Below, in pieces: positions 1-64,000 of a stretch of 64,000 bases of DNA. How positions within the stretch are numbered: position 1 is the first letter of the stretch; each line of letters begins with the position of its first letter. The stretch lies in the NCBI GenBank assembly GCA_030697175.1, contig JAUYQR010000008.1, positions 1 through 64,000 of the forward strand, given 5' to 3'. The notes below the pieces were generated by a model that was given only the letters and a program-made list of their open reading frames with translations, did no database searches and had not been told where the DNA came from. Both the position numbers and the translations under genes were made by a program. The DNA is from Paracoccaceae bacterium (GTDB taxonomy: Bacteria > Pseudomonadota > Alphaproteobacteria > Rhodobacterales > Rhodobacteraceae).

Positions 1-43
1 ATCCTTCTGGTGCGCGAAACGCGACAACCGTATCCTTCGTCAT

Positions 44-102
44 GTGGCATATCCTTTTCTCTGCGAGAACTGCGGCGCGTCAACAACGCCTTGATATGCC
101 AC
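44..102. repeat. 10-bp inverted repeat
   Basis: GTGGCATATC at 44-53 is the exact reverse complement of GATATGCCAC at 93-102, with a 39-base spacer. It sits just upstream of the broken ATPase frame. It could be the end of an old mobile element, an operator or chance; nothing else in the first 95 bases was recognised. Confidence 0.4.
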
Positions 103-494
103 CCAATCCCCCCGTCACCAACTTTCAGCTATAGCTCCCGCTTGATCGGCTGCAGGCCGAGGCCGAGCGGCTGTGGGCCTTGCATGTCAAGCGCAACGGC
201 CCGCCGCTCATTCGTGCTGCCCGCTCCAGCGCACCTGCCAGCCCGCTGCCGACCTTCAGTCTCGGTGCGCTGCTCGATGATCGCAGCCCGATGCCCGATG
301 ACATCATCGCGCCACGCGTGCTGACGCCGGGCGGGCTGCTGGTGCTGGGCGGCGCGCCCAAGGTCGGCAAGAGCGACTTCCTGATCTCGTGGCTCGTCCA
401 CATGGCGGCGGGGGTGCCGTTCCTCGGCTTCACACCGCCCCGGCCGCTGCGCGTGTTCTACCTGCAGGCGGAGATCCAGTATCACTACCCGGCA
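96..494 (+). pseudogene. Truncated AAA-family ATPase (RepA/DnaB-like), with premature amber stop
   Basis: A reading frame opens at ATG 96 and meets TAG at 132-134. It then continues in the same frame with recognisable protein (LDRLQAEAERLW, then a helicase/RepA-like segment). A clear Walker A motif GGAPKVGKS follows about 80 residues after the amber codon, and then VFYLQAEIQYHY, which fits the strand before Walker B in RecA-like plasmid and phage ATPases. Similarity to this family ends abruptly at about base 494, where the frame runs into unrelated sequence, so Walker B and everything C-terminal are missing. Both the stop and the truncation mark it as a dead remnant of a plasmid- or prophage-borne gene. 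The family call rests on the Walker A context and general resemblance. Confidence 0.6.
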
Positions 495-627
495 TCGGAC
501 GGCGCGGATCGGCAACCATCGGCCCCGGCGCTCCGTTGGCGACCTCGTCAGACAGCGCATCCAGCGTACGCCGCACCTCACGGCCCAGCCCGCGCATCGG
601 CCCATGGTCGCGGCCCATGCGGTTCCA

Positions 628-930
628 TGGCCAGGCGAGATGGCGGTGTTCCGCAGCCCGGGGGCGGATGGGTTTGCCTTGCTGACCACCTTTGGCAGCC
701 GCGCCCGGATTGGCACGCTGGTGTCGGATTTCTACTCCGGTCCGACCTCGCGCTTCGATCTCGGCAATGCCCTGGTCGTCGATCTGGCGTCCGGCACGCT
801 GGAAAGTGTCACCGATCTGACGCTGTTCGGCGGCGCCAATGCGATGGTGGTGGAAGTCGCGCCGGGCATTTGGGAGATCGTGCAAGGGGGTGCGGCAGAA
901 CTAATCGCGCCCGGCCGCTATCGCCTGGCC
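628..930 (+). pseudogene. Fragment of gene transfer agent / phage host-specificity (tail) protein
   Basis: About 100 codons, beginning WPGEMAVFRSPGADGF and running through LFGGANAMVVEVAPGIWEIVQ to GRYRLA, resemble the C-terminal part of the large GTA_TIM-type tail protein of Rhodobacterales gene transfer agents (orfg15 type). In those proteins a WPG.VA..RS segment is followed by a GANA....G..WE..Q..A..L..P block. There is no start codon context, the rest of the roughly 1300-residue protein is missing, and the frame passes directly into IS630-derived sequence. It is an isolated remnant. The family call is from remembered pattern and could be confirmed by profile search. Confidence 0.55.
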
Positions 931-1202
931 GCGATCTCGGCGGCCAGCGTCGCCGCCGTCAGGTCGCGCTTCTCGTCGATCCGGCGGACGACCCAGTCCT
1001 TCAGGCCAGCCAGCTTGCCATGCCCGCCGCCGTTGCCCTGCGCCTTCGGCAAAAGGCCCCCGGTCGCCGCCTTCAGCTTGACCATGTCATTGACAAACTT
1101 GACAGAAACCCTGAACCGCTCTGCCGTCGACCGGTGCGTGTTTCCCTCCGCAACATGGTCAACCACCCGCTGCCGAAGCTCCATAGGGTGCGGCTTGCCC
1201 AT
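918..1202 (-). mobile_element. IS630-type transposase, N-terminal fragment
   Basis: The minus-strand frame of 94 codons begins MGKPHPMELRQRVVDHVAEG and continues with a helix-turn-helix (HRSTAERFRVSVKFVNDMVKL). This is the usual N-terminal DNA-binding half of IS630/Tc1-mariner-like transposases of alphaproteobacteria. The second half carrying the DDE catalytic residues is absent, because the frame stops at the junction with the tail-protein fragment. It is therefore a truncated, immobile insertion-sequence remnant. No intact terminal inverted repeat was found around it. Confidence 0.75.
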
Positions 1203-1305
1203 CGCTGACCCCCATATCTGCTTCCAGACAGGGAATCACAGATCAAATCAAATGAGAATCCTGAATCGCGATGGCCGCGACACGGCCGGTCCCGCGCCTT
1301 TGCGG

Positions 1306-1770
1306 TCACGGCCTATCCTTGCCGAACAGCACCTCGTCGGAAATCTCAAGTCGTGCGACGAGAAGACTGCAATTCAGGGTGTCGCTGAGGGATGCGGTGA
1401 CCGAACCTTTCAGCCACCGTGCCATCGCGCCTTGTTTGTGATGCCCGACGACGACCAGATCGGCCGAAACGTCGAGGGCAATCTTGCTGATCCGTTCGGT
1501 GGGTTCGCCACGTTCCAGCCGCCCTTCGGGAACAAGACCCATGCCGTTGAGGCGGGCCAACCCTTCGTCGAGGATCTTCTGGACCTCTTCTGTCCGGTCG
1601 GGAGGGATGTAGACGCCACCGACACCTCCGACAAAGAATTCGGACGAAGGTTCCACGATGGCCATCAGCACCACCCGCGCGCCACAGACCTGGGCAAGCC
1701 GCGCGCCTTCGCGCAAGGCGAGGCGTCCTTCGAGAGACCCGTCATACGCAAGCAGGATCGTGCGATACAT
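1306..1770 (-). CDS. Universal stress protein (UspA family)
   Basis: A single-domain 154-residue cytoplasmic Usp. The N-terminus MYRTILLAYDGS has the nucleotide-binding Asp of the family. The C-terminal block VVVGHHKQGAMARWLKGSV matches the G-2x-G-9x-G-S ATP-binding signature except that the second Gly is Lys (GHHK), so ATP binding may be altered. The start is fixed by GGAGG ending 5 bases before the ATG at 1770. Such proteins bind ATP or act as stress-responsive chaperone-like regulators; the specific role is unknown. An inverted repeat at 1824-1845 lies in its promoter region. The next minus-strand gene upstream is separated from it by a strong hairpin, so it is probably transcribed alone. 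Confidence 0.88.
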   Translation of the reverse strand: MYRTILLAYDGSLEGRLALREGARLAQVCGARVVLMAIVEPSSEFFVGGVGGVYIPPDRTEEVQKILDEGLARLNGMGLVPEGRLERGEPTERISKIALDVSADLVVVGHHKQGAMARWLKGSVTASLSDTLNCSLLVARLEISDEVLFGKDRP

Positions 1771-1823
1771 GATTGCCTCCGATATGCTGCCACATCTCAA
1801 GACTGGGTCGAGTATAGGCCGGT

Positions 1824-1846
1824 GAACGATCTGGAACAATCGTTCC
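1824..1846. promoter_or_regulatory. Inverted repeat upstream of the universal stress gene
   Basis: GAACGAT (1824-1830) and ATCGTTC (1839-1845) form perfect 7-bp arms around an 8-base spacer. Overlapping this, GGAAC-AATC-GTTCC (1833-1846) forms a second symmetric element. It lies about 55-75 bases upstream of the Usp start codon, a position expected for an operator. The binding protein is unknown; the pattern is not a canonical FNR box. Confidence 0.4.
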
Positions 1847-1920
1847 CTTCAGGCACAGGGGCTGCGGCCTTTGTGAAGATGGTGCCAGATCTGGCCCTGG
1901 GGCGAACGCGGCTCATTGAT

Positions 1921-1952
1921 GGCAGGGGCGACCGAGGGCGGTCGCCCCTGCC
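1921..1952 (-). terminator. Strong GC hairpin downstream of the secreted-protein gene
   Basis: GGCAGGGGCGACC (1921-1933) pairs perfectly with GGTCGCCCCTGCC (1940-1952), a 13-bp stem with a 6-base loop. It begins 9 bases after the stop codon of the minus-strand gene that ends at 1961. There is no T-run on the minus strand, so it is either a non-canonical intrinsic terminator or a 3'-end stabiliser. Placement and perfection of the stem support a 3'-end role. Confidence 0.6.
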
Positions 1953-1960
1953 GATGGGGT

Positions 1961-2506
1961 TCATTCGACCGGTATCATGAGATGCGCGTAAGGCGTCCCC
2001 GCCCACATGACATAGGGCTGCGACGTGTCGGGAACGGGATCCGCCGGATATCCCGCCATCATCTCGGTGGCATTCATGATCATGACGTGCGGACCGGTGG
2101 TGATCCAGTTGTTGTCCGCCGTCGGGCCCGCAGCATAGGGGTCGGTGTTGCTGGAATCGGTGCCGCCCGCGAGCATGTAGATGAACCCGACCTTGCCTTT
2201 CGGTGGTTCCGTCTTGCCAATCCACGCCATCGCCCATTCCATTGCGTTGGCATCGCCACACATCGGGTCGGGCCCGGGCGTTGACGGGGTGTCAGGCATG
2301 CACCACCAGCCGTTGGTGCCTTCGCGCACGGTGGTCATTCCGCCCGCGTCGTCAAAACCATAGATCGTGGCACCCGCCGCGACGGCAGCGGGCGCGGCCG
2401 ATTCCGCACTCTTGATCAGGTCGGATGTGTCTTGCGCAGCCGCTGGCACGACCGCCAGCATGGCAAACGCAAGTCCGCCTGCCACAAGGCAAGCTCTTTG
2501 CTTCAT
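1961..2506 (-). CDS. Secreted hypothetical protein
   Basis: A 181-residue protein with a clear Sec signal peptide (basic MKQRA, hydrophobic core, AAAQ cleavage near residue 25). The mature part is rich in Met, Pro and Gly and contains WWCMPDTPSTPG and repeated short Asp/Asn-rich segments. Two cysteines in the mature chain (WWCM and PMCGD) could form a disulfide, consistent with a periplasmic or extracellular location. AAGGAGA just before the ATG supports the start. I recognise no catalytic domain; homologues are annotated only as hypothetical as far as I know. It lies downstream of the SnoaL-like gene on the same strand (39-base gap), so the two may be cotranscribed. Confidence 0.75.
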   Translation of the reverse strand: MKQRACLVAGGLAFAMLAVVPAAAQDTSDLIKSAESAAPAAVAAGATIYGFDDAGGMTTVREGTNGWWCMPDTPSTPGPDPMCGDANAMEWAMAWIGKTEPPKGKVGFIYMLAGGTDSSNTDPYAAGPTADNNWITTGPHVMIMNATEMMAGYPADPVPDTSQPYVMWAGTPYAHLMIPVE

Positions 2507-2545
2507 GACTGTTCTCCTTGGTGAAGATGGCCCGGCGGCGGCTGG

Positions 2546-2902
2546 TCAGCTGTCCCAGGCCTGAACGACCGTCTGCCGGATGATGCCCTCCGGCCCAAGC
2601 ATGGCGGTGTTCGACGCGACAACCCGCGTTCCGTCGCTGTATTTGCAGCTTTCGACGAAAGCGAGAACCTTGTCGTCGACGACACCTGTGTCAATCGCGT
2701 GCGTCATGTCGCGGCTGTAGACATCATCGAGGAAGGCACCGATTTCCTGCGCACCCACGATTGTTCTGGGTTTGCTGGGCGTGTTGATGCTGTCGATGAT
2801 GGTGATGACCGCATCGTCTGCGTAAAGCGCCTTCAAACTGGCAGCGTCACCAGTTTCAACCGCTTTGCGAAGTCCGTTGATGGTAGGGGCTTTTCTGTGC
2901 AT
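2546..2902 (-). CDS. SnoaL-like / NTF2-fold small protein
   Basis: A 118-residue cytoplasmic protein with the cone-shaped NTF2-like pattern: GDAASLKALYADDAVI near residue 20, then a segment with IVGAQEIGAFLDDVY and a C-terminal beta sheet ending IIRQTVVQAWDS. The family contains ketosteroid-isomerase-like enzymes and many ligand-binding proteins of unknown substrate. AGGGAG a few bases before the ATG at 2902 decides the start; a longer frame upstream lacks a ribosome binding site. It is followed by the secreted-protein gene on the same strand. Function cannot be assigned further. Confidence 0.7.
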   Translation of the reverse strand: MHRKAPTINGLRKAVETGDAASLKALYADDAVITIIDSINTPSKPRTIVGAQEIGAFLDDVYSRDMTHAIDTGVVDDKVLAFVESCKYSDGTRVVASNTAMLGPEGIIRQTVVQAWDS

Positions 2903-3111
2903 CGTTCTCTCCCTTGGAAAAGCCAAAGGCGACCAGGCAACCGCAGAAATGCAAAGACAGGATCGACTCGGCCCTGTCTGCAAAAAAGAGTGCGCTTTCA
3001 GGTTGGAAAAGTCAATTGAAGGCTGGTTCTTGCCCACGCCAGATAGGCTGGGCCTTTGCCGGGCGGATTGGCGATGGGCGGCGTCGGATCGAAACGCCGA
3101 CCAGATGCAGG

Positions 3112-4281
3112 TCAGGCAGTCAGGCCATGCTCGAGGATTTCGACCGCAAGGATGGTCGGGAGATGCTCGGCGATTTCAGTCCAGGTCTCGCCTTCGTCCA
3201 GACTGGCAAAGACAGAGCCGCTGTTGGTTCCGAAATAGATGCCCGCAGGGGTTTGCGCATCGCCGGCCATCGCCTGTCGAAGGACGGTGAAGAAGCATGC
3301 GGTCTGCGGCAGGCCGCGGCGCTTGGCTGACCACGATTTGCCTCCATCTTCGGATTTCCACACCGCTGCTGCCGCGTCTGGCGGGAAGCGCCCGTCGCGG
3401 TCGCCGTTCAGCGGCAGGGTCCAGATCACCTGCGGATCGCGGGGATGAACCCGGATCGGAAAACCGAAGGTGGAAGGCAGTCCGCTGGTTATGTCTTCCC
3501 AACTGCGGCCACCGTCGGCCGAGCGCCAGACCCCGTGGTGGTTTTGCTGGTAAAGCACGTCGTCAGACCCCGGCGCACGCATGATGTTGTGCACGCAATG
3601 GCCAACCTCGCCGTCACGCGGTGCGGCGGGGTGGTCGTGCACGGCGCAGGCTTCTGCATTCGACAGCCGGTTGCGCCGCTCCCATGTCTTGCCGCCGTCT
3701 TCTGTGGCAAAGACCCCGGCGGCCGAGATGCCGATCCACAGCCGGTCGGCGTCTGCGGGATCGGCAACGATGGAATGAAGCACCAGACCGGCGGCACCGG
3801 GCGACCATGAACCGGCCGACGGATGATCGTTCAGGCCTTGCACAAGGGTCCAGGTTTCGCCTTTGTCGCGGCTGGCGAGAAGATTGGCAGGCTTGGTTCC
3901 CGCGTAAAGCGTATCGCCCGAAAGGCCCAGCGACCAGATTTGTGCAAAGCGGTCGCCGAAGGGCAATGGCGCGTCGGTCCACCCGATCATCGCAGCGAAA
4001 TCGGGGTCGTTCGAGGCCCACTCATCAAGCTTTCCGGTGGTCAGCTTTGACAGTGACCAGCTTGCGCCGGCATCATCGGACCGCCAGACGCCAGCCCCAT
4101 GCCAATCCCCTCCGCCGCCTGCCCAGATACGCCCCGAGGCCGGATCGCCGATCATGTGATTGATTGGCCAGCCATCACAGAAGGGCCCGGACACTGTCCA
4201 TCCCGACCGGTCCGGGCCGGCGGAGATCAGAAACGCACCTTTGGTGGTGCCAACCAGAACGGTTGTTGTCGCCGAGGCCAT
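3112..4281 (-). CDS. Asp-box (BNR / sortilin-like) beta-propeller protein
   Basis: A 389-residue protein with at least six Asp-box motifs (SxDxGxxW): SDDAGASW, SRDKGETW, TEDGGKTW, SADGGRSW, SEDGGKSW and SLDEGETW, spaced by about 50-70 residues as in six- to seven-bladed propellers of the sialidase/Vps10/Ycf48 superfamily. It begins MASATTTVLVGTTKGAF, with no signal peptide, so it is probably cytoplasmic. Sialidase catalytic residues are not evident. Homologues are usually called exo-alpha-sialidase or glycosyl hydrolase by fold only, so enzymatic activity should not be assumed. GGAG upstream of the ATG at 4281 supports the start. Confidence 0.82.
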   Translation of the reverse strand: MASATTTVLVGTTKGAFLISAGPDRSGWTVSGPFCDGWPINHMIGDPASGRIWAGGGGDWHGAGVWRSDDAGASWSLSKLTTGKLDEWASNDPDFAAMIGWTDAPLPFGDRFAQIWSLGLSGDTLYAGTKPANLLASRDKGETWTLVQGLNDHPSAGSWSPGAAGLVLHSIVADPADADRLWIGISAAGVFATEDGGKTWERRNRLSNAEACAVHDHPAAPRDGEVGHCVHNIMRAPGSDDVLYQQNHHGVWRSADGGRSWEDITSGLPSTFGFPIRVHPRDPQVIWTLPLNGDRDGRFPPDAAAAVWKSEDGGKSWSAKRRGLPQTACFFTVLRQAMAGDAQTPAGIYFGTNSGSVFASLDEGETWTEIAEHLPTILAVEILEHGLTA

Positions 4282-4627
4282 GTCTGAACTCCGCTGATGC
4301 CGATCGTCAGTGTAGAGCAAGACACCCGGTTCTGTCATCGGTCTATGTGGGGTGCGCGCCGAAGGCGGCAACTGGTGTGCGATCAATGCCAGAGCTGAAT
4401 CAAGGCGCATGTAGCGCGTCATTCTGGAGGGGCGGGGGGGGGCGCTGGTGCGGGGTATGGTGGAATGGAGGGTCAGATTGGTTCTTGCATGTGGCTGGAA
4501 GCGGCACCAGAAACGGCACTGTTTCCGAAATCGCGGGCTATAAATGCCCAGAATACGGCCATCGGCCATTCAGTGCCGCGTATCAGGGCGTCTGTTGCAC
4601 TGGCGCGGCAGATGCTGCACAAACCGT
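4282..4627. other. Intergenic region between divergent propeller and polysaccharide genes
   Basis: About 350 bases with no convincing coding frame. It includes a run of G residues near 4433-4442. The region separates a minus-strand gene from the plus-strand polysaccharide operon and should hold both promoters. Only one candidate (4628-4655) could be picked out. Confidence 0.5.
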
Positions 4628-4655
4628 TTGACACAGCCCAAGCGCGGCCTAGCCT
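4628..4655 (+). promoter_or_regulatory. Candidate sigma-70 promoter of the polysaccharide operon
   Basis: A perfect -35 hexamer TTGACA at 4628-4633 is followed after 16 bases by a weak -10 (TAGCCT, 4650-4655). It lies about 45 bases before the first gene of the plus-strand polysaccharide run. The -10 is poor, so confidence is modest. Confidence 0.35.
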
Positions 4656-4700
4656 AGCACAATTGCAAGGCGAATCATAGTGATGTCCTAAAGGTGTAGC

Positions 4701-6668
4701 ATGTATGTGAGTCGGTTTGTACAACTATGCCGTGAATTCAAGGCAATGGGTCTGAAGAGGACCGGCGGATTTTTGGCGACCGTCCTGGCAATTGATGCAA
4801 TCACGGCCTTTATTGTTTCGGTCGTCTTTTTGAATCTTTTTGACAGCTCTTATATGGCTGACGCGAACAAGTTTCTTGTGGCTTTGGTTTTTTCCGTTCT
4901 TTCCGTTTTTTTCCTGCTTTATTTCCAGACGCAGAAATTCATCTGGCGATTTGTGTCGTTGCACGAAATTGCACCCTTTACCTCGGCGGCGGCGCTGACG
5001 GTTGGATTTGGGTGCCTTCTGCTGTCGGCGATCGGGCAAATTCCTGAAAGTTCGGTGGCAACCGGCGCTGGCGCGATTGATTTCGTGGTGCATGGCGTGT
5101 TTCACGCGCTTTTGCTGTCGGCCACCTGGCTGAGCACGAGGGTCGCGTGGCGCTTCTTGCAGGACCTGGTCGACAATGAGCGCGAAAGATCCGCGCTGTT
5201 GAGGCCGGTCCTGCTTGTTTCCGCGGGGGTCGGCTGCGTGAATCTCTTGCGCGGGCTTGAGGGTTCGAACAGCCCCATCCACCCGGTCGGCATCCTTGAT
5301 TTCAGCCCGCACCAGACCGGACGCGAGATCCGGGGGGTGCCAATTCTTGGCAGTCCTGCCGAGTTGGGCAAGATCGTCGCCGCACTGACCGCGCAGGGAA
5401 AGCGGCCCGAAGAGGTGGTGCTGACCGAGCCGCTGAACGAAGAGCAGACGCTGGACGTGATCGAGCGGTCGGTCGCCTTGAAGCTGAAGGTGTCAAAGTT
5501 GCCGTCGCCCGGAGAGGCAAGGGAACTGATCGGGCGCGGGCTTTCGCCGGCCGAGCCGATCACCCTGCGCTCGGTCGTTGGTCGGGAACAGTATGAATTC
5601 GACCGCACGCCGATCTCTACCCTTGTGGCTGGCAAACGGATCTTGGTGACCGGGGCAGGGGGCAGCATCGGCAGCCAGCTGGTGGAATTGATCGCGAGCT
5701 TCGGGCCGGCGCAGATCTGCCTTGTCGACAACGGCGAGTTCAATTTGTGGCAGGTGGAGCAGCGCCTGAAGGCAAGGTTTGCCGACCTGAAGCTGCTTGC
5801 CCGCCTGACCGATGTCCGCGATGCCAATCGTCTGCGTCAGGTGTTTGCCGAAACTCGGCCGCACCTTGTGTTTCATTCGGCCGCCCTGAAGCATGTGCCG
5901 ATGGTGGAGGCCAATCAGGCCGAGGGGGTTTTGACGAACATCCTTGGCACGAAGAATGTCGCGGATGCCGCATTGGAAGCGGGCGTCATGGCGATGGTTC
6001 AGGTCTCCACCGACAAGGCCGTCATGCCGACCAGCGTGATGGGGGCGACGAAACGGGTGGCCGAAATCTACTGTCAGGCGCTGGACGTGGGACAGTCCGG
6101 GCCGCGGTTCATGACGGTGCGCTTTGGCAATGTGCTTGGATCGTCGGGGTCGGTGGTTCCGATCTTTGAAAAGCAGATCAAGGACGGGGGGCCGCTGACT
6201 GTCACTCATCCGTTGATGGAACGCTATTTCATGACGATCGCAGAGGCGTGCGAGTTGATCCTTCATTCTGCGGCTCACGGTGCCAGCGACAGCAATGCGC
6301 GCGGCGTCATCAACGTTCTGGACATGGGCAAACCGGTGCGCATTGTCGATGTGGCGCGGCGGATGATCCTGTTGCACGGGTTGATGCCTGACGAGGACAT
6401 CAAGATCCAGTTCACCGGAGTTCGTCCCGGAGAGAAACTGGTGGAAGATTTGTTCAACGACACCGAGACGCGTCTGGAAAGTTCGGTTGTCGGGGTCCAT
6501 ACGGCCTTGTCCGAAAGCGTCCCGCTGGCGGTGATAAAAGCGGCCGTCGCAACGCTTGCCGAGCAGGCCGCAGCGGGCAAGAACGGAGAAATCATGAAGA
6601 CTTTGGCGGCCTTGGTGCCGGGATATCAGGCACCTTCGCATCCGAGCAACAGTTCGGAGGCAGCATGA
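4701..6668 (+). CDS. Membrane-bound nucleotide-sugar epimerase/dehydratase (FlaA1/CapD-WbpM type)
   Basis: A 655-residue protein with about four N-terminal transmembrane helices (first ~150 residues), a CoA-binding-like middle domain and an SDR domain. The SDR part carries the NAD-binding motif VTGAGGSIGS at about 314-323 and the active-site stretch STDKAVMPTSVMGATKR at about 436-452. In this family STDK replaces the classical serine region and the MGATK lysine is catalytic. Members convert UDP-GlcNAc or related sugars to 4-keto-6-deoxy intermediates at the inner membrane. The next gene is a sugar aminotransferase that starts within its stop codon (ATGA overlap), so together they probably make a 4-amino-4,6-dideoxysugar. 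An alternative in-frame ATG at 4746 would trim 15 residues. Confidence 0.9.
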   Translation: MYVSRFVQLCREFKAMGLKRTGGFLATVLAIDAITAFIVSVVFLNLFDSSYMADANKFLVALVFSVLSVFFLLYFQTQKFIWRFVSLHEIAPFTSAAALTVGFGCLLLSAIGQIPESSVATGAGAIDFVVHGVFHALLLSATWLSTRVAWRFLQDLVDNERERSALLRPVLLVSAGVGCVNLLRGLEGSNSPIHPVGILDFSPHQTGREIRGVPILGSPAELGKIVAALTAQGKRPEEVVLTEPLNEEQTLDVIERSVALKLKVSKLPSPGEARELIGRGLSPAEPITLRSVVGREQYEFDRTPISTLVAGKRILVTGAGGSIGSQLVELIASFGPAQICLVDNGEFNLWQVEQRLKARFADLKLLARLTDVRDANRLRQVFAETRPHLVFHSAALKHVPMVEANQAEGVLTNILGTKNVADAALEAGVMAMVQVSTDKAVMPTSVMGATKRVAEIYCQALDVGQSGPRFMTVRFGNVLGSSGSVVPIFEKQIKDGGPLTVTHPLMERYFMTIAEACELILHSAAHGASDSNARGVINVLDMGKPVRIVDVARRMILLHGLMPDEDIKIQFTGVRPGEKLVEDLFNDTETRLESSVVGVHTALSESVPLAVIKAAVATLAEQAAAGKNGEIMKTLAALVPGYQAPSHPSNSSEAA

Positions 6669-7849
6669 ACGCGCAAGGTGGCGATCTGAAGCCGGTTTTC
6701 TTGCCCTTTGCCCTGCCTGATATCGGCGAGGCGGAGATCGCGGAAGTGGTCGATTGCCTGCGGTCCGGCTGGATCACGACCGGGCCCAAGACGGCACGCT
6801 TCGAGCGGGAGTTTGCCGCGTTCATCGGTGGCGGCGTCGAGGCGATCGCCGTGAATTCTGCGACGGCGGGGCTGCATCTGGCGGTTGAAGCGCTGGGCAT
6901 CGGCCCGGGGGACGAAGTGATCGTTCCGGTGCACACCTTCACCGCAACTGCCGAAATCGTGCGCTACATGGGCGCGGACCCGGTTTTTGTCGATGTGGAG
7001 CCGGGCACCCTGAACATGGACCCGACAAAGATCGAAGCGGCGCTGAGCCCGCGCACCAAGGCAATCATCCCGGTGCATTATGCCGGATTGGCCTGCAGCA
7101 TGGCTCCGATCATCGAGCTGGCCCGCCGACACGGTCTGAAGATCGTCGAGGACGCGGCGCATGCGCTGCCCGCGACCTTTGGCGGGGCGAACATCGGCAC
7201 GCTTGATACCGATGTCACGGTATTCAGTTTCTATGCCACCAAGACCCTCGCCACGGGAGAGGGCGGGATGGTTGTGACCCGCAACCCCGCAATTGCAAAG
7301 CGTGCCAAGATCATGCGCCTGCACGGCATCAGCCGCGATGTATTCGACCGCTATCAGGCCGGCGGGGCATGGTATTACGAGGTGGTCGCACCCGGTTTCA
7401 AATACAACATGACCGATGTTGCGGCCGCGATGGGGATCCATCAGCTTGCCAGGCTTGCTGAAATGCATGGCAAGCGGGAAGCCATCGCCGATACCTACCT
7501 GTCGGCTTTTGCCGACTTGCCGTTGATCCTGCCCAGCAGCGCGCCAAGGGGTGACGTGCATGCGTGGCATCTTTTCCCGGTCCGGGTCACAGCCGACGCA
7601 GGCATTTCGCGCAACGATCTGGTCGAGCGTCTGGGAGCAAAGGGCATCGGCGTCAGCGTGCATTACGTGCCGCTGCACATGCACCCTTACTGGCGCGACC
7701 GCTATCATCTGAAGGCAGAGGATTTTCCTGCCAGCACAGCCGCCTACGAAAGCATGGTCAGCCTGCCGATCTACAGCAAGATGTCGCCCGACGAAGTTGC
7801 CCGTGTGGTGTCGGCTGTCCGTGATGCGCTTGCACCGAAGCGGGCATAG
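6665..7849 (+). CDS. DegT/DnrJ/EryC1/StrS-family sugar aminotransferase
   Basis: A 394-residue PLP enzyme. The conserved pattern includes GWITTGPKTARFE near residue 35, the NSATAGLHLAVEALG substrate/cofactor loop near 60, EDAAHALPA (PLP-pyridine Asp) and FSFYATKTLATGEGG, whose Lys193 is the expected Schiff-base lysine. These enzymes transaminate 4-keto (or 3-keto) nucleotide sugars. The start overlaps the stop of the preceding epimerase by four bases (ATGA), showing translational coupling and a shared pathway. Most likely product: a UDP-4-amino-4,6-dideoxyhexose used by the initiating transferase or a later glycosyltransferase; the exact sugar cannot be read from sequence. Confidence 0.92.
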   Translation: MNAQGGDLKPVFLPFALPDIGEAEIAEVVDCLRSGWITTGPKTARFEREFAAFIGGGVEAIAVNSATAGLHLAVEALGIGPGDEVIVPVHTFTATAEIVRYMGADPVFVDVEPGTLNMDPTKIEAALSPRTKAIIPVHYAGLACSMAPIIELARRHGLKIVEDAAHALPATFGGANIGTLDTDVTVFSFYATKTLATGEGGMVVTRNPAIAKRAKIMRLHGISRDVFDRYQAGGAWYYEVVAPGFKYNMTDVAAAMGIHQLARLAEMHGKREAIADTYLSAFADLPLILPSSAPRGDVHAWHLFPVRVTADAGISRNDLVERLGAKGIGVSVHYVPLHMHPYWRDRYHLKAEDFPASTAAYESMVSLPIYSKMSPDEVARVVSAVRDALAPKRA

Positions 7850-7850
7850 C

Positions 7851-8504
7851 ATGGATGACGCGCGTCCAGGTCAACGAGCGGTTGACATCGTCTTGTCGTC
7901 GGTCGGGCTGGTGGTGCTGGCCCCCCTGATCCTGCTTGGGGTCTTGGGGGTGAAATTCACCAGTCCGGGCCCGGTCTTTTACCGGGCTGCGCGGGCAGGG
8001 CGTGGCGGACAGACATTCCACATGCTGAAGCTGCGGACGATGCGTCATGCCCTGTCAGAGGGGCCAAAGATAACCGCGCCGCAGGACCGCCGCGTAACGC
8101 CGTTCGGTCAGTTCCTGCGGACATCGAAGATTGACGAGATGCCGCAGCTTTTCAATGTGTTGAAGGGCGACATGTCGATCGTCGGACCAAGACCGGAGGA
8201 CCCCGGCATTGTGCGCGACCTTTATGGCCCGGCTGAACATGAAACGCTGCGCGCGCGTCCCGGACTGACCAGCCCCGGCACGATCTGGTATTATGAAAAC
8301 GGCGAGGCCCAGCTTGACCCCGCAGATGTGATGCGAAACTACGAGACCGTGATGCGCCACAAACTGGGCCTGGATGCCGAGTATCTGCGGACGGCAACGG
8401 CTGTCTCTGATTTTCGGGTGATGCTGGCGACCGCAGCGGCCATCGTGAAAAGGGTGGTGTCCAGACCCCGGCCGACCAGCGATGCAAGCCACAGCGGCCG
8501 ATGA
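7851..8504 (+). CDS. Initiating sugar-phosphate transferase (polyprenyl-phosphate phosphoglycosyltransferase)
   Basis: A 217-residue small-type enzyme of the bacterial sugar transferase family (PglC/WcaJ catalytic core). It has one N-terminal membrane helix (AVDIVLSSVGLVVLAPLIL) followed by FTSPGPVFYRAARAGRGG, the KLRTM motif, and SKIDEMPQLFNVLKGDMSIVGPRPE containing the catalytic Asp-Glu pair. It transfers a sugar phosphate to undecaprenyl phosphate at the cytoplasmic face, the first step of repeat-unit assembly. It lacks the N-terminal multi-helix bundle of WbaP-type proteins. The ATG at 7851 lies one base after the preceding stop codon, so it is in the same operon. Confidence 0.92.
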   Translation: MDDARPGQRAVDIVLSSVGLVVLAPLILLGVLGVKFTSPGPVFYRAARAGRGGQTFHMLKLRTMRHALSEGPKITAPQDRRVTPFGQFLRTSKIDEMPQLFNVLKGDMSIVGPRPEDPGIVRDLYGPAEHETLRARPGLTSPGTIWYYENGEAQLDPADVMRNYETVMRHKLGLDAEYLRTATAVSDFRVMLATAAAIVKRVVSRPRPTSDASHSGR

Positions 8505-9789
8505 TGACGCTGCGCAGGAGAATACGGCCCTGACCGATTTCATTCACGAAGAAAACCCGGCATCGAGCCGCGAATGGCAGGCCTTGTCTGGCGTGGCGAT
8601 TGCCGTCGCCTTTGTGGCTTTCGTGACCAATCTTGACCTTTTCCTGTCGGTTCGCGGCATCCTTCCGCTTAACACGCTGGTGGTCTTCGTCGCGTTCAGC
8701 GCGGTGTATCTGGGGATGGTTCTTGCCGCGAAGGGGCGGCAGGGCTTCGATCTGTTTCTGTTCGGCCTGAGGCTGAACCGGGTGCCCTTCGGCCTGTTCG
8801 CGTTGTGGATCATCGCGCATGTGCTTGCATCGGGCAGGACCGTGCTGTCGGGCAACGACGTTGATTTCACGCAGATCTTTCCGGTCTTTCAGTTCGTCGT
8901 TCTGACCTTTGGTCTGCTGGTTGCGGTGGCAGACCCTGGCGGCAGGCAAATCTCTGTGGCTGCCCGCTGGGCGATTGTGGTGCTGGGCGGATCGGTGATC
9001 TTCGAGACGATCTTTCCGGGGGCGCTCGGGGCTGATACTGCCCGGACCGGCGGGTTTGCATTGAACGCGAACATTCCCGGATTCATCATTCCCGCGCTGT
9101 TGGCCTTGTCTCTGGATTTCAGGCGGGTGCGGACGGTTGATTTGGTGGTGATGCTGGTGTCGCTTGTCGCTGTCATCTGCACGCTGTCACGGATGGGGAT
9201 CGCCATGCTTGCACTGGTGATCGCGGTCTATGGCTTTTTTCATGTCCTTCGCGGGGGAAGCGAGAAGAAGCTGCGCAAGCTGGCGTTCATCGCACTTCTT
9301 GTGGTTGGCCTGACATTGCTGGCGGTGGGCAGTCTGGCGTTGCTTGCCAGTTCGGGCCAGGTCGATGGCGAGTTTCAGGCGCGGATCGCAGTCTTGCTGC
9401 ACGGCGGTGACAAGGTCTTCAACGACCCGTATCGCGGGCCGTTGCTTGAATATTTCGTGCATCTGGCCAGTCAGCACCCCTGGGCTGGCTACGGTACCGG
9501 CGCGACGTTGATGAACGCTGCCGCAAGTGCGCCGCTGCACCTTGGCCCGCACAATGTTTATGTCAGGACCTGGGTGGATACGGGCTTTGTCGGGATGGCG
9601 CTGTATCTGGCCTTCGTGGCGTCGATCATCGGACTTGGCATCCTGCGAAGATCGGTATCGGCGGTGACGATTGGAACGCTGGTGGCGCTTTACGGCGGGT
9701 TTTCCCACAATGTCACGGACAACAAGGCCGTGCTCATCCTTGTGGGCGTGACGCTTGGTCTGTCTGCCATGCGAGAGCGGGAGCGATAG
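8482..9789 (+). CDS. O-antigen ligase / Wzy-like polysaccharide polymerase
   Basis: A 435-residue integral membrane protein with about ten hydrophobic helices and a long periplasmic loop between roughly residues 285 and 360. This holds YRGPLLEYFVHLASQHPWAGYGTG and LGPHNVYVRTWVDTGFVGM, the typical O-antigen ligase/Wzy_C loop with an HN motif before the last helices. The role is polymerisation of lipid-linked repeat units (or ligation) on the periplasmic side. The frame overlaps the 3' end of the sugar transferase gene by 23 bases. Sequence alone does not separate polymerase from ligase; the company of Wzx- and Wzz-like genes favours polymerase. Confidence 0.85.
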   Translation: MQATAADDDAAQENTALTDFIHEENPASSREWQALSGVAIAVAFVAFVTNLDLFLSVRGILPLNTLVVFVAFSAVYLGMVLAAKGRQGFDLFLFGLRLNRVPFGLFALWIIAHVLASGRTVLSGNDVDFTQIFPVFQFVVLTFGLLVAVADPGGRQISVAARWAIVVLGGSVIFETIFPGALGADTARTGGFALNANIPGFIIPALLALSLDFRRVRTVDLVVMLVSLVAVICTLSRMGIAMLALVIAVYGFFHVLRGGSEKKLRKLAFIALLVVGLTLLAVGSLALLASSGQVDGEFQARIAVLLHGGDKVFNDPYRGPLLEYFVHLASQHPWAGYGTGATLMNAAASAPLHLGPHNVYVRTWVDTGFVGMALYLAFVASIIGLGILRRSVSAVTIGTLVALYGGFSHNVTDNKAVLILVGVTLGLSAMRERER

Positions 9790-9792
9790 CCC

Positions 9793-10956
9793 ATGCGCGT
9801 TCTGCATGTGATCGACGGAATAGGCGTTGGTGGTGCCGAACTGGTGCTGATCCAACTGATCGAACAGCTTGAAAAGCGCGGGGTTCACAGCATCGTCCTG
9901 ACCCTGACCCCCGCCGGAATTCTGCGCGACCGGCTTGTCGCGTCGGGGGCGGAGCTGGTGGAAATGGACATGGCCAAGGGCCGGCTGCCCTGGGCCGGTC
10001 TGGTGGCCATGGTGCGCGCGATGAAGGCGTCGAAGCCGGATGTGATCCAGGGCTGGATGTACCACGGAAACTTTGCTGCGATGGTCCTGCGCGATCTAGC
10101 CTTGCTTCGCACGCCGATGTTCTGGAGCATCCACAATACGTTGGAGCCGAAGCTGCCGTTTTCGGCGGTGACCAGGCTGGCGTATCTGGCCTGTCGCGTC
10201 ATGGCGTTCCGCCCAAGATCGATAGTCTACGTATCGCGCGCGGCCGCAGACCAGCATGCGGCGGCAGGGTTCCGGGCCTCGAAGGCCAGCGTCATTCCGA
10301 ACGGCACCAACTGCGACCAGTTCAAGCCGTCGGCGACCGAACGGGCCAGGGTTCGAGCGGTCTTGGGCCTTGGCGACGATGTGTTCCTGCTGGGGTGCTT
10401 TGCCAGATGGGCCACGATGAAGGGCCATCCGAATCTGTTCGAGGCGATCGCCCGGCTGAAAGAGCAGGGTCTGACGCCCAAGGTCTTGCTTGCGGGAACA
10501 CGGATGGAGCCGTCCAACGCCGATCTTGCGGCCCTGATGGCGCGGTTTGGCGTAACGGCAGAGTGCATCTGCCTTGGCGAACGCTCCGACGTGCAGGACT
10601 TGATGACCGCGATTGACGGTCTGGTGCTGCCGTCGATCTACGGCGAGGCGTTCCCGATGGTGTTGGGCGAGGCGATGGCGTGCCAGATCCCCTGTGTTGC
10701 AACCGATGTTGGCGACAGCGCGTATCTGCTGGGCAATGCCGGGATCATCGTGCCGCCATCGGATGTGGGCGGATTGACGGATGCATTGTCGAAGCTGGTG
10801 CGGATGGCACCGGAAGAACGGGCCGCGCTTGGAACCTTGGCGCGGGATCGGGTCAGAACGCGGTTTTCGATCGACACGATGACGGATGCCTATCTTGATC
10901 TTTACGCGCCCTCCGGTCGGGTGAGTGCGGCGGCTTCTTCCAGCGTGTTGGGGTAG
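9793..10956 (+). CDS. Glycosyltransferase family 4 (GT-B fold)
   Basis: A 387-residue cytosolic or peripheral-membrane transferase. The N-terminal acceptor domain starts MRVLHVIDGIGVGGAELVL, a glycine loop typical of GT4 enzymes. The C-terminal nucleotide-sugar domain carries LPSIYGEAFPMVLGEAMACQ, the E-x7-E motif, around residues 278-296, followed by PCVATDVGDSAYLLG. It retains a sugar-diphosphonucleotide donor and adds one residue to the growing lipid-linked repeat unit. It lies four bases after the polymerase gene, in the same operon. Donor and linkage unknown. Confidence 0.9.
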   Translation: MRVLHVIDGIGVGGAELVLIQLIEQLEKRGVHSIVLTLTPAGILRDRLVASGAELVEMDMAKGRLPWAGLVAMVRAMKASKPDVIQGWMYHGNFAAMVLRDLALLRTPMFWSIHNTLEPKLPFSAVTRLAYLACRVMAFRPRSIVYVSRAAADQHAAAGFRASKASVIPNGTNCDQFKPSATERARVRAVLGLGDDVFLLGCFARWATMKGHPNLFEAIARLKEQGLTPKVLLAGTRMEPSNADLAALMARFGVTAECICLGERSDVQDLMTAIDGLVLPSIYGEAFPMVLGEAMACQIPCVATDVGDSAYLLGNAGIIVPPSDVGGLTDALSKLVRMAPEERAALGTLARDRVRTRFSIDTMTDAYLDLYAPSGRVSAAASSSVLG

Positions 10957-10965
10957 GTAACGAGG

Positions 10966-12021
10966 GTGGTGTCAGAGCGGTCTGCGACCAAGACGGATGA
11001 GTTGCCCCGGCTGGGCGTGATCATGCCGTGCCGAAACGAGCAAGCCATGATCCGGCGCAGCATCTCGTCGGTGCTGGCGTTCGACTACCCGGCTGATCGA
11101 ATGACCCTCACCGTGGTTGACGGGATGAGCACCGATGCAACCAGGGCAATCATCGAAGAGATTGCTGCAAGTGACCCCAGGGTCAGGCTTTTGATCAACC
11201 CGGACCGGCTTCCGGCGCCGGCCCTGAACCTGGCAATCGACAGCCTGGACTGTGACATCGTCCTGCGGGTTGACGCCCATTCGGTATATCCGCCGGACTA
11301 TGCGGCACGCAGCGTCGCGGCGCTTTTGGAAACCGGAGCCCAGAATGTTGGCGGGGTCTGGGTCACCGTTCCCGGCGCCGACACGCCAGCGGCGAAGGCG
11401 ATCGCCTTTTCGCTGGCGCATCCCTTCGGCGTGGGCAACGCCGAGTATCGCACCGGAACGCGTGAGCGGCGCTGGGCCGATACGGTGCCTTTCGGATGCT
11501 GGCGTCTGGAGACGTTGCGGGAGATGGGCGGCTTCACCACCGATATCCCGTATGGCGAGGATGACGAGCTGAACGGCCGCCTGAGGGCCGCAGGTGGCCG
11601 TATCCTCCTGGACCCGTCAATCACCTGCGAATATGTGGCGCGGCCGAGTTTGGGCAAGTTCATGCTGATGCTCTACCGGTATGGACGTTCAAAACCGGCG
11701 ACCGCGATGCGGCTTGGCAAGGTTACGACGGTGCGCCAACTGGTGCCGCTGATCTTCGTCCTGACGACTGCCGGGTCCGTAGCACTTGCCTTTGTCAGCC
11801 CGCCATTGCTGCTTGTCGGGGCTGCGGCGATGCTGGCGCATCTGGCGGTGGGAACGAGTGTTGCGGCAAGGGCGGCAGCGGCGCGGCGTCTGGATCGGCC
11901 GTCGGCGCTGAGGGTGCCTCACACCTTGTTGGCTGGACATGTTGCATACGGGATGGGATATCTTGTCGGACTTTTGTATCAGCTCAACCCTTGGAAACAT
12001 CGACCGAATGTTCACACCTAG
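10966..12021 (+). CDS. Glycosyltransferase family 2 with C-terminal membrane helices (ExoA-like)
   Basis: A 351-residue GT-A fold enzyme. Visible: IMPCRNEQAMIRRSISSVL (donor-binding strand), VDGMSTDATRAI, RVDAHSVYP as the DxD-like metal site, and PYGEDDELNGRLRAAGG with the catalytic acidic cluster. Two to three hydrophobic helices near residues 255-340 anchor it. It resembles ExoA-type beta-glycosyltransferases of succinoglycan synthesis. The start is a GTG (10966), nine bases after the previous gene; the adjacent GTG at 10969 is also possible. It overlaps the next gene by 14 bases. Confidence 0.88.
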   Translation: MVSERSATKTDELPRLGVIMPCRNEQAMIRRSISSVLAFDYPADRMTLTVVDGMSTDATRAIIEEIAASDPRVRLLINPDRLPAPALNLAIDSLDCDIVLRVDAHSVYPPDYAARSVAALLETGAQNVGGVWVTVPGADTPAAKAIAFSLAHPFGVGNAEYRTGTRERRWADTVPFGCWRLETLREMGGFTTDIPYGEDDELNGRLRAAGGRILLDPSITCEYVARPSLGKFMLMLYRYGRSKPATAMRLGKVTTVRQLVPLIFVLTTAGSVALAFVSPPLLLVGAAAMLAHLAVGTSVAARAAAARRLDRPSALRVPHTLLAGHVAYGMGYLVGLLYQLNPWKHRPNVHT

Positions 12022-13009
12022 CTTTGTTACCTGGTCGTTGGGAGTGCTCGGCAATCACCGGCTCGCGAGGCTGCTTCTGGCGGCCACCCTTGGTGCCGCG
12101 TTGGCACCGGGTTTGGCGCAGGCAGACGTCGGCAGGACAATCCACGTGTCGCCGACCAAAGGAAATGATGGCAATCCGGGAACCCGCAACCAGCCGCTGG
12201 CGTCGATCGCCGCTGCGGTTGGTATCGTGAACCCGGGGGATACGATCCTGTTGGCGCCGGGGGTATACAAGGTCAAGAGCCGCACCGAGTACGGTGTCCG
12301 GATTACGCGCGATGGAACCAAGTCCGCCCCGATCACCATGCGGACCGAGGGCGGCGAGGCGGTCATCGATTGCAGTGCGCTGACGTCAACGAAGACCGTC
12401 TATTGCCTGCAGCTTGAAGCCGACTGGTGGCGAATTTCCAATGTCGCGGTCACCGGCAGCACGCAGAACGCGAAGGGGGCGTGGGCAGTTGGCCTTAACC
12501 TGCTGAACGCAAGCAACAACGTCCTGCAGTCGGTGCGCGCCTTCAAGAACCAGGGCCCCGGAATTGCGCTGATCGGGAAATCCGGCAATAATCTGCTGCA
12601 GGATTGTGAATCCTTTTCAAATTACGATCCGCTGGCGTCTACCCCGGGTGGCAACGCCGACGGGATTCAGATTTCCTCGATCAACAAGAAGCAGGTTGGC
12701 AATGTTGTCTCAAGATGCAACTCGCACAACAATTCGGATGATGGGTTCGATCTTTGGAAGACCGAAGCGGTGGTAACCATCCAGCACTCGATCGCCAAGC
12801 GGAACGGCTTTGTCCCCGGCACGTCGCAAAAAGCCGGCGATGGCGTCGGCTTCAAGTTGGGAAAGAACAGTTCCGGTCCGAAGCACCAGATCCTTTACAA
12901 TCGCGCCCTGAACAACCGCGCCGCAGGATTTGATCGAAACGGTGCTGCCCGTTCGCCGATCTATGTGGAAAACGTAGCGCAGGGCAACGGCGGCGGCCCG
13001 TATAAATAG
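12008..13009 (+). CDS. Secreted right-handed parallel beta-helix protein (polysaccharide lyase family 9-like)
   Basis: A 333-residue protein with an N-terminal signal sequence (LARLLLAATLGAALAPGLAQA, cleavage around residue 36) and a DUF1565/PL9-type beta helix: TIHVSPTKGNDGNPGTRNQP, where PL9 enzymes start. Further on GNADGIQIS and NNSDDGFDLWK reproduce the acidic cluster (D, DD, D) that binds the catalytic calcium in Pel9A-type pectate lyases. A lysine-containing segment FKLGKNSSG follows. The position inside a polysaccharide assembly operon suggests it trims or depolymerises the exported polymer, or controls its length. Substrate is inferred only; uronic-acid polymers are the family norm. 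ATG 12008 lies inside the end of the preceding gene. Confidence 0.82.
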   Translation: MFTPSFVTWSLGVLGNHRLARLLLAATLGAALAPGLAQADVGRTIHVSPTKGNDGNPGTRNQPLASIAAAVGIVNPGDTILLAPGVYKVKSRTEYGVRITRDGTKSAPITMRTEGGEAVIDCSALTSTKTVYCLQLEADWWRISNVAVTGSTQNAKGAWAVGLNLLNASNNVLQSVRAFKNQGPGIALIGKSGNNLLQDCESFSNYDPLASTPGGNADGIQISSINKKQVGNVVSRCNSHNNSDDGFDLWKTEAVVTIQHSIAKRNGFVPGTSQKAGDGVGFKLGKNSSGPKHQILYNRALNNRAAGFDRNGAARSPIYVENVAQGNGGGPYK

Positions 13010-13012
13010 GGG

Positions 13013-14158
13013 CTAGGCCCACTCTTTTTCAGGGCGCGCCCCGGTTTTCACCGTCGCTGCCACCAGCAGGGCGAACAGGAAGAACGACAGGAAACCGATA
13101 GCTGCAATGACGGCAGGCGGGATGCTGCTTGGCGTGGCCGGAGCGACCGCAGGCGCAACCAACCGCGCATCGTCGGACACGAAGTTGGACAGTTCACGGA
13201 TTTCAAACAGGCGCTGCAGCATCTCGCGATGAACTTTTGCCGTCACCTCGGCTTCCCGGACGAGGGTGGGCAGGTTTGAAGGCTGTGCCAGTTCGCCCGT
13301 CTGTTCGCCCGTCTGTTCGCCCGCCAGTTCACCCGGGCCTGTCAGAGCGGTCAGGTCCGACAGGGCAGACGCCAATGCCGTGCGCGTATCGTCCAGCGGT
13401 GCTTCGGCGGCAGCAAGGGTGCTGTCGGCGACAAGCTCGTCGATAAGGGCAATTCCCTTTTCCAGGCTGGCAACCGCTTGGTCGAGTGCCTGCTTTTCGT
13501 CGGCGGTTACAGAGGCTTGTGCGCCACGCGCCTCGGCCACCTTCAGGTCGGCCGCCTGTGCCGACTGCGCAAGGATTGCAACCCGCCGCTCAACCTCGTC
13601 GCCGACCTTTTGCAAGTCGGCTGCCTTGACGTCACGTTGACCTTGCAGGAATTGCGCCACCACTTCGTTGGCGACGAAGGCGGCGAAGTCGGGGTCTTCT
13701 GCCGAAAACGAGACCTCGATGATATCGGCCGAGTTCACCCGGCGGACACTGAGGTTGCTGGCGATGACCTGTCGCAACTGCGCCTCGGAGGTGGGCAGTT
13801 TCGCCACCGGGCCTGCCTTGGCCGGGTCCGCAAGAAGCACTTTCGCCACCCGATCCAGCGTCTGGGCAGATCGAAGAAGCTGAACCTGTGTGTCCAAGAC
13901 GACATTGTCCCCGCTCAGGTCAAGCGAGGCCGGTTCGTAATTCAGGACTGACAGGGAATAGGGGCTGACCAAAAGCGACGCGGTCGAGGTGTAGGTGTCG
14001 GGGTTGGAAACGCCGGTCCCGAAACCGATTGCCGCCCCAAACACGCCAAACGCCAGAATTGCCCCGATCCGATTGCGAATAAGCGAAAGCGGTGTCGTAT
14101 GAACCTCGACTTGCTCCAAGGGTAGATCCTCTTCCACTGTCAAACGCATTCTTGCCAT
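13013..14158 (-). CDS. Wzz-like chain-length / polysaccharide co-polymerase protein without kinase domain
   Basis: A 381-residue inner-membrane protein. TM1 lies near residues 32-50 (IGAILAFGVFGAAIGFGTG), followed by the Wzz-family segment DTYTSTASLLVSPYSLSVL. A large periplasmic coiled-coil-rich region includes heptad-like AEARGAQASVTADEKQAL. TM2 lies near residues 348-372. No C-terminal BY-kinase domain (no Walker A) is present, so phosphorylation-type control would need a separate partner. A short repeat GEQTGEQTGEL lies in the coiled region. ATG 14158 is preferred because AAGG lies 10 bases upstream; a TTG three codons earlier is in frame. It is transcribed against the neighbouring genes and ends four bases from the beta-helix gene. 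Confidence 0.85.
   Translation of the reverse strand: MARMRLTVEEDLPLEQVEVHTTPLSLIRNRIGAILAFGVFGAAIGFGTGVSNPDTYTSTASLLVSPYSLSVLNYEPASLDLSGDNVVLDTQVQLLRSAQTLDRVAKVLLADPAKAGPVAKLPTSEAQLRQVIASNLSVRRVNSADIIEVSFSAEDPDFAAFVANEVVAQFLQGQRDVKAADLQKVGDEVERRVAILAQSAQAADLKVAEARGAQASVTADEKQALDQAVASLEKGIALIDELVADSTLAAAEAPLDDTRTALASALSDLTALTGPGELAGEQTGEQTGELAQPSNLPTLVREAEVTAKVHREMLQRLFEIRELSNFVSDDARLVAPAVAPATPSSIPPAVIAAIGFLSFFLFALLVAATVKTGARPEKEWA
13291..13326. repeat. 12-bp in-frame microrepeat inside the Wzz-like gene
   Basis: GTTCGCCCGTCT occurs at 13291-13302 and 13303-13314, followed by a diverged copy at 13315-13326. On the coding strand it makes a repeated Gly-Glu-Gln-Thr unit in the periplasmic domain. 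It is a slippage-prone, length-variable candidate that would change the protein by four residues per unit. Confidence 0.75.
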
Positions 14159-14240
14159 GCTATGCAAGCCTTGCGGTCAAACAAATAACCACAAGACAAT
14201 GCCAACGCCAGATGGTTCGCCGATGTGTCTGTGAAACTTT

Positions 14241-15389
14241 ATGAAAAAGAGTTCGAAAAACATCGATTCCTCCCATGACGAGTTTCAGCATGTCGCCCTT
14301 TTCCTGCCGAACCTTGACGGTGGTGGTGCCGAGCGGGCTTTTGTCAACCTGGCGCGCGGGATTGCGGAGTTGGGCCACCGGGTAGACCTAGTGGTTGGCA
14401 CCGCAGCAGGACCGCTTCGTTCCGAAGTCTCGCCTCTGGTCAGGGTTGTTGATCTGGCTGCATCCAGACTGGTCTTCTCGCTTCCCGGACTGATCCGCTA
14501 TCTGCGATCGGAACGGCCCGATCTGGTGTATTCCGCGCTGGAAGAAGCCGGCATCCTTGCCTTGCTGGCACGCAGGATTTCAGGCGTGGCGGCAAAGGTC
14601 ATCCCCAGCATTCGCAATACATTGTCGGACGAAGCGCGGCAGTCGTCGCCAAAGCGCAAGCTCCTTCTCAGGCTTGCGCGCTGGCTTTATCCTTCGGCGG
14701 ATGCGGTTGTTGCGGTATCCAAGGGTGTCGCGAAGGATGCGGCCGGGGTTTTGCATCTGCCGCTTGCGTCGATCCGCGTCATACGCAACCCGACACTCAC
14801 GCCAGACCTGCGCGCGGCCGCGATGCAGCCCGTGGACCATCCCTGGTTCGCCCCGAAGTCCGCGCCCGTCATCCTTGGCTGCGGCCGCCTTGCGCCGCAA
14901 AAGGATTTCGCCACGCTGATCGAGGCTTTCGCGCGGGTCAGGGCAATAAGGCCCTGCAAACTTGTGATACTTGGAGAGGGGCCGCTGCGGCAAGACCTTG
15001 CCCGTCTGGCCGGGGAACTGGGCGTTGCGGCGGATGTGGCGATGCCCGGCTTTGACGCGAACCCCTACCGTTTCATGGAAAAGTGCGACGTCTTTGTGCT
15101 GTCGTCGGTGTTCGAGGGCTCTCCCAATGTGGTGGTTCAAGCCCTTGCCTGCGGCGCCCCGGTTGTGTCGACCGATTGCCCAAGCGGACCGGACGAGATT
15201 CTGCAAGGTGTTGCGCGGGGAAAGCTGGTTCCGGTTGGCAATCCCGAGCGGATGGCTGCTGCGATCAGCTTATTTCTGGATGGCGGTGCCGAAGGTCCGG
15301 TATTCGTCAATCTGGCTGGTTTCGATTATATCGAGGCTGCGCGCAACTATCTGGGCGTGCTGAAACAGGCAAGTGCGAGGGACAATTAG
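14241..15389 (+). CDS. Glycosyltransferase family 4
   Basis: A 382-residue GT-B transferase. After a polar leader (MKKSSKNIDSSHDEFQH) comes VALFLPNLDGGGAERAFVNLA, the family glycine-rich acceptor loop. Later come VILGCGRLAPQKDFATLIEAF and VLSSVFEGSPNVVVQALACG, the E-x7-E-like region with the second acidic position changed (E..........A), then PVVSTDCPSGPDEIL. This variant is common in the GT4 subgroup of N-acetylgalactosamine transferases (PglA/PglJ-like), although the donor is not provable. It is oriented opposite to the Wzz-like gene, with an 82-base divergent gap that must hold both promoters. Confidence 0.88.
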   Translation: MKKSSKNIDSSHDEFQHVALFLPNLDGGGAERAFVNLARGIAELGHRVDLVVGTAAGPLRSEVSPLVRVVDLAASRLVFSLPGLIRYLRSERPDLVYSALEEAGILALLARRISGVAAKVIPSIRNTLSDEARQSSPKRKLLLRLARWLYPSADAVVAVSKGVAKDAAGVLHLPLASIRVIRNPTLTPDLRAAAMQPVDHPWFAPKSAPVILGCGRLAPQKDFATLIEAFARVRAIRPCKLVILGEGPLRQDLARLAGELGVAADVAMPGFDANPYRFMEKCDVFVLSSVFEGSPNVVVQALACGAPVVSTDCPSGPDEILQGVARGKLVPVGNPERMAAAISLFLDGGAEGPVFVNLAGFDYIEAARNYLGVLKQASARDN

Positions 15390-15430
15390 GCCCTTGCTCC
15401 AGAAGTCATCAGAAAAGGTATCGGGATAGC

Positions 15431-16561
15431 ATGGTGCGTGATTTGCGGGTCCTTCAGGTTATTGACCACCTCGAGGTTGGTGGCGCCCAAAGATTGCTTG
15501 AGGTCTTGCGAAGCGGAACACCGCCAGACCGGACGATAGAGATTCTCTCGATGGGGTCTGAGGGCGATCCGTTGTATGCGCGCCTTTCACGAAAGAACGT
15601 GCAGATCACCGTTGAACCAGACTGCCGACTTTGGAGGCCGTCTTCGTATTTCAGGATTTTCAAGGCCATTCGGCGCATAAGGCCGGACGTCATTCATGTG
15701 CATTTGACGTCCGCAACGATCGTTGGTGCCATTGCCGGCTGGCTGGCGCGGTGCCCGGTCGTCGTGACGATTCACAGCACCAGAACGGTTCAGGTGACCG
15801 GGCTTCGGGGAAGATGCCTGCGGTTTCTTGAAACTGCGACCATTCGGCTGTTCGTGGATCGGATCATCTTTGTCGGCAAGGTCACGGCAGAGGCGAACCG
15901 CCACCGGTTCGGGCGGATTCCGATGGTCACCATCGACAACGTGGTGGAACCTCCGGACCGCGCTTTGGCCTTGCGTCGCGCGCAAACGCGGACAGCTTTC
16001 GGGGCGCAGGACGGCGATGTGGTCATCCTGTCAACCGGGCGTTTGACCCCGGTGAAAAACATCGGTTTGCTGCTGCAGGCTTTTGCCAAAGTGCGCAGCG
16101 CCCACCCTGAGGCAAAGCTTTGGGTCTGTGGCGACGGAAGCATGGCTGCGGCGCTGGCCGAACAGGCTGCGTCCCTCGCCCTGGGCGACGCGGTGAGTTT
16201 TCTGGGGGGGCGGGATGATGTTCCCGTTCTGCTGCAAGCCGTAGACATCTACGCGCTGAGCTCGGATGCCGAGGGCCTGCCGCTTGCCTTGCTGGAAGCG
16301 ATGTCCGCGGGCCTGCCCGTTGTTGCGACTGCCGTGGGCAGTGTTCCCGATTACGTGGAGGGCGGCGCTGGCTTGATCGTGGCCCCTCGACAGGTTGACG
16401 ATTTTGGCAATGCTTTGAGCCGGATGGTTGGCGACACTGCATTCCGAGCCGACGCCGGTCGTGTGGCGCGTGAGCGGGCGGATGCGTTCACCGATGTGGT
16501 AACGTGGCGGGAAGCGGTGGAGGCCGAATATGCAAAAGCGAAGCATGGCCCCACACGGTGA
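15431..16561 (+). CDS. Glycosyltransferase family 4
   Basis: A 376-residue GT-B enzyme starting MVRDLRVLQVIDHLEVGGAQ. N-terminal DVIHVHLTSATIVGA and C-terminal ILSTGRLTPVKNIGLLLQAF and ALSSDAEGLPLALLEAMSAG (EGLPLALLE, the E-x7-E motif) are typical. It follows the previous transferase by 41 bases on the same strand and probably shares its transcript. It adds one sugar to the repeat unit; donor and acceptor unknown. The ATG at 15431 was chosen because the homologous N-terminal strand starts there, although the frame is open much further upstream. Confidence 0.88.
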   Translation: MVRDLRVLQVIDHLEVGGAQRLLEVLRSGTPPDRTIEILSMGSEGDPLYARLSRKNVQITVEPDCRLWRPSSYFRIFKAIRRIRPDVIHVHLTSATIVGAIAGWLARCPVVVTIHSTRTVQVTGLRGRCLRFLETATIRLFVDRIIFVGKVTAEANRHRFGRIPMVTIDNVVEPPDRALALRRAQTRTAFGAQDGDVVILSTGRLTPVKNIGLLLQAFAKVRSAHPEAKLWVCGDGSMAAALAEQAASLALGDAVSFLGGRDDVPVLLQAVDIYALSSDAEGLPLALLEAMSAGLPVVATAVGSVPDYVEGGAGLIVAPRQVDDFGNALSRMVGDTAFRADAGRVARERADAFTDVVTWREAVEAEYAKAKHGPTR

Positions 16562-16565
16562 GCTG

Positions 16566-18035
16566 TCAAGAACCACGCGAGGCGCGCAGTTTTTGCGCCG
16601 CAGACTTCAGCTTTTGCCGTTCATCGGGTGACAGCACGACCGCATAGGCCAGCGTGAGCAGCGTCAGCGTTGTAACCGCGAAGGCACCCATGCTGGCGGC
16701 AAGACCGAATTGGTCATCCAGGTAGGTCATGATTGCACCGCCAAGGAGGGTCAGCGGAACGATAATCACAAAGCTGGCCGTATCCCATTTGAGATCGGAG
16801 ACGCGACTTGCCATCACGGTCAGGACAACCGTCCGAACGATGCTGCCGACCAGAACCGCGACGGACACGCCCAGCAGACCAAAAGCAGGTGCCAGAGCGA
16901 ACATGGCCATAACCGTCGCCAATGCTCCGAGGATGTAGGCGACAAGTTTCAGGCCTGTCCGCCGTTGCAGGATCAGGCCGATTTCGGTGATCCAGCTGAT
17001 GGATTCTATGGCCAGCGCCATCAGAAGCGGAAACACGATGACCGCCGCTCCGACGTATTTCTCGCTGGCAAGAAAAACGATCATCGGCTTTGCCACGCTG
17101 GATAAAGCCAGAACCAGCAGACATGACAGCAGCACGAGGATTTTCAGGACGAGGTTGTAGGTGGCCTGTGCGTCAGGCCGTTTGCCGATCGACAGGGCGA
17201 AGGGTTCCCATGCCGACTGGAACGCGAAGGCAAAAAGCCCGAACAGCATGGTAATCTTTGCTCCAGCGGCATAAAGCCCAAGCGCATCAGTCGTGAGAAG
17301 CAGAGCCACAAGCGAGCGTTCGATCAAGGGAACGACCCGCCGCAGGGCGCTGATCGCTCCATAAGGCAAGGTATAGTGCAACATCTGCAGCACATAATGC
17401 AGCCTTGCGGTCGGTTTCAGCCAGCCCCGAATATAATAGATGCCAATTCCTGCAAAAACGACCGAGGATAACAGCCCCGCAAACAGGATTCCACGGACTG
17501 ACGCATCGAACAGGAAAATTGCTGTCAGCCAGCAGACAGCCTGGGTGAACGAAAATCCGACAGAAAGGAATATGTACTTGTTGCGAGAAAATGTCACCCG
17601 CAGCAGGACAACGGCGAAATTCAGCAACACCAGGAAGGGTGCCTGAAGCAGCAGCATATTGAAGGCCGGCTGGAATTGCTGACCAATGCCAAGAAGCGAA
17701 AGGGCGTGTCCGCCCAAAAGCCAGGTCAGGGGCAGGGCAATCGCCAGAACGTAAAGCCGCAGGAAGAACGACTGGGAAATAAGCTCGCGCCGCGTTTCAT
17801 GATCTTCATACTCGAAGAAATAGCGCGCAACGCCGCTGTCCTGGCCGAATACCAGAAACACTGTCAAGAACCCGCCAAAGACCTGAAGCATGTCAAAGAC
17901 GCCATACTCTGCCACGGCAAGATGCCGGACGATGATGGGAAATGTGATCAGGGACGCAAAGCGGCTGACCGCTGCCGCCATGCCGTAAATTGCGGAATCC
18001 TTGGCCAGAAAGCGCAGGCGCCCGCCAAGGCTCAT
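16566..18035 (-). CDS. Wzx-like polysaccharide flippase (MATE/MOP superfamily)
   Basis: A 489-residue integral membrane protein with about 12-14 hydrophobic helices, beginning with a cytosolic stretch and GMAAAVSRFASLITFPIIVRH. An arginine-rich loop pattern and PYGAISALRRVVPLIERSLVALL fit the oligosaccharide flippase family. It translocates undecaprenyl-diphosphate-linked repeat units to the periplasm for the polymerase at 8.5-9.8 kb. It is convergent with the glycosyltransferase ending at 16561 (five-base gap). Confidence 0.88.
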   Translation of the reverse strand: MSLGGRLRFLAKDSAIYGMAAAVSRFASLITFPIIVRHLAVAEYGVFDMLQVFGGFLTVFLVFGQDSGVARYFFEYEDHETRRELISQSFFLRLYVLAIALPLTWLLGGHALSLLGIGQQFQPAFNMLLLQAPFLVLLNFAVVLLRVTFSRNKYIFLSVGFSFTQAVCWLTAIFLFDASVRGILFAGLLSSVVFAGIGIYYIRGWLKPTARLHYVLQMLHYTLPYGAISALRRVVPLIERSLVALLLTTDALGLYAAGAKITMLFGLFAFAFQSAWEPFALSIGKRPDAQATYNLVLKILVLLSCLLVLALSSVAKPMIVFLASEKYVGAAVIVFPLLMALAIESISWITEIGLILQRRTGLKLVAYILGALATVMAMFALAPAFGLLGVSVAVLVGSIVRTVVLTVMASRVSDLKWDTASFVIIVPLTLLGGAIMTYLDDQFGLAASMGAFAVTTLTLLTLAYAVVLSPDERQKLKSAAQKLRASRGS

Positions 18036-18436
18036 CGCAGACGGATCGCCAGGGTGCGGGTTCTTTTCCAGGTCGGACCTCCGCCATCTATCCGGTCGTC
18101 GTGCCGGACAGGCTACTCATCCAGCGTCTGCCAGCAATATCAAAAGCATTCAAGCCTGTAGGTTCCACGTGGTCGGCAGGCCGACGGCCATGTGTGCATT
18201 TTCTTGCGGGCAATGTGGGCGAGCAGCGTTGAAATGGGGGCGCCGCACGGCCGGTCTTGCCGGGTGCGCCGGCGTTGGGCGGGGTGATTTCGGGTGCGCC
18301 AATGCAGGTTTGGGGGGCAAGTAGCACCCTTTCCAAAGGGGCGACAGGTGCGTTAACGTCAGACGAAAAGCAGGATTGACCCCTTCGACAGGGCGCTTGT
18401 CAGCCTGCCGGAACAGTGAGGGTTTCGTTGTTTGAT
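18036..18436. other. Intergenic region with a 10-bp direct repeat
   Basis: About 400 bases between the divergent flippase and glycosyltransferase genes. No coding frame is credible. CGGGTGCGCC occurs twice exactly (18261-18270 and 18291-18300), 30 bp apart, which is three helical turns, a spacing expected of a bound dimer or paired operator. A TTGACC at 18376-18381 may be a -35 element for the downstream gene but lacks a good -10. Confidence 0.45.
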
Positions 18437-19588
18437 ATGAAGAAGTCGTTTCTGTTCGTCATGCCGGGCGCAGTGCCAATTGCCAATTTTCGCGTGTCGC
18501 AGTTGCTTGCGGAAACTTTCCCTGACCTTGAGTGCGAAGTCCTGGATTATTCGAAGGTGTTGCGATCAAGGCCAATGACGCTGGTGAATATCTGCGTGCG
18601 CACCGTTTTTGAAGCAGGGCCGGGAGTGCTTAAAAGCCGGGAGACGCTGCGCAATTCGATCCTGCGCTCGGTCGCGACCGAAGCGTGGATCAAGAAATGG
18701 GTCGCCAATCGCGTCTCCGCCGGCAACGCGGCATTTACGTTTCAGATGCAATCACTGTTTGACGCGGGCGTTCCGGGCTGCCCGCATTTCGTGTTCACGG
18801 ATCACACCCGGCTTGAGAACTTGAACTATCCCGAAAGCGAAGAAGTCCCGCGACCTCCGCAGAAATTGATTGATCGTGAAACTGAGATCTACGCCGATGC
18901 GCGCGTTGTATTCGTGCGTAGTGAAAACATTCGCCGGTCACTGACAGAGCAATATCACATTGATCCGCAGAAGGTCGAAGTGGTCTATGCCGGATCAAAC
19001 CTTCCGGGCGCGCGGTCAAATCAAGGCCCCGCTTTCGACCGCGATCCTTTCACGATCCTCTTTGTGGGTCTTGATTGGGACCGAAAAGGTGGCCCGGAGC
19101 TTTTGATGGCGTTCAGACGGCTTCAAGAAACACATCCGCAGGCTCGACTTGTCATAGCAGGGGCATCGCCGGAAATACCCGCTGACCTTCCAGGTGTAGA
19201 GGTGATCGGCGAGGTTTTCATCAACCGCCTTGAGCAACTTTACCAGCGCGCCGGAATCTTTTGCCTGCCGACCCGGCGAGAGCCGTTTGGAATTGTCTTT
19301 CTCGAGGCGATGGAACACGGCTTGCCGGTCGTTGGCACCGATATCGGTGCGCAGGTCGATTTCATTCGCAATGGAGAGACCGGTTTCCGGGTTCCGGTGC
19401 GTGATCCCGAAGCTCTTGCAGCGGCCCTGCGCAGGCTTTGCGATGATCCGGAGGCGGCCAGGGAAATGGGGCGGCGCGGAGAGCGGCTTATCCGTGAGAG
19501 ATACAATTGGAAAAGCGTCGTCACCAGGATGACGGCAACGATCCGCAGCGTTCTCAAGGACCAGGCCGAAGGGGCAGCCGGCGAGTAG
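18437..19588 (+). CDS. Glycosyltransferase family 4
   Basis: A 383-residue GT-B transferase. The acceptor domain begins MKKSFLFVMPGAVPIANFRVS. In the donor domain are ILFVGLDWDRKGGPELLMAF and FCLPTRREPFGIVFLEAMEHG (EPFGIVFLE, the E-x7-E motif, about residue 285), then GLPVVGTDIGAQVDFI. The start is uncertain between ATG 18437 and an in-frame GTG at 18416; the ATG gives the more usual N-terminus. It is separated from the other polysaccharide genes by the divergent flippase and its 400-base promoter region, so it may be independently regulated. Confidence 0.86.
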   Translation: MKKSFLFVMPGAVPIANFRVSQLLAETFPDLECEVLDYSKVLRSRPMTLVNICVRTVFEAGPGVLKSRETLRNSILRSVATEAWIKKWVANRVSAGNAAFTFQMQSLFDAGVPGCPHFVFTDHTRLENLNYPESEEVPRPPQKLIDRETEIYADARVVFVRSENIRRSLTEQYHIDPQKVEVVYAGSNLPGARSNQGPAFDRDPFTILFVGLDWDRKGGPELLMAFRRLQETHPQARLVIAGASPEIPADLPGVEVIGEVFINRLEQLYQRAGIFCLPTRREPFGIVFLEAMEHGLPVVGTDIGAQVDFIRNGETGFRVPVRDPEALAAALRRLCDDPEAAREMGRRGERLIRERYNWKSVVTRMTATIRSVLKDQAEGAAGE

Positions 19589-19639
19589 CAAGTGTTTCGC
19601 GGTGCGGCGCGGAAAGGGGGCGTCGGCCACCACCGCTGC

Positions 19640-20878
19640 TTACGGATGGGCAGGTTCCGGCAAAAGGGCCATCGACAGGGCGGAATAGCCGCCGCGGCCC
19701 GCGACCCAGGTGCGTACCGGTGCCGGGGCGTGCCCCTCGGGCCAGTCAAGCAGCACAAGGTCGGCGCGCAGGCCCGGTGCAATGCGGCCACGGTCGGCAA
19801 GGCCCATCGCGGCTGCGGGGTTGGCCGAGACCAGTTTCCACAGCGCGGCCAGAGGGGCGATCCGGTCAGCCGACAGTCGCACCATCGCGCCAAGCATGGC
19901 GGGGTAGAAATAATCCGACGCAAGAATGTCGCACAGGCCGCGCGCGATCATGTCGGCAGCGCCGGGGCTGCCAAGGTGGCTGCCGCCGCGCATCGCGTTC
20001 GGCGCGCCGAGAACGATGGGGTCACCAGCCGCGCGGGCGGCTAGGAACACGCGCTCATGCATCGGAAATTCAGCGACAGTCGCGCCAAGGCCGCGATACC
20101 AGCGGCGGGTCTCGATCTGGCTGTCGTCGTGGCTGAGCATCGGGGCGCGGTGCGTGCGGGCCAGCGCTGCAACGCGTTCGATGCGTGCGGGAACCTCGTC
20201 GCGCTGCGCCCAGATGGTCGCCAGAAGGGTGATGAAATCTGCGGTGGACATCTGGGCGCGTTTGGCACGGTCGGCCATCTTCTTCAGGAAACCGTCGGCG
20301 GCAAGGTCGGTGACGGGGTAATCCGCCACATGGTCGAACGGGCGGTCGTGGACGGCGATTTCGGGGTGCAGAACGCCAGAGGACGTGTGGTCGTTGAACG
20401 CAAGGGCCGGGCGGTCTGGTCCGGCAAGAACATGGGCGATCAGCGGCTCCGCCTCGGCGCAGAAGGTTTCCCAGCGCAGTTGCAGGCGGTTGTCAGCGGT
20501 CAGGCGCGGGCGCAGGGTTTCCAGCGCGCGCACCATCTGCCAGCCGGTGTCGACGCTGCGCAGGCCGGGTTCCCACGAAAGGGTGAGGGCATGGTAGGCG
20601 GTGGCGATGCCGTTCGAGGCCAGTTGCCGGTCGGTTTCCAGAAGCGCCGCCTCGAGCGGGACGGTGACGCCGGGGCGGGGCATGATCTGGCGTTCGAAGG
20701 CGTCGCCGTGAATGTCGACAAAGGCCGGGGCCAGAAGGCGACCCCTGCCGGGCACGATCACCGCGCCGTCGCGGGCAACGTCGATGCCGGTGATCCGCCC
20801 GGCTTCGATGCGGAGGGAGGCGGTTTCGATCCGGTCGTCAAGGATCAGGCGCGCGCCTTCGATCAGTTCTGCGGTCAT
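19640..20878 (-). CDS. phnM: PhnM-like alpha-D-ribose 1-methylphosphonate 5-triphosphate diphosphatase
   Basis: A 412-residue amidohydrolase-superfamily protein. PhnM hallmarks visible are FVDIHGDAFERQIMPRPGV (metal-binding H.D and the PRPGV loop near residue 55), PMLSHDDSQIE (SHDD metal site), VLGAPNAMRGGSHLG and CDILASDYFYP (final metal Asp). In the C-P lyase pathway PhnM removes pyrophosphate from the ribosyl-methylphosphonate triphosphate made by PhnGHI. Here it is the last gene of a transporter operon, starting within the stop of the methyltransferase gene, and no phnGHIJKL lies in the window. It either serves C-P lyase genes elsewhere or has another substrate. Confidence 0.88.
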   Translation of the reverse strand: MTAELIEGARLILDDRIETASLRIEAGRITGIDVARDGAVIVPGRGRLLAPAFVDIHGDAFERQIMPRPGVTVPLEAALLETDRQLASNGIATAYHALTLSWEPGLRSVDTGWQMVRALETLRPRLTADNRLQLRWETFCAEAEPLIAHVLAGPDRPALAFNDHTSSGVLHPEIAVHDRPFDHVADYPVTDLAADGFLKKMADRAKRAQMSTADFITLLATIWAQRDEVPARIERVAALARTHRAPMLSHDDSQIETRRWYRGLGATVAEFPMHERVFLAARAAGDPIVLGAPNAMRGGSHLGSPGAADMIARGLCDILASDYFYPAMLGAMVRLSADRIAPLAALWKLVSANPAAAMGLADRGRIAPGLRADLVLLDWPEGHAPAPVRTWVAGRGGYSALSMALLPEPAHP

Positions 20879-21540
20879 GCCAGCCTCTCGGCCAGAAGGT
20901 GCCAGTGCCAGGAGCCGGGCTTTTCATGCGGGCGGTCGTAGAGGGTGAACACCTCGAACCCCCACAGAAGCGCAAGAAGGTCGGGCGCGGCGCAGAAGTA
21001 ATGCGGGTGGACCTTGTCGCCGGGTCCGTCGAACACCCAGGTGTTGCGGGAGATCTCGCGGCCCTGCGCCCTGGCCTGTTCGTGCGGCAGGTGGCGGTTG
21101 GACAGCATGGTGGCCATGAAGCTGCCGCCGGGGCGGAGGACGCGGGCAACCTCTGCCAACGTGCGGCGGACAACGGTTTCGTCGCCGTGATAGATGACGT
21201 TCCAGGCGAGGACGTGGTCAAAGCTGCCCGCGTCGAACGGCAGGTCGGTCATCGGGCCGTGACAGGTTTCGATGGCAAGAGCCTTGGTGAATGCGGCGGC
21301 ACCGATCGCGGCGACAGAGGCTTCGGCCGCATCCAGAGCCGTGACGTTGTGGCCCAGTTCGGCAAGGCTGAGCGCGTGGCGACCGATGCCGGCGCCGAGG
21401 TCAAGGATGCGGCTGCCGGGGGCCAGGGTCTGGGCGTGATCGACGACCCAGGGTTCGGGCATGGCCCAGGGCGAAGAGCCGTCGGCCCGTTGCCATTCGT
21501 CGTTCCAGTAGCGGTGCGCGGTGTCGGTGATGGTGTTCAT
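20875..21540 (-). CDS. Class I SAM-dependent methyltransferase (phosphonate operon)
   Basis: A 221-residue cytosolic protein with Rossmann-fold methyltransferase motifs: motif I ILDLGAGIGRHALSLAELG at about residues 45-63, motif II VTALDAAEASV, and motif IV/post-I FDHVLAWNVIYHGDE near 109-123. The C-terminal part HPHYFCAAPDLLALLWGFEV resembles TehB/UbiE-like small-molecule methyltransferases. Its start overlaps phnE by four bases and its stop overlaps phnM by four, so it is translationally coupled in the phosphonate operon. The substrate is unknown; a methylated phosphonate, a detoxification role or a nucleotide intermediate are all possible. It is not a standard member of C-P lyase operons. 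Confidence 0.85.
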   Translation of the reverse strand: MNTITDTAHRYWNDEWQRADGSSPWAMPEPWVVDHAQTLAPGSRILDLGAGIGRHALSLAELGHNVTALDAAEASVAAIGAAAFTKALAIETCHGPMTDLPFDAGSFDHVLAWNVIYHGDETVVRRTLAEVARVLRPGGSFMATMLSNRHLPHEQARAQGREISRNTWVFDGPGDKVHPHYFCAAPDLLALLWGFEVFTLYDRPHEKPGSWHWHLLAERLA

Positions 21541-22330
21541 AACAGCTTCCTCCGGATCCAGCCCGAGCCTTGCTCGACGGCGATGACGAGGGCGAGCATC
21601 AGAAGGATGATCGCAAGCGCTTCGTCGTAATTGAACAGGTCGAAGGCAACTTTCAGGTCGACCCCGATGCCACCCGCGCCAACAAGGCCAAGCGCCGCCG
21701 AGCCGCGCACCGATTTCTCCAGCGCAAAAAGCGAGGTGGCGGTGAACGAGGGCAGGCAGGCCGGGAACACCGCCGACACGATCAGGCCAAGGCGGCTGGC
21801 GCCGATGGCGCGCAGCGCATCCTGCGGGCCGGGGTCGGTTTCCTCCATCGCCTCGGCGAAGAAGCGGCCGGCAAAGCCGATCTTGTCGACCATGATCGCC
21901 ATGACGCCTGCGGCGGGGCCGAGGCCCACGATGATGATGAAGATGATCGCCCAGACAAGGTCCGGCACGGTGCGGAAAAGAGCTATCACGGCGCGGGCAA
22001 TAGTGCGGACGCTGGGGTGCGGCGACAACCGGTCAGTCGCGAGGATGGCGAAGGGAATGGCGAGGATGAGGCCGAGAAAACACCCCGCCACGGCCATTTG
22101 CAGGGTTTCCAGCAGCTTCCATCCGATCGGGACGATGCGGGTGAAATCCGGCGGGAACATCTGCGTCAGCATCCCCGAGGGTGCGAAAAGTCGGGCGATG
22201 CCACGGCCGAGCTTGTCCAGCGCGGGGGCCGTCGTTGCAAGCGATGAGATGACGAGTGCCAGCACCAGCAGCATGGCCAGGTATTCCGGCAGGCTGCGAT
22301 GCGCAAACCGGCGAGGGGCGGAAAGCGCGG

Positions 22331-22334
<4 letters not shown>
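21537..22334 (-). CDS. phnE: Phosphonate-type ABC transporter permease PhnE
   Basis: A 265-residue inner-membrane permease with about six helices. The cytoplasmic EAA-type loop is DALRAIGASRLGLIVSAVFP near residue 170, which docks to PhnC. IGWKLLETLQMAVAGCFLGL is typical of the PhnE family start of the binding-protein-dependent permease domain. Only one permease gene is present, so it probably acts as a homodimer. It overlaps phnC and the methyltransferase gene by four bases on each side. Confidence 0.9.
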
Positions 22335-23134
<800 letters not shown>

Positions 23135-23141
23135 TGGCGGA

Positions 23142-24008
23142 TCACTGGCCGACGAACTCGGTAAACTCGGTGATGCCGATGTTTTCGTACATCCGGCGCA
23201 CCACGTCGTAGTCGGCGTCTGTCACCGTGGCGCTGAAGCTGCCGCCGATGTACTTGGCGTTTTCTTCCGTGGTGGTCAGCGCGGCCAGCAGCGCATCCCC
23301 CTTGTCAGCAAAGGTCTTGCGCACGGTTTCGACGATCTCGGGGGCCACGGTGGGCGACACCAGAAGCACGTCGTTCGGCAGGGTCACGCCTTTGGCGATG
23401 GTGCGGAACGTCTGGTCGGGGAACTTCTTGGTGATGCTGTCGATGTGCGTGCGATTGAGGCCGATGGCCCCGATGTCGCCCGCAATCAGCGCCTCGACCG
23501 CGACGTTGCGGTTGAGAAACACCGGCTCGTAATCGGTGGAGTAGGTCAGGCCCGCTTCGGCCAGCAGCGTGACCGGGCCGAGGTGCTGCGAGGTGGAACC
23601 GATCTCGCCGAAGGACACTTTCATGCCCTTGAGGTCGGCGGGCGTCTGCACCGGGCTTTGGTCAAGCACGACGAGGGTGGAATAGTAGTCCGGCCGGTTC
23701 CAGGTGACGACGGGCTGGGCGTTCAGGCGGGCGTTGAACACCACGTATTCAGCCGGGCCGGTCAACACGAAATCGACCTGGTCGGCCGCCATCGCCTCGA
23801 CCGCGACGGTGCGACCCGACACGGGGAAGAATTCGACCTTGAGGCCCGAAGCGGCCTCGAAGGCGTCCTTGAAGGGGCCCATCTCGCGCTGGAGGGTTTC
23901 CAGACCGTCGATGTCGGTGACAGCGAAGCGGATCGTTTCCTGGGCAATGGCCTGCGACGCCGCGACGGCACCGAGGGTGACAAGGCTGGAGAGAATGAGG
24001 TGTTTCAT
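23142..24008 (-). CDS. phnD: Phosphonate-type ABC transporter substrate-binding protein PhnD
   Basis: A 288-residue periplasmic binding protein with a signal peptide (MKHLILSSLVTLGAVAASQA, cleavage near residue 22). Family features are RFAVTDIDGLETLQREMGPF at the mature N-terminus, DFVLTGPAEYVVFNARLNAQ near residue 80, KGMKVSFGEIGSTSQHLGP and RTIAKGVTLPNDVLLVSP. These are PhnD/PhnS/PtxB-type pocket segments that bind phosphonates or phosphite. The GPAEY element differs from the usual GPxxY pocket only slightly. The ligand cannot be fixed. ATG 24008 gives a proper signal peptide; an upstream extension of the frame is rejected. It is the first gene of the operon, and a Pho-box-like element lies 68 bases upstream. 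Confidence 0.9.
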   Translation of the reverse strand: MKHLILSSLVTLGAVAASQAIAQETIRFAVTDIDGLETLQREMGPFKDAFEAASGLKVEFFPVSGRTVAVEAMAADQVDFVLTGPAEYVVFNARLNAQPVVTWNRPDYYSTLVVLDQSPVQTPADLKGMKVSFGEIGSTSQHLGPVTLLAEAGLTYSTDYEPVFLNRNVAVEALIAGDIGAIGLNRTHIDSITKKFPDQTFRTIAKGVTLPNDVLLVSPTVAPEIVETVRKTFADKGDALLAALTTTEENAKYIGGSFSATVTDADYDVVRRMYENIGITEFTEFVGQ

Positions 24009-24031
24009 TGGGAACCCGTGCTGTTTGCGGT

Positions 24032-24048
24032 CCCGTTCACCTAACGGG
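24032..24048. promoter_or_regulatory. Inverted repeat in the phnD leader
   Basis: CCCGTT (24032-24037) and AACGGG (24043-24048) form perfect 6-bp arms around five bases, 24 bases upstream of the phnD start. It could be a hairpin in the 5' untranslated region or an operator between the Pho box and the start codon. Confidence 0.4.
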
Positions 24049-24075
24049 CGGGTGTGACTGGCAGACGACGGTTGG

Positions 24076-24093
24076 ATCAAAGATCCATGACAG
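24076..24093 (-). promoter_or_regulatory. Pho box upstream of phnD
   Basis: On the minus strand the 18 bases read CTGTCAT-GGAT-CTTTGAT. The first half is a perfect CTGTCAT; the second matches CTGTCAT in five of seven positions, with the standard 4-base spacing. It lies 68 bases before the phnD ATG and points into the operon. PhoB binding, hence induction by phosphate starvation, is the likely control. The -10 region downstream was not obvious. Confidence 0.65.
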
Positions 24094-24256
24094 TCCCGGG
24101 TCTGCCGGCATGGTGTGCGGCGCGGTCGCTGCACTCATCTGCGCCCCGCCGTCGAGGTCATCGGCGAGGGAGCCGGGTCTGGTGACCCAAATCTGGGGGA
24201 ACCGGAATGCAGGCCGAAGCGTTGTGCCAACCGCACAATAGCATTGGGGGGCTGGC

Positions 24257-25768
24257 GTGACATTGCCTGAAGGTCTTTCTGCCGGCACGTCGGGGTCCGT
24301 GGCCGACGGGCGTGAACTGCGCGCACTTTATGATTTCACCGATGCGATCTACCGCGCCCGGTCTGTCGACGAGATCTACTCGGCGGCGCTGGACGCGATC
24401 ACCCGGACGCTGGGCTGCGACAGGGCGTCGATCCTGCTCTTTGACCCCGCTGGCGTGATGACCTTTGTGGCATGGCGCGGCCTGTCGGACCGGTATCGGC
24501 GGATGCTTGCGGGCCATACGCCGTGGCGCTCGGATGACATTGACCCATCGCCGATCTTTGTCGCCGACATTCGCGAAACGGATGAACCGACCTGGATCAA
24601 GGACGAGATCACGGCAGAGGGGATCGTCGGTCTTGGCTTCATCCCGCTGACGCTGGAAGGCCGGGTGATGGGCAAGTTCATGACCTATTATCGCCAGCGC
24701 CAGGACGTCGAGCCGCATCTGACCACGCTTGCCGTGACCATTGCCCGCCAGCTTGGCTTCAGCATCGGGCGGGCGCGGGCCGAGGCGTCGCGTGAGGCGG
24801 CACTGGCCGACCTGCGCCTGTCGGAGGAGCGGTTCCGGCTGATGTCGGAACAGGCGCCGGTGATGATCTGGATGAGCGATCCGAACGGGCATTGCCAGCA
24901 CTTGAACCGCATGGCGCGCGAGTTCTGGGGGGTCGAGGAGGGCGCGATCGGTGCCTTTGACTGGTCTTCGACCATCCATCCCGACGACGTGGAGGCTGTG
25001 GGAACCCAGATGGGCCAAGCCGTGGTCGCCCGCCAGCCGGTTGTCTTGCGCGGGCGCTATGCCAACGTGGAGGGCGACTGGCGCACGTTGCAGACCGAAG
25101 CCCGCCCACGCTTTGGCGGGGATGGAACTTTCCTCGGGATGATCGGGGTCAATGTTGACGTGACCGAGCAGGAAGACATGGCGCGGCAACGCGAGCTGAT
25201 GCTGGGCGAGTTGAACCACCGGGTGAAGAACACCCTGGCGGTCGTTCAGGCCATTGCGCATCAGACCTTCAAGGGCGCCACGCCCAACCCGCAAGTTGCC
25301 GCCTTTGCCGGGCGCCTTGGCGTGCTGGCAAAGGCGCACAACATGCTGTCGCGGGTGCAATGGGAATGCACGCCATTGGACCAGCTGACGCTTGAGGTGC
25401 TGTCTGGCAACCCAACCGCCCGGAACCGGGTTTTCGTGCGCGGACCGGCGGTCATGCTGCAACCAAAGCAGGCGCTGGCGATCGCTCTGGCGCTGCATGA
25501 ACTCCAGACCAATGCGCTGAAATATGGCGCCCTTTCGGTGGAGGGTGGAACGGTGTCGGTGACGTGGCAAAACGCCGAGGCCAAGCGGCTGGAGATCGTG
25601 TGGCGCGAATCCGGTGGGCCGGATGTGCAGGCTCCGGCGCATCGCGGGTTTGGCACGATGATGATCGAACAGGGTCTTGCTGCCGATCTGGACGGGACGG
25701 CCACCATTGATTTCCGGCCCGAAGGTCTGGTGTGCCGGATCGACGCATTTTGCGGGGCCGCGTCATGA
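24257..25768 (+). CDS. GAF-PAS-HWE family sensor histidine kinase
   Basis: A 503-residue soluble kinase with no membrane helices. It has a GAF domain from about residue 15 to 180 (AIYRARSVDEIYSAALDAI; DRASILLFDP), a PAS/PAC domain from about 190 to 310 (SEERFRLMSEQAPVMIWMSD; FLGMIGVNVDVTEQE) and a C-terminal HWE kinase. The H-box is ELNHRVKNTLAVVQAIAHQ near residue 317 (phospho-His in LNHR). ALHELQTNALKYGALS is the N box, and IVWRESGG carries the WxE signature. HWE kinases often answer to light, redox or general stress. GTG 24257 is the start. The response regulator next door overlaps its stop by four bases. Confidence 0.9.
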   Translation: MTLPEGLSAGTSGSVADGRELRALYDFTDAIYRARSVDEIYSAALDAITRTLGCDRASILLFDPAGVMTFVAWRGLSDRYRRMLAGHTPWRSDDIDPSPIFVADIRETDEPTWIKDEITAEGIVGLGFIPLTLEGRVMGKFMTYYRQRQDVEPHLTTLAVTIARQLGFSIGRARAEASREAALADLRLSEERFRLMSEQAPVMIWMSDPNGHCQHLNRMAREFWGVEEGAIGAFDWSSTIHPDDVEAVGTQMGQAVVARQPVVLRGRYANVEGDWRTLQTEARPRFGGDGTFLGMIGVNVDVTEQEDMARQRELMLGELNHRVKNTLAVVQAIAHQTFKGATPNPQVAAFAGRLGVLAKAHNMLSRVQWECTPLDQLTLEVLSGNPTARNRVFVRGPAVMLQPKQALAIALALHELQTNALKYGALSVEGGTVSVTWQNAEAKRLEIVWRESGGPDVQAPAHRGFGTMMIEQGLAADLDGTATIDFRPEGLVCRIDAFCGAAS

Positions 25769-26145
25769 GCGCGCTGGCAAATCGTCGCGTTCTGGTGGTG
25801 GAGGACGAATTCCTGATTTCGGCGATGCTGTGCGACATGCTGATCGCCGCTTCGGCCGAGGTTGTCGGGCCTGCGGCAAATGTCAGCGCGGCGCTGAAGC
25901 TGATCGAGGACAACCCGGTGGACGGCGCCATTCTGGACATGAACCTGAACGGGCAATGGATTGACCCGGTCGCCGAGGCGCTGGCCCGGCGCGCGATTCC
26001 GTTCGTGTTCACCACCGGCTATGGCACGAACGTCCGCAGCCAGAAGTTCGGCGCACGGACCATCGAAAAGCCCTACACGCTGGAGTGTGTCGAGGCGGAA
26101 CTCGCGCTGGCGATAGCGGGCAGCGCAAAAGCGCGGTCTGACTGA
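25765..26145 (+). CDS. Single-domain response regulator
   Basis: A 126-residue receiver domain only: VVEDEFLIS (acidic pocket), GAILDMNLNG with phospho-acceptor Asp near residue 56, FTTGYG (Thr switch) and IEKPY (conserved Lys). There is no output domain. It starts within the stop codon of the HWE kinase (ATGA), so it is the kinase's direct partner, acting through protein interaction or as a phosphate sink. Confidence 0.92.
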   Translation: MSALANRRVLVVEDEFLISAMLCDMLIAASAEVVGPAANVSAALKLIEDNPVDGAILDMNLNGQWIDPVAEALARRAIPFVFTTGYGTNVRSQKFGARTIEKPYTLECVEAELALAIAGSAKARSD

Positions 26146-26167
26146 CAGCGGCTCTGCCGGGTGACGC

Positions 26168-27184
26168 TCAGCCGCCCCAGGTGTCCGACAGCGTGAAACC
26201 CGAGGGGAACGGATCGGTCGGGTCAAGGCAGATCTGGCTGAACCCGTAGATCCAGCCTTGGCCGGAAACGCGGTTCATGGTGGCGGGGTAGGGGCCGACG
26301 GTGGTCTCGGCAACCAGTTCGGTGGTGAATTCGCCACCGATGATCGACCGCGAGATGACCACATCGCCGGGCTTGGCGCGGCCGCGGGCGTGGCGGGCGG
26401 CCATGCTGGAGTTCGATCCGGTGCCGCAGGGCGAGCGGTCGGCGCGTCCGGGGCGCAGCGTGGTGCAGGTGCGCAACGATCCGTCAGGTTCCTCGGCGAA
26501 GAACATGACGTAGGACAGGCCGTCAAGCGCAGGTGTAACCGGGTGCCGGGCGGGTTCGGTGGCGGCAATGCGGTTGCGCAGGTCGACACCGATCGTTGCA
26601 AGCTGTCGCGCGTTGTCGGGCGTTATCGCAAGCCCGATCTGGCCAACATCCACCAGCGCGTAGAACACGCCGCCAAAGCAGAGATCATAGCTGATCTCGC
26701 CCCATTCGGCAGTGTGCAGCACCGCGTCGCGCTTGGTCACAAAGGCTGCGGGCATGTCCAGCGTGATCTTGACCACCTTGCCGTCCTTGCAGGTGGCGGT
26801 GGCCTTCACCAACCCGGCTGCGGTGTCGAGGGTGACGATGCTGACCGGCTCGACCATCGGCACCATGCCGGTCTCCAGAAGCGCCGTCGTGGCGCACATC
26901 GCGTTGGAGCCGGACATGGCATGGGCCTGGTCCGGTTGCAGGACGATAAACCCGACGTCGGCGGCGGGGTCGCAAGCCGGGGTCAACAGGCAGAACGACC
27001 CGGCAGGGGCAGAACGGGGTTCCGAACAAAGCCAGCGGCGCAGGCTGTCGTCGACACTGTTCAGGTGGTGCAGCTTTGCGGCCATCGTGGCGCCGGGGAT
27101 GTTCAACACCCCCCCGATGATCACGCGCCCGACCTCGCCTGCGCAATGCACATCGACGGTCTGTATGGTTCGGCTAGATTGCAT
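26168..27184 (-). CDS. Hydroxyproline epimerase / proline racemase family (Ser91-Cys253 variant)
   Basis: A 338-residue PLP-independent racemase-family protein (TVDVHCAGEVGRVIIGG at the N-terminus). In classical 4-hydroxyproline epimerases two cysteines act as bases, in MCGH near residue 90 and in SPCGTGT near 253. Here the first site reads MSGSNAMC (Ser91), while the second, DRSPCGTGSNSS, keeps Cys253. Ser/Cys and Thr variants are known in the superfamily and include epimerases and trans-3-hydroxyproline dehydratases, so activity must be read with care. Neighbours (D-amino-acid oxidase, DapA-type lyase, GntR regulator) fit trans-4-hydroxyproline degradation, where this enzyme would make cis-4-hydroxy-D-proline. 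The start is ATG 27184, with AAAGG upstream; it is last in the operon. Confidence 0.88.
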   Translation of the reverse strand: MQSSRTIQTVDVHCAGEVGRVIIGGVLNIPGATMAAKLHHLNSVDDSLRRWLCSEPRSAPAGSFCLLTPACDPAADVGFIVLQPDQAHAMSGSNAMCATTALLETGMVPMVEPVSIVTLDTAAGLVKATATCKDGKVVKITLDMPAAFVTKRDAVLHTAEWGEISYDLCFGGVFYALVDVGQIGLAITPDNARQLATIGVDLRNRIAATEPARHPVTPALDGLSYVMFFAEEPDGSLRTCTTLRPGRADRSPCGTGSNSSMAARHARGRAKPGDVVISRSIIGGEFTTELVAETTVGPYPATMNRVSGQGWIYGFSQICLDPTDPFPSGFTLSDTWGG

Positions 27185-27260
27185 GGGATCAGCCTTTCGG
27201 ATGCCTGTGGGGCCTGGAAATAGTGCAGCCCGCGGATTTGCGCGAGAGCGGTTTGCACGG

Positions 27261-28493
27261 TCAAAATCGGTTGATGCGGTAGGGATGCAGGTCGACGGGC
27301 GGCCTTGCACCTGTGATGAGGTCGCCCATCAGCCGGGCGGTGGTCGCAGCATAGGTCAGGCCAAGGTGACCGTGGCCGGTGGCGTAGAACAGGCCGCGCG
27401 TCTTTGCCGATGCCGACAGGATCGGCACCGTGTAAGGCAGCGCTGGTCGGTGGCCCATCCATTCGGTGAACGCCTCGCATTGCAGGTTGGGCAGGGCTTC
27501 GCGCGCGCGTTTCACCGTGATCTTGGCGCGCCGGTAGTCCGGCGGCGCGGCAAGGCCTGCCATTTCGACCGTCCCGCCAACCCGGATGCCACCCGCCGTG
27601 GGGGTGACCATGAAGGCCCGGGCGGGCCAGATGATCGAGTGTTTCATCGTGATGCCGGGTGCCATGATCTGGGTGTGATAGCCGCGCTCGGTTTCCAGCG
27701 GGACCGGCTCGCCCAGGGCCTTGGCGAGGGTGGCGCTATGGGCCCCTGCCGCGATGACCACCTCGTCAGCGGCGATACGGCGGCTGTCTTTCAGCACGAC
27801 CTCGCGGATGGTGTCAGAGCGGGTGAAACCAGTGACCTCGCCCCGCTCGATGCGACCGCCCAACGCGGTGAAACGGTCGGCAAGGCCGAGGACAAGGCGG
27901 TAGGGGTCTTTCATCGAGCGGTTCTGCGGGAAGCGCACGGCAAGGCCGATCTTGTCGGAGAGTTCCGGTTCCAGCGCCTTGATCGCCTGCCGGCCGATCA
28001 CCTCGTGGGCAAAGCCGAACCGTTCAAGAAGGGCGATGTGGTCGCGGTCGGCCGCAAACTCGGCCTCGTCTGCGTAAAGCGACAGGCAGCCCTCGTCGGA
28101 TATCTGGTCGTCAAGCCCGGTATCGCGCAACAGCTCCAGCGTGTCGTCAAGCGCGCGGGCACACAATGCAGCCCCCTGCGCCTCAAGCTCGCGCAGTTTC
28201 GCCGGTCGCGAGGCGGCGATGAAACGCAGGAACCACGGCGCGAGCCTTGGCATATAGGACGGGCGCACCCGCACCGGGCTTTCGGGATCCAGCATCCAGC
28301 CGGGGATCTGCCGCCACACCGAAGCGCGCGAGGCTGGCATGAATTCGGTCACGGCAATCGAGGCCAAGTTGCCGAAGGACGCTCCCATGCCGGGACGGTC
28401 ACGGTCCAAAAGCACCACCTGACGCCCGCGCCTTTGCAGATCATGCGCGATGGCGGTGCCGATGATGCCCGCCCCGATGACGACAGTTGTCAT
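27261..28493 (-). CDS. FAD-dependent D-amino-acid (D-hydroxyproline) oxidase/dehydrogenase, DadA-like
   Basis: A 410-residue DAO-family flavoprotein. It starts directly with the dinucleotide-binding fold MTTVVIGAGIIGTAIAHDL and the VLLDRDRPGMGASFGN loop. DEVVIAAGAHSATLAKALG sits in the middle, and GLFYATGHGHLGLTYA (FAD-binding C-terminal motif) is near residue 360. In the hydroxyproline pathway such enzymes oxidise cis-4-hydroxy-D-proline to pyrroline-4-hydroxy-2-carboxylate, passing electrons to the respiratory chain or oxygen. GGAGA upstream supports the ATG at 28493. It lies between the DapA-like gene (22-base gap) and the epimerase in one minus-strand operon. Confidence 0.88.
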   Translation of the reverse strand: MTTVVIGAGIIGTAIAHDLQRRGRQVVLLDRDRPGMGASFGNLASIAVTEFMPASRASVWRQIPGWMLDPESPVRVRPSYMPRLAPWFLRFIAASRPAKLRELEAQGAALCARALDDTLELLRDTGLDDQISDEGCLSLYADEAEFAADRDHIALLERFGFAHEVIGRQAIKALEPELSDKIGLAVRFPQNRSMKDPYRLVLGLADRFTALGGRIERGEVTGFTRSDTIREVVLKDSRRIAADEVVIAAGAHSATLAKALGEPVPLETERGYHTQIMAPGITMKHSIIWPARAFMVTPTAGGIRVGGTVEMAGLAAPPDYRRAKITVKRAREALPNLQCEAFTEWMGHRPALPYTVPILSASAKTRGLFYATGHGHLGLTYAATTARLMGDLITGARPPVDLHPYRINRF

Positions 28494-28515
28494 GGTTTTC
28501 TCCGGGCCCGCCCGA

Positions 28516-29400
28516 CTATTTCCAGTTGATGACGACCTGCATCGCGGCGGCGAATTCGGCCTTCTCGGTGTCGGTCAGCGGGCCGAATGGCATCCTGCAT
28601 TCACCGACTGGCTGGCCCTGAAGGTCGCAGCCGTATTTCAGTTTTTGCACGAATTTGCCGGATTCCAGCACGTTCATCGCAGGCCAGATCGCGGTCATGA
28701 TCGCCTTGGCGCGGGCATGGTCGCCAGCGCGAAACGCGGCGTCCATCTCGCAGACGGGTTTGGCCATGCAGTTCGCGGGGCCGCAGATCCACGAATCCGC
28801 ACCCCAGTGCATGAAATCCCACGCGATGTCGTCGGAACCGGACACTAGCTGGATGCGGCCCGCGTAGCGTGTCGATAGACCGATGGCGCGTTGCAGCACA
28901 CCCGAGGATTCCTTGATCCCGATGATGTGCGGATTGTCGGCCAGCGCGTCCAGCGCCTCGTATCCGATTTCGACGCCGTCCTTGCCGGGATAGGAGTATA
29001 GCACGACGTCCATCTGCGTCGCGTCGATCACCGCGTTGAAATGGCTGATGATTTCAGCTTGCGTCGGCTTGGTGTAGAACGGCACGGCCAAAAGGACGGC
29101 GTTATAGCCCATCGCCTTGGCACGCAGCGTGTTGGCGATCACCCCGGCGGTCGACGGCGCGTTGGTGCCAGCGATCAGGGTTTCGGAGGGCAGCGCGAAA
29201 TCCTTGACGAATTGCAGCACGCTGTCGCGTTCGGCGTCGGTCATCAGATTGTATTCCCCCGACGACCCGCAGGGCACCCAGCCCATCACCCCGGCGGCAC
29301 GCAAGGACGTGAGGTGCCTTTCAAAGGCGACGAAATCGATCTTACCGGTCTCATCGAACGGGGTGACGAGGGCGGGCATGACGCCGGACAATTTGCGCAT
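28516..29400 (-). CDS. DapA-family lyase/deaminase (pyrroline-4-hydroxy-2-carboxylate deaminase candidate)
   Basis: A 294-residue TIM-barrel class I lyase. Lys163 in IIGIKESSG is the Schiff-base lysine, VLYSYPGKDG holds the relay Tyr near residue 134, and VPCGSSGEYN is the substrate carboxylate loop (GTTGE equivalent). DapA-family proteins in hydroxyproline operons deaminate pyrroline-4-hydroxy-2-carboxylate to 2-oxoglutarate semialdehyde. It is the first gene of the operon, divergent from the GntR regulator. The next step, 2-oxoglutarate-semialdehyde dehydrogenase, is not found nearby. Confidence 0.87.
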   Translation of the reverse strand: MRKLSGVMPALVTPFDETGKIDFVAFERHLTSLRAAGVMGWVPCGSSGEYNLMTDAERDSVLQFVKDFALPSETLIAGTNAPSTAGVIANTLRAKAMGYNAVLLAVPFYTKPTQAEIISHFNAVIDATQMDVVLYSYPGKDGVEIGYEALDALADNPHIIGIKESSGVLQRAIGLSTRYAGRIQLVSGSDDIAWDFMHWGADSWICGPANCMAKPVCEMDAAFRAGDHARAKAIMTAIWPAMNVLESGKFVQKLKYGCDLQGQPVGECRMPFGPLTDTEKAEFAAAMQVVINWK

Positions 29401-29457
29401 CTCGGTCCTTTTTCGCTGCCATCGCGCCTGGGCGAACTGGCGATTCTTGTCGGCAGG

Positions 29458-29521
29458 GTGTCGACGAGGTAGTCATGCCGTTTGCGGGATCGCAGGTCAA
29501 CATGTATAATCTGTGTCGACA
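29458..29521. promoter_or_regulatory. Paired GTGTCGAC sites in the hydroxyproline/GntR divergent promoter
   Basis: GTGTCGAC occurs twice, at 29458-29465 and 29513-29520, 55 bp apart. The right copy is embedded in the perfect palindrome TGTCGACA (29514-29521) overlapping the predicted transcription start of the regulator gene. The position in a divergent intergenic region suits operators for the adjacent FCD regulator controlling both the operon and itself. Confidence 0.5.
29482..29510 (+). promoter_or_regulatory. Sigma-70-like promoter of the GntR regulator
   Basis: A perfect -10 hexamer TATAAT at 29505-29510 with a 17-base spacer to TTGCGG at 29482-29487. Transcription would begin near 29517, inside the TGTCGACA palindrome, about 45 bases before the GTG start. 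Confidence 0.6.
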
Positions 29522-29560
29522 AAATGCGCCACCAAATGAAAATGCCGGGGATCAGAGACC

Positions 29561-30298
29561 GTGACCGAAGAACCAGAAGCCAGACGAGCCAAGGGTATGG
29601 GCGTCCGTTACGCCTATGAAACCATCCGCGACGAGATACTCGAACTGACGCTTGAACCGGGCCAGCTTCTGGACGAAACCTCGCTGGCCGAGCGGTTTGG
29701 AATGTCACGCTCGCCGGTGCGTGAGGCGCTGATCCGGCTGGCGGGCGAAGAAATGGTCGTGACGCTGGCCAACCGGTCGACCATCGTCGCGCCAATCGAC
29801 GTGCAGACCTTTCCCAAATACGTCGAGGCGCTGGATATCGCGCAGCGGATGAACACCCGGCTTGCCGCCGAACTGCGCACCGACGCCGATCTGCTGGCCA
29901 TTGCGGCGCGGCAGCGCGGGTTCGTGGCGGCTGTCGGGTCTGGTCGGCATCTAGCAATGTCCGAAGCGAACAAGGCGTTTCACATGGCCATCGCCACGGC
30001 GGGCAGAAACCCCTACCTCGCATCCTTTTACGAACGGTTGCTCAATCAGGGGCGACGGATGCTGCACCTGCATTTCCGCTATCTGGAAGCCGGCAACGAA
30101 GGCCACCTTCTGACCGACGAACATGACGAGATGCTGGCGGCGATCCGCGACCGGGATGTGGAGCGCGCCGATACGCTGGCGCATCTGCACACCCGCCAGT
30201 TTCGCGACAATTTCGTCACCTTCATGACCCACGGCTATCTGACGGATGCGCGTCTGGTGGCAATCGGCCAGCCGTCCGCCACGCCACCCTCGGTCTAG
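29561..30298 (+). CDS. GntR-family transcriptional regulator, FCD subfamily
   Basis: A 245-residue protein with an N-terminal winged helix (YAYETIRDEILELTLEPGQ; LAERFGMSRSPVREALIRL at about residues 46-64) and an all-helical FCD ligand domain. The FCD metal/ligand histidines appear in NKAFHMAIATAGRN and the following EHDEMLAAIRDRD and LHTRQF segments. It is divergent from the hydroxyproline operon and is its probable repressor or sensor. The start is GTG 29561; weak Shine-Dalgarno. Confidence 0.9.
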   Translation: MTEEPEARRAKGMGVRYAYETIRDEILELTLEPGQLLDETSLAERFGMSRSPVREALIRLAGEEMVVTLANRSTIVAPIDVQTFPKYVEALDIAQRMNTRLAAELRTDADLLAIAARQRGFVAAVGSGRHLAMSEANKAFHMAIATAGRNPYLASFYERLLNQGRRMLHLHFRYLEAGNEGHLLTDEHDEMLAAIRDRDVERADTLAHLHTRQFRDNFVTFMTHGYLTDARLVAIGQPSATPPSV

Positions 30299-30390
30299 GC
30301 CGGCCAGGCTGGTCGCGGGGCGATTTCCTTTTCCTTTGACGATCCGCCGACCTATCTTCGCCAAGGGTCGGTGCAGGATGACATGGTTCG

Positions 30391-32151
30391 ATGATCCCAC
30401 TTGGTGAACCTTCAACCCGACGGACGGGCGTTGCACGGTCGCGCCGGGCGCTCGGCCGAGTGCGCGCCGCTTGTGTTGCGGGTCTGTTGGCGGCGCTGGG
30501 TGGCGGCGTTGCGGCACCCCCGGCAGCGGCGGGCGATGTGCTTTTGACCTTCGACACCGAGTTCGAGAATGACGCGGAAGCGATCGTCGAGCTTGGCCTG
30601 ACGGTCGACGCGACCTATTTCTGGACCGGCAGCTACGCCCGCCAACACCCGCAGCTATTGCAGCGGCTGGCGTCGCAGGGGCACACGATCGGCGCGCACA
30701 GCTTCTTTCATGACGATCTGACCCTGCTTGATCCCGAACAGCTTCGGGCCGACATCGACCTGAACAAGGCGGCGGTCGAGTCGATTTCCGGAGTTCCGGT
30801 AACGGCATTCCGAGCCCCGTTCCTGAAGTTCAACGATGCGGTCATGGCCGAAGTGCAACGGCAGGGTTTTCTGATCGACAGTTCGGAGGAAGCCGCATGG
30901 CCGCGCAATCCGAGGCTGCCGGTCCTCGGCGTTTCGGTGTTCGAAAACCTGCTCGTCTCGGACTTTGACATCTTTGACGGGCTGGGGCTGGACGATGCAA
31001 CCGCGCTGGATTTCCTGATCCGCGCCTATGCAGAACATGACAAGAGAGGACAACCCTTCGTGATGCTCTTGCATCCGCGCATCATTGCCCGCCATGCCAG
31101 CGTGATCCGCGATTTCATTGCGCATGTCGAAACCGGCGGGGGGCGGTTCCTGACCTTTGCCGACTACATCGACACGGTCACAAGGTCGCTCGGGGCAAGA
31201 CAGACCGGGATCTGGGCAGAGGTGGGGCCGAGCTTCGATGTGGCCGCGGTGCTTGCCCAAGCCAAGGCCCGTGCGGCGACGGATGTCTATCTGAGCCTGC
31301 CACACCTTCTTGATCTGCCGCAGGGGCCAACGCTGGCCGCCTTGGCGGTGCGCAAGGTGCAGGCGCAGGGTATTCGGCTGCACCTGGCCTTTCCGGTCAT
31401 GCACAATCCCGAACTTGCCGCTGCCAGGCCCGGCACGCGGATGGACGATGACTGGGGCAGACCGAGCCGGGACTGGATCTCGCCCTCGCACCCCCAGGCG
31501 CGAGCGCTGCTGATCGCGCGGGCACACGACCTTGTGGCGTCGCTTGGCGTTGATGGCGTGCTGCTTTGCGGGCTTGGCTATCCTGGGCTCGCATGGGATT
31601 TTTCGCCCGCCGCCCGGCAACATTTCACGGCGCAGAGCGCGGTCAGCGAGGTGGCGCCGGGGGATATCCTCCTTCTGCACTATCTGCCCTGGACCCAGTG
31701 GCGGTCGCGCGAAACTGCGCTTCTGGTGGCCGAAATCGCCGCCGCCGCACGCAGCTCCAAGGCCGAAGTCACGATCAGCGTTTCGCTGCCTGCAGCGGCT
31801 GCCACCGATTTCCGGATGCAGGAACTTACCGGGCAGGATTTCCGGCGGATCGGGGGCGTGGTCGATGCGATCATCCTGTCGCGGTCGCTGGCCACCGACC
31901 GGGACGGGGCGTCGCTGGCCCGAGGCCTGCTTGCGACGCGCGCGCAGGCCGGAGCGGTTGCGATCCTGTCCGAGGTGGATGTGGCGGACGACGCGGGCAT
32001 CAACCTTGCGGATTACCTTGCAGGCAGCGCCCAGCCGACGTTGCCGACCCTGCTTGCGCTGAGTTCCGGGTCTGTGGCCGATCTCCGTGCACGCCACACG
32101 CACGGGAACCTGACAATCTGGCCCGCCCTCACGCTGCCGCTTGATCCTTGA
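30391..32151 (+). CDS. Secreted two-domain protein: polysaccharide deacetylase plus TIM-barrel glycosidase-like domain (PgaB-like)
   Basis: A 586-residue exported protein with a long basic leader and hydrophobic core ending APPAAAG near residue 48. The N-terminal NodB/CE4 domain has motif 1 DVLLTFDTEFEND (residues 49-61), motif 2 HTIGAHSFFHDDL (98-110, the H-S-x-x-H metal site), motif 3 FRAPF (140-144) and motif 5 LLHP (226-229). The C-terminal half, from about residue 270, repeats strand/helix units such as IRLHLAFPVMHNPELA, RDWISPSHPQARALL and GVDGVLLCGLGYPG. This resembles the glycoside-hydrolase-like TIM barrel of PgaB/HmsF. It would act on an N-acetylated exopolysaccharide in the periplasm or at the surface. 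It has no partner polysaccharide synthase nearby. Confidence 0.82.
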   Translation: MIPLGEPSTRRTGVARSRRALGRVRAACVAGLLAALGGGVAAPPAAAGDVLLTFDTEFENDAEAIVELGLTVDATYFWTGSYARQHPQLLQRLASQGHTIGAHSFFHDDLTLLDPEQLRADIDLNKAAVESISGVPVTAFRAPFLKFNDAVMAEVQRQGFLIDSSEEAAWPRNPRLPVLGVSVFENLLVSDFDIFDGLGLDDATALDFLIRAYAEHDKRGQPFVMLLHPRIIARHASVIRDFIAHVETGGGRFLTFADYIDTVTRSLGARQTGIWAEVGPSFDVAAVLAQAKARAATDVYLSLPHLLDLPQGPTLAALAVRKVQAQGIRLHLAFPVMHNPELAAARPGTRMDDDWGRPSRDWISPSHPQARALLIARAHDLVASLGVDGVLLCGLGYPGLAWDFSPAARQHFTAQSAVSEVAPGDILLLHYLPWTQWRSRETALLVAEIAAAARSSKAEVTISVSLPAAAATDFRMQELTGQDFRRIGGVVDAIILSRSLATDRDGASLARGLLATRAQAGAVAILSEVDVADDAGINLADYLAGSAQPTLPTLLALSSGSVADLRARHTHGNLTIWPALTLPLDP

Positions 32152-32282
32152 CGGCAACGGCGGCGGATTTCGTCGTTGCGGGACCGTTGGTGATCTTGGA
32201 ATATGCCGTCAGGGATGCCACGCACGGCGGCAGACGATAGCACGGTATCGAGTTGGCGTTTTCGGACCTAACCGACAATGAG

Positions 32283-32762
32283 ATGAGCCGGAACATCATG
32301 GCAGTGCTGCCGACAGACCTTGTCGACTTCATCCAAAGCGGGGTCAGCATAATCGTGGCCGTCGTTGGTGCCGATGGCCGGGCGCAAACCGGCAGGGCGC
32401 TTGCTGCGCGGGTCGTGGCACCAGACAGCATCCGGCTGCTTTACCCGGCCGAGGGCAACGCGGCGCTGGGGGCAAGCGCACAGGCGAAAGGACGGATCGC
32501 CGTCACGTTCAGTGCCCCGCTTTCGCACCGGACCATCCAGATCAAGGGGGTCTGCGGGACCGCGGTGGTAGCGGCCGAGGATTGCGACGCCGCAGCCCGC
32601 CAGTCGGCGGCGTTCGGCGGCGTCCTGTCGGGGCTGGGCTATACCCCGGCCTTCGTTTCGGCGATCTGCGCCTATCGCTCGTCTGATATGCGTGCGCTGG
32701 TGTTTTCGATCGAAGCGGCCTTCGAGCAGACGCCGGGGCCGGGTGCGGGGCGCGCGCTGTGA
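32283..32762 (+). CDS. Pyridoxamine 5'-phosphate oxidase-like flavin-binding split barrel protein
   Basis: A 159-residue protein: LPTDLVDFIQSGVSIIVAVVGADGRAQ at the start, RLLYPAEGNAALGASAQAKGRIAVTFSAP in the middle, then a C-terminal SDMRALVFSIEAAFEQTPGPGAG resembling the W/E-QTPGPGAG tail of FMN-binding split-barrel proteins. It probably binds FMN, F420 or heme; the reaction is unknown. Its stop overlaps the GTG start of the next gene, itself a split-barrel fusion, so the two are translationally coupled. The start could be 32283 or an in-frame TTG at 32253; neither has a strong ribosome site. Confidence 0.75.
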   Translation: MSRNIMAVLPTDLVDFIQSGVSIIVAVVGADGRAQTGRALAARVVAPDSIRLLYPAEGNAALGASAQAKGRIAVTFSAPLSHRTIQIKGVCGTAVVAAEDCDAAARQSAAFGGVLSGLGYTPAFVSAICAYRSSDMRALVFSIEAAFEQTPGPGAGRAL

Positions 32763-34153
32763 CCGGGGCAGGGGGCGCAATTCCGGCGGACGCGGGCGCT
32801 GCCGTCAGCCTTGACGCGATCCGCGACTGTTTCGAGGGCGTGGTGCCCGCAACGCTGGCGACAGTCGATCCGGCGGGTGTGCCGAATGTGTCGTTCATCA
32901 GCCAGGTGCATTACGTTGATCCAGGCCGGGTTGCGCTGAGCTATCAGTTCTTCAACAAGACGCGCCGCAACATCCTGTCGACCCGCGCCGCGTCGGTCGA
33001 GGTGATAGATCCGCTGACGATGGCCTGTTACCAGCTGGACCTCGATTTCGAGACCACCGAAGCTGAAGGCCCGGTGTTCGAGATGATGAAGGCGCGGCTG
33101 TCCGGGATCGCGTCGCATACCGGAATGGAAGGGGTGTTCCGGCTGATGGGCGCCGACGTGTTCCGGGTGAGCGCCATCCGACGGGCGTTGGAACCACGCT
33201 TTGCGCGGCCGGTCTCGTCGGTAGCGGCCTTGCCGGCGCTGCGCCGGATTCTGGCCGACATGGCGCGCGCAACCGTGCTGGGCGAACTTTACGACCGGAC
33301 GCTGGACGCCATCGCGCGCCACCTCGGGGTGACCAACCTGATGATCCTTGTCCCCGACGAGACGCGCGGCGCGCTGGATGCGGTGGCGACATGGGGCTAC
33401 GCCGTTTCGGGCATCGGGTCGGAGGTCAGGCTGGGCGACGGCGTGATCGGGGTGGCGGCACGCGAAAGGGTGGCGATCCGCATCGACCACATGTCGACCG
33501 ACTATCTCTATGGCAGCGCGGTCCGCGACCGGCTGCGCGCCGAAGCCACGCCGGACAGCGTTGAGGCGTTTGGTGGACAAGGGGTCGCGTTTCCGGGCCT
33601 GCCGCGTCCGGAAAGCCAGATTGCCCTGCCGATGCTGTGGCAGGGTCATCTGACCGGGGTGCTGTTCGCCGAAAGCCCGATGCCGATGCGGTTCCTGCAT
33701 GAAGAGGAAGATACGCTTGCCTGTATCGCGGCGGCGCTTGCAACCCACGCCGCCGCCCTGACCGCCGCCCTGTCCACCGCCGACGACGAGGCGGAGGCAA
33801 TGGCCGCGCCTGCCGGTGCCGCTTCCTATGACACGACGGTGCCGCTGCGCCACTTCAAGGCAGACGACAGCGTGTTCGCGGGCGGCGAGTATGTCATCAA
33901 GGGCGTGGCGGGGGCGATCTTGTGGAAACTGGTGCGGGCCTATGTGGCGACGGGCTGCTGCGAGTTTACCAACCGCGAACTGCGCCTGTCGCCCGAGTTG
34001 CGATTGCCGACCCATGCGGAAAATCTGGAAGCGCGGCTGGTCTTGCTGGAACGGCGGCTGCGCGAAAAACAAGTGCCAATCCAGATGGAAAAGGTCGGGC
34101 GCGGCCGGTTCAGGCTGGTGGTGCGGGCGGCGCTGACCTTGCAAGAGCAATGA
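32759..34153 (+). CDS. Fusion of split-barrel (PNPOx-like), GAF and C-terminal winged-helix-like domains
   Basis: A 464-residue protein. Residues about 15-150 form a PNPOx-like barrel (VVPATLATVDPAGVPNVSFI; RVALSYQFFNKTRRNIL). About 165-340 is a GAF domain (LGELYDRTLDAIARHLGVTN; IALPMLWQGHLTGVLFAES). About 360-464 is a basic tail (DDSVFAGGEYVIKGVAGAIL; REKQVPIQMEKVGRGRFRLV) that looks like an OmpR-type winged helix. It is probably a redox- or flavin-responsive regulator. The GTG start overlaps the preceding split-barrel gene by four bases. The combination of an enzyme-like sensor with GAF and a DNA-binding-like tail is unusual. The tail assignment is inference. Confidence 0.7.
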   Translation: MTGAGGAIPADAGAAVSLDAIRDCFEGVVPATLATVDPAGVPNVSFISQVHYVDPGRVALSYQFFNKTRRNILSTRAASVEVIDPLTMACYQLDLDFETTEAEGPVFEMMKARLSGIASHTGMEGVFRLMGADVFRVSAIRRALEPRFARPVSSVAALPALRRILADMARATVLGELYDRTLDAIARHLGVTNLMILVPDETRGALDAVATWGYAVSGIGSEVRLGDGVIGVAARERVAIRIDHMSTDYLYGSAVRDRLRAEATPDSVEAFGGQGVAFPGLPRPESQIALPMLWQGHLTGVLFAESPMPMRFLHEEEDTLACIAAALATHAAALTAALSTADDEAEAMAAPAGAASYDTTVPLRHFKADDSVFAGGEYVIKGVAGAILWKLVRAYVATGCCEFTNRELRLSPELRLPTHAENLEARLVLLERRLREKQVPIQMEKVGRGRFRLVVRAALTLQEQ

Positions 34154-34467
34154 CCGCAGTCCGTTTAGCAATTATTTAAGGTTTCCGGAAGGAACACTTA
34201 GCGAGCCCTCCGCCCTTTCGCACAGTAGATCTGCACCCGTTCGCAAGAACAGCGATGCGGATGGCTGATGCCGATCCCATCCCGACCACCGACGCCCGCC
34301 TGATCGCAGGGCAAGGCAAACCGTTACCCGGCGCCCCAGCGGCTTCGGGGCCGGCAGGGGCATGGCTGTTCTTCGTGCCCGACAGGCGGTCAGGCAAGAC
34401 CGCCGCACAGCCTGCTTGCCGGCGCAAGATGCCCGGCCGCACATCATTGGAAAGAAGGAACAGGACG
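34154..34467. other. Leader region upstream of the FAD oxidase
   Basis: About 310 bases. It begins with an AT-rich stretch (GCAATTATTTAAGG) followed by the palindrome TTCCGGAA, a reasonable promoter/operator location. The oxidase frame is open upstream to 34255, but the protein it would add has no family character, and AAGAAGGAA sits just before ATG 34468. I take the stretch as untranslated. Confidence 0.45.
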
Positions 34468-35871
34468 ATGACTATTGAACAGCTTTGCAGTCAGCTTGGC
34501 GGCCAGATCGTGGCTGTGGGCGAGGCGGGTTTTGCCGCTGCGCGCGAGGGGTTGGTCTGGAACGACCGCAAGCCGGAGACGACCCCTCGCGTGATCGTAA
34601 AGGCGCGGTCGACAGCGGATGTGCAGGCAGCCGTGCGCTATGCCGCGGCGAACGGGCTGCGTGTGTCAGCGCGGTCGGGCGGGCACAACTGGTCTGGGGT
34701 CGCATTGCAGGACGGCGTCGCGATCGACCTTGGCGCGCTGGACCGGATCCGGATCGACCGCTTCGGTCGCATGGCCGAGGTCGGACCGGCGGCAAGGAAT
34801 CTGGATCTGGCCAAGGCCTTGACGGCCGAAGGGCTGGCATTTCCGGTAGGCCATTGCGGGGATGTCGCAATGGGTGGCTATCTCCTGGGTGGCGGGTTTG
34901 GCTGGAATGAAGGGACCTGGGGCCTGGCCTGTCATCTGATCGACCGGGCAGAGGTTGTGCTGGCCGACGGCCGTATCGTCACGGTGAGCGAAACCGAACA
35001 CGCCGATATCTTCTGGGCGCTGCGGGGGGCGGGGCCGCTGTTTTTCGGGATCGTCACGCGCTACTGGCTTCGCCTGATGCCGCTGCCGCCAGCGATGGCG
35101 GTTGCGACCTGGACCTATCCGCTGGCCCGTGTCGCGGATGTGACCGCCGCGATGAAACGGCTGGCGGACAGGCTTCCGGCCTTTGCCGAGCTTTCGGTTT
35201 CGCTTGCCGCAGCGCCACCGGCAGCGGGCTTGGGTGACGCAAGGTTTGCGACCCTGGTGCTGACCGTCTATGGCGGCTCGATGACCGAGGTTGCGGCGGT
35301 TGCGGCCAACGCGGGCCATCTGCTGCCTGACGCGGCAGTCGCGGCAACGCCGCTGACCCAGTTTGATTTCGCAACCCTTTACGGGATCGTTGACCAGAGC
35401 TTTCCGGACGGCGCGCGCTACGGCGTGGACTGCCTGTGGGGCGAGGATGCCGATGCCACCCTTGACGGTCTTGCCCGCATGGTCGCACAGGCCCCGTCGC
35501 TGCGATCAAACGCGATCGGCGTGATCTACGGGCAGAACTCTCACCTGCGCCGCGGGCTTGCAGATGCGGCACTGTCGGTCGTGGGGTCGGTGTGCGGCAT
35601 CGTGCATGGCACTTGGGCTGATGCTGCCGAGGATGCCGCCAACCTTGCGTGGTTGCGCAACGGCATGGATGCCTTGGACCCGGTCACGACAGGCCGCTAT
35701 GTCGGACATGCGGATCTGGCGCGGGAGGGTCGGATCAAGGATTGCTTCAGCGCGGCGGCGCGGACCCGGATCGCGACCCTGGCGGCGACATATGATCCGA
35801 AGGGGGTCTTTGCCGGCCGCAGGATGTGCGATGCGGACGCCACCCCCATGATTGCGGTTGCCGCCGCATAG
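34468..35871 (+). CDS. FAD-linked oxidase of the berberine-bridge-enzyme (BBE) type
   Basis: A 467-residue flavoprotein of the VAO/PCMH family. Positions consistent with bicovalent FAD attachment are His73 in SARSGGHNWSG and Cys130 in GHCGDVAMGGYLLGGGFG. The BBE C-terminus is present (DPKGVFAGRRMC). Related enzymes oxidise sugars, alcohols or secondary metabolites with oxygen. No signal peptide, so cytosolic. The start is set by AAGAAGGAA ending nine bases upstream. Standing alone between unrelated genes; substrate unknown. Confidence 0.87.
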   Translation: MTIEQLCSQLGGQIVAVGEAGFAAAREGLVWNDRKPETTPRVIVKARSTADVQAAVRYAAANGLRVSARSGGHNWSGVALQDGVAIDLGALDRIRIDRFGRMAEVGPAARNLDLAKALTAEGLAFPVGHCGDVAMGGYLLGGGFGWNEGTWGLACHLIDRAEVVLADGRIVTVSETEHADIFWALRGAGPLFFGIVTRYWLRLMPLPPAMAVATWTYPLARVADVTAAMKRLADRLPAFAELSVSLAAAPPAAGLGDARFATLVLTVYGGSMTEVAAVAANAGHLLPDAAVAATPLTQFDFATLYGIVDQSFPDGARYGVDCLWGEDADATLDGLARMVAQAPSLRSNAIGVIYGQNSHLRRGLADAALSVVGSVCGIVHGTWADAAEDAANLAWLRNGMDALDPVTTGRYVGHADLAREGRIKDCFSAAARTRIATLAATYDPKGVFAGRRMCDADATPMIAVAAA

Positions 35872-35927
35872 ATCGCACGCGGCCAGTGTCCAGGGCCGCT
35901 GGCTCTCGGTTCGGGGGCGGCTTGTGG

Positions 35928-35950
35928 CCCGCACGGAAGACGCGTGCGGG
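35928..35950. terminator. Bidirectional terminator-like hairpin
   Basis: CCCGCACG (35928-35935) pairs exactly with CGTGCGGG (35943-35950) around a 7-base loop. It sits between the convergent oxidase and GIY-YIG-like genes. There is no T-run, so the terminator call rests on position and stem. Confidence 0.45.
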
Positions 35951-35967
35951 TCTCCGGTCCGGTCCGG

Positions 35968-36303
35968 TCAGGCAGGGGGTCCGAAACGCGGAAGCAGCCC
36001 GCGTGCAAGATCGGATGCCACCGCACGTCGCGCATCCTGGCTGGCGATGGGACGGGTGGCGATGTGGGTCATGCCCGCCTCCACCGCACGCCGGTGGCCC
36101 TGGCTGTCACTCGCACGCTGGTTCAGGCTTTCGCGCAGATTTTCAGTCTCTGCCACAAGTAGAGCCTCCCAGCCCCGCATGTCGCCCATCCTGCAAAGCA
36201 CGTAGACGCCCGCGACAGGATTGAAGATCTGGCTTTCGGGAAACACGTCAAAGATATATGTGGCGCCGCTATCGCCGCGCCAACAGATGGAAACATTCAA
36301 CAT
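35968..36303 (-). CDS. Small GIY-YIG-superfamily-like protein (degenerate catalytic motif)
   Basis: A 111-residue protein: FDVFPESQIFNPVAGVYVLC leads into GVYVLC (GIY strand), then WEALLVAETENLRESL where YVGxT is expected, and a helix with GHRRAVEAGMTHIATRP. The order GVY - (Y)xGET - RL - H - GATHI is that of small GIY-YIG-fold proteins found in proteobacteria. The YIG strand has lost its Tyr and Gly (LVAET), so nuclease activity is doubtful. GGAGG with an 8-base spacing before ATG 36303 is a strong start. It lies 21 bases downstream of the Hint-like gene on the same strand, implying a joint function. Confidence 0.65.
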   Translation of the reverse strand: MLNVSICWRGDSGATYIFDVFPESQIFNPVAGVYVLCRMGDMRGWEALLVAETENLRESLNQRASDSQGHRRAVEAGMTHIATRPIASQDARRAVASDLARGLLPRFGPPA

Positions 36304-36324
36304 TCTGGGTTCCTCCGGGCCGGG

Positions 36325-36855
36325 CTAGACCCGGACCAGCACCCCTTCCATGCGGACGGTGGCCGGGGCGCCGCAATGGAAGCGGTAGTAGGTCAGGCCC
36401 GTGCTTTGCACCCGGTGCGCACGGGACTGCGCGCAAAGATCGCGCGCCGACACGAACCGCGAGGCGACGTGGGCGTCCGGCGACACCATCTGGCACGGCG
36501 AAACCGTCATCTCGGTCATCGGGCGACCTTGCCCGAAAGCGTTGGCGGGAATGCGGATCGGCTGGGCGCTCGGATGCTTGGCGAGGAAGTCCTCGTCGAG
36601 GTGCAGCTTGTCGATCCATTCGACTCGCACCAGCGCGCCAGAGGCGGTCCGGATGTCGTCCCGCAGGCGCAGCGCCTCGATCGGAAGATCGCCGAAGGCG
36701 GTGCCGACGCGGGTCTTGCCCAGAAATCCCGGCAGGTTCCATTCCACCGGAGCGTCTGGTTCAATGTCTTCGCGTGCTTTCGGCGCAAGACCATCCAGCA
36801 GCGATTGCAGCACGGGCCCATCAAAACGGGTCAGTTCGGAAAGCATACGCTTCAT
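36325..36855 (-). CDS. Hint-domain (Hedgehog/intein-like) protein of Rhodobacterales type
   Basis: A 176-residue protein whose core (TRVGTAFGDLPIEALRLRDD, then ALVRVEWIDKLHLDEDFL, MTVSPCQMVSPDAHVASRF, TGLTYYRFHCG and MEGVLVRV) follows the Hint fold order. It begins GT.I.T..G...VE.L..GD, has a central SPxH-like segment and ends with EG.W. The nucleophilic Cys that starts classical Hint domains is replaced (LPGFLGKTRV), so self-splicing or cleavage is unlikely. Rhodobacterales carry many such Hint-like proteins of unknown role. ATG 36855 is preceded by AGAG. It is the first gene of a two-gene unit with the GIY-YIG-like protein. Confidence 0.72.
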   Translation of the reverse strand: MKRMLSELTRFDGPVLQSLLDGLAPKAREDIEPDAPVEWNLPGFLGKTRVGTAFGDLPIEALRLRDDIRTASGALVRVEWIDKLHLDEDFLAKHPSAQPIRIPANAFGQGRPMTEMTVSPCQMVSPDAHVASRFVSARDLCAQSRAHRVQSTGLTYYRFHCGAPATVRMEGVLVRV

Positions 36856-37020
36856 CACAAATACTCTACTCAAATCGGCCGGGCGCAATGGCAGTCACGC
36901 CCGACAGTAATTCCCCACCTGCCGATACTACGCTGAATCGACGGGCCCAAGAAGCTGTCGAAAAGGACAGCAAGCGGCCCGTATCCGTGGTCAATCAGGA
37001 TGAGGGGCAGCGATTGTGTT

Positions 37021-37055
37021 GGTTAAAAAAACTTTAACCATAATGGGTTGCAACC
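37021..37055. promoter_or_regulatory. Clustered palindromes upstream of the Hint-like gene
   Basis: GGTTAAA-AAAAC-TTTAACC (37021-37039) is a perfect 7-bp inverted repeat with AT-rich centre. GGTTGCAACC (37046-37055) is a perfect 10-bp palindrome seven bases away. Both lie in the 246-base gap between the hydantoinase remnant and the Hint-like gene and could be operators for the latter. Confidence 0.45.
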
Positions 37056-37072
37056 ATGAGTTGAGGCGCATT

Positions 37073-37097
37073 CTGGCGATTCCTTGCAGATCGCCAG
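37073..37097 (-). terminator. Hairpin just after the hydantoinase stop
   Basis: CTGGCGAT (37073-37080) and ATCGCCAG (37090-37097) are perfect 8-bp arms around nine bases, starting four bases after the stop codon at 37102. The following T-rich tract lies about 35 bases further on the minus strand. A weak terminator or 3'-end structure. Confidence 0.4.
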
Positions 37098-37101
37098 GCC
37101 G

Positions 37102-38518
37102 TCAGTCCAGTCGGGTCGCCGGGGCGTTGGCGATCGGCTCCATTGCAGCGCTGCGCGCCATCAAAAGGCGCTTGCCACGCCCGGGCGTTGCAGTGACCTG
37201 ATCGCGCGCCAGCACCACGTCACCGCGGGACAGGACCGTATCGGGCCATCCCGTAACGGTGCGGCCCGCATAGGGGTTGTAGCCGGTCGCGTCATGCAGA
37301 TCGTTGTCCGCGAAGGTCACACGGCGGCCGGGATCCCACAGCACGATGTCGGCGTCGGCGCCGGGTTCGATGCGGCCCTTGCCGTCAAGCCCGAACAGCG
37401 CTGCCGGTGCGGTTGCCGTCAGGTCCACGAACTTCTGTGCGCCAAGCCGCCCCTGACTGACCATCGCGTCGAACATCAGCGGCAGGCGCACTTCCAACCC
37501 CGGCATCCCGTTGGCGATCCGGTTGAAGGGAGCGTCGGGGCCATGCGCAAATTTGCCGCTGGCGTCCAGCCGGTAGGGCGCGTGGTCAGAGGACACCACC
37601 TGCAACACCCCCGCATCAAGCGCATCCCACAGCGCCCGCTGGTCATCGGGCTGGCGCTGCGGCGGGCTGCAGATCAGGCCCGCCGCCACACTGCCCGGTT
37701 GGTTGAGCGCATCTTCCTGCATGAAAAGGTAGTGCGGACAGGTTTCCGCAACCACCGGCACGCCGCGCGCCCGGGCAGCGCGGACAATATCGGTGCCTTC
37801 GCGGGTCGAGATATGAAAAAGCATGATCGGCTGGCCGGTGAATTCGGCGAACAGGCACATCCTGCCCAACGCCTCCACCTCGGCGGCGCGGGGGTGCGAC
37901 AGCCGATGAAACCGCGCTTCAGTGCGGCCACTGGCGGGTCATCCAGCGGATCAGCCCGTCATTCTCGGCGTGAAGACAGACCAGCGCGCCATGTGTCCGG
38001 GCCGACCACAGCACATCGAGAATGGCTTCATCGGCCAGTCGCACCTTGTCGTAGGTGGTGAAGATCTTGATCGAGCGATGCCCCTCGGCGATCAGCGCGG
38101 GCAGGTCCTGGGTCAGGGTCTCGCCCGATATGTCGGACACGATCATGTGGAAGGCGTGGTCGATCAGCGCGCCACGCGCCGCCAGCGCCTGATAGTCATC
38201 GACGACGGTGCGCAGGCGTTTGCCGGGATGCTGCGCGGCGAAAGAGACGATGGTGGTGGTGCCGCCATGCAGGGCCGAGCGGGTGGCCGTCTCGAACGTA
38301 TCGGCGTTCATCAGGCCGGCGCCGGAGATCTGTTCGACATGGCAATGCGTATCAACGCCTCCCGGCATGACGATCCGGTCGCGCGCATCCAGCCGCCGTG
38401 TCGCGGGCCCGAGGTTGCTGCCGATGGCGGTGACGCGCCCGTTGGTGACGGCGATGTCGGCGTCGCCCGTCCATGTGGCGGTGACGACATGGCCGCCTTC
38501 GATCAGCAAATCGTGCAT
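37102..38518 (-). pseudogene. D-hydantoinase/dihydropyrimidinase, frameshifted
   Basis: Two adjacent minus-strand frames together make one amidohydrolase of about 470 residues. The 5' part (ATG 38518) reads MHDLLIEGGHVVTATW with the metal ligands GGVDTHCHVEQ and the carboxylated-lysine region SIKIFTTYDK. It ends IRWMTRQWPH at a TGA near 37919. The 3' part resumes in another frame with RFHRLSHPRAAEVEALGR, then CPHYLFMQEDAL, VVSSDHAPYRLD (metal Asp) and the C-terminus. The break at about 37920 is a one- or two-base indel in the loop between the two halves. Intact homologues open cyclic ureides (hydantoins, dihydropyrimidines). It is a genuine mutation or a sequencing error. The conserved motifs on both sides are intact, so the lesion is recent. 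Confidence 0.87.
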
Positions 38519-38552
38519 GGTGCGCATCCCTGCAAAGCAAATCGTTGCCTGC

Positions 38553-38565
38553 ATACCTGCGGTAT
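38553..38565. promoter_or_regulatory. ATACC-TGC-GGTAT inverted repeat between hydantoinase and GntR genes
   Basis: Perfect 5-bp arms around three bases in the 125-base divergent region between the hydantoinase remnant and the regulator gene. Related TATACC sequences occur at 39356-39365 and 43024-43037. A plausible operator of the adjacent FCD regulator. Confidence 0.5.
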
Positions 38566-38643
38566 ACAGCGCCGTCGAAACACGATAGTTTCAACACCAC
38601 GGTCTGTGCAACAGGCCAGCCAGGCCAGCAAACAGGAGCCACG

Positions 38644-39300
38644 ATGAAAGCCGAGCCGATCACGGCGCCGACGCTTGGTCAATCGGTTCATGACCGGTTG
38701 CGCGCGATGATCCTGTCGGGCGAGCTGCCGTCTGGCACGCCACTGCAGGAAACGGTATTCGCCGAACGGCTGGGCGTGTCGCGGACGCCGGTGCGCGAAG
38801 CGGTTGCGCGGCTGGCCGGGGATGGTCTTGTCACCCGCATTGCAGGTGGTGTGCCGACGGTCAGCCGGATCACGGTCACCGAAATCATGGAAATCCTGCA
38901 TGTCCGCAGGCTGTTGGAGTGTGAAACCGCGCGGCAGGCTGCCAGCGTGAATTGCCCTCCCGAGCCGTTTCTGGCGCTGCGCAGCGTGCTGGTCGGATAC
39001 CTGGCAGGCGCGCGGCCCAGTGTGGCGGACTACACCCGGTTCGACGAGGATCTGCACATCCTGATCGCACGAACCGCAGGCTCTGCCTTGTTGGTCACTC
39101 TGGTGCAAAGCCTGAAACTCAAGACCCGGATGTTCGACAAGGGGTCGATCCCCGAACGGTTCGAGCCGGGTTGCAATGAACACATCGAGATCATTGATGC
39201 GATCCTTGCACGTGATCCAGACCGGGCCGAGGCGGCGATGCGCCGCCACATCGAAAACGCCCGCGCTGCAATCCTGAGCCACCTTTACCGGCTGTCATGA
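38644..39300 (+). CDS. GntR-family transcriptional regulator, FCD subfamily
   Basis: A 218-residue regulator: winged helix with GQSVHDRLRAMILSGELPSG and VFAERLGVSRTPVREAVARL (about residues 37-56), then an FCD helical effector domain with DEDLHILIARTAGS and NEHIEIIDAILARD plus RRHIENAR, which carry the conserved Asp/His metal-ligand positions. AGGAG eight bases before ATG 38644 sets the start. It is divergent from the hydantoinase gene and followed by the VOC/racemase/lyase operon, so it probably controls both. Confidence 0.9.
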   Translation: MKAEPITAPTLGQSVHDRLRAMILSGELPSGTPLQETVFAERLGVSRTPVREAVARLAGDGLVTRIAGGVPTVSRITVTEIMEILHVRRLLECETARQAASVNCPPEPFLALRSVLVGYLAGARPSVADYTRFDEDLHILIARTAGSALLVTLVQSLKLKTRMFDKGSIPERFEPGCNEHIEIIDAILARDPDRAEAAMRRHIENARAAILSHLYRLS

Positions 39301-39355
39301 CGGGGGCCGGGCGTGCCACGGGCAGCGGTCCAAGGTCCGTTGACTTGGTCGACCG

Positions 39356-39365
39356 GGTGTATACC
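39356..39365. promoter_or_regulatory. GGTGTATACC element before the VOC gene
   Basis: The ten bases differ by one from GGTATATACC inside the palindrome at 43024-43037. It lies 8 bases before ATG 39374, where a bound repressor would block transcription or initiation. Candidate operator shared across the island. Confidence 0.4.
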
Positions 39366-39373
39366 GTGGCACC

Positions 39374-39832
39374 ATGTCGATCGCCAAAAGGGGCCAGCAT
39401 GGCGCGAACGCAATGACCAGGCCAGCGGGACCAAGCCTTGGCATCACCTTTCTTTACTACCGCGACCTTGATCGCGCGGTGGCCTTTTACGAAACCGTGC
39501 TCGGCTTTACCCTCGCCATTGATCAAGGGTGGTCGAAGATTTATCGCGTGACGGGGGCCGCGCATGTCGGGCTGGTCGACGAAACGCGCGGCATGCACCG
39601 GGCCAGTGATCCCAAACCCGTGCAAATCTGCATCCGGGTGCCGGATGTCGACGCGTGGCACGCCTGGGTCGCGGCTCACGGTGTCGGCGGTCTGACACCC
39701 GTGAAGGACAGCCCTTCATTGAAGATCCGGGCCTTCGTGTTCGACGATCCAGAAGGCTATCAGATCGAAGTGCAGTCCACGCTTGACCGAGCGGCGGGGG
39801 TGGGGCGCGGAATGAAGGAAGAAGGCCTGTGA
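39374..39832 (+). CDS. VOC (glyoxalase/bleomycin-resistance) family protein
   Basis: A 152-residue vicinal-oxygen-chelate protein: ITFLYYRDLDRAVAFYETVLGF, VQICIRVPDVDAWHAWVAAHGV and AFVFDDPEGYQIEVQ show the paired beta-alpha-beta-beta-beta units and the C-terminal metal Glu. The first metal ligand position is occupied by Phe/Leu, so metal binding may need a partner. An ATG at 39413 gives a more usual N-terminus (MTRPAGPSLG) and cannot be excluded as start. Its end overlaps the racemase gene by four bases. Role in the pathway unknown; such proteins act as lyases, epimerases or drug-binding proteins. Confidence 0.78.
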   Translation: MSIAKRGQHGANAMTRPAGPSLGITFLYYRDLDRAVAFYETVLGFTLAIDQGWSKIYRVTGAAHVGLVDETRGMHRASDPKPVQICIRVPDVDAWHAWVAAHGVGGLTPVKDSPSLKIRAFVFDDPEGYQIEVQSTLDRAAGVGRGMKEEGL

Positions 39833-40503
39833 CGATCTACATCATCAATCCGAATTCCAGCCGGACCGTCACCGACGGCATCGACCGCGCCATGCAGCCG
39901 TTCCGGGGGCAAAGCCCGGTTGGGATCACGGCGGTCCAGATCGACGAAGGCCCCAAGGGGATCGAGACGCAGGCCCATGTCGATGGCGTCGTGACGCCGC
40001 TTTTGCGCCGTGCCGAAGCGCTGGAGGCCGACGCCTCGGCCTTCATCGTTGCGTGTTTCTCTGATCCGGGGCTGGCGGCGCTCCGGGAACAAAGCCGCCG
40101 CCCGGTGCTGGGAATTGCGGAAAGCGCGATCCTGACGGCGATGACGCTGGGCCAGCGCTTCGGCATCCTGTCGATCCTGTGGAAATCGGTGCCGCGACAC
40201 ATGCGGATGCTGGGCGCGATGGGCGTCAAGGACCGTCTCGCCGCCGACCTGCCGCTGGAACTGGGCGTGGCCGACCTGACCGACCGCAACCGCACCTTCG
40301 GCCGGCTGCGCGCGGTTGGAACCACGCTGCGCGATACGCATGGTGCCGAGGTGCTGATCCTTGGCTGTGCCGGAATGACCAGCTACCGCGCCGATTTGTC
40401 CGATGCGCTGGGCTGCCCGGTCGTCGAGCCCTGCGAGGCGGCGGCGGCAATGGCAATCGGTCGCGTGGCGCTGGCTCGTGCCCATGAAGGAAGGAACATC
40501 TGA
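39829..40503 (+). CDS. Asp/Glu (hydantoin) racemase family protein
   Basis: A 224-residue racemase-fold protein: IYIINPNSS at the N-terminus, first catalytic Cys in FIVACFSDPG near residue 78 and second in VLILGCAGMTSY near residue 180. This two-cysteine arrangement is that of hydantoin and aspartate racemases and maleate isomerases. Opposite a hydantoinase it would be expected to racemise a 5-substituted hydantoin. GTG start at 39829, overlapping the VOC gene's stop. Confidence 0.87.
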   Translation: MTIYIINPNSSRTVTDGIDRAMQPFRGQSPVGITAVQIDEGPKGIETQAHVDGVVTPLLRRAEALEADASAFIVACFSDPGLAALREQSRRPVLGIAESAILTAMTLGQRFGILSILWKSVPRHMRMLGAMGVKDRLAADLPLELGVADLTDRNRTFGRLRAVGTTLRDTHGAEVLILGCAGMTSYRADLSDALGCPVVEPCEAAAAMAIGRVALARAHEGRNI

Positions 40504-41427
40504 ATGAACCGGCTGACCGAAACCGCGCGTGGCGTCTACGTCATCGCCGTGACGCCGTTTCTGCCGGATGGCGGGCTTGATCTGGAAAGCACCGACCGGA
40601 TGGTGGATTTCTACCTGTCGGTTGGCGCGACCGGGCTGACCGTGCTTGGCATGATGGGCGAGGCGCAAAAGCTGACGATCGGGGAATCGCAGCTGATCGT
40701 GCGGCGCATCCTCGCGCGGGTGGCGGGCCGGGTGCCGGTCGTCGTCGGCGTGTCGGCACCTGGCTTTGCGCAGATGGCCTCGCTGACGGAAATGGTGATG
40801 GATGATGGTGCTGCTGGCGTGATGATCGCGCCGCCGTCGTCCTTGCGCACTGATGACCAGATCGTCGCCTATTACGCGCAGGCGGTCGGCTTCATCAAGG
40901 ACGTGCCGTTCGTGGTGCAGGATTTCCCGCTGGTGACGGGGGTGCAGATGTCGGTGCCGGTGATCCGTCGGATCGTGGCCGACCTGCCGACCTGCGTCTG
41001 CCTGAAACACGAGGATTGGCCCGGTCTCGACAAGATCAGCGCGCTGCGTGCGGATGGGTTCCTGAACCGGCGCATCTCGATCCTGTGTGGCAATGGCGGC
41101 ATGTTCCTGCCCGAGGAAATGGCGCGCGGGGCGGACGGCGCGATGACCGGGTTTGCCTACCCCGAGATGATGGTCGATGTGGTGCGCCACACCGATGCGG
41201 GCGAGGCCGAGCGGGCGCAGGACCTGTTCGACGCCTATCTGCCGCTGGCCCGCTATGAACAGCAACCCGGCATCGGCCTTGCGGTGCGCAAGTACACGAT
41301 GGCCAAGCGCGGCATCATCGCACATGCCAGCCTGCGCAGACCGGGGCCCGGGCTGAACGAGCGGACCATCGCGGAAGTGGACCGCCTGATCCGGCGACAG
41401 GAAAGACGTCTGAGGGAATTGACCTGA
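40504..41427 (+). CDS. DapA-family (dihydrodipicolinate synthase-like) aldolase/lyase
   Basis: A 307-residue TIM barrel. The Schiff-base Lys is in CVCLKHEDWPG near residue 169, and the substrate loop LGMMGEAQKL replaces the GTTGE motif. VVQDFPLVTGVQ replaces the usual YNxP tyrosine segment, so the second active-site tyrosine is absent and the reaction is likely not DHDPS. Many such paralogues cleave keto-acid sugars or hydroxy-keto acids. It begins directly after the racemase stop (ATG 40504). Second DapA-family gene in the window and clearly different from that at 28516-29400. Confidence 0.85.
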   Translation: MNRLTETARGVYVIAVTPFLPDGGLDLESTDRMVDFYLSVGATGLTVLGMMGEAQKLTIGESQLIVRRILARVAGRVPVVVGVSAPGFAQMASLTEMVMDDGAAGVMIAPPSSLRTDDQIVAYYAQAVGFIKDVPFVVQDFPLVTGVQMSVPVIRRIVADLPTCVCLKHEDWPGLDKISALRADGFLNRRISILCGNGGMFLPEEMARGADGAMTGFAYPEMMVDVVRHTDAGEAERAQDLFDAYLPLARYEQQPGIGLAVRKYTMAKRGIIAHASLRRPGPGLNERTIAEVDRLIRRQERRLRELT

Positions 41428-42197
41428 TGGATCTGGGTATCAGCGGCAAACGCGCGCTTGTGATGGGCGCAAGCCGGGGTTTGGGGCGCGCAATCGCCGA
41501 GGGGTTGCTGGCCGAGGGGGTGACGGTATGCGGCGTTGCGCGCACGGCCGAGGCGATTACCGCATGGGCCGGGGATCAGGCACGGCTGACGCCGATAGCT
41601 GCTGATCTGGCAAGCCTTGCGTCGGTCGATGCACTGGCCGACCGGCTTTTGGCCGAGGGGGGCGTCGATATCCTGATCAACAATTCCGGCGGACCGCCGC
41701 CCGGTGCTGCGGCAACCGTCACTCGTGGCGATTGGCTGGCGCAATTCGAGGCGATGGCGGCGAACCTTTTTCACTTGACCGGGCGGCTGTTGCCGCCGAT
41801 GCGCGCCAACCGCTGGGGCCGGATCATCACCATCGCCTCGTCCGGGGTGGAACAGCCGATCGCCAACCTCGCGCTGTCGAACGGGATCCGGTCAGCCGTC
41901 GTCGGCTGGTCAAAGACCCTCGCGGCCGAGGTGGCGGGCGACGGGGTCACGGTCAACATCGTGCTGCCGGGGCGCATCCAGACCACGCGGGTGGACGAGT
42001 TGGATGCGGCAGCAGCAGGCCGCACGGGCAGCACGCTGGAAGCGGTCCGCGCGGCCTCGGCGGCGGCAATTCCGGCAGGGCGCTACGGGCGGCCCGAGGA
42101 ATTTGCGTCGATGGTGGTCTACCTTGCCTCGCAACAGGCATCCTATGTGACCGGCGGCAAACTGCGCGTCGACGGCGGGGCGATCCGCGCGATCTGA
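41427..42197 (+). CDS. Short-chain dehydrogenase/reductase with altered active site
   Basis: A 256-residue SDR: cofactor motif GASRGLGRAIAEGL (residues 12-25), NNSGGPPPG for the NNAG region, serine region ITIASSGVEQP, then LALSNGIRSAVVGWSKTLA where YxxxK is expected. The catalytic Tyr is Ser and the Lys is Arg (S-N-G-I-R). C-terminal VTGGKLRVDGGAIRAI is normal. This substituted subfamily is recurrent in databases, but catalysis by a classical mechanism is doubtful. It starts within the stop of the DapA-like gene (TGATG). Confidence 0.86.
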   Translation: MDLGISGKRALVMGASRGLGRAIAEGLLAEGVTVCGVARTAEAITAWAGDQARLTPIAADLASLASVDALADRLLAEGGVDILINNSGGPPPGAAATVTRGDWLAQFEAMAANLFHLTGRLLPPMRANRWGRIITIASSGVEQPIANLALSNGIRSAVVGWSKTLAAEVAGDGVTVNIVLPGRIQTTRVDELDAAAAGRTGSTLEAVRAASAAAIPAGRYGRPEEFASMVVYLASQQASYVTGGKLRVDGGAIRAI

Positions 42198-42201
42198 AGG
42201 A

Positions 42202-43014
42202 TCAGCCCTCGGCACCGCCTTTCAGCAACGGCAGCATGAGCGCGAAAAGCTCGGCTTGCGACGAAATCCGGCAGCGCGCGTAAAGCTGCTTGCGAAACAC
42301 CTTTATGGTCTGCGCCGACAGACCCAGCCGCAAGGCGATGGAGGCGGTCGAATGGCCGCGCAGGATCAGCAGCGCCACTTCGGCCTGACGCGGCGACAGC
42401 ACGATGCCGTAAGCCGCGCGTGCCGCATCGGCCAGCAGCATCGAAGTGTCCTCCGCCGGGCCGGTTGCGCGGGCAAGGTGCGCCCAGTGCGGCTCGGCAA
42501 TTGCTGCGACAAGCGGATAGATCCGCGCGCAGGTTTCAACGTCGCGCGGCGAGAACCGATGCCCGGTCGATGCATCCCGGCCAACGCAGATGTTCAGCGT
42601 GACCCAAGGCGACGGATGGGCGACGAAGGTGATCTCGTCGATCAGGGTGGTCTGCTCGTAATATTCGATGAAATACCGGCTGCGCTGAAACGCATCGGGG
42701 GCGATGTCGGCGATCCGGTACGAACCGGCCGGTGCGCGGCGCAAGTGCAGGTCGTAGAACGGATCGAGGCGATAGGCCCCCGCCAGATAGGTCTGGTCAA
42801 GTTGCGAAAAGACCTGTGGATTGGTCGACTGGCAATAAAGCACCAGCGGCGGACCGGCACTGCGAAACGCAAGGATCAGCACATTGTCCGGCGCGCAGAC
42901 CGCCTGAAAGAACGACACGAGAGCCTGCTCGAACCCGGTCTCGCCGACCAGGCGGATCGCCTGGGCCAGTTGTGATTCCGCCAGGTTTGGAAAAGGTGTC
43001 ATGGCCACTGTCAT
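42202..43014 (-). CDS. LuxR-family transcriptional regulator (solo)
   Basis: A 270-residue protein with a C-terminal LuxR/FixJ helix-turn-helix, [43 protein letters not shown], at about residues 205-248, here described by its ends. The N-terminal 190 residues ([40 protein letters not shown]) show no receiver or acyl-homoserine-lactone-binding signature that I recognise. The [10 protein letters not shown] segment resembles the LuxR-solo sensor fold seen beside catabolic genes. No luxI homologue is in the window. Two ATGs (43014, 43002) are possible starts. It is divergent from the ABC transporter, with a perfect 14-bp palindrome between them. Confidence 0.82.
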
Positions 43015-43023
43015 ACCTCGTTA

Positions 43024-43037
43024 GGGGTATATACCCC
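43024..43037. promoter_or_regulatory. GGGGTATATACCCC palindrome between LuxR-type regulator and ABC importer
   Basis: A perfect 14-bp palindrome 10 bases from the LuxR start and 44 bases from the first transporter ATG. Its core GGTATATACC is one base from the site at 39356. The best operator candidate of the region; either the LuxR-type or the FCD regulator could bind it. Confidence 0.6.
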
Positions 43038-43080
43038 GAGAAACCGGAATTATAGCCTTGGATTCTCAGATTCCGGGGGT

Positions 43081-44151
43081 ATGGACGGTGCAATGACCAA
43101 TGCCGTTGACATCCGCAAGGTGACGAAGGTTTTCGGCACGTTCACCGCGCTGCACGGCGTTTCGCTGTCGATCCGCGACAACGAATTCTTCACGCTCTTG
43201 GGGCCGTCGGGCTGCGGCAAGACCACGCTTCTGCGGCTGATGGCCGGGTTCGAAGAGGTCTCGGGTGGCGAGATACTGCTGTTCGGCCAGAACATTGCGT
43301 CGCTGGAACCGAACCTGCGCCCGGTCAACACGGTGTTCCAGCAATACGCCCTCTTTCCGCACATGTCGGTGATCGACAACGTGGCCTTCGGGCTGAAGAT
43401 GAAGGGCTGGACCTTGCCGAAACGCCGCGCCCGGGCTGGCGAGATGCTGGAGATGGTGCATCTGAGCGATTTCGCCGACCGCCTGCCCACACAGCTTTCC
43501 GGCGGCCAGCAGCAGCGCGTGGCACTGGCACGCGCGCTGGCCCCGCAACCAAAAGTCCTGTTGCTGGATGAACCCCTGTCGGCGCTCGACCTCAAGCTGC
43601 GTCAGGCGATGCGGATGGAGTTGAAGCAGTTGCAGCAAGGCACCGGCATCACCTTCATCTTCGTGACCCACGACCAGGAAGAAGCCCTGACCATGTCGAA
43701 CCGGATCGCGGTGATGAGTGCGGGCCGCGTCCAGCAGATCGGCACCCCGCGCGAAATCTACGAAACCCCGGTGAACCGCTTCGTCGCCGATTTCATCGGC
43801 GAGACGAATCTTCTGGAGGTCGAGGTTGCAGCCATTGCAGGCGATCAGGCCGAAGTCATCCTCCCCGGCGGTCAGCGTGTCACCTGTTCCAGCGCGACGA
43901 CCGAAAAGGGCCGGCACCATCTCTCGGTCCGGCCGGAACGGGTCACTCTCGGCACCGTCGGTTCAGGCATGCAGGCGGTGGTAGAGCAGGTCGTCTACCT
44001 CGGCACCGACCTGCAGGTGTTGGTGCGGCTGGACGGCGGCACCGCGATGCAGGTCCGCATCCAGAACGCCGCGCGCACCGAAGTGCCAAGCCCCGGCACC
44101 CGCGTCGGTCTGACTTTGGAGGAAGGTGCGGCGCGCCTTCTGGCTGACTGA
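43081..44151 (+). CDS. Polyamine-type ABC transporter ATP-binding protein (PotA-like)
   Basis: A 356-residue ATPase: Walker [13 protein letters not shown] (about 41-52), Q-loop [15 protein letters not shown], signature [15 protein letters not shown], Walker [14 protein letters not shown]-loop [13 protein letters not shown], and a C-terminal TOBE domain of about 110 residues. It drives import of a positively charged or amine substrate taken up by the PotD-like protein at 45895. ATG 43093 is an alternative start with GGACGG upstream. The gene is followed with one-base overlaps by two permeases. Confidence 0.92.
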
Positions 44152-45074
44152 TGGCCGGGGTCGGGTCCGACAGCGGCGCCAGCGCCGAGACCACCTACCG
44201 CAGCGCGCGGGTGCCGCTTTTGCTGCCGACATGGCTGATGATCGGGGTGTTCCTGGTGCTGCCCGTCGCCTTGATGGCAGTCTATTCCTTTCTGACCAAG
44301 GAAATGCGCGGCGGGGTGATCTGGGATTTCTCGCTGGCCGCCTACGACCAGTTCTTCGTGCATCGCGGCCTGTTCGGCGACGAGCCGCCGACGCTGGAAT
44401 GGACCTATATTTCGGTCTTTGGCCGCTCCATCATCCAGGCCGCAATCGCCACGGTCCTGTGCCTGCTGATCGGCTTTCCTACCGCATGGTTCATCGCCAC
44501 CCGCCCGCCCGAGACGCGCGGTGTGTGGCTGTTTCTGGTGACCGTGCCCTATTGGGTGAACCTGTTGATCCGCACCGTGTCGTTGCGCTTTCTGATCCGC
44601 GAGAACGGCCCGTTGAACGATGCGCTGATGGGGGCAGGGGTCATTTCTGAACCGCTGGCCCTGATCAACACCGATTTCGCGGTGCAGCTGGGCCTGTTTT
44701 ACAGCTACTTGCCGTTCATGGTGCTGCCGATCTACGCCGCTGTCGAACGCTACAATTTCACCTGGTCCGAAGCGGCAGCCGATCTTTACGCCACCCGCTG
44801 GGTGACGCTGCGCGAGATCGTGCTGCCCATCGTCAGGCCCGGCATCGTGGCGGGTTGCCTTTTGGTGTTCATCCCGTCGCTTGGTGCCTTCCTCGCGCCG
44901 AACCTTCTGGGCGGTGCCAAGAATTTCATGATCGGGTCGCTGATCGAAGAGCAGTTCAAGAAATCGCTCGGCAACTGGCCATTCGGGGCTGCGGTCTCGA
45001 TGATCCTGATGAGCCTCGTGCTGATCCTTCTGATGATCTATGCCCGCAGCGCCGCCCGGCAGGAGGCACGCTGA
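44151..45074 (+). CDS. Polyamine-type ABC transporter permease (PotB-like)
   Basis: A 307-residue permease with six helices. The first follows a polar leader ([20 protein letters not shown]). The EAA loop is [20 protein letters not shown] near residue 200. [19 protein letters not shown] and the [15 protein letters not shown] segment are typical of PotB/YdcU-type subunits. It shares the TGATG junctions with its neighbours and pairs with the next permease. Confidence 0.9.
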
Positions 45075-45871
45075 TGGCGCTGAGGTCGGTCCGCCACTAC
45101 CCCGGTTTTCTGGCCGTCACGGTGCTGTGCCTGGTCGTGCTTTATGCGCCCTTGGTCGTGGTGACGGCGTATTCCTTCAACGACTCTCCCTCGATCACCA
45201 CCTGGGGCGGGCTGTCGCTCCGCTGGTATGTCGATGTCTTCACCGGGCCAGAGGCGCCGCGCTTTCGGGCCGCCGCGTGGAATTCCCTCAGCATCGCGTT
45301 TCTGGCCGCCACCATCGCCACCGGCATCGCCACCGCCGCCGCGCTTGCAATGCTGCGGGCCGGCAAGTTCAAGGGCCGGTCGCTGACATTCGCGCTGATA
45401 AACCTGCCGCTGATGGTGCCGGAAATCGTGATTGCGGTGGCGACATTGATCTTCTTCACGATGATCGGCTTCACCACCGGCTACCTGACCATCCTGATCG
45501 CCCACATCACCTTCTGCATCCCCTTCGCCTACCTGCCCATCGCCGCGCGCCTGCAAGGCATCGACGGCAGCTACGAGGCGGCGGCCCGCGACCTTTACGC
45601 CACCCGCGCGCAGTCGTTCTTCCTGGTCCTTTTGCCGCTGATGGCACCGGGCGTGGTGTCTGGCTACCTGCTGGCGTTCATCATCAGCCTTGACGACTTC
45701 ATCATCACCAACTTCGTCAAGGGTGCCGGGATGGAGACCTTGCCGACCGCAATCTTCGGGTCGGTCAAGCAGGGCATCAAGCCGAACATCATGGCGATTT
45801 CGACCCTGATGCTGGCCGTATCAATCCTGTTCGTCACACTGTCCTACTTCATCAACCGCAAAGGCCGCTAG
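45074..45871 (+). CDS. Polyamine-type ABC transporter permease (PotC-like)
   Basis: A 265-residue permease with six helices; EAA loop [21 protein letters not shown] (about residues 162-182, given by its ends) and [20 protein letters not shown] at the periplasmic N-terminal loop, a PotC hallmark. GGAGG precedes the ATG at 45074, whose first base is the last of the preceding stop codon. It forms the heterodimeric channel with the PotB-like subunit. Confidence 0.9.
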
Positions 45872-45894
45872 AGCCACCAACACCGGAGACTGCC

Positions 45895-46923
45895 ATGAAA
45901 CGCCTGTTTGCAACCACCTCCATCCTTTGCCTCGCGGCAGGGGCCGCCAGTGCCGAAGGCACACTGTCGGTCTACCACTGGTTCGAATACATGCCGCAGG
46001 AACTGGTCGACAAGTTCACCGCCGAAACCGGGATCGCCGTCACCATCGACACCTACGACAGCAACGAGGCGATGCTGGCCTCGCTGAAGGCGGGCAAGCT
46101 TGGCCAGTATGACGTCGCCGTCCCGGCCGACTTCATGGTGGCCATCATGGCCGGCGAGGGGATGCTCGATACCTTCACCCCCGAGGAGATGACCAACCTT
46201 GGCAACATCGCGCCGCAATGGCTGGACGTGCCGTTCGATCCCGGACGCAAATCCTCGATCCCGTATCAGTGGGGCTCCACCTCGTTTTCGGTGAACCGTG
46301 ACGTGTATCAGGGTGATATCTCCAGCCTCGGCATCATCTTCAACCCGCCGGACGAGTTGAAGGGCAAGATCAACGTGCTGGACAGCCAGAACGAAGTGCT
46401 GATCCTCGGCTCGCTCTACCTCGGCATCCCGCAATGCACCACCGACCGCGAGCAGCTGAAGGCGCTGTCGGACATGCTGGTCGAGGCCAAGCAGCACTGG
46501 GCCAGCTTCGGGTCGGATACCGCGAAGGATGTGCTGGTATCGGGCGATGCGGCGGCGGGCATGATCTACAACGGATTTTCGGCCAAGGCCCGGGCCGAAG
46601 GCGCGAATGTTGAATACAGCTATCCCAGGGAAGGCCATGTCCTGTGGATGGACAACGTGGTGCTGCTCAAGGATGCGCCGAACCGCGACAACGCCATCAA
46701 GTTCATGAACTTCCTGCTCGAGCCGGAGAATGCGGCAGCGGTCACCAACTACGCGGCCTACACCTCGGGCGTGACCGGGGTGGAGCCGTTCCTTGATGAG
46801 GCCATTCGCACCAGCCCCGAAAACAACCCGCCCGCGGACGCGGCCCCGGGTGTCTTTGCACAGGTCTGCGATGATGCCACCCAGCAGCTTTACGACGCGA
46901 TCTGGATCAACCTGAAAAAGTGA
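45895..46923 (+). CDS. Polyamine-type periplasmic substrate-binding protein (PotD-like)
   Basis: A 342-residue secreted protein with signal peptide ending GAASAEG near residue 19. The mature start TLSVYHWFEYMPQELVDKF and TAETGIAVTIDTYDSNEAML are PotD family segments. In PotD the ligand pocket has acidic residues and aromatics; here SAQ/QWGSTSFSVNRD and DVLVSGDAAAGMIYNGFS correspond to pocket strands. Family members bind putrescine, spermidine or other cationic amines. The chemical class fits the amine-oxidising enzyme downstream. Last gene of the transporter set. Confidence 0.9.
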   Translation: MKRLFATTSILCLAAGAASAEGTLSVYHWFEYMPQELVDKFTAETGIAVTIDTYDSNEAMLASLKAGKLGQYDVAVPADFMVAIMAGEGMLDTFTPEEMTNLGNIAPQWLDVPFDPGRKSSIPYQWGSTSFSVNRDVYQGDISSLGIIFNPPDELKGKINVLDSQNEVLILGSLYLGIPQCTTDREQLKALSDMLVEAKQHWASFGSDTAKDVLVSGDAAAGMIYNGFSAKARAEGANVEYSYPREGHVLWMDNVVLLKDAPNRDNAIKFMNFLLEPENAAAVTNYAAYTSGVTGVEPFLDEAIRTSPENNPPADAAPGVFAQVCDDATQQLYDAIWINLKK

Positions 46924-46933
46924 TCTGACCCCT

Positions 46934-46961
46934 CCCGCCGCGCCAGTGATGGCGCGGCGGG
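46934..46961 (+). other. Perfect 11-bp hairpin between binding-protein and hydrolase genes
   Basis: CCCGCCGCGCC (46934-46944) pairs with GGCGCGGCGGG (46951-46961) around AGTGAT. No T-run follows, and the ribosome binding site of the next gene (AGAAAGGA) begins seven bases later. It may protect the transporter mRNA 3' end or attenuate read-through, as such hairpins after binding-protein genes often do. Confidence 0.55.
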
Positions 46962-46980
46962 CGGCCAGAAAGGACACCCC

Positions 46981-47736
46981 ATGCGCCTTGCCGTCCTGCA
47001 AAGCCCGTCTCCGGCCGGGGATATCGACGCTGCCTGCGCCGCGATCGAAGCCGCGCTGCGTGCCGCCGCAGCACTCGCGGTCGATGTGCTGACGGTGCCG
47101 GAGGTTTTCCTGCCGGGCTACAACCACGCCGACGTGCCGGGCCGTGCCATCGCGCGGGACGCGGGTCCGATTGCCCGCCTGAAAGCCGCCTGCCGCGAGA
47201 CGGGGTGCGCCCTTGTGATGGGCTACGCCGAGCGGTCGGAGGGCAAGGTCTGGAACAGCGCGATCTGCATTGATGGCACTGGTGCGGAACAGGCGAACTA
47301 CCGCAAGCTGCAACTTTACGGGCCACGGGAAAAGGCGCTCTACACGCCCGGCACGGCCCATGTGAGCTTCACCATGAACGATCGCAAGGCCGCCCTCCTG
47401 ATTTGCTACGACATCGAATTTGCTCCCCATGTCAGGGCCTTGGCCGAAGCCGGCGTGCAGGTGATCTTCGTGCCGACCGCCAACATGATGCCCTTCACCC
47501 ATGTTCCCCGCGTCACCGTGCCGGCGATGGCCGCCAATCACGGCGTCGCCATCGCCTACGCCAACTACTGCGGCACCGAGGGCGACCTGACCTACACCGG
47601 CGGCAGCCAGATCACCGGCCCGCATGGCGAGGTGCTCGCGCTTGCGGGCGAGGGCCCGGCCTTGCTGATCGCCGATCTGCCAGACCCCGACCCGCGCCGC
47701 GTCTCGACCCAGCTTGCCGATTTGAGGATGGTCTGA
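46981..47736 (+). CDS. Carbon-nitrogen hydrolase (nitrilase superfamily amidase)
   Basis: A 251-residue enzyme with the Glu-Lys-Cys triad: Glu41 in TVPEVFLPGYN, Lys109 in NYRKLQLYGP and Cys142 in LLICYDIEF. The small size and VPRVTVPAMAANHGVAIAYANYCG fit the amidase/N-carbamoylputrescine amidase branch. Within this operon it could hydrolyse an N-carbamoyl or amide intermediate such as the product of hydantoin ring opening. AGAAAGGA supports ATG 46981. It is followed two bases later by the flavin dehydrogenase. Confidence 0.88.
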   Translation: MRLAVLQSPSPAGDIDAACAAIEAALRAAAALAVDVLTVPEVFLPGYNHADVPGRAIARDAGPIARLKAACRETGCALVMGYAERSEGKVWNSAICIDGTGAEQANYRKLQLYGPREKALYTPGTAHVSFTMNDRKAALLICYDIEFAPHVRALAEAGVQVIFVPTANMMPFTHVPRVTVPAMAANHGVAIAYANYCGTEGDLTYTGGSQITGPHGEVLALAGEGPALLIADLPDPDPRRVSTQLADLRMV

Positions 47737-47738
47737 CG

Positions 47739-49850
47739 ATGCCGAAAGACAGCCGGGAAAGCCGTTACGACATCCTGTTCGAACCGATGCGGATCGGCCC
47801 AAAGCTGGCGAAGAACCGCTTCTATCAGGTGCCGCACTGCAATGGCGGCGGCTACCGCGACCCATCGGCGGTGGCCGAGATGCGCCGCACCAAGGCCGAG
47901 GGCGGCTGGGGCGTCATCTTCACCGAACAGACCGAGATTCATCCCACCTCGGAAATCACCCCGTTCATCGAACAGCACCTGTGGGAGGACAAGGACATCC
48001 CTGCACTGGCCGCGATGGCCGAGGCGATGAAATCGCATGGCGCGCTGGCGGGCATCCAACTGGCGTACTCCGGCATCAACGGGCCGAACCTTTACAGCCG
48101 CGAGGTGCCGCTGGCCGTATCGGGCGGGCCGATCCTGACCTTTACCTCCGATCCGGTGCAGGCCCGCTCGATGGACCGCGAGGATATCCGCAATCTGCGC
48201 CGCTGGTTCCGCAACGCCTTCCGCCGCAGCCAAAGCGCGGGCTTCGACCTGATCTGCCTTTACGGCGCGCATGGCTTTGGCATCCTGCAACACTTCCTGT
48301 CCCGCGCCACGAACCAGCGCACCGACGAATACGGCGGCAGTCTTGAAAACCGCTCTCGCTTCTTGCGCGAAATCGTCGAGGAGGCGCGCGAGGAAACACG
48401 CGGCGAACTGGCCATATCGCTGCGCCTGTCGCTGCACGAAGCAGGCACCTTCGGCTTTTCCAACGCCGAGGTGCGCGATTTCATCGAAATGCACGGCGAT
48501 CTTCCCGACATCTGGGATCTGGCACAAGGCACATGGGAGGCCTGCTCCGGCACCTCGCGCTTCAAGCCCGAAGGCGCGCAGGAAGACCTCGTCACCGGCA
48601 TCAAGGCGCTGACGTCAAAGCCCGTGGTCGGTGTCGGCCGCTTCACCAGCGCCGACGCGATGGTGCGGCAGATCAGATCCGGCATCCTTGATTTCATCGG
48701 CGCGGCGCGGCCGTCGATCGCCGATCCGTTCCTGCCGAAAAAGATCGAAGAGGGGCGTTTTGACGATATCCGCGAATGCATCGGCTGCAACATTTGCGTG
48801 TCGGGCGACATGACAGGCGGCATCTCGCGCTGCACCCAGAACACCGCCTTCATGGAAGAATGGCGCAAGGGCTGGCACCCGGAACGTCCGCGCCCGAAAG
48901 GGGCATCTGCAACCGTGCTGATCGTCGGGGCAGGGCCCAGCGGGCTTGAGGCCGCGCTGCAGGCCGCCAAGCGCGGCTACCACGTCACCTTGGCCGAAGC
49001 GACGGCCACCCTTGGCGGCAGGGTCGCCCGCGAACGCCAGTTGCCGGGGCTGTCTGCCTGGGGGCGCGTGGCCGATTTCAGAACCGGGCAACTGGCCCCG
49101 ATGCCGAACGCCGAGATCTACCGCGACAGCCGCCTTACCGCTGATGATGTGCTGGCAATGGGCGCAGAGCACGTCGCCATCGCCACCGGTGCCAGTTGGC
49201 GGCGCGATGCCGTTGCCCGGTTCCACCTGCACCCGATTCCGACCGACCCGGCGATGCCAGTCTTCAGCCCGGACGACATCATGGCGGGTGGCGGACCCCA
49301 AGGCGGGCGTGTTGTGCTTTACGACGACGACCACTTCTACATGGGGTCGGTGATCGCCGAGGTGCTGGTCGCGCGCGGCTGTGCGGTGGATTTCGTCACC
49401 CCCGCAGCCAAGGTCGCCGAATGGTCTGAAAACACGCTGGAACAGGCTGTCATCATGCGCCGCCTGCTGGAACTGCGGGTAAACGTCCACACCGGCAAGG
49501 TGCCAGACCGCATCGGCAAGGCCGTGGTCACCCTGGCCTGCGTCTGGACCGCCGCCGAGACGGACCTGTGCAGCGACGCCGTGGTCATGGTCACCTCGCG
49601 CACCCCGCATGACGCGCTTTATCAAGATTTGCGCGCCCGCCAGCCAGACTGGGCCGACGCAGGCATCCTGTCGGTAAAGCTGATCGGTGATGCCGCCGCA
49701 CCCGGCCCGATAGCCTGGGCAACCTATGCCGGACGGCGCTTTGCCGAGGACATCGACACCGTCGATGATGCAGGCGACACGCCCTCGTTCCGGCGCGAGG
49801 TGGCTGCACTTGAACCCTTGCCCTTTGCCGTGGCGGCAAGGTCCGGCTGA
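47739..49850 (+). CDS. Dimethylamine/trimethylamine dehydrogenase-type iron-sulfur flavoprotein
   Basis: A 703-residue protein of the TMADH family: N-terminal OYE-type TIM barrel (1-340), [4Fe-4S] site, then two nucleotide-binding domains (VLIVGAGPSGLEAALQAAKR near 388; RVVLYDDDHFYMGSVIAEVL near 524). Cys34 in RFYQVPHCNGGG aligns with the cysteine that covalently holds FMN in TMADH. Cys347, 350, 353 and 365 (CIGCNIC...RC) match its cluster ligands. The residue equivalent to TMADH Tyr60 is Gln64 (FTEQTEI), as in dimethylamine and histamine dehydrogenases, pointing to a secondary amine. It would demethylate or dealkylate an imported amine. The start is ATG 47739, two bases after the hydrolase stop. 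Confidence 0.9.
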   Translation: MPKDSRESRYDILFEPMRIGPKLAKNRFYQVPHCNGGGYRDPSAVAEMRRTKAEGGWGVIFTEQTEIHPTSEITPFIEQHLWEDKDIPALAAMAEAMKSHGALAGIQLAYSGINGPNLYSREVPLAVSGGPILTFTSDPVQARSMDREDIRNLRRWFRNAFRRSQSAGFDLICLYGAHGFGILQHFLSRATNQRTDEYGGSLENRSRFLREIVEEAREETRGELAISLRLSLHEAGTFGFSNAEVRDFIEMHGDLPDIWDLAQGTWEACSGTSRFKPEGAQEDLVTGIKALTSKPVVGVGRFTSADAMVRQIRSGILDFIGAARPSIADPFLPKKIEEGRFDDIRECIGCNICVSGDMTGGISRCTQNTAFMEEWRKGWHPERPRPKGASATVLIVGAGPSGLEAALQAAKRGYHVTLAEATATLGGRVARERQLPGLSAWGRVADFRTGQLAPMPNAEIYRDSRLTADDVLAMGAEHVAIATGASWRRDAVARFHLHPIPTDPAMPVFSPDDIMAGGGPQGGRVVLYDDDHFYMGSVIAEVLVARGCAVDFVTPAAKVAEWSENTLEQAVIMRRLLELRVNVHTGKVPDRIGKAVVTLACVWTAAETDLCSDAVVMVTSRTPHDALYQDLRARQPDWADAGILSVKLIGDAAAPGPIAWATYAGRRFAEDIDTVDDAGDTPSFRREVAALEPLPFAVAARSG

Positions 49851-49934
49851 CCGCAACCGCGCGTGCGGCGGACCGGCCTTGCAACCCGGCCCTCTTGCAT
49901 GTCACCTGCGGAAATAGCAGTTGCAGGACCGAAC

Positions 49935-51128
49935 ATGACCCCCAGATTTGCCCAGCGTATGGCGGGCGTCCAGCCATCCGCCATCGGCGAGTTGCTCGCC
50001 TTGGGTGCTGATCCTTCGATCATTTCCTTTGGTGGCGGCTATCCCGACGCGACGCTGTTTCCCAAAGATCAGCTCGACGCCGTCTTTCACGCGGTGATCA
50101 CCGCCCCTGGTGGTGCCGCCCTGCAATACGCGCCTTCGAACGGCTTGCCACGCCTGCGCGAACAGATCGCCGGGCTGATGCGCGCCGACGGCACCCCGTG
50201 CAGCGCCGATGACGTGCTTATCCTGCAAGGCTCGCAGCAGGGCCTCGATCTTGCCGCGCGGATGCTGGTCGACCCCGGCGATGTGATCGTCACCGAAGAC
50301 CCCACCTTCCTCGGTGCGCTGATCGCCTTTGCTCCAAGCCAGCCGCACTATGCGACGGTTCCGGTGGACGGGGAGGGGATGCAGACCGATCTTCTGGTCG
50401 AGGTGCTGCGCGCCAATCCAAAGGCGCGAATGATCTACACCGTGCCGGATTTCCAGAACCCCACCGGCGTCACGCTGTCACTGGCGCGGCGTCGCGCGCT
50501 GATCGCGCTGGCCAACGCGCATGACCTGATCGTGCTGGAGGATACGCCCTACCGCCATATCCGCTTTGCGGGCGACAGCCTGCCTACCCTCAAATCGCTG
50601 GATACCGAAGGCCGGGTGATCCACCTTGGCAGCTTTTCAAAGGTTCTGGTGCCGGCACTTCGCATCGGCTGGGCGGTGGCCGCGCCCGACCTTCTTGCCC
50701 GCTTGGGGTGCCTCAAGGTCGCGGCCGACACCCAGACCTCGACGCTGAACATGGCGGCGGCCAGCCTCTTTCTGGACCGCTACGATCTTGCCGCCCATAT
50801 CGAAACGCTGCGCGCCGCCTACCGGCAGAAGAAAGCCACGATGCTGGGCGCGATCCGCCAGCATTTCCCGCAAGAGATCGGCGTCACCGATCCCGAAGGC
50901 GGGCTGTTCACCTGGGCCACGTTCCCCGAAGGCTTCGACGCAACGGCCTTCATGCGCGATGTGGCCTTGCCGCAGGCGCGGGTAGCCTATGTGCCGGGCG
51001 CCACGTTCTTTCCCGTCACCCAACGCCCGAACCACGCGCGGCTGAACTTTTCCGCGCCGTCCGAGGCTGACATTCACACCGGCATCCAAGCCCTTGGCAG
51101 GGCTTTGAAAGCCGAATTCTCGGCGTAA
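49935..51128 (+). CDS. PLP-dependent aminotransferase (class I/II, 2-aminoadipate aminotransferase-like)
   Basis: A 397-residue fold-type I enzyme: ISFGGGYPDATLFP at the N-terminus, APSNGLPRLREQIAG, YTVPDFQNPTGVTLS (Asn binding the PLP phenolate) and VLEDTPYRHIRF. The lysine is in LGSFSKVLVPALRIGW, near residue 243. ARLNFSAPSE contains the substrate-carboxylate Arg. This subgroup lacks the DNA-binding domain of MocR and includes aminoadipate, kynurenine and branched-chain aminotransferases. It probably transaminates the amine or amino acid released by the upstream dehydrogenase. The start at 49935 follows CAGGA. Confidence 0.88.
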   Translation: MTPRFAQRMAGVQPSAIGELLALGADPSIISFGGGYPDATLFPKDQLDAVFHAVITAPGGAALQYAPSNGLPRLREQIAGLMRADGTPCSADDVLILQGSQQGLDLAARMLVDPGDVIVTEDPTFLGALIAFAPSQPHYATVPVDGEGMQTDLLVEVLRANPKARMIYTVPDFQNPTGVTLSLARRRALIALANAHDLIVLEDTPYRHIRFAGDSLPTLKSLDTEGRVIHLGSFSKVLVPALRIGWAVAAPDLLARLGCLKVAADTQTSTLNMAAASLFLDRYDLAAHIETLRAAYRQKKATMLGAIRQHFPQEIGVTDPEGGLFTWATFPEGFDATAFMRDVALPQARVAYVPGATFFPVTQRPNHARLNFSAPSEADIHTGIQALGRALKAEFSA

Positions 51129-51143
51129 TACGGAAAGGCACCT

Positions 51144-51824
51144 ATGTCGGTCATCATTCACACCCCGCGGCTGCAGACGTTGACCGGCTCGGAAACGGAT
51201 CGCTGGCGTGCGGTTCCGGTCGCGGTCGCGGTCGATCTTGGCCATGATGCCGGGCAGATCGACCCGGCGATCCGGCCGCTGCGTCCGGCCGGCAGCCAAC
51301 CGCGGCTCTTTGGCCGGGCCGTCACCGTGCGCTGCGCTGCGCCCGATTTCGGCGCGGTCTTGCACGCGCTTGACGTGATCGTGGCGGGGCAGGTTCTGGT
51401 GATCGACGCGGGCGGCCACCGCGATACGGCGATGATCGGCGACATCCTGTCAGGGCACTTGCGTGCCAAGGGCGTGGCGGGGTTGATCTGCGATGGCGCC
51501 ATAAGGGACACCGCCACGCTGGCCGGCTGGGATGACTTTTCGGTGTTTGCCCGCTGGATCACCCCGCGCGGCCCGACCGGTGCCGACCGGGGCGCGGTCA
51601 ATCTGCCGGTTGTCGTGGGCGGACGCCTGGTGTCACCCGGCGATCTCGTCATCGGTGACGATGACGGCCTCGTGGCGCTGACCCCGTTCGTCGTTCGGTC
51701 GCGCATCGCCGACGCCGAAGCGAGGCTCGCCCGCGAAGCCGGCTGGATCGGCGCACTGGCCGGGGGCCGTCCCGCCACCGAGGTCTTTGGCCTGTCACCG
51801 GCCGTGCGGGTTGAAGATACCTGA
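51144..51824 (+). CDS. RraA-family (4-hydroxy-4-methyl-2-oxoglutarate aldolase-like) protein
   Basis: A 226-residue protein: RLFGRAVTVRCAAPDFGAVL, LVIDAGGHRDTAMIGDILS, LICDGAIRDTATLAG (the G..RD pair binding Mg and pyruvate) and LPVVVGGRLVSPGDLVIGDDDGL match the HMG/RraA fold. Catalytic family members cleave 4-hydroxy-2-oxo acids to pyruvate; the RNase-E inhibitor branch lacks the catalytic residues, whereas here D and R are kept. It follows the aminotransferase by 15 bases with GGAAAGG as ribosome site, so it ends the catabolic operon. Confidence 0.86.
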   Translation: MSVIIHTPRLQTLTGSETDRWRAVPVAVAVDLGHDAGQIDPAIRPLRPAGSQPRLFGRAVTVRCAAPDFGAVLHALDVIVAGQVLVIDAGGHRDTAMIGDILSGHLRAKGVAGLICDGAIRDTATLAGWDDFSVFARWITPRGPTGADRGAVNLPVVVGGRLVSPGDLVIGDDDGLVALTPFVVRSRIADAEARLAREAGWIGALAGGRPATEVFGLSPAVRVEDT

Positions 51825-51895
51825 GGTCACGCCACATGGCACCTTGTCCGGTGGTCGGACGTTGGTGTCCACCATAGCAAGTCTGGAGAAGTTGG

Positions 51896-52168
51896 ATGAA
51901 GATCACCCGGCAGGTTCACGCCACCTTGGCAGCCGCACTCTTGGCCGGCTGCGTCGCACCGGCAACCGGGCCGACGCCCAAAGACGCGGCGCTGCCGCCT
52001 TTGCCCGAAGCGGTGATCGCGGCCGCAGCCCCATGGCAGGATCTTTCGACAGCGCGCTTGCGGCCCGAAGACGGCTGCTACTGGTATGAACATGACGGCC
52101 AGGTTGAACGCACCCTGCTGCCGTTGCGCACCCCTGAAGGCAGGCCGATCTGCACCAGCGCGGGCTAG
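51896..52168 (+). CDS. Small lipoprotein
   Basis: A 90-residue protein with a type II signal peptide: MKITRQVHATLAAALLAGC, lipobox LLAGC with Cys19 as lipidated residue. The mature part is proline-alanine rich (VAPATGPTPKDAALPPLPEA) and ends in a compact WYEHDGQ...ICTSAG domain with two cysteines. Periplasmic face of a membrane; function unknown. Its stop (TAG 52166-52168) overlaps the stop of the convergent L,D-transpeptidase gene. Confidence 0.8.
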   Translation: MKITRQVHATLAAALLAGCVAPATGPTPKDAALPPLPEAVIAAAAPWQDLSTARLRPEDGCYWYEHDGQVERTLLPLRTPEGRPICTSAG

Positions 52169-52821
52169 ACCCGCGCGCCGATGCCTTCCTCGGCGGGGTA
52201 AAGATGGGCGGTCACGCCGGTTTCCACCTGATCGTAAAGCCCGATGATATGGGCCATCACCATCCGCACGCAGCCCGAGCTTGCCCGCCAGCCGATCGAC
52301 CGGGGGAAGGGCGTGCCGTGGATGCGCAGCATCGTGTCTCGGTTCCCGGCGTAAAGGTAAAGCGCGCGCGCGCCAAGCGCGTTGCCCGGCCCCGGGTCCA
52401 TGCCGTCGATGTACTGCGCGTAAATCTCGGGCTCGCGCTCGATCATCGCGGCGGTTGGCGTCCAGCGGGGCCACTTTGCCTTGCGCCCCACCGTGAACAC
52501 CCCCGGCTCGTAAAGCCCGCCCCGCCCGATCGCCACACCGTAGCGCATCGCCGATCCGTCCGGTTGCACATGGTAGAGATAGCGCGCGATCGCATCGACG
52601 TGGAGATCCCCGGCCCGCAATCCGTCCTTGGCCTCGACCCGGGTGGGAAGCAGGCGCGGGTGCAGACCCCACGGGTTTGAGGTGGCCGGATCATAGCCCG
52701 GCGGCGTCACCTCGGCATCCCAGGCGGTCCATTGGGCGGCGGTCTGCGCCAGTGCAGGCATGGCGACGGCGGCTGAAAAGAGTGCCCCGCTGGTCATCAG
52801 GAAATGGCGTCTGGTCAGCAT
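52165..52821 (-). CDS. L,D-transpeptidase (YkuD domain)
   Basis: A 218-residue exported enzyme: Tat/Sec-like leader RRHFLMTSGALFSAAVAMPA ending ALAQ near residue 27 (twin Arg in TRRHF, giving a possible Tat substrate). The YkuD catalytic motif is RIHGTPFPRSIGWRASSGCV, with nucleophilic Cys in SSGCVRM. It makes 3-3 crosslinks in peptidoglycan or attaches proteins to it. ATG 52821 begins MLTRRHF; an upstream in-frame extension has no family support. It is convergent with the lipoprotein gene (stops overlap). Confidence 0.9.
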   Translation of the reverse strand: MLTRRHFLMTSGALFSAAVAMPALAQTAAQWTAWDAEVTPPGYDPATSNPWGLHPRLLPTRVEAKDGLRAGDLHVDAIARYLYHVQPDGSAMRYGVAIGRGGLYEPGVFTVGRKAKWPRWTPTAAMIEREPEIYAQYIDGMDPGPGNALGARALYLYAGNRDTMLRIHGTPFPRSIGWRASSGCVRMVMAHIIGLYDQVETGVTAHLYPAEEGIGARV

Positions 52822-53020
52822 CTTGCGCGCTCCGTTTCGGTGGGGCCTGGCGATCAACGCCAACCCTATCCGCCGCGACCCAAGGCGCCAGATCACTTTT
52901 CCACGAGCAGGGCCGGTTTTCCCGCCAAGGTGGCACGGCGGCGACAGGGAGCGAAAGCCGATCCCGCTTTCGGATCGTCCGGCTTTTGTGATACCGAAGC
53001 CGAAAATCCGCACGGAACCG

Positions 53021-54046
53021 ATGACCGACCACGCCAACCTCCTTGTGCAAGATGCGTCCGTCCGGACAGCGCGCCGCCTCTCGGTTGCGCCGATGATGGA
53101 CTGGACGGACCGTCATTGCCGCTATTTCCACCGCCAGATGACACGGCGGGCGATGCTTTACACCGAAATGGTCACCGCCCCGGCTGTCATCCACGGGCCA
53201 AAGCCGCGCCTTTTGGATTATTCCGCTGCCGAACATCCCGTAGCGCTGCAACTGGGCGGTTCGGTTCCGGCCGAACTTGCGCAGGCAGTCAGGATCGCGC
53301 GCCCCTGGGGCTATGACGAGATCAACCTCAACGTCGGCTGTCCGTCCGACAGGGTGCAATCAGGCTGCTTCGGGGCCGTGCTGATGGAGCGCCCCGCGCT
53401 GGTTGCCGACTGCGTCCGCGCGATGATCAGCGAGGCCGACGTGCCCGTCACGGTGAAATGCCGGATCGGCGTCGATGAGCAGAACCCCGAGGTGGTGCTG
53501 CCCGATTTCATTGACCAGGTCGCCAACGCCGGCGTCCGCCACGTCATCATCCACGCCCGCAAAGCATGGTTGCAGGGCCTGTCGCCAAAGGAAAACCGCG
53601 AAGTGCCGCCCCTCGACCGTGATCTGGTGCTGCGCATGAAGGCGGCGTTTCCCGACCTTGCGATCTCGGTCAACGGCGGTATCGCCACGCTGGCCGAGGC
53701 AGAGCGGTTCCTTGCGGCAGGGCTTGACGGCGTGATGATCGGGCGCGCGGCCTATCACGATCCGGGATCGGTGCTGATCGGGGCGGACCGGCTCTGGGGT
53801 GATGCGTTTGCGCCCGACGCCCACGCCGTTGTCGAGGCGATGCGCCCCTACATCGCCGACCATCTGGCCAGCGGCGGGCGGCTGCATCAGATCACCCGGC
53901 ACATGCTCGGGCTTTTCGCCGGGCGACCGGGCGCGCGCGGCTGGCGGCGCGCCCTGTCCGAAGGCGCGTCGCGCACCGGTGCCGGGCTGGACCTGATCGA
54001 CCGCGCGCTTGACGAGGTTCAGGCCGCGGCGGCGGCGGCGGCCTGA
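53021..54046 (+). CDS. dusA: tRNA-dihydrouridine synthase A
   Basis: A 341-residue FMN enzyme reducing uridines in the tRNA D-loop (U20/20a). Motifs: LSVAPMMDWTDRHCRYFHR, PVALQLGGSVP, EINLNVGCPSDRVQSGCFGA (catalytic Cys in GCF), VTVKCRIGVD and ISVNGGIATL with the FMN phosphate site IGRAAYHDPG. The C-terminal helical domain is DusA-specific. The start at 53021 follows CGGAA. The final codons read poly-Ala from a GCG/GCC repeat, and the last 28 bases overlap the convergent MFS gene. Confidence 0.93.
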   Translation: MTDHANLLVQDASVRTARRLSVAPMMDWTDRHCRYFHRQMTRRAMLYTEMVTAPAVIHGPKPRLLDYSAAEHPVALQLGGSVPAELAQAVRIARPWGYDEINLNVGCPSDRVQSGCFGAVLMERPALVADCVRAMISEADVPVTVKCRIGVDEQNPEVVLPDFIDQVANAGVRHVIIHARKAWLQGLSPKENREVPPLDRDLVLRMKAAFPDLAISVNGGIATLAEAERFLAAGLDGVMIGRAAYHDPGSVLIGADRLWGDAFAPDAHAVVEAMRPYIADHLASGGRLHQITRHMLGLFAGRPGARGWRRALSEGASRTGAGLDLIDRALDEVQAAAAAAA

Positions 54047-55218
54047 CGGTTCGACACCAGCCGTGACAGCGCGAAAGCGATGACACCGCACAGCGCGATG
54101 GCACCAAGCATCGGGGTGGCCGTGCCATCGAAGAACGGACCGGCGGCCGCGATCATCAGCCCTCCCGCCAGCATTTGCATCGTGCCGCCCAGTGACGAGG
54201 CAAGGCCTGCGATATCGCCGTGGTCATCCAGCGCCATGACCATCGTGGTCGGAATGATCAGCCCAAGGCAGGCGTTGGCCAGGAACAGCCCCGCAACGCA
54301 CACCGTCAAGGTTGCAAACCCAAGCAACGCCGCCCCGAACAACGCGACGGTAACGGCCGCGAAGCCTGCAGCGGCGACGGCCATCACCCGCTCGGATCCG
54401 TAGGTCTGGCCCAGATAGGCGGCCATCTGCGACGCAGCAAAGAAGCCGATCGCGTTGATCGCGAAGGCCAGCGAGAATCCGGTCGGCGACAGGCCGAAAT
54501 CCTCGGTGTAGACAAAGCTGGCCGAGGCGATGAACACGAAGAAACTCGCCATGCCAAAGCCGCCAAGGAACGTCAGCCCCATGAAAAGCGGGTCGGTCAG
54601 CAACCGCTTCGCACCCGTCAGCGCATCGGCCATGTTGAACGGCTGGCGTTGCGACGCTGGCAGCGTTTCCGGCTGAAACAGCCTGAGGATGACAAGGCTG
54701 ACCAGTGACGCAACCAGCAGCGCCCCAAAGATCGAGCGCCAGCCGAAAACCGCCATCAATCCCGCCCCCGCCAGCGGCGCCAGCATCGGCGAAATCGAGA
54801 TCACCAGCATCACCGCCGCCATCAGTCGTGTGGCTGCCGGCCCGGTATAGAGGTCGCGGATGATGGCGCGCGGCACCACCATCAGCGCCGCCCCGCCAAG
54901 CCCCTGGACAAAGCGGCCGGCCACCAGCCATTCGACGCTCGGGGCAAAGGTGCAGACGACCGACCCCACGATGAAAACCGCGATCCCGGCGTAAAGCGGC
55001 GTCTTGCGACCCGACCTGTCGGCCCACGGCCCGTAGATCAATTGCGCCAGACCAAAGGCGATGAAGTAGGCCGTGATTGTGGTCTGCATGCCCTGGATCG
55101 AGGTGCCAAGATCATTGCCGATCATTGGCATCGCCGGAAGATACATGTCGATTGCAAAGGGGCCGATACAGGACAAGAGCCCAAGCACAAGCGCCGGGCG
55201 CAGCAAGCGGTCAGACAT
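54019..55218 (-). CDS. MFS multidrug efflux transporter, Bcr/CflA type
   Basis: A 399-residue 12-helix transporter: MSDRLLRPALVLGLLSCIGP, IDMYLPAMPMIGNDL (TM1-2), GPWADRSGRKTPLYAG (loop 2-3 motif A, G.xADR.GRKT), RFVQGLGGAALMVVPRAIIR (motif C-like). It ends ALSRLVSNRQ followed by seven alanines. It exports toxic compounds using the proton gradient. It overlaps dusA by 28 bases at the 3' ends on opposite strands, and the shared trinucleotide repeat produces poly-Ala in both proteins. Confidence 0.9.
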   Translation of the reverse strand: MSDRLLRPALVLGLLSCIGPFAIDMYLPAMPMIGNDLGTSIQGMQTTITAYFIAFGLAQLIYGPWADRSGRKTPLYAGIAVFIVGSVVCTFAPSVEWLVAGRFVQGLGGAALMVVPRAIIRDLYTGPAATRLMAAVMLVISISPMLAPLAGAGLMAVFGWRSIFGALLVASLVSLVILRLFQPETLPASQRQPFNMADALTGAKRLLTDPLFMGLTFLGGFGMASFFVFIASASFVYTEDFGLSPTGFSLAFAINAIGFFAASQMAAYLGQTYGSERVMAVAAAGFAAVTVALFGAALLGFATLTVCVAGLFLANACLGLIIPTTMVMALDDHGDIAGLASSLGGTMQMLAGGLMIAAAGPFFDGTATPMLGAIALCGVIAFALSRLVSNRQAAAAAAA

Positions 55219-55377
55219 GGTGACCTCTGAATGGAATTGAACCGGGGGCGTTACACGCCGTTCATGCCAAGCTACAGAAACCGGCCGTCGGATGCCAGAG
55301 CCGCTGGCGGCCTCTCTGGTATGCTCCGGTTGCGCGCGGTATGCAGGAAGATAGGGCGACACCGAAAGGAAAAGATC

Positions 55378-56196
55378 GTGCCGGACGTGTCCGACCTCTT
55401 GCTGATGGTTGCACTGGCGTTGGTTCTGGGCGGGTTCGCCGGGGTGATCGGCGGCCTTCTGGGCGTTGGCGGCGGAATCGTTCTGGTGCCCGCCTTTCTT
55501 TATATGTTCACCACCCTTGGCTATGGCGGCGACCAGGTGATGCAGATCTGCGTGGCAACGTCACTGGCGACAATCGTCGTAACCTCGATCCGCTCGGTTC
55601 TGGCGCACCACAAGAAGGGCGCGGTGGATTGCTCCGTCCTGCGGCAATGGGCCCCGTTTCTGGTGATCGGTGCGGGCCTTGGGGTCGTTGCGGCGTCGCG
55701 CCTGCCCTCGACGGCATTGCAGGCGGTGTTTGGCGTGGTGGCCGGGGTGGTCGCCTTGTGGATGGCGTTCGGGCGCGACGACTGGCGCCTTGGCGAGGCG
55801 ATGCCGGGCCAGCCGACGCGCGGGCTGACGGGCACCGCTGTCGGGTTCCTGTCCGCTATGATGGGCATCGGCGGCGGGTCGTTCGGCGTGCCGATCATGA
55901 CGCTTTACGGCGTGCCGATCCACCGGGCCGTGGCGACGGCGGCAGGGTTCGGCGTGCTGATCGCGGTGCCATCGGTGATCGGGTTCCTGTTCGTGCCGGT
56001 GGCGGACGCGCCGCCGTGGACCGTGGGGGCGATCAGCATGCCTGCATTTCTGGTGGTGATCGGGACCACGCTGGCAACGACGCCCTTGGGGGTGCGGCTT
56101 GCACACGCGATGAACCCGAAGCCTCTGAGACGCGCCTTTGCGGTGTTTCTGGCGCTGGTCGCGCTGAACATGCTGCGCAAGGTGGCGGGATGGTAG
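55378..56196 (+). CDS. TauE/SafE-family permease
   Basis: A 272-residue membrane protein with about eight helices and the two-fold repeated motif of the family: GGLLGVGGGIVLVPAFLYMF in the first half and SAMMGIGGGSFGVPIMTLYG in the second. Family members export sulfite, sulfoacetate or other small anions or act as uptake permeases. GTG 55378 is chosen because AAGGA lies seven bases upstream; in-frame upstream codons lack character. The next gene begins inside the last codons. Confidence 0.9.
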   Translation: MPDVSDLLLMVALALVLGGFAGVIGGLLGVGGGIVLVPAFLYMFTTLGYGGDQVMQICVATSLATIVVTSIRSVLAHHKKGAVDCSVLRQWAPFLVIGAGLGVVAASRLPSTALQAVFGVVAGVVALWMAFGRDDWRLGEAMPGQPTRGLTGTAVGFLSAMMGIGGGSFGVPIMTLYGVPIHRAVATAAGFGVLIAVPSVIGFLFVPVADAPPWTVGAISMPAFLVVIGTTLATTPLGVRLAHAMNPKPLRRAFAVFLALVALNMLRKVAGW

Positions 56197-56954
56197 CGCC
56201 GATCCGGATGGCAGGGCGGGGCTGGGCGGTCTTTGGGCCGGACCCTCGCATCGCCGCCTGGGCCGAGGCCGCGCGCGAGGTGTCGCTTGGCGTGCTGACC
56301 GAAAGTGCCGCCGACTGGCGCTGCGGCAATACGTGGTTTGTCGGGGTGGACGCCCTGCCGAACGGCCCGGACGGCGCGGTTCGCGACGTGGCGTTTCCGT
56401 GGGAGGCGCTGCCGCTTGACCCCGAGCCGCTGCATCGAGGCCAACTGTCGGTCATGCGCCCCGGCTACCCGCAGCCCTCGGCGACCGAAAGCGAAGCCGC
56501 TCACCGGTTTCGCGTGACACGCGACGCGGCGCACCTTGACGGGCTTTTGCTGCTGCCACCCGGCCAGCGGCGGCTGGTGAAAGAACCGCATGGCTGGATT
56601 CTGGGCCTGCCCCTGAACCCTTGCGGACCGGACGCCTCGCCCCTCGTGGTCTGGGATGGCAGCCACGAGGTGATGCGGGCCGCGCTGTCGCAGGTTCTGG
56701 CGCAGCATCCTGCCCACACCTGGGGCGAGGTCGAGGTCACCGAGGCCTACAAGGCGGCGCGACGGCAGGTGTTCGACACGTGCCAGCGGGTGCAACTGCC
56801 CACCAGGCCGGGCGAGGCGACGCTCATTCACCGTCTGATGCTGCATGGGGTGGTGCCTTGGGCAAAGGGCGCAGCGGCCCCGCCCGAAGGTCGGATGATC
56901 GCCTATTTCCGGCCGCAGCTACGCTCGGTGGCGGACTGGCTGCAAAAGCCCTGA
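56190..56954 (+). CDS. PhyH-like (phytanoyl-CoA dioxygenase fold) protein
   Basis: A 254-residue soluble protein with no signal peptide. SPLVVWDGSHEVMRAALSQ and TLIHRLMLHGVVPWAKG correspond to the GSH and C-terminal H of phytanoyl-CoA dioxygenase-like folds, with RMIAYFRPQ as the following Arg strand. A first HxD metal motif is not clearly visible, so Fe(II)/2-oxoglutarate chemistry is unproven. It overlaps the TauE-type gene by seven bases and is likely cotranscribed. Related proteins are annotated as hypothetical or PhyH. Confidence 0.6.
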   Translation: MVAPIRMAGRGWAVFGPDPRIAAWAEAAREVSLGVLTESAADWRCGNTWFVGVDALPNGPDGAVRDVAFPWEALPLDPEPLHRGQLSVMRPGYPQPSATESEAAHRFRVTRDAAHLDGLLLLPPGQRRLVKEPHGWILGLPLNPCGPDASPLVVWDGSHEVMRAALSQVLAQHPAHTWGEVEVTEAYKAARRQVFDTCQRVQLPTRPGEATLIHRLMLHGVVPWAKGAAAPPEGRMIAYFRPQLRSVADWLQKP

Positions 56955-56966
56955 CGCTGCCCCGCG

Positions 56967-57197
56967 CTAGCGGTCCAGACGCCCCATCCGGCCACCACGA
57001 CGCTTGGCCAATCGCGGCGCGCGGGCCGGCAGGTCTGCCATGATCTCGGCCCGCTCTTCATGGCTCAGACGCGACCACGTCGAGATTTCCTCGATCGTGC
57101 GAAAGCAGCCGACGCAAAGCCGCTCTTCGGGGTGAACCACGCAGAGCTTCACGCAAGGCGACTGGACTTCGTCGCGCATCCAGATGTCGTCTTTCAC
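56967..57197 (-). CDS. DUF1289 protein
   Basis: A 76-residue protein with four cysteines arranged SPCVKLCVVHPEERLCVGCF, the DUF1289 signature that presumably binds zinc or an iron-sulfur centre. The C-terminus is basic (PRLAKRRGGRMGRLDR). GTG 57197 preceded by GAAGGG (spacing nine) is preferred over the in-frame ATG at 57179. It is convergent with the PhyH-like gene (12-base gap) and lies downstream of ruvX on the same strand. Function unknown. Confidence 0.82.
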   Translation of the reverse strand: MKDDIWMRDEVQSPCVKLCVVHPEERLCVGCFRTIEEISTWSRLSHEERAEIMADLPARAPRLAKRRGGRMGRLDR

Positions 57198-57321
57198 TCG
57201 TTGCGGCCCTTCGTCATCGGTCTTGCTCGCAGGATATAGGGCGAAAGGCGCTTCACGATCACCCCTTTGCGACGTTTTGGCGCCGGATGCGCCGGGGCCG
57301 TGTGATTTTCGCCGCAGGCGA

Positions 57322-57801
57322 TCAGCGCGGCCCGGCGTCCAGATGCGCCAGACGGTCCAGCGCGCCTTGCAGGATATAGGTCGCGGCCACCGCGTCGATC
57401 ACCTCGCGGCGGCGCTGGCGCGAGGCGTCTGCCTCCAGAAGCGCGCGTTCCGCCGCGACGGTGGACAGCCGCTCATCCCAGAAGAAGATCGGCAGGGGCG
57501 TCAGCTTTTCCAGATTGCGGGCGAAGGCGCGGGTCGACTGCACACGCGGGCCTTCCGATCCGTCCATGTTGAGCGGCAGGCCAAGCAGGATCGCGGTCGC
57601 CTTGCGCTCGGCCAGCAACGCCAGAAGCCGCGCGGCGTCCAGGGTGAACTTCTCGCGCCGGATCACGTCCACCGGGGTCGCCACAGACCGGCGAAGGTCG
57701 GAAATCGCCACGCCGATCGTCTTGTCGCCCAGATCAAGCCCGGCAATCGCGCGGTTGGGCTGCAAGACGGCCGCGAAACCCTCGATGCTGTCGCAAATCA
57801 T
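57322..57801 (-). CDS. ruvX: Holliday-junction resolvase-like protein RuvX (YqgF)
   Basis: A 159-residue RNase-H-fold protein: [18 protein letters not shown] (first catalytic Asp), [29 protein letters not shown] and the C-terminal [14 protein letters not shown] with the last Asp. It processes the 5' end of 16S rRNA precursors. It starts inside the ccmI stop region with a four-base overlap. Confidence 0.93.
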
Positions 57802-59009
57802 GGCACCAGCCCGGTTTCGACCGCTGCAAGGCGCAGGAACGACAGTTCGGCATCGCGGCTGACAAACCTGACCTTGGCCTCGTCATAGATCTTTTGCGCC
57901 TCGTCGCGGCGTTCCAGCACCACCAGCGAGCGGATCAGCCGGTTCCAGTCCTCGACCGACCCGCCATCGGTGGCAAGCCGGTCCGACAATTGCGCAACCA
58001 TGCCCTCGATCATCGCCTGTCGCTCTTCCGGCGCCATTTCGGCAGCGGCGGCAACGTCTCCCGCATTGGGGCCAGAGGCTTCGGGCAGGGTATAATTGAC
58101 CCCGGCAAGGTAGGCCACGTCCTCGATCTCGGCGCGGATGCGCGCGATCCATGGCGCGTCTGCCGGGCCTTCCTGCAGCAGCGGTTGCCACAGCGTAAAG
58201 GCGCGGTCATAGCGGCCAGACTGCGCGAACATCAGGCCGGAATAGTAACGCGCGACCGGCTCTTGCGGATCACGGCTCAGGGCCGCAACCAGCTCCACCT
58301 CGGCTTCCGGCGAAACATACCCACCGGCGGCGGCGATCATAATCTCGGCAAGGCTGGCGTGGTCATTGGCGGTGGCTGCGTCGCCCCTCACCGCGATCAA
58401 CCGGCGCTGGGCGGATTCGGCGGCTGCGTAGTTGCCCAAGGCAGCCTCGTTGCGGGCCAGAAGCTCCAGCCCGCGCTGATCGTTGGGCCGGTCCGTCACG
58501 GCTGTGCGCAGTTTTTCCATCAGGTCCAGGAAATCTGGCGCAAGACCGGTCGGTGCCTGCGGCTTGGGTGCCGCCGCCACGGCCTCAGCCTGCGCCGGGC
58601 GGCTTTGCATCCGCGCGTCGGCGGCCGCGATCCGCGCCTTCAACGGCAGGTCTGGGTAACCCGGCGCGCCAAGATAGACATAGGTGCCAATCCCGCCCGC
58701 AAGGATCGCCAGCACCAAAGCGGCTGGCAAAAGCGCAGGCGTGGCAGAGACGGCCTGCGGCGTGTCAGATGCGCGGTCGGCATCAAGGATGCGACGACCG
58801 ACTTCGCTGCGCAGGCGCTGGGCTTCGTCGGGTGCCAGAGTGCCGCGCGCGATGTCGCGTTCAACCTCGGCCAGTTGGTCCTTGTAAACCTTGATATCTA
58901 CGGCCGTCGCTTCGGCCAGCCCGCGGTCGCGGCGCAGCGCGACCAGAAGGATCGCAGCCACGGCAAGGAACAGTCCTACCGACGCCGCCCAAAAACCCCA
59001 GTCCTGCAT
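57798..59009 (-). CDS. ccmI: Cytochrome c biogenesis protein CcmI
   Basis: A 403-residue membrane protein: TM1 ([21 protein letters not shown]), a cytosolic segment with the CcmI motif [20 protein letters not shown]2 ([21 protein letters not shown]), and a periplasmic TPR domain from about residue 160 (tandem [25 protein letters not shown]). It chaperones apocytochrome c to the heme ligation complex. It overlaps ruvX by four bases and is divergent from soxB with a 235-base gap. Confidence 0.9.
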
Positions 59010-59244
59010 GGCTTCGCCCGTTCCAATCCCGTTGACTGCACGCGATGTAATGGTTCCCAGGGTCAGGCAAAAGGGGCATTTCGTCCCGCCCGGTGCGCGA
59101 TTGCCTCACTGCGCTGCGACACGCTGCCATATGTCGTATTTTTCCCGATTGCGCCGCTGTCGGGTGCGGATATATCCCACACTCGTTCCATGAGGGTGAG
59201 GCTGGACCGCCCCGGTTCCACCCGCCAAAGAGAATGAGGCCCCG

Positions 59245-60492
59245 ATGCAGCGTTATTCGGTCTTTGCCATCGCCCGTGAGGCAGTGCGCTATCACATGGG
59301 CTGGGAGCGGGCCTGGGCCTCGCCCCAGCCGAAAGCATCCTACGACGCGATCATCGTGGGCGCCGGGGGCCACGGCCTCGCCACCGCCTATTACCTCGGC
59401 AAGAATTTCGGCATCACCAATGTCGCGGTGATCGAAAAGGGCTGGCTTGGCGGCGGCAACACCGGCCGCAACACCACGATCATCCGGTCGAACTACCTGC
59501 AAGACCCCTCCGCCGCGATCTACGAAAAGGCGCGGTCCTTGTATGAAACCCTCAGCCAGGAACTGAACTACAACGTCATGTTCAGCCCCCGTGGCCTGCT
59601 GATGCTGGGCCAGACCCACCACGAGGTGCGCGGCTACCTGCGCACGGTCCACGCCAACACCCTGCAAGGCGTGCAGACCGAATGGATCAGCCCCCAGCGC
59701 GTCAAGGAACTGGTGCCGATCATCAACATCGACGGCCCGCGCTACCCGATCCTCGGCGCCCTGTATCAGGCCCGCGGTGGCACCGCCCGCCACGACGCCG
59801 TCGCCTGGGGCTATGCCCGCGCCTGTTCGGCGATGGGGATGCACATCATCCAGAACTGCGAGGTCAAGGGCGTGCGGTCGGAAAACGGCCAGGTCACCGG
59901 CATCGACACCACGCGCGGGTTCATCGGCTGCAAGAAGCTGGGCATGGTCGTCGCCGGCCACTCCGGCCAACTCGCCGAAATGGCGGGTTTCCGCCTGCCG
60001 ATCGAGGCGGTGGCGCTGCAGGCCCTCGTGTCTGAGCCGATCAAGCCCTGCATGGACGTGGTGGTGATGGCCAACACCGTCCACGGCTACATGTCGCAGT
60101 CCGACAAGGGCGAGATGGTGATCGGCGGCGGCACCGACGGCTTCAACAACTACACCCAGCGCGGCAGTTTCCACCACATCGAGGAAACCCTGCGCGCCCT
60201 GGTCGAAACCTTCCCGATGATCAGCCGTCTCAAGATGTTGCGCCAGTGGGGCGGCATCGTCGACATGACCGGCGACCGCTCGCCCCTGATCTCCAAAACC
60301 CCGCTTGGCAACTGCTTCATCAACTGCGGCTGGGGCACCGGCGGGTTCAAGGCGATCCCCGGCTCGGGCTGGGCGATGGCCGAGCTGATGGCCAAGGGCG
60401 AGCCGGGACCGCTGGCCGAAGACTTCAGCATGTGGCGCTTCAAGGACGGCCAGTTCATCGACGAATCCGTCGCCGCGGGGGTGGCGCATTGA
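59245..60492 (+). CDS. soxB: Sarcosine oxidase beta subunit
   Basis: A 415-residue flavoprotein: IIVGAGGHGLATAYYLGKNF (FAD-binding), GWLGGGNTGRNTTIIRSNY, GGTARHDAVAWGYARAC with His183 at the position that covalently carries FMN in heterotetrameric enzymes, and the C-terminal INCGWGTGGFKAIPGSGW. It oxidises sarcosine to glycine, with 5,10-methylene-tetrahydrofolate and H2O2 formed by the SoxA subunit. The C-terminal tail GPLAEDFSMWRFKDGQFIDE is repeated in the degenerate chimera at 60950-61126. First gene of the operon. Confidence 0.95.
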   Translation: MQRYSVFAIAREAVRYHMGWERAWASPQPKASYDAIIVGAGGHGLATAYYLGKNFGITNVAVIEKGWLGGGNTGRNTTIIRSNYLQDPSAAIYEKARSLYETLSQELNYNVMFSPRGLLMLGQTHHEVRGYLRTVHANTLQGVQTEWISPQRVKELVPIINIDGPRYPILGALYQARGGTARHDAVAWGYARACSAMGMHIIQNCEVKGVRSENGQVTGIDTTRGFIGCKKLGMVVAGHSGQLAEMAGFRLPIEAVALQALVSEPIKPCMDVVVMANTVHGYMSQSDKGEMVIGGGTDGFNNYTQRGSFHHIEETLRALVETFPMISRLKMLRQWGGIVDMTGDRSPLISKTPLGNCFINCGWGTGGFKAIPGSGWAMAELMAKGEPGPLAEDFSMWRFKDGQFIDESVAAGVAH

Positions 60493-60565
60493 TGAACGCC
60501 ATCGGGAACCATAAGCCGGACCGCGACGTTCCCTCTGCAGCCTCATCCCTGCAGGAGACATTCAA

Positions 60566-60874
60566 ATGTCCGACCAACGCCAATCCACCCCGCCGCAATC
60601 CGGTGAAAAATCCAATGGTGCCATCATCTTCATCGTCGGAGGTCTTGTCGTCGCCGTGGCTGTGCTGGGCTATGTCTTCACCGACGGGTTCGGCGGCGGC
60701 TCCATGCCCGGTGCGACATCTGATGCTCCAGCCATCAGCATTGAAAACAATGCCACGGCCCCCGCAGCTGCCCCGGCCCCGGCAGAACCCGCGCCTGCCC
60801 CGGCTGAGACCGCACCCGCTGCCCCCGCACCCGCTGCCCCCGAACCGGCACCGGCCGCACCAGCCAACCCCTGA
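60566..60874 (+). CDS. Single-helix protein with Pro/Ala-rich tail (in sox operon)
   Basis: A 102-residue protein: cytosolic N-terminus MSDQRQSTPPQSGEKSNG, one transmembrane helix (AIIFIVGGLVVAVAVLGYVF), then a periplasmic tail of Ala-Pro-Glu repeats (APAPAEPAPAPAETAPAAPA). AGGAGA lies just upstream of the ATG, a good translation signal. It lies 73 bases after soxB. A second single-helix protein with a low-complexity tail lies at 61291; the two may be diverged copies from a duplication. Function unknown. Confidence 0.65.
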   Translation: MSDQRQSTPPQSGEKSNGAIIFIVGGLVVAVAVLGYVFTDGFGGGSMPGATSDAPAISIENNATAPAAAPAPAEPAPAPAETAPAAPAPAAPEPAPAAPANP

Positions 60875-60899
60875 GTCTGCCAGCCTTGAGATCACCGCC

Positions 60900-60930
60900 A
60901 ACGGCGGGCACCCCCGGGTGCCTGCCGTTT
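60900..60930 (+). terminator. 13-bp hairpin after the first single-helix gene
   Basis: AACGGCGGGCACC (60900-60912) pairs with GGTGCCTGCCGTT (60917-60929) with one wobble or mismatch, a 4-base loop and three T residues at the end. It starts 25 bases after the stop at 60874. An intrinsic terminator here would attenuate soxB transcripts before soxD and soxA. Confidence 0.55.
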
Positions 60931-60949
60931 CCATATGCGGAGACCGTAC

Positions 60950-61126
60950 ATGCTGACCCTCGAATGCCCCTATCGCGGCGTCGCCGCCGAGGAAACCGAA
61001 CTCTCCCCCGGCTACGAGGCGCATCTGAAACGCGTCGGCCCCCTGGCCGAGGCATTCAACATGTGGCGCTTCAAGGAAGGCCAGTTCATCGACGACTCCG
61101 ACGCAGCGGGGGGTTGTGCATTGATG
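60950..61126 (+). pseudogene. Chimeric remnant: soxD head fused to soxB tail
   Basis: From ATG 60950, MLTLECPYRGVAAEETELSP and GYEAHLKRVGP match the first 31 residues of the intact SoxD at 61645 (MLILTCPYCGIKADETELSP). From GPLAEAFNMWRFKEGQFIDD onward the sequence matches the last 27 residues of SoxB. The second zinc cysteine is Arg (CPYR instead of CPYC), and one extra base near the end of the SoxB part removes its stop, so reading would continue in a random frame. The junction lies at a shared GGNCC(C) stretch around 61037-61042. This is the expected scar of a tandem duplication and not a working gene. Confidence 0.85.
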
Positions 61127-61290
61127 GTGCAGATGCAGCAAAGGTCATGCGACCTGACGGCCCCGACACGGCGGCATTTCGGCCATGGCGCTGCCGGGGC
61201 AGCAATTCCTTGCCAGGAGCGGTTGAACCGGCAAGTGGCAACGTCCACTTCCGAAGGGTGGGTTTCTCCACAGGCGATGGAGTTCGATGA

Positions 61291-61563
61291 ATGGCACTTG
61301 AAAACGGAAGCCGCAAATGGGTCGTTGGCGGCGGCATTGCGGCCGCAGCAGCGGCAGCGGTCGTGGGCGGATGGTTCCTGTTCGGCGCGGGTGGCGCGCC
61401 CGTGGCCACTGAAGACGCTGCAGAGACCGCTGCCCCCGAAGAAGACGCGGAAGACGACGCGGAAGTCGGGGCCGAAGCCGAGACCGAAGCCGAGGATGCA
61501 CCCGACGCCGACGCCGGAGCCGAGCCTGAGGCTGAGGCTGAGGCTGAGGCTGAGGCCGACTGA
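61291..61563 (+). CDS. Single-helix protein with acidic Glu/Ala-rich tail (in sox operon)
   Basis: A 90-residue protein: short basic N-terminus MALENGSRKW, one hydrophobic helix (VVGGGIAAAAAAAVVGGWFLF), then an acidic tail of Glu-Ala/Asp-Ala repeats ending AEAEAEAEAD. GGAG lies eight bases before the ATG. It occupies the same place relative to the downstream soxD as the protein at 60566 does to the chimera, which fits duplication and divergence. The low-complexity tail is unstable DNA (GAGGCT repeats). Expression is uncertain. Confidence 0.55.
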   Translation: MALENGSRKWVVGGGIAAAAAAAVVGGWFLFGAGGAPVATEDAAETAAPEEDAEDDAEVGAEAETEAEDAPDADAGAEPEAEAEAEAEAD

Positions 61564-61644
61564 GTCCGACACCAGGGCGCGGGGTCTCGGGGGCAGGCGC
61601 CACGGCTGCGCGCTTGCCCTCCTCATTCTGTCCGGAGCCCCAAG

Positions 61645-61968
61645 ATGCTGATCCTGACCTGTCCCTATTGCGGCATCAAAGCCGACGAAACCGAGCTTAG
61701 CCCCGGCTACGAGGCGCATCTCAAGCGTTTCGGGCCCGATGCCTCGCCCGAGGAATTCGAGGCCTACATGTTCGCCCGCAAGAACCCCAAGGGCGTGCAT
61801 TTCGAACGCTGGCGCCACGCCTACGGCTGCGGCAAATGGTTTCTGGCCGCCCGCTGCACCGCCACGCTCGAGGTGTTCGGCACCTACCCCGCACAGGTGG
61901 GCGAACCGCCCGCAGACATCATCGACAAGATCAAGGCTCGCCGGCCTGACTGGAAGGGTTACAAATGA
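61645..61968 (+). CDS. soxD: Sarcosine oxidase delta subunit
   Basis: A complete 107-residue small subunit. The zinc-binding ligands are the N-terminal CPYCG pair (Cys6, Cys9) and the HAYGCGKWF segment (His59, Cys63). EFEAYMFARKNPKG and HFERWRHAYGCG are family-typical. It bridges SoxB and SoxA in the heterotetramer. Its stop overlaps the soxA start (ATGA). It is the intact counterpart of the truncated copy at 60950. Confidence 0.94.
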   Translation: MLILTCPYCGIKADETELSPGYEAHLKRFGPDASPEEFEAYMFARKNPKGVHFERWRHAYGCGKWFLAARCTATLEVFGTYPAQVGEPPADIIDKIKARRPDWKGYK

Positions 61969-64000
61969 GCACGCGTCTGGCAAAGGGCGGCCGTCTGATC
62001 GACCGGACCGCCGCGATGGATTTCCACTTCAACGGCAAGGTGATGCGCGGCTTTGCCGGTGACACGCTGGCGGCGGCACTTCTGGCCAACGACCAGATGC
62101 TGATGGGCCGCAGCTTCAAATACCACCGCCCGCGCGGTGTCGTCGGCTCCGGTCCCGAAGAACCGAACGCGCTCGTCAACCTCGGGCGCGGCGCACGGCT
62201 GGAACCGAACCAGCGCGCCACCACGACCGAGCTTTTCGATGGGTTGGAAGCCACCAGCCAGAACCACTGGCCCAGCCTCGAATTCGACGTGGGCGTGGTG
62301 AACAACTACGCCGCCCGCTTCATGCCGGCAGGCTTTTACTACAAGACCTTCATCCACCCGCGTCCGTTCTGGAAACACGTGTTCGAACCGGTCATCCGCC
62401 GCGCAGCGGGCCTCGGCAAGGCACCGACCGAAGGCGACGCCGACCGCTACGAACAGGCCTACGCCTTCTGCGACGTGCTGGTTGTCGGTGGTGGCGTGGC
62501 CGGCCTTCTGGCCGCGAAAGCTGCCGCCGACGCGGGCCAGCGCGTCATCCTTCTGGAACAGACCGCCACCCTCGGCGGCCGCACCCCGGTCGACGAGGCC
62601 GATATCGACGGCACCCCTGTCGACACCTGGATCGCGGCCATCGAATCCGATCTGCGCGCCCGTGACAACGTCACGATCCGCACCCGCACCTGCGGGTTCG
62701 GCGTCTATGACCACGGCTATGTGCTGGCCGACGAGCGCGTTGCCGACCACACCCCCGGCGACGGTCGCCCGAAGCACCGGCTGTGGCGCATCCGCACAGC
62801 CAAGATCGTCACCGCCACCGGCGCCATTGAACGCCCGCTGTCCTTCGCAGGCAACGACATTCCCGGCGTCATGCTGGCCTCCGCCGTGCGCGACTATGTC
62901 GTGAACCACGCCGTTTCGCCCGGTGACCGCACCGTGATCGCCACCAACAACGACAGCGCCTACCAGACGGCGCTCGCGCTCAAGGCCGCCGGGCTCGAAG
63001 TCCCCGCCATCCTCGACGCCCGCGACACCGCGACCGGCGCCTTGCCCGAGGCCGCCCGCGCCGCCGGCATCCGCGTCCTCACCGGGCGCGGCATCGCCAA
63101 GGTCAAGGGCGGCAAGCGCGTCACCGGCGTCGCCGTCTGCACCCAGGCAGGCGAAGGTGCCGTGCTTGAGGAAATCACCTGCGAAGCCGTCGCCATGTCG
63201 GGCGGCTGGTCGCCCGTTGTCCACCTGTTCAGCCATTGCGGTGGCAAGGTGAAGTGGGATGACAACCTGTCCGCCTTCATCCCCGACGCCTCTCGCCCGC
63301 CCGTCAACCACGACGGCAGCCCGATGGTTTCGGTCGTCGGCGCGGCTGCGGGTTGCCTGTCGCTCGCCAATATCCTCGCCGGATTGCGCGATGTGTCTGG
63401 CAAGACTGCCATACGTTTGCCAGACGTTTGCCAGACGCCGGATGGCAGCGTCTCGATCCCCCCGGTCTGGGTCATGCCGCAGGGCGCGCCGATCCAGTTG
63501 CGCTCCAAGATGTGGCTCGATTACCAGAACGACGTGAAGGTTTCCGATGTCCAACTGGCCTCGCGCGAAGGCTATCAAAGCGTCGAACACACCAAACGCT
63601 ACACGACTTTGGGGATGGCCACGGATCAGGGAAAACTAAGCAACATCAACGGACTCGCCGTCCTTGCTGATAGTTTGAATGAACCTATCCCGCAGGTCGG
63701 CACCACCACCTTCCGTCCGCCCTACACACCCGTCACCATCGGCGCCTTGGCAGGCGAGTCGCGGGGCGAGATCTTCCAGCCGCTCCGCCGCACCCCGATG
63801 CACGAATGGCATGAAAAGTCAGGCGCTTACTTCGAACCCGTAGGCCTCTGGCACCGCCCCTACTGCTTCCCCCGGGCAGGGGAAACCCACGAACAGGCGG
63901 TCCACCGCGAGGTGCTGAACACCCGCGAAAAGCTGGGCCTTCTGGACGCCTCCACCCTTGGCAAGATCATCGTCAAAGGCCCCGACGCCGGCCGCTTCCT
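61965..64000 (+). CDS. soxA: Sarcosine oxidase alpha subunit (runs off the right edge)
   Basis: 678 codons are visible of a family member of about 960-1000. Present: N-terminal 2Fe-2S-like domain (FAGDTLAAALLANDQMLMGR; FKYHRPRGVVGSGPEEPNAL), the NAD-binding domain (VLVVGGGVAGLLAAKAAADAG), the TATGAIERPLSFAGNDIPGV segment, EHTKRYTTLGMATDQGK and the start of the aminomethyltransferase-like part (TTTFRPPYTPVTIGALAG; MHEWHEKSGAYFEPVGLWHR). The C-terminal tetrahydrofolate-binding part is outside the window. An 11-bp tandem repeat (ACGTTTGCCAG at 63413-63423 and 63424-63434) sits in a variable linker, and the frame stays open. Confidence 0.94.
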   Translation, partial: MSTRLAKGGRLIDRTAAMDFHFNGKVMRGFAGDTLAAALLANDQMLMGRSFKYHRPRGVVGSGPEEPNALVNLGRGARLEPNQRATTTELFDGLEATSQNHWPSLEFDVGVVNNYAARFMPAGFYYKTFIHPRPFWKHVFEPVIRRAAGLGKAPTEGDADRYEQAYAFCDVLVVGGGVAGLLAAKAAADAGQRVILLEQTATLGGRTPVDEADIDGTPVDTWIAAIESDLRARDNVTIRTRTCGFGVYDHGYVLADERVADHTPGDGRPKHRLWRIRTAKIVTATGAIERPLSFAGNDIPGVMLASAVRDYVVNHAVSPGDRTVIATNNDSAYQTALALKAAGLEVPAILDARDTATGALPEAARAAGIRVLTGRGIAKVKGGKRVTGVAVCTQAGEGAVLEEITCEAVAMSGGWSPVVHLFSHCGGKVKWDDNLSAFIPDASRPPVNHDGSPMVSVVGAAAGCLSLANILAGLRDVSGKTAIRLPDVCQTPDGSVSIPPVWVMPQGAPIQLRSKMWLDYQNDVKVSDVQLASREGYQSVEHTKRYTTLGMATDQGKLSNINGLAVLADSLNEPIPQVGTTTFRPPYTPVTIGALAGESRGEIFQPLRRTPMHEWHEKSGAYFEPVGLWHRPYCFPRAGETHEQAVHREVLNTREKLGLLDASTLGKIIVKGPDAGRF

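Follow-up and report, generated by a model that had tools for sequence, protein, structure and literature searches.

The window, i.e., the whole 64,000-nucleotide stretch of DNA analyzed here, carries a heterotetrameric sarcosine oxidase operon (soxBDAG) in which the four genes are adjacent (Table 1). The SoxB protein shares 97-98% identity with that of several relatives (e.g., L069, L053 and L050). The start of soxA overlaps the end of soxD by 4 bp, and the median soxD-soxA distance across 80 loci (the best 80 of 565) is likewise -4. The ORFs assigned to soxA and soxG follow soxD with short overlaps; we presume these two names from position. The order soxB-soxD-soxA-soxG is the same in the loci measured from this best 80 of 565. 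A terminator scan returned 1 site against 1.2 expected.

Table 1. Features of the soxB-soxD region in the window
Feature	Coordinates	Strand	Evidence
soxB, sarcosine oxidase beta subunit, intact, 415 aa	59245..60492	+	Pfam DAO 1.1e-65
X, 102-aa single-helix protein, Ala/Pro/Glu-rich tail	60566..60874	+	matches in relatives' spacers
Inverted repeat between X and scar	60900..60929	.	self-complementary blastn match, 86.7%
Scar left half = soxD head, ATG 60950, 31 codons, Cys9->Arg	60938..61042	+	blastn
Joint CGGCCCC	61036..61042	+	sequences of 17 relatives, by-eye count
Scar right half = soxB tail, one-base insertion, old stop out of frame	61037..61126	+	blastn
X', 90-aa single-helix protein, acidic tail	61291..61563	+	weak matches in L022, L059
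soxD, sarcosine oxidase delta subunit, intact	61645..61968	+	Pfam SoxD 1.1e-25
soxA, ORF 61965-64955 in contig, 996 aa	61965..64000 within window	+	ORF, position

Between soxB and soxD lie two genes for small single-helix proteins, X and X', separated by a chimeric fragment. Comparison of positions 60871-61300 with the whole window by blastn shows that this fragment, at 60938-61126, is made up of a soxD head and a soxB tail, with DNA identities of 76-77% and ~86%, respectively: 60938-61042 matches the soxD start at 61633-61737 (76.2%, E 1.7e-16) and 61037-61126 matches the soxB end at 60406-60494 (85.6%, E 1.5e-23). The local alignment scores, 113 for the soxB part and 88 for the soxD part, lie far above the respective maxima of 26 and 25 reached in 1000 shuffles each. 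An earlier note on this DNA had described such a chimera between intact copies of both genes and had proposed a dot plot for its verification; these comparisons bear out the chimera, its region matching the soxB end and the soxD start significantly in alignment, and the Pfam matches (Table 1) recover intact genes on both sides. The similarity to soxD spans 12 nt ahead of the ATG through codon 31, the length which that note had given, while the soxB part comprises 28 codons plus the stop region in place of the 27 codons it had counted. Into the flanks, the similarity continues for 2 nt beyond the stop of soxB and for 12 nt ahead of the start of soxD. In the window's own genome, the 177-bp chimera finds matches at three places alone (E <= 0.001), namely itself, the soxB end and the soxD start.

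The joint links soxD codon 31 to the soxB tail with little or no homology, at the short GC-rich stretch that the earlier note had also pointed out. Its sequence, CGGCCCC, occurs at the joint position in the soxD of 12/17 relatives and in the soxB of 2/17, by a by-eye count; with the true donor, the homology shared at the joint may have been longer or shorter than this stretch. The decay that had been proposed is likewise present: a Cys9->Arg change turns CPYCG into CPYRG, and one inserted base ahead of the old soxB stop shifts the frame. Both CPxC cysteines of SoxD, which we take to bind zinc, line up with the solved delta subunit 2gag_D in a single alignment, and the scar lacks one of them. 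Of the 14 differences between the soxD head of the chimera and the clade consensus, 9 fall at third positions, a small sample which fits divergence mostly as a working soxD. The scar is now a dead fragment, the decayed by-product of recombination.

The two units on either side of the scar show no detectable resemblance to each other. Whereas the earlier note had taken X and X' as two copies of one unit, their DNA shows no detectable similarity (the best local score for the units outside the scar is 28, over 14 nt, against a shuffle maximum of 34), and neither do the proteins by blastp (E = 15). X and the spacer that follows it can be aligned to the soxB-X-soxD spacers of two other members of the family, L062 (67% over 398 nt) and L054 (66% over 402 nt). 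The alignment with L062 stops 6 nt ahead of the soxD start, in L062 and the window alike, and the sequence preceding the scar is collinear with that preceding soxD in both relatives. Hence, the left unit along with the soxD head of the scar resembles an ordinary soxB-X-soxD array. This order without a chimera is found, as the earlier note had anticipated, in the relatives L062, L054, L015, L118 and L123. The first 55 residues of X have matches in 21/123 other spacers (E <= 0.01), and a search of the window's genome at E <= 0.01 gave no second match to X. The right unit looks like something other than the left soxB-X-soxD array: the core of X' matches the gene just ahead of soxD in L022 (43% over 44 aa, E 7e-6). 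In L059, a weak match to this core lies in the X region (29% over 41 aa, E 0.007), on account of which X' could be distantly related to X. In a plasmid DNA search with X', only the stretch coding for its acidic tail matches, among the matches listed (20 of 25 records).

The interval holding these elements is the operon's variable junction. Among the best 80 of 565 loci, the soxB-soxD gap exceeds 150 bp in 37 of the 78 that could be measured, as opposed to 1/80 for soxD-soxA and 0/70 for soxA-soxG; the variability is thus specific to soxB-soxD. A survey of this junction covered 204 loci, i.e., the window, the 80 loci fetched by soxD (best 80 of 565), and 123 from other genomes of the family, which are part of the matches and were fetched by soxD or by the chimera. 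Both genes are present in order in 198/204 loci (the six others, each with one gene absent, were dropped), and these yield 183 distinct spacers ranging from 33 bp to 2103 bp, with 117 at 150 bp or more.

The cargo of these spacers includes X-type single-helix proteins, an FkbM-type methyltransferase (2.5e-8), a TfoX_N protein (3.7e-12) and several small membrane proteins. As many as 45 of the 117 spacers of 150 bp or more have no ORF in common with any other locus of the set, the ORFs being drawn from all three forward frames, which renders the cluster sizes rough. Some of the cargo begins on the soxB stop codon and has a lower G+C content than soxB, and different cargo is seen between species and, in the pair L216/L217 described below, within one genus. 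No recombinase or mobility domain was detected by Pfam in 10 spacer proteins, a small part of all spacer proteins, and for 6 cargo proteins defense-gene models yielded no convincing match (PADLOC best E 0.02). One membrane cargo family gave one match in 120 genomes, in a search of low sensitivity, as it failed to report genomes of the set in which more distant members of the cluster occur. Of five genomes of its genus, the genome of L126 alone gave a match to the L126 cargo (1/5), and a donor allele of the form soxB-X'-soxD was not found among the loci surveyed, in which the window's genus is represented by one genome. These cargo searches were near-empty and therefore do not identify the donors.

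Scars comparable to that of the window recur at this junction. The soxB (in some loci its 3' part only) and soxD of each locus were compared with its own spacer, where this was at least 60 bp long, on both strands and with a threshold of E <= 1e-4 and at least 38 bits. This recovered scars in 6 of the 183 distinct spacers: the window, L016 (the same stretch as L036), L022 (from the same genome as L045), L037, L100 and L126. All 8 counted scar matches are on the plus strand and represent soxB 3' ends or soxD 5' ends, with the soxB pieces extending to the last base and the soxD pieces starting at the first or tenth base; no other parts of soxB or soxD were found in the spacers at the survey threshold. 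With flanks added, the matches continue for no more than 0-5 nt beyond the stop of soxB and begin 0-16 nt ahead of soxD. Four of the six scars derive from a single gene, being a soxB tail in L016 and L100 and a soxD head in L022 and L126. Weaker matches to soxB or soxD ends from the first scan (~E 0.0004 to 0.01, some evidently due to chance) were not counted; these are located in L031, L032, L050, L064, L131, L136 and L143. Likewise left out of the scar count were a match of 24 nt in L104 and, in L101, a 28-nt repeat of the pre-soxD stretch.

Among the sister scars, that of L037 is again a full soxD-head/soxB-tail chimera, the second in the set, with other breakpoints (89.3% over 131 nt and 87.5% over 40 nt). 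In L036, a soxB tail (97%) lies between two genes without mutual match, and in L126 a soxD head (94%), with breakpoints differing from those of the window, lies ahead of a low-GC gene that adjoins soxD. Self-comparison of the six scar loci beyond the scars yields matches of 14-24 nt alone, with E >= 0.017 (window, L126). Further, in L126 the ~30 nt that precede the displaced soxD head match the sequence upstream of the native soxD in the congener L223; the same ~30 nt have no match in the congeners L220 and L221 (L222 left out). The scar of L100 (Fertoeibacter niger) is on a 710-kb contig and that of L126 (genome G152) on one of 834 kb. The contig of L036 (record L057) comes from a MAG, is 3.3 kb long and of low coverage, and could be misassembled.

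A pair of loci without and with a scar is provided by the congeners L216 and L217, from the genus of L037. soxB, X and the spacer are common to the two (69.6% over 654 nt). Relative to L216, L217 carries ~680 nt more ahead of soxD, in which a low-GC gene and a tail of soxB (75 nt, 78.7%) are found, with X being single-copy. The scar of L217 is a seventh instance, outside the 183 spacers.

The affinities of the two halves of the window's scar were also considered. The soxD head of the chimera is 88.2% identical to L064 and 77.4% to its own genome's soxD (93 nt), which ranks 98/124 in identity to it; the soxB tail, over the 71 nt ahead of the indel, is 93.0% identical to L053 versus 85.9% to the soxB of its own genome, which ranks 16/124. 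This pattern would be expected if two alleles had been involved, for which it furnishes limited evidence. In an AU test over the 93 columns of the soxD head, a tree in which the chimera and the window's own soxD are constrained as sisters is not rejected (p-AU 0.158), although it is 28.1 log units worse. Against the consensus of 15 relatives, the two share 3 states off consensus in the soxD head, with 10 being window-only, 8 chimera-only and 3 at sites where all differ, and in the soxB tail they share zero non-consensus states. The tree test and the polarized site count leave the source allele of each half undecided. The first 93 nt of the present soxD have a mean identity of 81.4% to the 15 relatives as opposed to 87.2% for the rest; this is weak evidence for import of the soxD head because L098 shows the same drop (-6.0 versus -5.8 in the window).

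How the array arose can be considered in light of these observations. The earlier note interpreted it as a tandem duplication; in this, the recognition of a recombination scar stands, and the doubling of one unit is not supported, as the flanks and X/X' are without match. A simple tandem duplication, in a single lineage, of the segment soxB tail - X - soxD head, with one X later having diverged beyond recognition or been replaced by exchange, does predict exactly the order soxB - X - soxD head/soxB tail - X' - soxD. It is also in keeping with the soxB-X-soxD order of relatives, the three shared soxD-head states, the p-AU of 0.158 and the weak match of X' to the X-family region in L059. However, it calls for units that are alike along their whole length, and the scar parts alone match: as one doubled unit, the X and X' spacers should match about as well as the scar, and no such match is seen even though X still aligns across genera; nor do the scar flanks match. 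The own soxD ranking only 98/124 for the chimera head and the addition of a unit in L217 relative to L216 with X present once also speak against it. Further, scars with 94-97% identity sit beside unrelated cargo in the sister loci, which argues against plain tandem duplication since cargo of that age would be just as alike. We consider this origin unlikely. A mobile cassette that inserts by its own integration mechanism with a long target duplication could explain why 4/6 surveyed scars hold the piece of one gene and why some cargo is low in G+C; however, such a cassette does not yield the two-gene chimeras of the window and L037, the scars have their boundaries near the termini of soxB and soxD, and recombinase domains are absent from the ten spacer proteins scanned (a small part of the total), making this very improbable. 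An assembly artefact might be suspected given that the window's genome is a draft in 24 contigs and that L036 stems from a thin MAG contig, but the copies making up the window's scar are 76-86% identical, so that their reads would hardly be confusable, and similar scars lie on the long contigs of L100 and L126; we hold this to be extremely unlikely.

The more probable explanation is that two alleles, soxB-X-soxD and soxB-X'-soxD, became ectopically joined at a short homology in a site resembling a minimal mobile element. Under such a scenario, the soxB-soxD junction would be a tolerant site at which alternative small genes are gained and lost by recombination in the conserved genes on either side. 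An incoming soxB tail - X' - soxD segment would have met, in an ancestor of this bacterium, a resident soxB - X - soxD array. One end would have been resolved by a homologous crossover in soxD (or soxB), and the other would have been joined ectopically at the short GC-rich stretch, linking resident soxD codon 31 to the donor soxB ~28 codons before its stop. The product would have gained X', kept X, and been left with the soxD-head/soxB-tail scar, which would have decayed since. The involvement of two alleles in the window's own event and the assignment of the X unit as the resident are what we infer from this anatomy, and natural transformation or a gene transfer agent may have been the vehicle. 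The family is known for gene transfer agents, and the window's genome has two matches to GTA_TIM, a gene transfer agent domain, as well as one ComEC-type match, which make a vehicle for the DNA conceivable. A broader proposition, which we regard as speculative and quite doubtful, is that the soxB-soxD junction might serve the whole family as a site for the capture of single small genes, several of which begin on the stop codon of soxB; these genes would be selected for functions of their own unrelated to sarcosine (e.g., in the cell envelope or against phages); the operon would then be the dock of a diversifying gene pool, with the scars recording its exchange.

Transformation and conjugation in the laboratory are known to give ectopic joints of the type described here, and such joints have also been proposed at toxin loci. 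In the present case, one ordinary operon junction, easily findable in hundreds of genomes, is a readable record of additive recombination that shows the position of the joint, the added gene and the extent of decay, and through it the frequency and rules of such events become countable in one bacterial family. It also points to several uncharacterized cargo families. The interest of the locus lies in this recurrent, countable record at the junction, the scar itself being a by-product. No report of this soxB-soxD site was found among the papers listed from an open-access library, in which most subscription papers are absent.

Among the closest known systems is the minimal mobile element (MME; Saunders and Snyder 2002), for which PMC3898611 gives a definition: different whole-gene cassettes occur in different strains between two conserved genes, with entry solely by homologous recombination. 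The sox junction is akin to an MME as so defined in that it lies between conserved genes (soxB and soxD in order in 198/204 loci) and shows zero mobility genes among the 10 spacer proteins scanned. However, unlike the MME so defined (PMC3898611), it is seen between species and genera of one family, lies within an enzyme operon, and bears ectopic scars of the flanking genes in 7 loci; the loci free of scars could stem from clean exchanges. A second parallel is with the effector-immunity arrays of Vibrio T6SS, which PMC5361080 ascribes to homology-facilitated illegitimate recombination. These would share with the sox junction a successive, additive insertion with one homologous flank, by which older modules and the 3' end of a gene are displaced; in contrast, the Vibrio cargo consists of effector and immunity genes (PMC5361080), while the sox cargo is made up of assorted small genes, with scars from both housekeeping flanks. 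In homology-facilitated illegitimate recombination, one end is homologous and the other illegitimate (PMC3240628). The scar has the one junction with little or no homology expected of a product of this kind, and this likeness, drawn from the anatomy, suggests that the sox junction may have been built by a comparable process.

Two X-type proteins per soxB-soxD spacer, judged as such by eye, are found in four loci (L031, L129, L140 and L143), and none of these spacers contains a counted scar, i.e., a match to the locus's own soxB or soxD with E <= 1e-4 and at least 38 bits. This pairing in spacers with no counted scar indicates that X-type genes also multiply or arrive scar-free.

A further locus, L212, has a single-helix ORF resembling X together with a membrane cargo gene that is about 62% identical to the one in locus L132. 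Both lie in an interval bounded on one side by a ruvX-like gene and on the other by a superoxide dismutase-like gene (both named by eye). On the contig of the window, genes similar to this pair stand to either side of the sox operon. Searches for soxB, soxD, soxA and soxG at L212 returned nothing better than E 0.02, and the chimera query had no match in its genome. L212 is cargo in the absence of a sox operon.

Eleven loci, from bacteria closely related to that of the window by SoxB, carry an FkbM-type methyltransferase gene upstream of soxD, a type assigned from a Pfam run on one of them; in the spacer of the window none was noted. In the window, a GC-rich inverted repeat has X on one side and the scar on the other, and translated spacers suggest a candidate similar element before soxD in several relatives.

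Features and their positions
Feature	Locus or genome	Position
X-like ORF and membrane cargo gene	L212	G035:C1, around 1098470-1098874; locus positions about 1168-1407 and 1489-1917
FkbM-type methyltransferase	L047, L050, L053, L059, L064, L068-L070, L073, L077, L078	soxB-soxD spacer
Inverted repeat	Window	60900-60929
Gene transfer agent TIM-barrel family	G000	C23:151990-152886
Gene transfer agent TIM-barrel family	G000	C9:38331-39212

At the soxD-soxA junction, the median distance over 80 loci is a 4-bp overlap; the distances in L067 and L125 are 184 bp and 130 bp. Elsewhere in the window's genome (G000), the gene transfer agent TIM-barrel family is matched at two places, which perhaps mark two clusters resembling gene transfer agents.
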